Shown here: one piece after another, positions 1 through 12,385 of the stretch | How positions within the stretch are numbered: position 1 is the stretch's first letter | Layout: every line of letters starts with the position of its first letter | Assembly (NCBI GenBank): GCA_002352945.1 | Contig: DDHL01000023.1 | Location: 6,706 to 19,090 of the forward strand | DNA from: Campylobacteraceae bacterium UBA1877 | Lineage (GTDB): Bacteria; Campylobacterota; Campylobacteria; Campylobacterales; Campylobacteraceae | Direction: 5' to 3' | DNA: 12,385 nt | The notes under the pieces: model-generated | Databases searched by the model: none | Told to the model about the DNA's origin: nothing | What the model saw: only the letters and a program-made list of their open reading frames with translations | Position numbers and translations under genes: made by a program

Positions 1-2
1 AT

Positions 3-830
3 GGCTACCGTTCGGTGCTTTTTCATCAAGTATTGAGTTTTTCAAAAACCTTTACAACCATTAAAAAGTTTAGCCAAGATGATTATTCAAATATGGCTTT
101 TATGCCAGGGTGCGCTCTTAGCTCATACTCTCCTGAACTTGTTAAATCCATAATTAAATACCTTCGCTCAAAATTGCCTGGTATAAATGTACTCATGCAG
201 TGCTGTGGAAAGCCCATGCGTATTGTTGGAGATATGAAGCGTTTTGAGAAGTACTATGGGTATTTAGAAAGTGATATCCAGCGACTTGGGGTAGATACGG
301 TTGTAACTGCTTGTGAAAACTGTTATATGAGCTTAAAAAATCTCTCACCCCATGTAAAAACAGTCTCTTTGTATGAGGTTTTAGCAGATGTTGGCATTCC
401 AGAGCGTGATTTTAGCCATGTGACTCCGGTTACCCTGCATGATCCATGCCCAACACGTTACGAAAAGTCCCTTCATGAAGCTGTACGAAAAATTTTGCAC
501 CAAATGAAGCTTGAATTTGAAGAATTTAAGTTTAATCGTACAAAGACGCAATGTTGTGGAAGTGGTGGAATGTTAGCTTTAACGAACCCCAAATTATCCC
601 GTGAACAGATGGTAAATAGAGCTAATCAAACTCAGCGTGATACTATTGTTAGTTATTGCCAAGAGTGCTGCAACTCCATGACACGAGGCGGTAAGAAGGG
701 AGTTCATATTTTGGACTTACTCTTTGATGAAGAGGTGTCAACAAGTTTAATTCAGCCAAAAATGACGACAATAAAGTCATGGTTGAATCGGTATAAAACA
801 AAACGGATGATAACAAAATTAGAGGGCTAA
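3..830 (+). CDS. HdrB-like (Fe-S)-binding oxidoreductase subunit with two CCG domains, possibly 5' partial
   Basis: The protein carries two cysteine-rich CCG (DUF224) domains of the kind found in heterodisulfide reductase subunit B, glycolate oxidase GlcF and LutA. Numbering from the GTG at 15, the first set is C33, C63-C64-G and C100-x2-C103; the second is C145, C180-C181-G and C215-x2-C218, with an extra C219. In this family such cysteines bind noncubane or other Fe-S clusters for thiol/disulfide or electron-transfer chemistry; the substrate here is unknown. The frame is open to base 3 and no ribosome-binding site can be judged in the 14 bases before the GTG, so the true start may lie upstream, perhaps with an N-terminal ferredoxin domain. 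One base separates its TAA from the next start, so it is probably co-transcribed with the ABC importer. The family assignment is secure; the physiological role is not. Confidence 0.8.
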   Translation, partial: GYRSVLFHQVLSFSKTFTTIKKFSQDDYSNMAFMPGCALSSYSPELVKSIIKYLRSKLPGINVLMQCCGKPMRIVGDMKRFEKYYGYLESDIQRLGVDTVVTACENCYMSLKNLSPHVKTVSLYEVLADVGIPERDFSHVTPVTLHDPCPTRYEKSLHEAVRKILHQMKLEFEEFKFNRTKTQCCGSGGMLALTNPKLSREQMVNRANQTQRDTIVSYCQECCNSMTRGGKKGVHILDLLFDEEVSTSLIQPKMTTIKSWLNRYKTKRMITKLEG

Positions 831-831
831 A

Positions 832-1950
832 ATGCGAATGTTTGGACTTTTTTTACTACTGCCAATTGTTAGCTTTGCACAAAGCGTTTCAATCTATATG
901 TGGGGAGGCAGCAGTGCAGTTAATGCCTATATGGACGAGCATATCATTCCACTGATAAAAAAAGAGAAAAATATCGATTTAAAACGTGTTCCCATTGAAG
1001 ATCCAAAGACGATACTGCGCAGAATCCAAATGGAGAAAAACGCCCATAGAAATGGGGATGTTGATGTGCTTTGGATAAATGGTGAAAATTTTAAACTAGC
1101 TAAAGATTTAGGGCTTTTGTATGGTCCATTTTTAGATAATTTGTCAAATTACAAAAATTTCATAAATCCAGATGATAAAACCTTACATGTAGACTTTACT
1201 GAGCCAATTGACGGGCTTGAAGCTCCTTTTGGAAGGGCTCAGCTAGTTTTAGTTTACGATAGTGCTAAAACTCCCAACCCACCAAGAAGTCTTGATGAGC
1301 TTGAAGCGTGGGTGCGGCAAAATCCAGGAAAGTTTACCTATCCTTTGCTACCCGATTTTACCGGAAGCGCTTTAGTTAGAGCATTTTGGATGCAAGTAAA
1401 GGGTAAAGATGGATTTAAAAAGAGTGTTATTGAAAATGAGAGCAAATCATTTTGGGAGCGTTTAAAATCCCTTAAGCCTTACATGTACAATGGCGGATTC
1501 CAACCTGCAAATATTGCAATGCAAGATGTGCTTTTTGGCAAAGGGGATGTTGCATTTACCTTTACTTATCACCCATCAAGTGTAGTAAATAAGATAAATT
1601 CAGGGGATTTTCCAAAAACAACCCGCATTACAACATTTAAAAAAGCTTCCATTGCAAATACTCACTACATGGCTATTTCCATTACATCTTCAAAACCTAA
1701 GCTCGCTCAAGAGGTGATCGATTTTCTTATATCGCCAACTGCGCAAGCACTCAAGCAAAACCCATCAATCTGGGGAGATGAAACGGTGCTTGATTTAAAT
1801 AGGCTAAACCCAAAAGAGCGCAAAGCGTTTCATTTTTCCCATCCAGCACTTTTATCTCAAGAAGAGCTTAAAAAAGATGCCATTGGTGAAATGAGCGCAC
1901 CTTTGATTGAGCTCATGGAAGAGCTTTGGGAGGCTCATGTCCTTAGATGA
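832..1950 (+). CDS. ynjB: YnjB-like periplasmic substrate-binding protein of an ABC importer
   Basis: This is the solute receptor of the transporter encoded downstream. Residues 1-16 form a signal peptide with likely cleavage after Ser-Phe-Ala, so export to the periplasm is expected. No lipobox cysteine is present. The fold is that of a class II extracellular binding protein. Stretches matching what I recall of E. coli YnjB (COG4134) include WGG at 24-26, WINGENF at 81-87, YPLLPDFTG at 170-178 and IWGD near 313-316. The ligand of YnjB proteins is not established. The start at 832 is supported by AGAGGG at 821-826, five bases upstream; a second ATG at 838 is too far away. The 3' end overlaps the next gene. 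Length (372 aa) is near that of E. coli YnjB. Confidence 0.88.
   Translation: MRMFGLFLLLPIVSFAQSVSIYMWGGSSAVNAYMDEHIIPLIKKEKNIDLKRVPIEDPKTILRRIQMEKNAHRNGDVDVLWINGENFKLAKDLGLLYGPFLDNLSNYKNFINPDDKTLHVDFTEPIDGLEAPFGRAQLVLVYDSAKTPNPPRSLDELEAWVRQNPGKFTYPLLPDFTGSALVRAFWMQVKGKDGFKKSVIENESKSFWERLKSLKPYMYNGGFQPANIAMQDVLFGKGDVAFTFTYHPSSVVNKINSGDFPKTTRITTFKKASIANTHYMAISITSSKPKLAQEVIDFLISPTAQALKQNPSIWGDETVLDLNRLNPKERKAFHFSHPALLSQEELKKDAIGEMSAPLIELMEELWEAHVLR
1183..1192. repeat. TACATGTA-core palindrome, copy 1
   Basis: TTACATGTAG inside ynjB; read in frame as Leu-His-Val. Confidence 0.5.
1479..1488. repeat. TACATGTA-core palindrome, copy 2
   Basis: TTACATGTAC inside ynjB; read as Tyr-Met-Tyr, a different codon phase from copy 1. 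Confidence 0.5.
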
Positions 1951-2617
1951 GAATTTTATCCAAGCCGTAGGCTATGGCTTATGGGTTGGGGCTTTGGTTT
2001 CCCTTGTTGCTGCTATGGTCTCTCTTGCAATTTTGTACGCCCTTTTATCTTTACATGTAAAGCATTCAGCCTTTATACCCCTTTGGATTTTAGGCTTTAG
2101 TATACCTCTTTTTATCCCATATACACTCATGGCTTTAGTGCTTTTTTTATGGTTCTATCCTAGCGGATTCATTGGTTCAATTCTACCCTCTTTAATGGGT
2201 TCAACTCTTGCATTAGTACTTGCATATAGCATTAAAACAGGAGCTTTTTTAACCATTGTTGGCATTCCAACCTTAGTTTCAACCAAACTCAATGCATGGG
2301 CACAATATAGGCTTTATAATGGAAGTTTATTTGGGTTTTTTGTCCATATTATTATCCCAAAACTGTGGACATCTATGATAATTGGAATGTATGTAATCCA
2401 TGCTTATGTTTTAGCAGCTTATGAAATTCCTTATTTAATTGGTTCGCGCCAAAACCCCATGCCTGCAATCATCATCCACGATACACTTAACAAGTTAGCC
2501 CTTGATAGTGCTCAAAAAGCCTATGAGATGAGTGGCTGGCTCATTGGCGTTATGCTTTTGCTTGCTCCAATCTATTTTGGAATTTATCGGTTTGTCTTAA
2601 AGAGGTTAAAACCATGA
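1937..2617 (+). CDS. YnjC-type ABC permease, N-terminal-half equivalent
   Basis: This is a hydrophobic inner-membrane protein of 226 aa with about six membrane segments. A cytoplasmic EAA-like loop lies around 'RLYNGSLFGFFVHIIIPKLW', ending in the typical Val/Ile-x-x-Pro pattern that docks on the ATPase. It probably corresponds to the first half of E. coli YnjC, which is one long fused permease. The ATG at 1937 is preferred because GGGAGG at 1928-1933 lies just upstream and the protein then starts with a plausible short cytoplasmic tail; the spacing is short (3 bases), and a TTG at 1907 would add ten residues. The gene overlaps ynjB by 14 bases and the next permease gene by four (ATGA), which suggests translational coupling and one-to-one assembly. 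Confidence 0.82.
   Translation: MSLDENFIQAVGYGLWVGALVSLVAAMVSLAILYALLSLHVKHSAFIPLWILGFSIPLFIPYTLMALVLFLWFYPSGFIGSILPSLMGSTLALVLAYSIKTGAFLTIVGIPTLVSTKLNAWAQYRLYNGSLFGFFVHIIIPKLWTSMIIGMYVIHAYVLAAYEIPYLIGSRQNPMPAIIIHDTLNKLALDSAQKAYEMSGWLIGVMLLLAPIYFGIYRFVLKRLKP
2049..2062. repeat. 14-bp perfect palindrome, copy 3
   Basis: CTTTACATGTAAAG inside the first permease gene; read as Leu-His-Val-Lys. It is identical to the copy at 10764. Confidence 0.65.
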
Positions 2618-3303
2618 AAGGACACATCTTTTTATCTGCACTATTTATTCTTTTAATTACAATTTTAGGGATTTTATTAAAAGAGGCTCGGCTAAGTGAG
2701 CTTATTGTTCAAAAAGCATTTTGGGATGCACTTTTATGGAGTTTGTGGCTGGGGTTTGTAAGCGTAGTTTTGGCATTTGCAGTAAGCTTTTTATCCATTT
2801 ATATTCCAAAAACAGTATGGCTTTTAGCCTTTTTTGGGATAATAACCCCGCCATTTTTACTTGGAATGGGTTTAACATGGGTAAGTATCCGCTTGCACCT
2901 TGGCAATATTGCACTCTATTTTGCCCATGCTCTTAGCGTACTGCCTTATGTTTTATTTTTCTTTACCCTCTCATACAAAAGAATTGTTCCAAGCTTAAGG
3001 GCTCAAGCTAAGATGCATGCAAACAATTTTTTAGACCAAGTTAGATATTTTTATCTACCTGTAATGGCTCCATCGCTTAGTGCAGGAGCGGCTGATGGAA
3101 TAAGTGTATCTTTAGCCCAATATATGCTCTCGCTTCTACTGAGTTCTCATTCAACTTTATCGACGCAGATGGTTCCACTTTTACATAGCGGGCAGTTAGG
3201 TGGTGCAGCTGGGTATGGGGTGATCTATTTGATGTTAGCTCCAATTGTAATTTTAGTCATTGCATGGGCTATGAAAGGAGAGTTGTGGCGTCCTTACATG
3301 TAA
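2614..3303 (+). CDS. YnjC-type ABC permease, C-terminal-half equivalent
   Basis: This second integral-membrane subunit of the importer (229 aa) has about six hydrophobic segments. Its EAA-like loop contains Ala-rich 'RAQAKMHANNFLDQ' followed by 'YFYLPVMAPSLSAG'. With the preceding gene it would form a heterodimeric translocation pore; the pair together (about 455 aa) approximates the single fused YnjC of E. coli. The ATG at 2614 overlaps the upstream TGA in an ATGA junction. Its own stop TAA lies inside a TTACATGTAA palindrome and overlaps the start region of the ATPase gene by 19 bases. The permease family is clear; equivalence to the YnjC C-terminal half is inferred from gene order and the neighbouring YnjB-like and YnjD-like proteins. 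Confidence 0.82.
   Translation: MKGHIFLSALFILLITILGILLKEARLSELIVQKAFWDALLWSLWLGFVSVVLAFAVSFLSIYIPKTVWLLAFFGIITPPFLLGMGLTWVSIRLHLGNIALYFAHALSVLPYVLFFFTLSYKRIVPSLRAQAKMHANNFLDQVRYFYLPVMAPSLSAGAADGISVSLAQYMLSLLLSSHSTLSTQMVPLLHSGQLGGAAGYGVIYLMLAPIVILVIAWAMKGELWRPYM
3274..3280 (+). promoter_or_regulatory. Ribosome-binding site for the ATPase gene
   Basis: AAAGGAG lies four bases before the GTG at 3285 and inside the end of the upstream permease gene. It is downstream of the alternative ATG at 3264, so it favours the GTG as the real start. Confidence 0.6.
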
Positions 3304-4265
3304 AGAATTTAAAGATAGTTCAGGGAGATTTTCAATTAGAAGTTTCAAACTTCTCTTTAAAAAGTGGGAATTTTTTAGGAGTTTTAGGCGCTTCAGGAGC
3401 TGGAAAAAGCACCCTTTTGCACGCTATTGCGGGACTTAGTGAGTGTGAGGGTGAAATTTGGCTAGATAAAAAGCCCTTGCATAATTTAAAACCCCATTTG
3501 CGCGAGATTGGGATGGTTTTTCAATCGCCAGTGCTTATGGATGATTGGAGTGTTGAGGAGAATTTACGACTTTTGTTGAAAGTAAAAAAAGCCCCTAAAG
3601 CTACGTGGGATGAGCGCATTCAAAAAGCTCTTAAAAATGCTCAAGCATCCCATCTTTTAAAATCTAGAGTTTCATGGCTAAGCGGGGGCGAGCGTCAGCG
3701 AATTGGTATTGCCCAATCTTTGCTTTTTGATCCAAAAGTTCTTTTGATGGATGAGCCCTTTAGTGCTCTTGATCCTAGCTTAAGACGGGATTTGCAAGAG
3801 ATGATTCGAGGGCTTGCTAAAAAAAGTAATATTGCAGTTTTATTTGTAACCCACGATAGAGATGAAGCCTTTGAACTTTGCGATAAATTGATGGTCCTTG
3901 AAAAGGGCAGGGTTTTACAAATTGGTTCGCCAAAGGAGTTGTATGAATCTCCAAAAACAGTTGCTTTAGCAAAATATATGGAGCCCCATGGGCTTGTTGC
4001 ATTAGGTAAAGATTTAGATAATCTTTTTGGATTAAAGCTTAAAAATGTGAAGCTACCATGTTATGCTTACATCCCTCCAAGAGCAATTATTAATAACAAA
4101 GAGGGTGTTTTATGGGAAGTAGAACAGACCCATTATGTTGATGGGCGGTTTTTGGTGCGATTTGCAAATGGTTTAAGAACATTTTGGACACACGCTCCAG
4201 ACAAATTTGCAAGAGTTGATCTTGACTGGAGTGCAGTACGTTTTTTAAGGAATGAAAATGAATAA
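3285..4265 (+). CDS. ynjD: YnjD-type ABC transporter ATPase with C-terminal TOBE-like extension
   Basis: This nucleotide-binding subunit powers the importer from the cytoplasmic side. Numbering from the GTG at 3285, Walker A (GASGAGKST) is at 35-43, the Q-loop glutamine is near 80, the signature LSGGE is near 132-136, Walker B (LLMDEP) near 153-158 and the switch histidine (VTHD) near 190. A further region of about 95 residues after the core, with 'IPPRAI' and 'GRFLVRFANG', resembles the TOBE-like regulatory domains of ModC/PotA-type ATPases. As I recall it, E. coli YnjD (about 217 aa) lacks this part. The GTG start is chosen because AAAGGAG at 3274-3280 precedes it and the protein then begins like typical ATPases (ASLHVKNL); an ATG at 3264 is the alternative. 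It overlaps both neighbours. Confidence 0.88.
   Translation: MASLHVKNLKIVQGDFQLEVSNFSLKSGNFLGVLGASGAGKSTLLHAIAGLSECEGEIWLDKKPLHNLKPHLREIGMVFQSPVLMDDWSVEENLRLLLKVKKAPKATWDERIQKALKNAQASHLLKSRVSWLSGGERQRIGIAQSLLFDPKVLLMDEPFSALDPSLRRDLQEMIRGLAKKSNIAVLFVTHDRDEAFELCDKLMVLEKGRVLQIGSPKELYESPKTVALAKYMEPHGLVALGKDLDNLFGLKLKNVKLPCYAYIPPRAIINNKEGVLWEVEQTHYVDGRFLVRFANGLRTFWTHAPDKFARVDLDWSAVRFLRNENE
3294..3303. repeat. TTACATGTAA palindrome, copy 4
   Basis: It contains the stop codon of the second permease gene and lies within the first codons of the ATPase gene. Confidence 0.6.
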
Positions 4266-4932
4266 AAAATTAGCTCTATTGGTTGTTTTTGTTGGGCTTA
4301 TTGTTGGCATGAGGCTTTTAGGATGGGATGAATATATCTCATATGATATGCTCATCCAAAAACGAGAAACACTTTTGCTTTTTGTTGAGGATCACTACTT
4401 TTTATCTGCACTAGCTTTAGTTGTGCTATATGCACTAAGCGTTGCGCTTATGCTTCCAATTGCAACGGTGCTTTCTTTGGCGGCTGGCTTTATGTTTGGA
4501 GCGTTTTTTGGGCTCATTTTTGCAGTTACTGGGGCAACGTTAGGAGCAGTTGCAAGTTTTTATGTGGCTAGATATGTTTTAGGCCAAAGCTTGCAAACAA
4601 AGTATGAAAAAGAGTTAAAAAAGTTTAATGATGGTTTGGAAAAAGATGGCTATAGCTACCTTTTTGCACTACGTCTTATTCCAATTTTTCCATTCTTTTT
4701 GGTTAACCTCTTTTGCGGGCTTACAAAAATTAGCCTAAAAACATTTTTTATTACAACTTTTTTTGGAATAATTCCAGGAGGAATTGCTTATACTTATGCA
4801 GGAAGCCAGCTTTCTTTTATCAATGATGTAGGCGACATTTTTACCCCACAAATCGCAATTGCTCTAGCTCTTTTTGGCTTAGTTGCACTCATTCCAGTTA
4901 TCTATAAAAGATTTAAAAAAGTTCCAAGTTAA
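4258..4932 (+). CDS. TVP38/TMEM64 (SNARE-associated/DedA-like) membrane protein
   Basis: This is an inner-membrane protein of 224 aa with a VTT/SNARE-associated domain. The hallmark segments are a long glycine- and alanine-rich hydrophobic region around 'AAGFMFGAFFGLIF', a basic charged loop (LGQSLQTKYEKELKKF), then 'RLIPIFPFFLVN' followed by the re-entrant 'GIIPGGIAYTYAG' type segment. Relatives include E. coli YdjX and YdjZ and DedA proteins, several of which are implicated in lipid scrambling or ion/solute transport; the substrate here is unknown. The ATG at 4258 is chosen over the one at 4252 because AAGG (4247-4250) has proper spacing only to the former. The gene overlaps the ATPase gene by eight bases and is the last of the operon. 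TVP38 beside YnjBCD is also the E. coli arrangement. Confidence 0.87.
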   Translation: MNKKLALLVVFVGLIVGMRLLGWDEYISYDMLIQKRETLLLFVEDHYFLSALALVVLYALSVALMLPIATVLSLAAGFMFGAFFGLIFAVTGATLGAVASFYVARYVLGQSLQTKYEKELKKFNDGLEKDGYSYLFALRLIPIFPFFLVNLFCGLTKISLKTFFITTFFGIIPGGIAYTYAGSQLSFINDVGDIFTPQIAIALALFGLVALIPVIYKRFKKVPS

Positions 4933-4951
4933 GCCTTTACTGGCTTAACTT
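4926..4951. terminator. Shared hairpin at convergent gene ends (probable bidirectional terminator)
   Basis: AAGTTAAGCC (4926-4935), a six-base loop, and GGCTTAACTT (4942-4951) form a perfect 10-bp stem. The TAA of the TVP38 gene (4930-4932) lies in the left arm, and the - strand stop of the transferase gene (4937-4939) lies in the loop. On the - strand, a run of six T follows about five bases after the stem, which is like an intrinsic terminator. On the + strand only a short T/A-rich tract follows. Confidence 0.65.
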
Positions 4952-6250
4952 ATACTGTAAAGCTTTGTAAAAGTTTGCCAATTTTTCTGGTGAAACTTTA
5001 AGAGCATAAAGAGTGCTTAAAATGCGATTTCTAAGGGTTGTATAAAAAAGCCCCTCTTCATGCCACCTGCGAGCAGATGTAATGACTTTTTCATTTAAAA
5101 TAATGAGTTTAAAGCCTTTTGATTTTAAAGCCCTTATAACTGCCACATCTTCCATGATTGGAATAGATGGAAATTTGCCAATTTTTTTAAAAACATCAGC
5201 TTTGAAAAATTGGGCTTGATCACCATAGGGTGTGCTAAAGATTTTAGCTCTTACATTTGTCATAAAAGCGACAAATTGCAGCCATTTTAAAGGTGAATCA
5301 ATGCTTAGACTAAATGCGCCTGCATCACTAGTTTGTAAAGCTTTTTGAATAAGAGTATCCCAGTTTTTTGGCAAGAGTGTATCTGCGTGTAAAAAAAGAA
5401 CAATTTCGCCCTTTGCAGCATCAAATCCTGCATTTAACTGGTTTGCCCTTCCTTTTGTGCTACAAATGAGGCGAACAGGATTTGAAAACTGCAATCTATC
5501 AATAGATGTGCGCTCGTTTGTATCAACTACAATAACCTCAAAATCTCTATTTTTAGCATTTTCGTAAGCTAGATTCACTGTTTTAACTGCTTTGGTATCT
5601 TCATAATAAACTGGCATAATGATGCTGATTTTTGGCAAATTTTGCACAATTGGCTTGATAAAAAGGCTAAATGGATTTTTTGGATAGCTTTGATAAAAGC
5701 TGCGTAAATCTTGCACCGTATCGATATCTTCAAGTAGTTTTCCATGTTTTATTCGCAAACCTTTTAAGGCTTTACATGTAAGGCTAAAGACATTTTTGTT
5801 TTTAAAATCAATCTCAAAAGCCTCTGCTCTAAAATGCTTCTTTTTAAAACCAATAAGATAATACCCCTTATCTTTTGTTGGAGAAATTACAGCATCTGCA
5901 TTTTTTAATAGATGAAAAGCTTTGTTTATGACATCTTTGTCTAAACGAGGAATATCAGCCCCAACTAAGATAACTTCATTGTAGCCTAAATGAAAAAGAT
6001 GTAAAAAAGCATTTTGCATCCGTTTTGCTAAATTTGAGCCAGTTTGCGGAAAGCTTGAAAATTTTGAAGGAATAAAATCTTTGCATCCACTATATGCTAT
6101 AAAAACCTTCATTGGCACTTTTTGACCAAAGAGCTGCTTGAGAATGAATTTGTAGATTAAAAGCGCATTTGTATTTCCAATGGAGGCTGCAAGACGGGTT
6201 TTTGCATAATTTCTCTGGGGTGATTTGCAAAAGTAGATTATTGCTCTCAT
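4937..6250 (-). CDS. Fusion of DUF2064/CofC-like transferase 1 and GT2 glycosyltransferase (transferase 2)
   Basis: Two enzymes are joined in 437 residues. Residues 1-190 are a DUF2064 (TIGR04282, 'rSAM/selenodomain-associated transferase 1') domain of the nucleotidyltransferase fold, with KTRL at 17-20 and GADIPRLD at 97-104. After a short linker, residues 205-425 are a family 2 glycosyltransferase of the 'transferase 2' group (TIGR04283): IIMPVYYED at 210-218, GRANQLNAG at 267-275, the metal-binding region HAD at 288-290, GDQAQFF at 343-349, ED at 367-368 and TSARRW at 391-396. No signal peptide or membrane span is seen, so a cytoplasmic location is likely. Its ATG overlaps the kinase stop (ATGA), so the two are coupled. 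I infer activation of a sugar phosphate followed by transfer to an acceptor; substrates are unknown. Confidence 0.88.
   Translation of the reverse strand: MRAIIYFCKSPQRNYAKTRLAASIGNTNALLIYKFILKQLFGQKVPMKVFIAYSGCKDFIPSKFSSFPQTGSNLAKRMQNAFLHLFHLGYNEVILVGADIPRLDKDVINKAFHLLKNADAVISPTKDKGYYLIGFKKKHFRAEAFEIDFKNKNVFSLTCKALKGLRIKHGKLLEDIDTVQDLRSFYQSYPKNPFSLFIKPIVQNLPKISIIMPVYYEDTKAVKTVNLAYENAKNRDFEVIVVDTNERTSIDRLQFSNPVRLICSTKGRANQLNAGFDAAKGEIVLFLHADTLLPKNWDTLIQKALQTSDAGAFSLSIDSPLKWLQFVAFMTNVRAKIFSTPYGDQAQFFKADVFKKIGKFPSIPIMEDVAVIRALKSKGFKLIILNEKVITSARRWHEEGLFYTTLRNRILSTLYALKVSPEKLANFYKALQYKLSQ
5772..5781. repeat. TTACATGTAA palindrome, copy 5
   Basis: Inside the transferase fusion gene, read as Thr-Cys-Lys on the - strand. 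Confidence 0.6.
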
Positions 6251-7269
6251 TTTAATCCATCCAAAAGATCTTGGAGTGTTGTGATATGTTTGAAGTTTTC
6301 AATAAGATGGCAAGAGAATTGATCCATCTTTTTGTAAGCCTCTTTTTTATCTTCTAAAAGCTCCAAAGAGATAGACTTTGCCGGAACTACTAAGCGTCTT
6401 GCAATCTCAACCCCGCAAAATCCTACGCTTTGGCTAAAAATTTCATCTAAATCATCTTGCTTTTTTATATTGTAAACAAAGCTCTCCCAAAAAATTTTTA
6501 GAGCTGATTTTAAGGGAAAATCTCTTAAATAACTATCCATAATAGTATGAGCAAATACATTTCCTATATCAAAACTAATTGGTCCAAAAAGGGCAAATTC
6601 TGCATCGATGATTGCAATTTGATCATTTTTTATCAAAATAGATCCTGTGTGCAAATCGCCATGAATAAGATAGGGTTGGGGCGTATTAAAAAGCTCTTTT
6701 AAATAGGAGAGATTTTTTAAAAGAAGTTTTGATTTTTTGAGTGGTTTAAACCAAGGGTGGGGCATAGTTTTTGGAGAGTTTTTTATAAAGGCGATACTAA
6801 AAACATACTCATTTGTGATTGATTTTAAGGTGGGGTTTTCATAATATTTTTTTGCACAATTTTTTGGCCGGTTTAAGTAGAGCTTTGCTAGAAACTCTCC
6901 AATTTTTTTATATATTTTGGGGTTAAATTCCCCTAAAATATGCCTATCTCTTAAGAGGGAAAAACCTTTTTTATATTCAAGCACAATAGTATGTTTGCTC
7001 TCATTTACATGTAAAACTTTAGGGATAAAATTTGGAGCAATTAAGTGAAAGTATTGGAGTGCATGCGCCTCTATGCTAATTCGCTCTTGTCCTAGGGGAA
7101 ATGAGGGGCCAAGCATGTGTAAATATGGAGGTGCGTACTTGCAGACAATCTCTTTGTTTTGAGAATCTTTAACCAAGATGACCTCATTCATATTGCCTCC
7201 ACTTAAAGGCTTACATGTAAAAGGCGGTTCTAAGAATGGGCAACTATTTAAAAAACTATAAAAATCCAT
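6247..7269 (-). CDS. MtnK-like (5-methylthioribose kinase-related) sugar kinase
   Basis: This is an APH/choline-kinase-fold phosphotransferase that most resembles S-methyl-5-thioribose kinase. A nucleotide-binding loop GGNMNEV sits at 24-30. The region LGPSFPLGQERISIEAHAL (53-71) parallels the MtnK loop that carries a Trp, with Phe57 here. The catalytic motif HGDLHTGSI is at 203-211, the metal site DAEFALFGP at 222-230, and a paired Arg291-Arg292 sits where MtnK uses arginines for the sugar. At 340 aa it is shorter than the roughly 400 aa I recall for B. subtilis MtnK, and the segment after the Arg pair is diverged. It may phosphorylate a 5-modified ribose at C1, for example from 5'-deoxyadenosine salvage or from a modified nucleoside. 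AGGAG at 7274-7278 gives the start. It is first in a two-gene - strand operon. Confidence 0.8.
   Translation of the reverse strand: MDFYSFLNSCPFLEPPFTCKPLSGGNMNEVILVKDSQNKEIVCKYAPPYLHMLGPSFPLGQERISIEAHALQYFHLIAPNFIPKVLHVNESKHTIVLEYKKGFSLLRDRHILGEFNPKIYKKIGEFLAKLYLNRPKNCAKKYYENPTLKSITNEYVFSIAFIKNSPKTMPHPWFKPLKKSKLLLKNLSYLKELFNTPQPYLIHGDLHTGSILIKNDQIAIIDAEFALFGPISFDIGNVFAHTIMDSYLRDFPLKSALKIFWESFVYNIKKQDDLDEIFSQSVGFCGVEIARRLVVPAKSISLELLEDKKEAYKKMDQFSCHLIENFKHITTLQDLLDGLK
7004..7015. repeat. 12-bp TTTACATGTAAA palindrome, copy 6
   Basis: Inside the MtnK-like gene, read as Leu-His-Val-Asn on the - strand. Confidence 0.6.
7211..7220. repeat. TTACATGTAA palindrome, copy 7
   Basis: Near the 5' end of the MtnK-like gene, about 200 bases from copy 6 and read as Thr-Cys-Lys. 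Confidence 0.6.
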
Positions 7270-7289
7270 TTTTCTCCTAAAAAATGGTG

Positions 7290-7295
7290 ATTATA
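7290..7295 (-). promoter_or_regulatory. -10 box for the kinase/transferase operon
   Basis: On the - strand this reads TATAAT, about 20 bases before the kinase start codon, leaving room for a very short leader with AGGAG. No convincing -35 is seen, which is common in Campylobacterota sigma-70 promoters. Confidence 0.5.
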
Positions 7296-7306
7296 GCTAA
7301 AAAGGG

Positions 7307-7312
7307 TATAAT
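7307..7312 (+). promoter_or_regulatory. -10 box for the TRIC/UPF0126 gene
   Basis: TATAAT on the + strand is preceded by GGG and lies 32 bases before the ATG at 7345. It is only about 11 bases from the divergent -10 box, so the two promoters overlap and could interfere with each other. Confidence 0.5.
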
Positions 7313-7344
7313 ATCTCTTTTAAATTCCAAAAGCAAAGGGTTTA

Positions 7345-7953
7345 ATGGAACCACTTTTCATAGCAGAGGTTATTGGCACTATGGCATTTGCACTTAGTGG
7401 ATTTTATGTGGCAGCTAAAGATCGTTTAGATTTGCTTGGCGTTTTTATAGCGGCCTTTTTAACCGCCCTTGGAGGCGGAATTACCCGTGATGCCATAGCA
7501 GGACGAGCCCCATATACCTTTACTCACATACTACCTGGAATCTTGGTTGTTGTTGTTTTGCTTTTTGCAATTATATTTAAACTCCATAAGCATGACCAAG
7601 TTGAGCAAAAGTTTATCTTTATTATAAGTGATACTTTGGGGCTAGTTTCATTTTCAATTACCGGTTCGCTTGTAGCTTTACAAAGCGGTTTTAACTTTTT
7701 TGGGATTATAATGCTAGGACTTACTACAGCCGTTGGTGGAGGAATTATGCGCGATATTTTGCTCAATAAGGTTCCGCTTATTTTAAGCACTGGTCTTTAT
7801 GGAACAGTTTCGCTTTTTATTGGAACACTGCTTTATTGGCTTAATATTGTGGATTTTTTAAATCCTCTTACAATTTTAATATGTGCAATTTTAGGGCTTA
7901 TATTACGCTTGCTTGCCTATTATCAAAATTGGCATCTGCCTGTACTAAAGTGA
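7345..7953 (+). CDS. TRIC/UPF0126 family membrane protein (YicG-like)
   Basis: This is a 202-residue inner-membrane protein made of two homologous UPF0126 repeats of about three membrane segments each, plus a final segment. Each repeat contains the diagnostic glycine triplet followed by Arg-Asp: GGGITRD at 43-49 and GGGIMRD at 131-137. Prokaryotic TRIC homologues form cation (potassium) channels, and some UPF0126 members have been linked to glycine transport; the sequence does not decide between these. AAAGGG just upstream provides a ribosome-binding site. It has its own promoter, is divergent from the kinase operon, and is separated from argD by a second promoter, so it appears to be a single-gene unit. 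Confidence 0.88.
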   Translation: MEPLFIAEVIGTMAFALSGFYVAAKDRLDLLGVFIAAFLTALGGGITRDAIAGRAPYTFTHILPGILVVVVLLFAIIFKLHKHDQVEQKFIFIISDTLGLVSFSITGSLVALQSGFNFFGIIMLGLTTAVGGGIMRDILLNKVPLILSTGLYGTVSLFIGTLLYWLNIVDFLNPLTILICAILGLILRLLAYYQNWHLPVLK

Positions 7954-7979
7954 TTAGGCTTTGATTAACACACTTGCGT

Positions 7980-7985
7980 TATAAT
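7980..7985 (+). promoter_or_regulatory. -10 box upstream of argD
   Basis: TATAAT lies 29 bases before the ATG at 8015, with a T-rich tract downstream and AAAAGG close to the start codon. A -35 match is weak. This would drive the argD-tolC-midA-thiS string. Confidence 0.5.
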
Positions 7986-8000
7986 AACTCTTATTTTTTT

Positions 8001-8006
8001 AAAAGG
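8001..8006 (+). promoter_or_regulatory. Ribosome-binding site deciding the argD start
   Basis: AAAAGG ends eight bases before the ATG at 8015. A GTG at 8006 overlaps this site and so cannot use it, which argues for the ATG. Confidence 0.6.
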
Positions 8007-8010
8007 TGTC

Positions 8011-8020
8011 TTACATGTAC
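8011..8020. repeat. TACATGTA-core palindrome, copy 8
   Basis: TTACATGTAC in which the central ATG is the argD start codon. Confidence 0.5.
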
Positions 8021-9199
8021 GAAGAGATGGATAAAACCTACGTTTTACAAACTTATCCAAGAAATTATGTCAATTTTAAAAGGGGACAAAATGCCACCCT
8101 TTATGATGAGTCGGGAAAGGATTATATCGATTTTACAAGCGGTATTGGTGTTGTGAGTGTAGGACACGGCAATAAGCGTTTAGCCGACGCAATTAGCGAC
8201 CAAGCTTACAATCTTATCCACACCTCAAACCTTTTTCTCATTGAACCACAAGCAAAGCTTGCAAAACGAATAAGCGAACTATATGGCAAGGATATTGGTG
8301 TATTTTTTGCCAATAGCGGGGCCGAAGCAAATGAGGGGGCTATTAAATTAGCACGAAAATATGGAGCCAATAAATTTAAAAATAAGCGATATAAAGTTTT
8401 AACTCTTGAGCACTCGTTTCATGGGCGTACAATAACCACAGTAAAGGCAACAGGCCAGGCAAATTTTCATAAAAAAGATTTTGCTCCTTATCCAGAGGGT
8501 TTTAGCTATCATGATCAAATTAATGCGCTTTTAGATGCGATTGATGATGAAACAGTGGCTGTTATGATTGAGCTTATCCAAGGAGAGGGCGGAGTACAGC
8601 CGCTTAATAAAGAGTCTGTTCAAAAATTGGCGAAGGTTTTAAAAGAAAAAGAGATTTTGCTCATTGTGGATGAGGTGCAAACTGGGATTTATAGAAGCGG
8701 AGAGTTTTTAGCAACCCAGCTTTATGAGATTGAACCAGATGTTATTACTCTAGCAAAAGGATTGGCTGGCGGAGTGCCAATTGGGGCTGTTGTAACTCCT
8801 CATAAAGATGTATTTCAAGTGGGTGATCATGGAAGCACCTTTGGGGGAAACTTCTTGTCAACTAGAGCAGGGCTTGAAACCCTTGATATATTAGAAGCAT
8901 ACAAGCAAAGCGGAGCCTTAGATGAAGCCTATGTCTATTTCCAAAAAGCCCTTGAAGATATAGTCCAATCCTATCCTAATCTATTTGTTGAAAATTTGGG
9001 ATTGGGACTTATGAGGGGGTTAAGGTGCAAAGGGGATGATACTTTGGCTAAAATTATAAAAGCAGGTTTTAACGAAGGTGTTTTGGTGCTCCGATCTGGC
9101 CGAAATACATTGCGATTCTTACCACCACTGACAATTTCAAAAGATGAAATTGATGAGGGCATGAGGAGACTAAAAAATGCGATCAATTCTCTTAGCTAG
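8015..9199 (+). CDS. argD: Acetylornithine aminotransferase (class III, PLP-dependent)
   Basis: This cytoplasmic enzyme of arginine biosynthesis converts N-acetylglutamate semialdehyde and glutamate to N2-acetylornithine and 2-oxoglutarate. It has 394 aa, the usual ArgD length. Visible motifs are NSGAEAN at 100-106 (cofactor phosphate binding), the SFHGRT segment near 134-139, ELIQGEGG near 186-193, DEVQTG at 219-224 with the pyridine-binding Asp219, and LAKGLAGG with the Schiff-base Lys248. Class III relatives such as ornithine or succinylornithine aminotransferases share these motifs, so substrate specificity rests on overall similarity. No other arg genes are in the window. The start codon lies inside a TTACATGTAC palindrome. 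The 3' end overlaps the following tolC-like gene by 23 bases. Confidence 0.9.
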   Translation: MYEEMDKTYVLQTYPRNYVNFKRGQNATLYDESGKDYIDFTSGIGVVSVGHGNKRLADAISDQAYNLIHTSNLFLIEPQAKLAKRISELYGKDIGVFFANSGAEANEGAIKLARKYGANKFKNKRYKVLTLEHSFHGRTITTVKATGQANFHKKDFAPYPEGFSYHDQINALLDAIDDETVAVMIELIQGEGGVQPLNKESVQKLAKVLKEKEILLIVDEVQTGIYRSGEFLATQLYEIEPDVITLAKGLAGGVPIGAVVTPHKDVFQVGDHGSTFGGNFLSTRAGLETLDILEAYKQSGALDEAYVYFQKALEDIVQSYPNLFVENLGLGLMRGLRCKGDDTLAKIIKAGFNEGVLVLRSGRNTLRFLPPLTISKDEIDEGMRRLKNAINSLS

Positions 9200-10388
9200 C
9201 TTATGTGCTTCAATTTTATTGGCCACAGAAGGTAAAAATAGTGATTCACTGCTTTCAAGCTTAAAGCAAGAGCAGTTTGATTTGCAATATAAATACAATG
9301 AAATTAATAGCGATAAGCTAAAGTTTGATTGGCTCAATCCAATAACTGGAGCTTGGAGCTGGACAAAGATTGATAAATCTATAAGCAGCGATAGTGAAAC
9401 TGGAACCTTTTCGATTGCGCTTGATCAGCCTATTTTTAAAAGTGGTGGAATTTATTTTGCTATGAAGTATGCTGATGCAAATAGAGAATTTTTGCACTTA
9501 AGCACACAACTTGAGGAACAAAACCTCATTAAAGAGGCGATGGATTTAGTGTTAAATTATCAAAAAAATGCTCTTCAAATCAAGCGTACACAGCTGCAAA
9601 TTGATAATGCAATTATTGATATTAAGCGTAAAAAAGAGCAGTTTGAGAGTGGTTTTGTGGATAGTAGCGACCTAGATCAGGCAGTTTTGGCAAAAAATAC
9701 GCTTGAGCACACTTTATTGGAGCTTCAAATCACACAAGAGAGCTTAAAGCGCTCTTTTGAGGCTATAAGTGATGCAGATATTACCACTTTGCAGTTGCCT
9801 CAGTTTAGCATGATGAGTAAAGAGGAGTTTGTTCAATCTTCGCTAGAAGTTAAAAAACAAAAAGGGGAGTATTTAAGCAATCAATGGCTCCAAAAAGCAA
9901 CTATATCGGACTATTTGCCTACTATATCTATAAATGGAACATACTATGATAAACGGTATGAGCCTAAAATGGACTCTACTAGTGCTTATGAGTATGATGA
10001 TGGATACTACTCTTATGGCATAAAAATTTCAATGCCTTTATATGATGTAAATAGAGGGCGAAATATTGAATTAAAGCGGATTGAAACAATAAAATCGGGG
10101 CTTAAGCTCCAAGATGTAAAAAGAAGTGAGCAAAAACTTTATGCCAGAGTTTATAAAGAGGTTGAGTATTTAAAGCAAAAACGCAAAATCGCCCTTGAAA
10201 ATTATGAGCTTTATGAAGAGCTTGTAGCATCAGCGCGCGATCTGCTTGAGGCTGGTGAGAAGACAATTTTTGATGTTCAAACCTTAGAAAATTCTCGAGA
10301 TACTATGCAAGTTGATGCGCAAATTTACTCTATTGATGCCCAATTGGCTCTATTAGATTTATATGCAAAGATGCAAGGTGAAATTTAG
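9177..10388 (+). CDS. TolC-family outer-membrane efflux protein
   Basis: This is a periplasm-spanning outer-membrane channel protein of 403 aa. Residues 1-16 form a signal peptide ending in Leu-Leu-Ala. The rest shows the outer membrane efflux protein pattern: two halves, each with a beta-strand region rich in Tyr/Gly/Ser ('TFSIALDQPIF' and 'YSYGIKISMPLYD') followed by long charged heptad-like helices. Within the second half, LEAGEKTIFDVQ (near 351) corresponds to the conserved turn of TolC proteins. It is somewhat shorter than E. coli TolC. No membrane-fusion or pump gene is adjacent, so it is an orphan channel that may serve a system encoded elsewhere. AGGAG at 9164-9168 supports the ATG at 9177, inside the end of argD. 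Confidence 0.87.
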   Translation: MRSILLASLCASILLATEGKNSDSLLSSLKQEQFDLQYKYNEINSDKLKFDWLNPITGAWSWTKIDKSISSDSETGTFSIALDQPIFKSGGIYFAMKYADANREFLHLSTQLEEQNLIKEAMDLVLNYQKNALQIKRTQLQIDNAIIDIKRKKEQFESGFVDSSDLDQAVLAKNTLEHTLLELQITQESLKRSFEAISDADITTLQLPQFSMMSKEEFVQSSLEVKKQKGEYLSNQWLQKATISDYLPTISINGTYYDKRYEPKMDSTSAYEYDDGYYSYGIKISMPLYDVNRGRNIELKRIETIKSGLKLQDVKRSEQKLYARVYKEVEYLKQKRKIALENYELYEELVASARDLLEAGEKTIFDVQTLENSRDTMQVDAQIYSIDAQLALLDLYAKMQGEI

Positions 10389-11388
10389 TCAATATATGAA
10401 TGCGTGGCTATATGGGCCAGATGGATACTATAGCTCATTTCCAAAAGTTGGAAAAGAGGGCGATTTTTATACCTCAGTGAGCACCTCCATTTTTTTTGGG
10501 GGAAGCATTGGTAAATATATAGTCGATTTAATCAAAGAGGACAAATTTAGTAAAAATGGCACAGTTATAGAAATTGGTGCCCATCAAGGGTATATGCTAG
10601 CAGATATAATCCAATTTATCTACACCCTTTGGCCAGAGCTTATTGGGAGCCTTCAATTTGTCATAATTGAACCAATTGCAAGTGCGAGAAAAGCTCAAGA
10701 AGAGTATTTAAAAGCATCTTTCAAAGATGCTTTGGATATAAAATTTCTTCCATCATTTGAAGGCTTTACATGTAAAGATGCAGTTGTAGTTTCAAATGAG
10801 CTTTTAGACGCATTTTTGTGTGAAGTGGTTTATGAAGATAATTTGCTTTATATAAAAGAGCATCAAGTCTATTTTGAAAAGATTGATAAAGAGTTAAAAG
10901 CTAAAGCTAAAAACCTAGGAGTTTATAAGGGTGAGATATCTTTAGGCTTTGAAGCCTTAAGCGATAGTTTGGCTAAAACTTGCAAAAGATGCAGATTTAT
11001 TAGTTTTGATTATGGACAAGAGTATCCAAGGAATGATTTTTCATTAAGAGTATATAAAAACCATCAAGTATATCCATTTTTTTCTCTTACAAGCAAAGCA
11101 GGAGATAAAGAGCAGTTATCTCAATTTTTTCAAAAGAGTGATTTAACTTGTGATGTTAATTTTGCCCATGTAAAAAAGGCTTTTGAGATGGGAGGATTTG
11201 AAACTTTGCGCATTGTAAGTCAAATGCAAGCCCTAGTTGATTTTGGGATTGATTACTTACTAGCAATGCTTCAAGAAAAAGTAGATGAGAGAACCTATTT
11301 TAATGAAGCTCAAAAGGCAAAGCAGCTTATTTTGCCATCTTTTTTTGGCGAGCGGTTTAAGATGATTGAGTGTTTAAAGGAGAGGTGA
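10378..11388 (+). CDS. MidA/NDUFAF7-type SAM-dependent methyltransferase
   Basis: Numbering from the GTG at 10378 gives 336 aa. The N-terminus, with FSQYMNAWLYGPDGYY and GDFYTSVSTS, matches the substrate-contacting start of MidA proteins. A Rossmann methyltransferase core follows: VIEIGAHQGYMLAD is the SAM loop and SNELLDAF is a family hallmark. Later come ISFDYGQEYP and CDVNFAHV. In mitochondria the family member NDUFAF7 methylates an arginine of the complex I subunit NDUFS2; bacterial roles are poorly defined, though complex I assembly is a possible parallel. The start is uncertain: GTG 10378 gives the conserved VKFSQYM beginning, whereas an ATG at 10363 is also in frame. It overlaps the TolC gene by 11 bases and thiS by one. 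Confidence 0.85.
   Translation: MKFSQYMNAWLYGPDGYYSSFPKVGKEGDFYTSVSTSIFFGGSIGKYIVDLIKEDKFSKNGTVIEIGAHQGYMLADIIQFIYTLWPELIGSLQFVIIEPIASARKAQEEYLKASFKDALDIKFLPSFEGFTCKDAVVVSNELLDAFLCEVVYEDNLLYIKEHQVYFEKIDKELKAKAKNLGVYKGEISLGFEALSDSLAKTCKRCRFISFDYGQEYPRNDFSLRVYKNHQVYPFFSLTSKAGDKEQLSQFFQKSDLTCDVNFAHVKKAFEMGGFETLRIVSQMQALVDFGIDYLLAMLQEKVDERTYFNEAQKAKQLILPSFFGERFKMIECLKER
10764..10777. repeat. 14-bp perfect palindrome, copy 9
   Basis: CTTTACATGTAAAG inside the MidA-like gene, read as Thr-Cys-Lys. It is identical to the copy at 2049 but in another codon phase. Confidence 0.65.
11376..11382 (+). promoter_or_regulatory. Ribosome-binding site deciding the thiS start
   Basis: AAAGGAG lies five bases before the ATG at 11388, within the end of the methyltransferase gene. 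It excludes the in-frame GTG at 11370, which lies upstream of the site. Confidence 0.65.
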
Positions 11389-11585
11389 TGCAAATTGTAG
11401 TTAATGGAGATACTATTCAAACTGAGGCTAAGACTATTGAAGCGTTATTAAAAGAGTTAAACATCTTCCAAAAAACTATGGCAGCTGCAATCAATATGGA
11501 GATTGTAAAAAAAGAGAATTGGAAAACAGCTGCAATCAAAGAGGGTGATAGGATTGAATTTTTACAATTTGTCGGTGGAGGATGA
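11388..11585 (+). CDS. thiS: Sulfur carrier protein ThiS
   Basis: This small ubiquitin-fold protein of 65 aa ends in Gly-Gly (VGGG). In this family the terminal glycine is adenylylated and converted to a thiocarboxylate that donates sulfur for the thiazole ring of thiamine. The beta-grasp pattern is clear: MQIVVNGD at the start, 'TIEALLKELNI' as the helix, MAAAIN and the final 'EGDRIEFLQFVGGG'. Its ATG overlaps the methyltransferase TGA by one base. The partner genes (thiF, thiG, thiH) are not in the window. MoaD-like proteins share the fold, but the start sequence and length favour ThiS. The last 24 bases overlap the convergent acpS gene. Confidence 0.88.
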   Translation: MQIVVNGDTIQTEAKTIEALLKELNIFQKTMAAAINMEIVKKENWKTAAIKEGDRIEFLQFVGGG

Positions 11586-11930
11586 TGTTGTAATAGCAGC
11601 AACTGCAATAGCAAAACCTCCATCATGAGATATGCTAATAGCACACTCTTTGATGCAAAACTCCTCTATTAGTTTTGAAGAGAGCTTGCAGTGGGGAGCT
11701 CCCTTTTTGTCTTTAAAAATTGTAATATCATGAAAACTGCACACTTGTCCAATCCCACACCCTAGAGCTTTAGCAACAGCCTCTTTTGCAGCCCAAAAAC
11801 CAGCCCTTGTGGCATCGCTTTTGGCAATAGCAATCTCTTGAGGATGAAGGTATCTTTTTAGGGCATTTTGACCATACTTTTTATAAAAAGCCTCAATTCT
11901 TCCAATTGAGACAATATCAACTCCTAGCAT
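11562..11930 (-). CDS. acpS: Holo-[acyl-carrier-protein] synthase
   Basis: This enzyme transfers the 4'-phosphopantetheine arm of coenzyme A to a serine of apo-ACP, activating fatty acid synthesis in the cytoplasm. It has 122 aa, typical of the AcpS-type phosphopantetheinyl transferases. Motifs are MLGVDIVSIGRIE at 1-13 with the metal-binding Asp5, FWAAKEAVAKALG at 45-57 with the Glu/Lys pair, and SISHDGGFAIAVA near 98-110. Its start ATG overlaps the fliL stop by one base (TAATG), so it is coupled to fliL; the same neighbourhood is known from Campylobacter and Helicobacter. The 3' end overlaps thiS by 24 bases, leaving no space for a terminator between the two. Confidence 0.92.
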   Translation of the reverse strand: MLGVDIVSIGRIEAFYKKYGQNALKRYLHPQEIAIAKSDATRAGFWAAKEAVAKALGCGIGQVCSFHDITIFKDKKGAPHCKLSSKLIEEFCIKECAISISHDGGFAIAVAAITTSSSTDKL

Positions 11931-12385
11931 TATTGGATAACAAAATCTGTAAAGAATATATTTCGAACTCTTCCATCAGTTAAAATCTCATTGATTTTTG
12001 AAACGATCTCATCTTTGAGACGATCTTTTCCTTTGAGAGTACTAATCTCCTCATATGTTTTTGCAGAGAGGGTTCGGATTATAATATCTCTTATTGCCGA
12101 ATGTTTAGCATCCATTTCAGCAGCCAGTTTTTCGCTATCTAATTCAATATCAAGGGTGACTTTTAAGTAGCGACTGCCGCTTTCGCTAAGAAGGTTTACA
12201 ATAAACTGCTCCATGGGATAGACTGGTCCGATTGAGAGCATATTTGATGACCTAGCGCTAGCTTGGGTAGTCATTCCCTGTGTTGGGGCAGGAGCAGCAA
12301 TTTCATCATCAGAGTCTAAAAGCAAAAAGGCTGCCAAACCACCACCGATTAAAAGTAGAACAAGCAAAGCAATTATAATTATCAG
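11930..12385 (-). CDS. fliL: Flagellar basal-body protein FliL, 5' end outside the window
   Basis: FliL is a single-pass inner-membrane protein that surrounds the flagellar stator and supports motor torque. The visible part begins in its membrane segment (leucine/isoleucine-rich, then GGGLAAFLLL), followed by an Ala/Pro/Thr-rich linker and the periplasmic stomatin-like domain. That domain contains 'YPMEQFIVNLLS', 'RYLKVTLDIELD' and the C-terminal VRNIFFTDFVIQ typical of FliL. The reading frame is open to the window edge, and a TTG at 12367 lies within the membrane segment, so the real start and the short cytoplasmic tail lie beyond 12385. It precedes acpS with a one-base overlap. Confidence 0.9.
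   Translation of the reverse strand: MIIIIALLVLLLIGGGLAAFLLLDSDDEIAAPAPTQGMTTQASARSSNMLSIGPVYPMEQFIVNLLSESGSRYLKVTLDIELDSEKLAAEMDAKHSAIRDIIIRTLSAKTYEEISTLKGKDRLKDEIVSKINEILTDGRVRNIFFTDFVIQ

Follow-up and report, generated by a model that had tools for sequence, protein, structure and literature searches.

The stretch of DNA analysed here (12,385 nt, called the window) belongs to a Campylobacterota genome of 1.94 Mb, which is spread over 121 contigs and 82% complete. On the minus strand it carries two overlapping genes, one for an MtnK-like kinase of 340 aa (6247..7269), predicted to phosphorylate C1 of a 5-modified ribose, and one for a protein of 437 aa in which profile searches find TIGR04282 fused to TIGR04283 (4937..6250). 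The pair is convergent with a plus-strand operon. This operon comprises a rhodanese gene just upstream of the window, a gene for a Fe-S/CCG protein, a YnjBCD-type ABC importer (832..4265) and a VTT (TVP38-type) membrane protein (4252..4932; PF09335, 101.8 bits). Only the C-terminal part of the Fe-S/CCG protein lies in the window (3..830; PF02754, 67.4 bits); the gene starts upstream, and a run of N in the assembly interrupts it. The importer genes overlap their neighbours. They code for a binding protein (832-1950) with 358.8 bits against PRK11622 (cut-off 203) and 187 bits against E. coli YnjB, for two membrane proteins (1907-2617 and 2614-3303) and for an ATPase (3264-4265; E. coli YnjD match of 105 bits). 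Both membrane proteins are named by place; at E 0.01 neither is hit by any model of NCBIfam or Pfam. The original prediction, made from the sequence of the pair, had left out this convergent rhodanese, Fe-S/CCG, importer and VTT operon. The next gene on the kinase side codes for a Gly_transporter-family membrane protein (7345-7953, Pfam) and looks unrelated to the pair.

The TIGR04282 domain of the fusion protein (residues 4-182; 5705..6241, minus strand) is a predicted nucleotidyltransferase. Its score of 134 bits equals the printed cut-off of 134 and leaves zero margin. The domain is also matched by PF09837 (81.7 bits) and PDB entry 3cgx (E 8.5e-24), and it is because of this DUF2064/CofC-like sequence that nucleotidyl transfer is suggested. 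The TIGR04283 domain (residues 208-428; 4967..5629, minus strand), a predicted GT2 glycosyltransferase, is well over its cut-off with 212.7 against 182 bits. Both families bear the NCBI name 'arsenosugar biosynthesis glycosyltransferase'.

Conserved C1 machinery and altered 5-pocket of the kinase

The window kinase reaches 206 bits against TIGR01767 (MtnK), which is below the curated cut-off of 275; one kinase from the sister loci described below scores 228.6 bits. Its predicted structure shows the MtnK fold as in 2olc and 2pyw, the comparison covering the fold only. In the phylogenetic tree it belongs to a clade separate from MtnK with a support of 100/100. Residues were compared over 85 rows of this clade, 18 Poribacteria-type rows and 57 MtnK-type rows. 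H203 and D205 of the HGD catalytic loop (H203-D205, 6655..6663), D222, E224 and F225 of the DAEF motif (D222-F225, 6595..6606) and the RR sugar-binding motif (R291-R292, 6394..6399; all minus strand) are invariant in all three sets. The available part of PMC2194712 gives the roles of the HGD loop, the IDXEF and the RR motifs in MtnK, with DXE binding Mg and F contacting the sugar. All three motifs are present in the window kinase, and in its GXGNXN loop the first G is an S. An MtnK-type kinase, as originally predicted from the catalytic loop, is supported, with its C1 machinery intact.

The 5-pocket is changed. In B. subtilis MtnK the 5-methylthio group is capped by W74, L180 and L345, residues whose conservation among MtnKs is not strict (PMC2194712, available part). 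All three are replaced in the window kinase. F57 (7099..7101) stands at the place of W74 in the W-loop and is F in 81/85 clade rows, while 50 of the 57 MtnK-type rows have W. Y155 (6805..6807) replaces L180 and is Y in 85/85 clade rows (MtnK-type rows: L 42, F 13, M 1, V 1 of 57), and P296 (6382..6384) replaces L345 and is P in 84/85 (L in 44/57 MtnK-type rows). Moreover K298 (6376..6378; all four on the minus strand) takes the place of H347, with K in 84/85 clade rows and H in 41/57 MtnK-type rows. The kinase is a diverged member of the MtnK family which keeps the C1 and ribose-binding residues and has an altered 5-pocket.

Poribacteria-type kinases (18 loci, 17 from Poribacteria and 1 from Latescibacterota; ~30% identity) were rejected as members of this group. 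They form a clade of their own in the tree, which took in 6 of the 18, and no transferase of this kind matched in the 4-21 kb examined per locus.

Coupling and spread of the pair

In the window the kinase and fusion genes overlap by 4 nt. The same order is seen in eight sister loci (L019-L021, L023-L027) including Sulfurospirillum, Sulfurospirillaceae and one 'Proteobacteria' MAG, and the overlap amounts to 4-19 nt in 9/9 loci. The MtnK-like kinase overlapping a DUF2064-GT2 fusion, from which the original prediction started, is confirmed. In L026 the fusion gene runs off the contig end. For 19 of 80 kinase protein clusters, the longest contig has exactly the same size as that of a fusion cluster.

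Among 150 Campylobacterota genomes sampled, TIGR04283 is over cut-off in nine. Four of these harbour the kinase clade, and the other five are exactly the genomes with ArsS over cut-off (5/150). The kinase search yielded any match in 13 of the 150 genomes, divided into 4 with the kinase clade, 4 with MtnK-like and 5 with weak phosphotransferase matches. The association with TIGR04283 genomes has a P of 6e-6 for the kinase clade and of 2e-7 for ArsS, both computed as though the genomes were independent, an assumption that does not apply.

No account of the pair coupling was found in the open-access literature, a scope outside of which most subscription papers and preprints lie, nor do the available parts of PMC12159101, PMC2194712, PMC6079011, PMC6302742, PMC8801600 and PMC10456119 describe it. 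The coupling is unusual; the placing of TIGR04282 and TIGR04283 in arsenosugar biosynthesis is already made by their NCBI family names.

Nucleosidase without a detectable isomerase

The MTAN nucleosidase is over cut-off in 9/9 pair genomes, the window genome included. MtnA (TIGR00512) was found in none of the nine, a result that is weaker for the window genome because this genome is incomplete. The nucleosidase setting which had been predicted is thereby given. The cells carry the kinase and, having MTAN, are expected to produce free 5-modified riboses. Without a MtnA match, however, they apparently cannot carry out the isomerase reaction of methionine salvage or 5-deoxyribose disposal; that this reaction belongs to the latter is stated in the available part of PMC6079011.

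The kinase might nevertheless dispose of 5-methylthioribose or 5-deoxyribose in the role of MtnK or DrdK, its fusion neighbourhood being secondary. MtnK is the nearest characterised family and MTAN is present. DrdK, an MtnK homologue that takes both sugars, makes ribose 1-phosphate after a nucleosidase, but it feeds an isomerase and an aldolase (PMC6079011, available part), whereas for the window there is no isomerase match and a nucleotidyl-/glycosyltransferase fusion instead. The window kinase shares with MtnK the fold, the HGD loop and the DXEF and RR motifs; it differs by its score under the cut-off, its own clade, the change of W74/L180/L345 to F/Y/P, genomes without MtnA and the overlapping transferase gene. 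Since the MtnA-type isomerase is missing and the fusion overlapped in 9/9 cases, and all three 5-pocket residues are replaced, we consider disposal quite improbable. Methionine salvage and 5-deoxyribose disposal were each rejected as main reading by the absence of a TIGR00512 match in the nine pair genomes and the different 5-pocket.

Relation to ArsS loci within the phylum

The original prediction tied the pair to ArsS, and this tie is not supported. ArsS (TIGR04167) is over cut-off in 0/9 pair genomes, the best match in the 82%-complete window genome reaching 28.8 bits against a cut-off of 300, and in the 150-genome sample the five ArsS genomes and the four kinase-clade genomes are disjoint. 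A strict ArsS locus was hence rejected. The result comes close to what the prediction itself had named as refuting it, i.e. pairs that never occur in genomes with ArsS-type radical SAM enzymes. Moreover no ArsM-like domain was found in the window genome, incomplete as it is, where a radical SAM-ArsM query aligns solely through its radical SAM portion (query 74-249, 36.5 bits).

A radical SAM-ArsM-like fusion is located near the pair in 7/8 sister loci (at 13439-15619 in L019), in six of these seven in one frame with DUF5714. Its ArsM-like domain has 207 bits against PRK11873, below the cut-off of 263. The contig of the eighth locus, L026, measures 7.7 kb, and the radical SAM-ArsM-like enzyme is encoded elsewhere in its genome.

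The genomes sampled from the phylum provide five ArsS loci (L157-L161), all with ArsS over cut-off and all from the window's own family. Fe-S/CCG and VTT genes are common to these loci, the window and 7/8 sister loci (not L027). All five encode TIGR04282 and a phosphotransferase domain as a single protein, which speaks for the original prediction. Pfam, applied to three of the five domains, places two over the APH gathering score and that of L157 under it. The domain is not MtnK-like, and N-T-E-[LV]-N replaces H-G-D in 9/9 inspected proteins of the subfamily. Judged by these motifs it may therefore act on something else or be no kinase.

The phosphotransferases of the ArsS loci, like those of the Bacillota loci below, belong to another APH subfamily with weak similarity to thiamine kinase and choline kinase. 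This would fit an explanation in which the window kinase, like LicA in its pairing with LicC, acts on the acceptor or some other small molecule, and TIGR04282 activates the phosphate ester formed instead of a sugar 1-phosphate. CofC, a characterised DUF2064 relative, activates a non-sugar phosphate ester. We hold this explanation to be highly improbable. The window resembles the ArsS loci in its TIGR04282, TIGR04283, VTT and Fe-S/CCG genes, but it has no ArsS, its two transferases are fused and the MtnK-like kinase stands in place of the other phosphotransferase.

Transferase loci in other phyla

Locus surveys in two other phyla (18 Bacillota and 40 Pseudomonadota loci) were run by tblastn. 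In Bacillota, TIGR04283 is over cut-off in 18/299 genomes and all 18 loci were taken. A kinase is found beside TIGR04282 in five of them and not in the remaining 13; it is APH-type in L189, L192, L193 and L196 and MtnK in L197 (identical to locus L079). Strong ArsS matches occur in 3/18 loci. In L192 and L196 a nucleoside hydrolase (PF01156) overlaps a gene of the module. In L079 of Alicyclobacillus ferrooxydans an MtnK-like gene of 406 aa convergently overlaps TIGR04282, which is followed by TIGR04283. This kinase was rejected as a member of the window clade. It groups with MtnKs on a long branch, the W of the W-loop is kept and the genome has MtnA, hence it represents a separate recruitment at best. 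ArsS is not over cut-off in this genome.

In Pseudomonadota, the phylum of the Thiotrichales MAG locus L058, TIGR04283 is over cut-off in 126/299 genomes. The 40 loci, which were hand-picked and not random, comprise 7 with MTAP, 5 with weak phosphotransferase matches and 28 with neither; 4 have strong ArsS. Pfam confirms three of the five weak matches (L304, L318, L320) but not L289 or L295. MTAP is located ~2-3 kb from TIGR04283 in the seven loci, and in the two examined (L298, L310) it lies outside the TIGR04283 operon. Twenty ArsS loci, picked from 114 Pseudomonadota genomes with a match, contain MTAP in two cases and TIGR04283 in three. The L245 locus, which also has TIGR04282 and TIGR04283, carries MTAP and ArsS on one strand with 5 bp between them; in L246 MTAP is divergent from ArsS.

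There are two textbook ways to ribose 1-phosphate, a hydrolase with a kinase or a phosphorylase, and MTAP yields ribose 1-phosphate directly. Both routes appear near these transferases, most loci having neither. Cleavage of the nucleoside had been predicted, and in part of the loci from the other phyla TIGR04283 or ArsS does have a nucleoside hydrolase or an MTAP in its vicinity. MTAP and kinase are never found together in the 58 loci, which is not significant (P = 0.24). Given that 13/18 Bacillota and 28/40 other TIGR04283 loci are without a nearby kinase or MTAP, the kinase step is not general.

A putative C1-activation and transfer line

We propose that kinase and fusion form one line of C1 activation and transfer for a 5-modified ribose, and assign this reading a probability of about 0.5. 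We infer its substrate, nucleotidyl step, acceptor and steps in series as follows. Free 5-modified ribose would derive from a 5'-modified nucleoside cleaved by MTAN, or from uptake, e.g. via the adjoining YnjBCD-type importer. The kinase would phosphorylate C1 of a ribose bearing a 5-substituent other than methylthio. From the sugar 1-phosphate the TIGR04282 domain would form a nucleotide sugar, whose sugar the TIGR04283 domain would then transfer to an acceptor.

Within the pair genomes this reading is favoured by the overlap in 9/9 loci, the clade support of 100/100, the fold, the invariant C1 residues, the replaced 5-pocket and the combination of MTAN in nine with MtnA in none of nine genomes. 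Further points in favour are the APH-TIGR04282 joining in 5/5 ArsS loci, the kinases in 5/18 Bacillota loci (two with hydrolase), the MTAP of L245 and the radical SAM-ArsM-like fusion in 7/8 sister loci. Counted against it are the lack of ArsS in all nine pair genomes and of an ArsM-like domain in the window genome, the TIGR04282 match barely at cut-off, a kinase step that is not general, the insignificant avoidance of MTAP and kinase, and the ArsS-locus phosphotransferase, which is not MtnK-like and has no HGD.

The general logic of the arsenosugar-type pathway of the original prediction thus survives as the best reading, without its link to ArsS. The arsenic idea is partly alive, by an indirect link, because of the radical SAM-ArsM-like fusion in most sister loci and the partner genes common to ArsS loci. 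Where sister loci have this enzyme, dimethylarsinoyl ranks first among the candidate 5-substituents. The sister lineage may use the line for organoarsenic chemistry started by the radical SAM-ArsM fusion, while import may feed it in the window lineage. We know of no characterised enzymes that turn the 5'-arsenic nucleoside made by ArsS into a glycoside. For algal arsenolipid, a review only sketches a proposed nucleosidase step (PMC10456119, available part). Conceivably the pair reveals a C1-activation line common to 5-modified riboses, in which a nucleosidase, a hydrolase or a phosphorylase leads to ribose 1-phosphate and on to NDP-ribose and a glycoside, and which would be the second half that arsenosugar-type biosynthesis has been missing. 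Here it would work without ArsS, with an MtnK pocket re-tooled for a new 5-substituent, fed by the radical SAM-ArsM fusion in the sister lineage and by the importer in the window lineage. In this full form we find the proposal rather unlikely. A C1-activation and transfer line would also mean a non-degradative fate for 5-modified riboses released by MTAN in bacteria where MtnA was not found. Kinase clade and overlapping fused transferase make the question how an arsenic nucleoside becomes a glycoside testable with two purified proteins.

The same line could run free of arsenic: a nucleoside or a modified sugar brought in by the importer would pass through phosphorylation, activation and transfer to serve the envelope or storage. 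Being one version of the best explanation, this has odds that do not add to those given above. The importer is a possible source of substrate, and it is present in the window, where no ArsS or ArsM-like enzyme was found. In Bacillota a YnjB-type importer occurs in 3/18 loci (L189, L193, L196), all three with a phosphotransferase and no ArsS match, L196 having the nucleoside hydrolase in addition. Both Pseudomonadota loci with a YnjB-type importer have a BLAST phosphotransferase match, which Pfam confirms for L304, where the kinase lies beside the importer and about 4.6 kb from TIGR04283, but not for L289. The association of importer and kinase has a P of 5e-5, a value that counts the unconfirmed L289 and treats non-independent loci as independent. 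However, a YnjB match is lacking from the sister loci, which do have the radical SAM-ArsM-like fusion, and importer and pair are convergent in the window, hence share no transcript. An import-fed, arsenic-free line is accordingly a tentative possibility.

The operon opposite to the pair resembles the E. coli ydjXYZ-ynjABCDEF stretch. No TIGR04282, TIGR04283 or MtnK-like gene is annotated there, but VTT/DedA, a ferredoxin-type protein, the YnjBCD importer and a sulfurtransferase are likewise assembled in one stretch.

Fusion and phosphotransferase genes in related loci

One of the sister loci that carry the kinase/transferase pair encodes a fusion of a radical SAM and an arsenite-methyltransferase-like domain (L019:13439-15619, + strand). 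The same fusion occurs in L020, L021, L023, L024, L025 and L027, and in six of the seven loci a DUF5714 domain, which is near the double selenoprotein MbdU, stands in the same frame. The fusion protein is a candidate for a single-protein counterpart of ArsS plus ArsM.

In one phosphotransferase subfamily, joined to or beside TIGR04282, the HGD loop is replaced by N-T-E-[LV]-N. Members of this subfamily occur in three ArsS loci of the window's own family (L157:7848-9296, L158:11017-12537 and L159:6541-8058) and in four Bacillota TIGR04283 loci (L189:9492-10517, L192:8700-9707, L193:10085-11137 and L196:6479-7513).

A separate MtnK-like clade comprises L028-L044 and L046 (17 Poribacteria and one Latescibacterota; 6 of the 18 were placed in the tree). 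It carries Y at the places of L180 and W74 of B. subtilis MtnK and A at that of L345, and transferases of the TIGR04282/TIGR04283 kind were not found near these kinases in the 4-21 kb available per locus (18 loci).

In two Pseudomonadota loci with a nearby MTAP, proteins of ~355 aa, alike in appearance, overlap the TIGR04283 gene (L298:7520-8584 and L310:9138-10205). ATP-grasp similarity of the L310 protein is weak and below the cut-off.

Operon next to the pair

The rhodanese/Fe-S/YnjBCD/VTT operon (YnjBCD and VTT genes at 832-4932 in the window) resembles ydjXYZ-ynjABCDEF of E. coli K-12 (L257), with 187 bits for YnjB, 105 for YnjD and 74 for YdjX/YdjZ. Its link to TIGR04282/TIGR04283 loci may hint at the substrate handled by the E. 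coli genes.

The window opens with the 3' part of an Fe-S/CCG gene; directly upstream, a stretch of N in the assembled sequence (L002, ~6490-6705) splits this gene.
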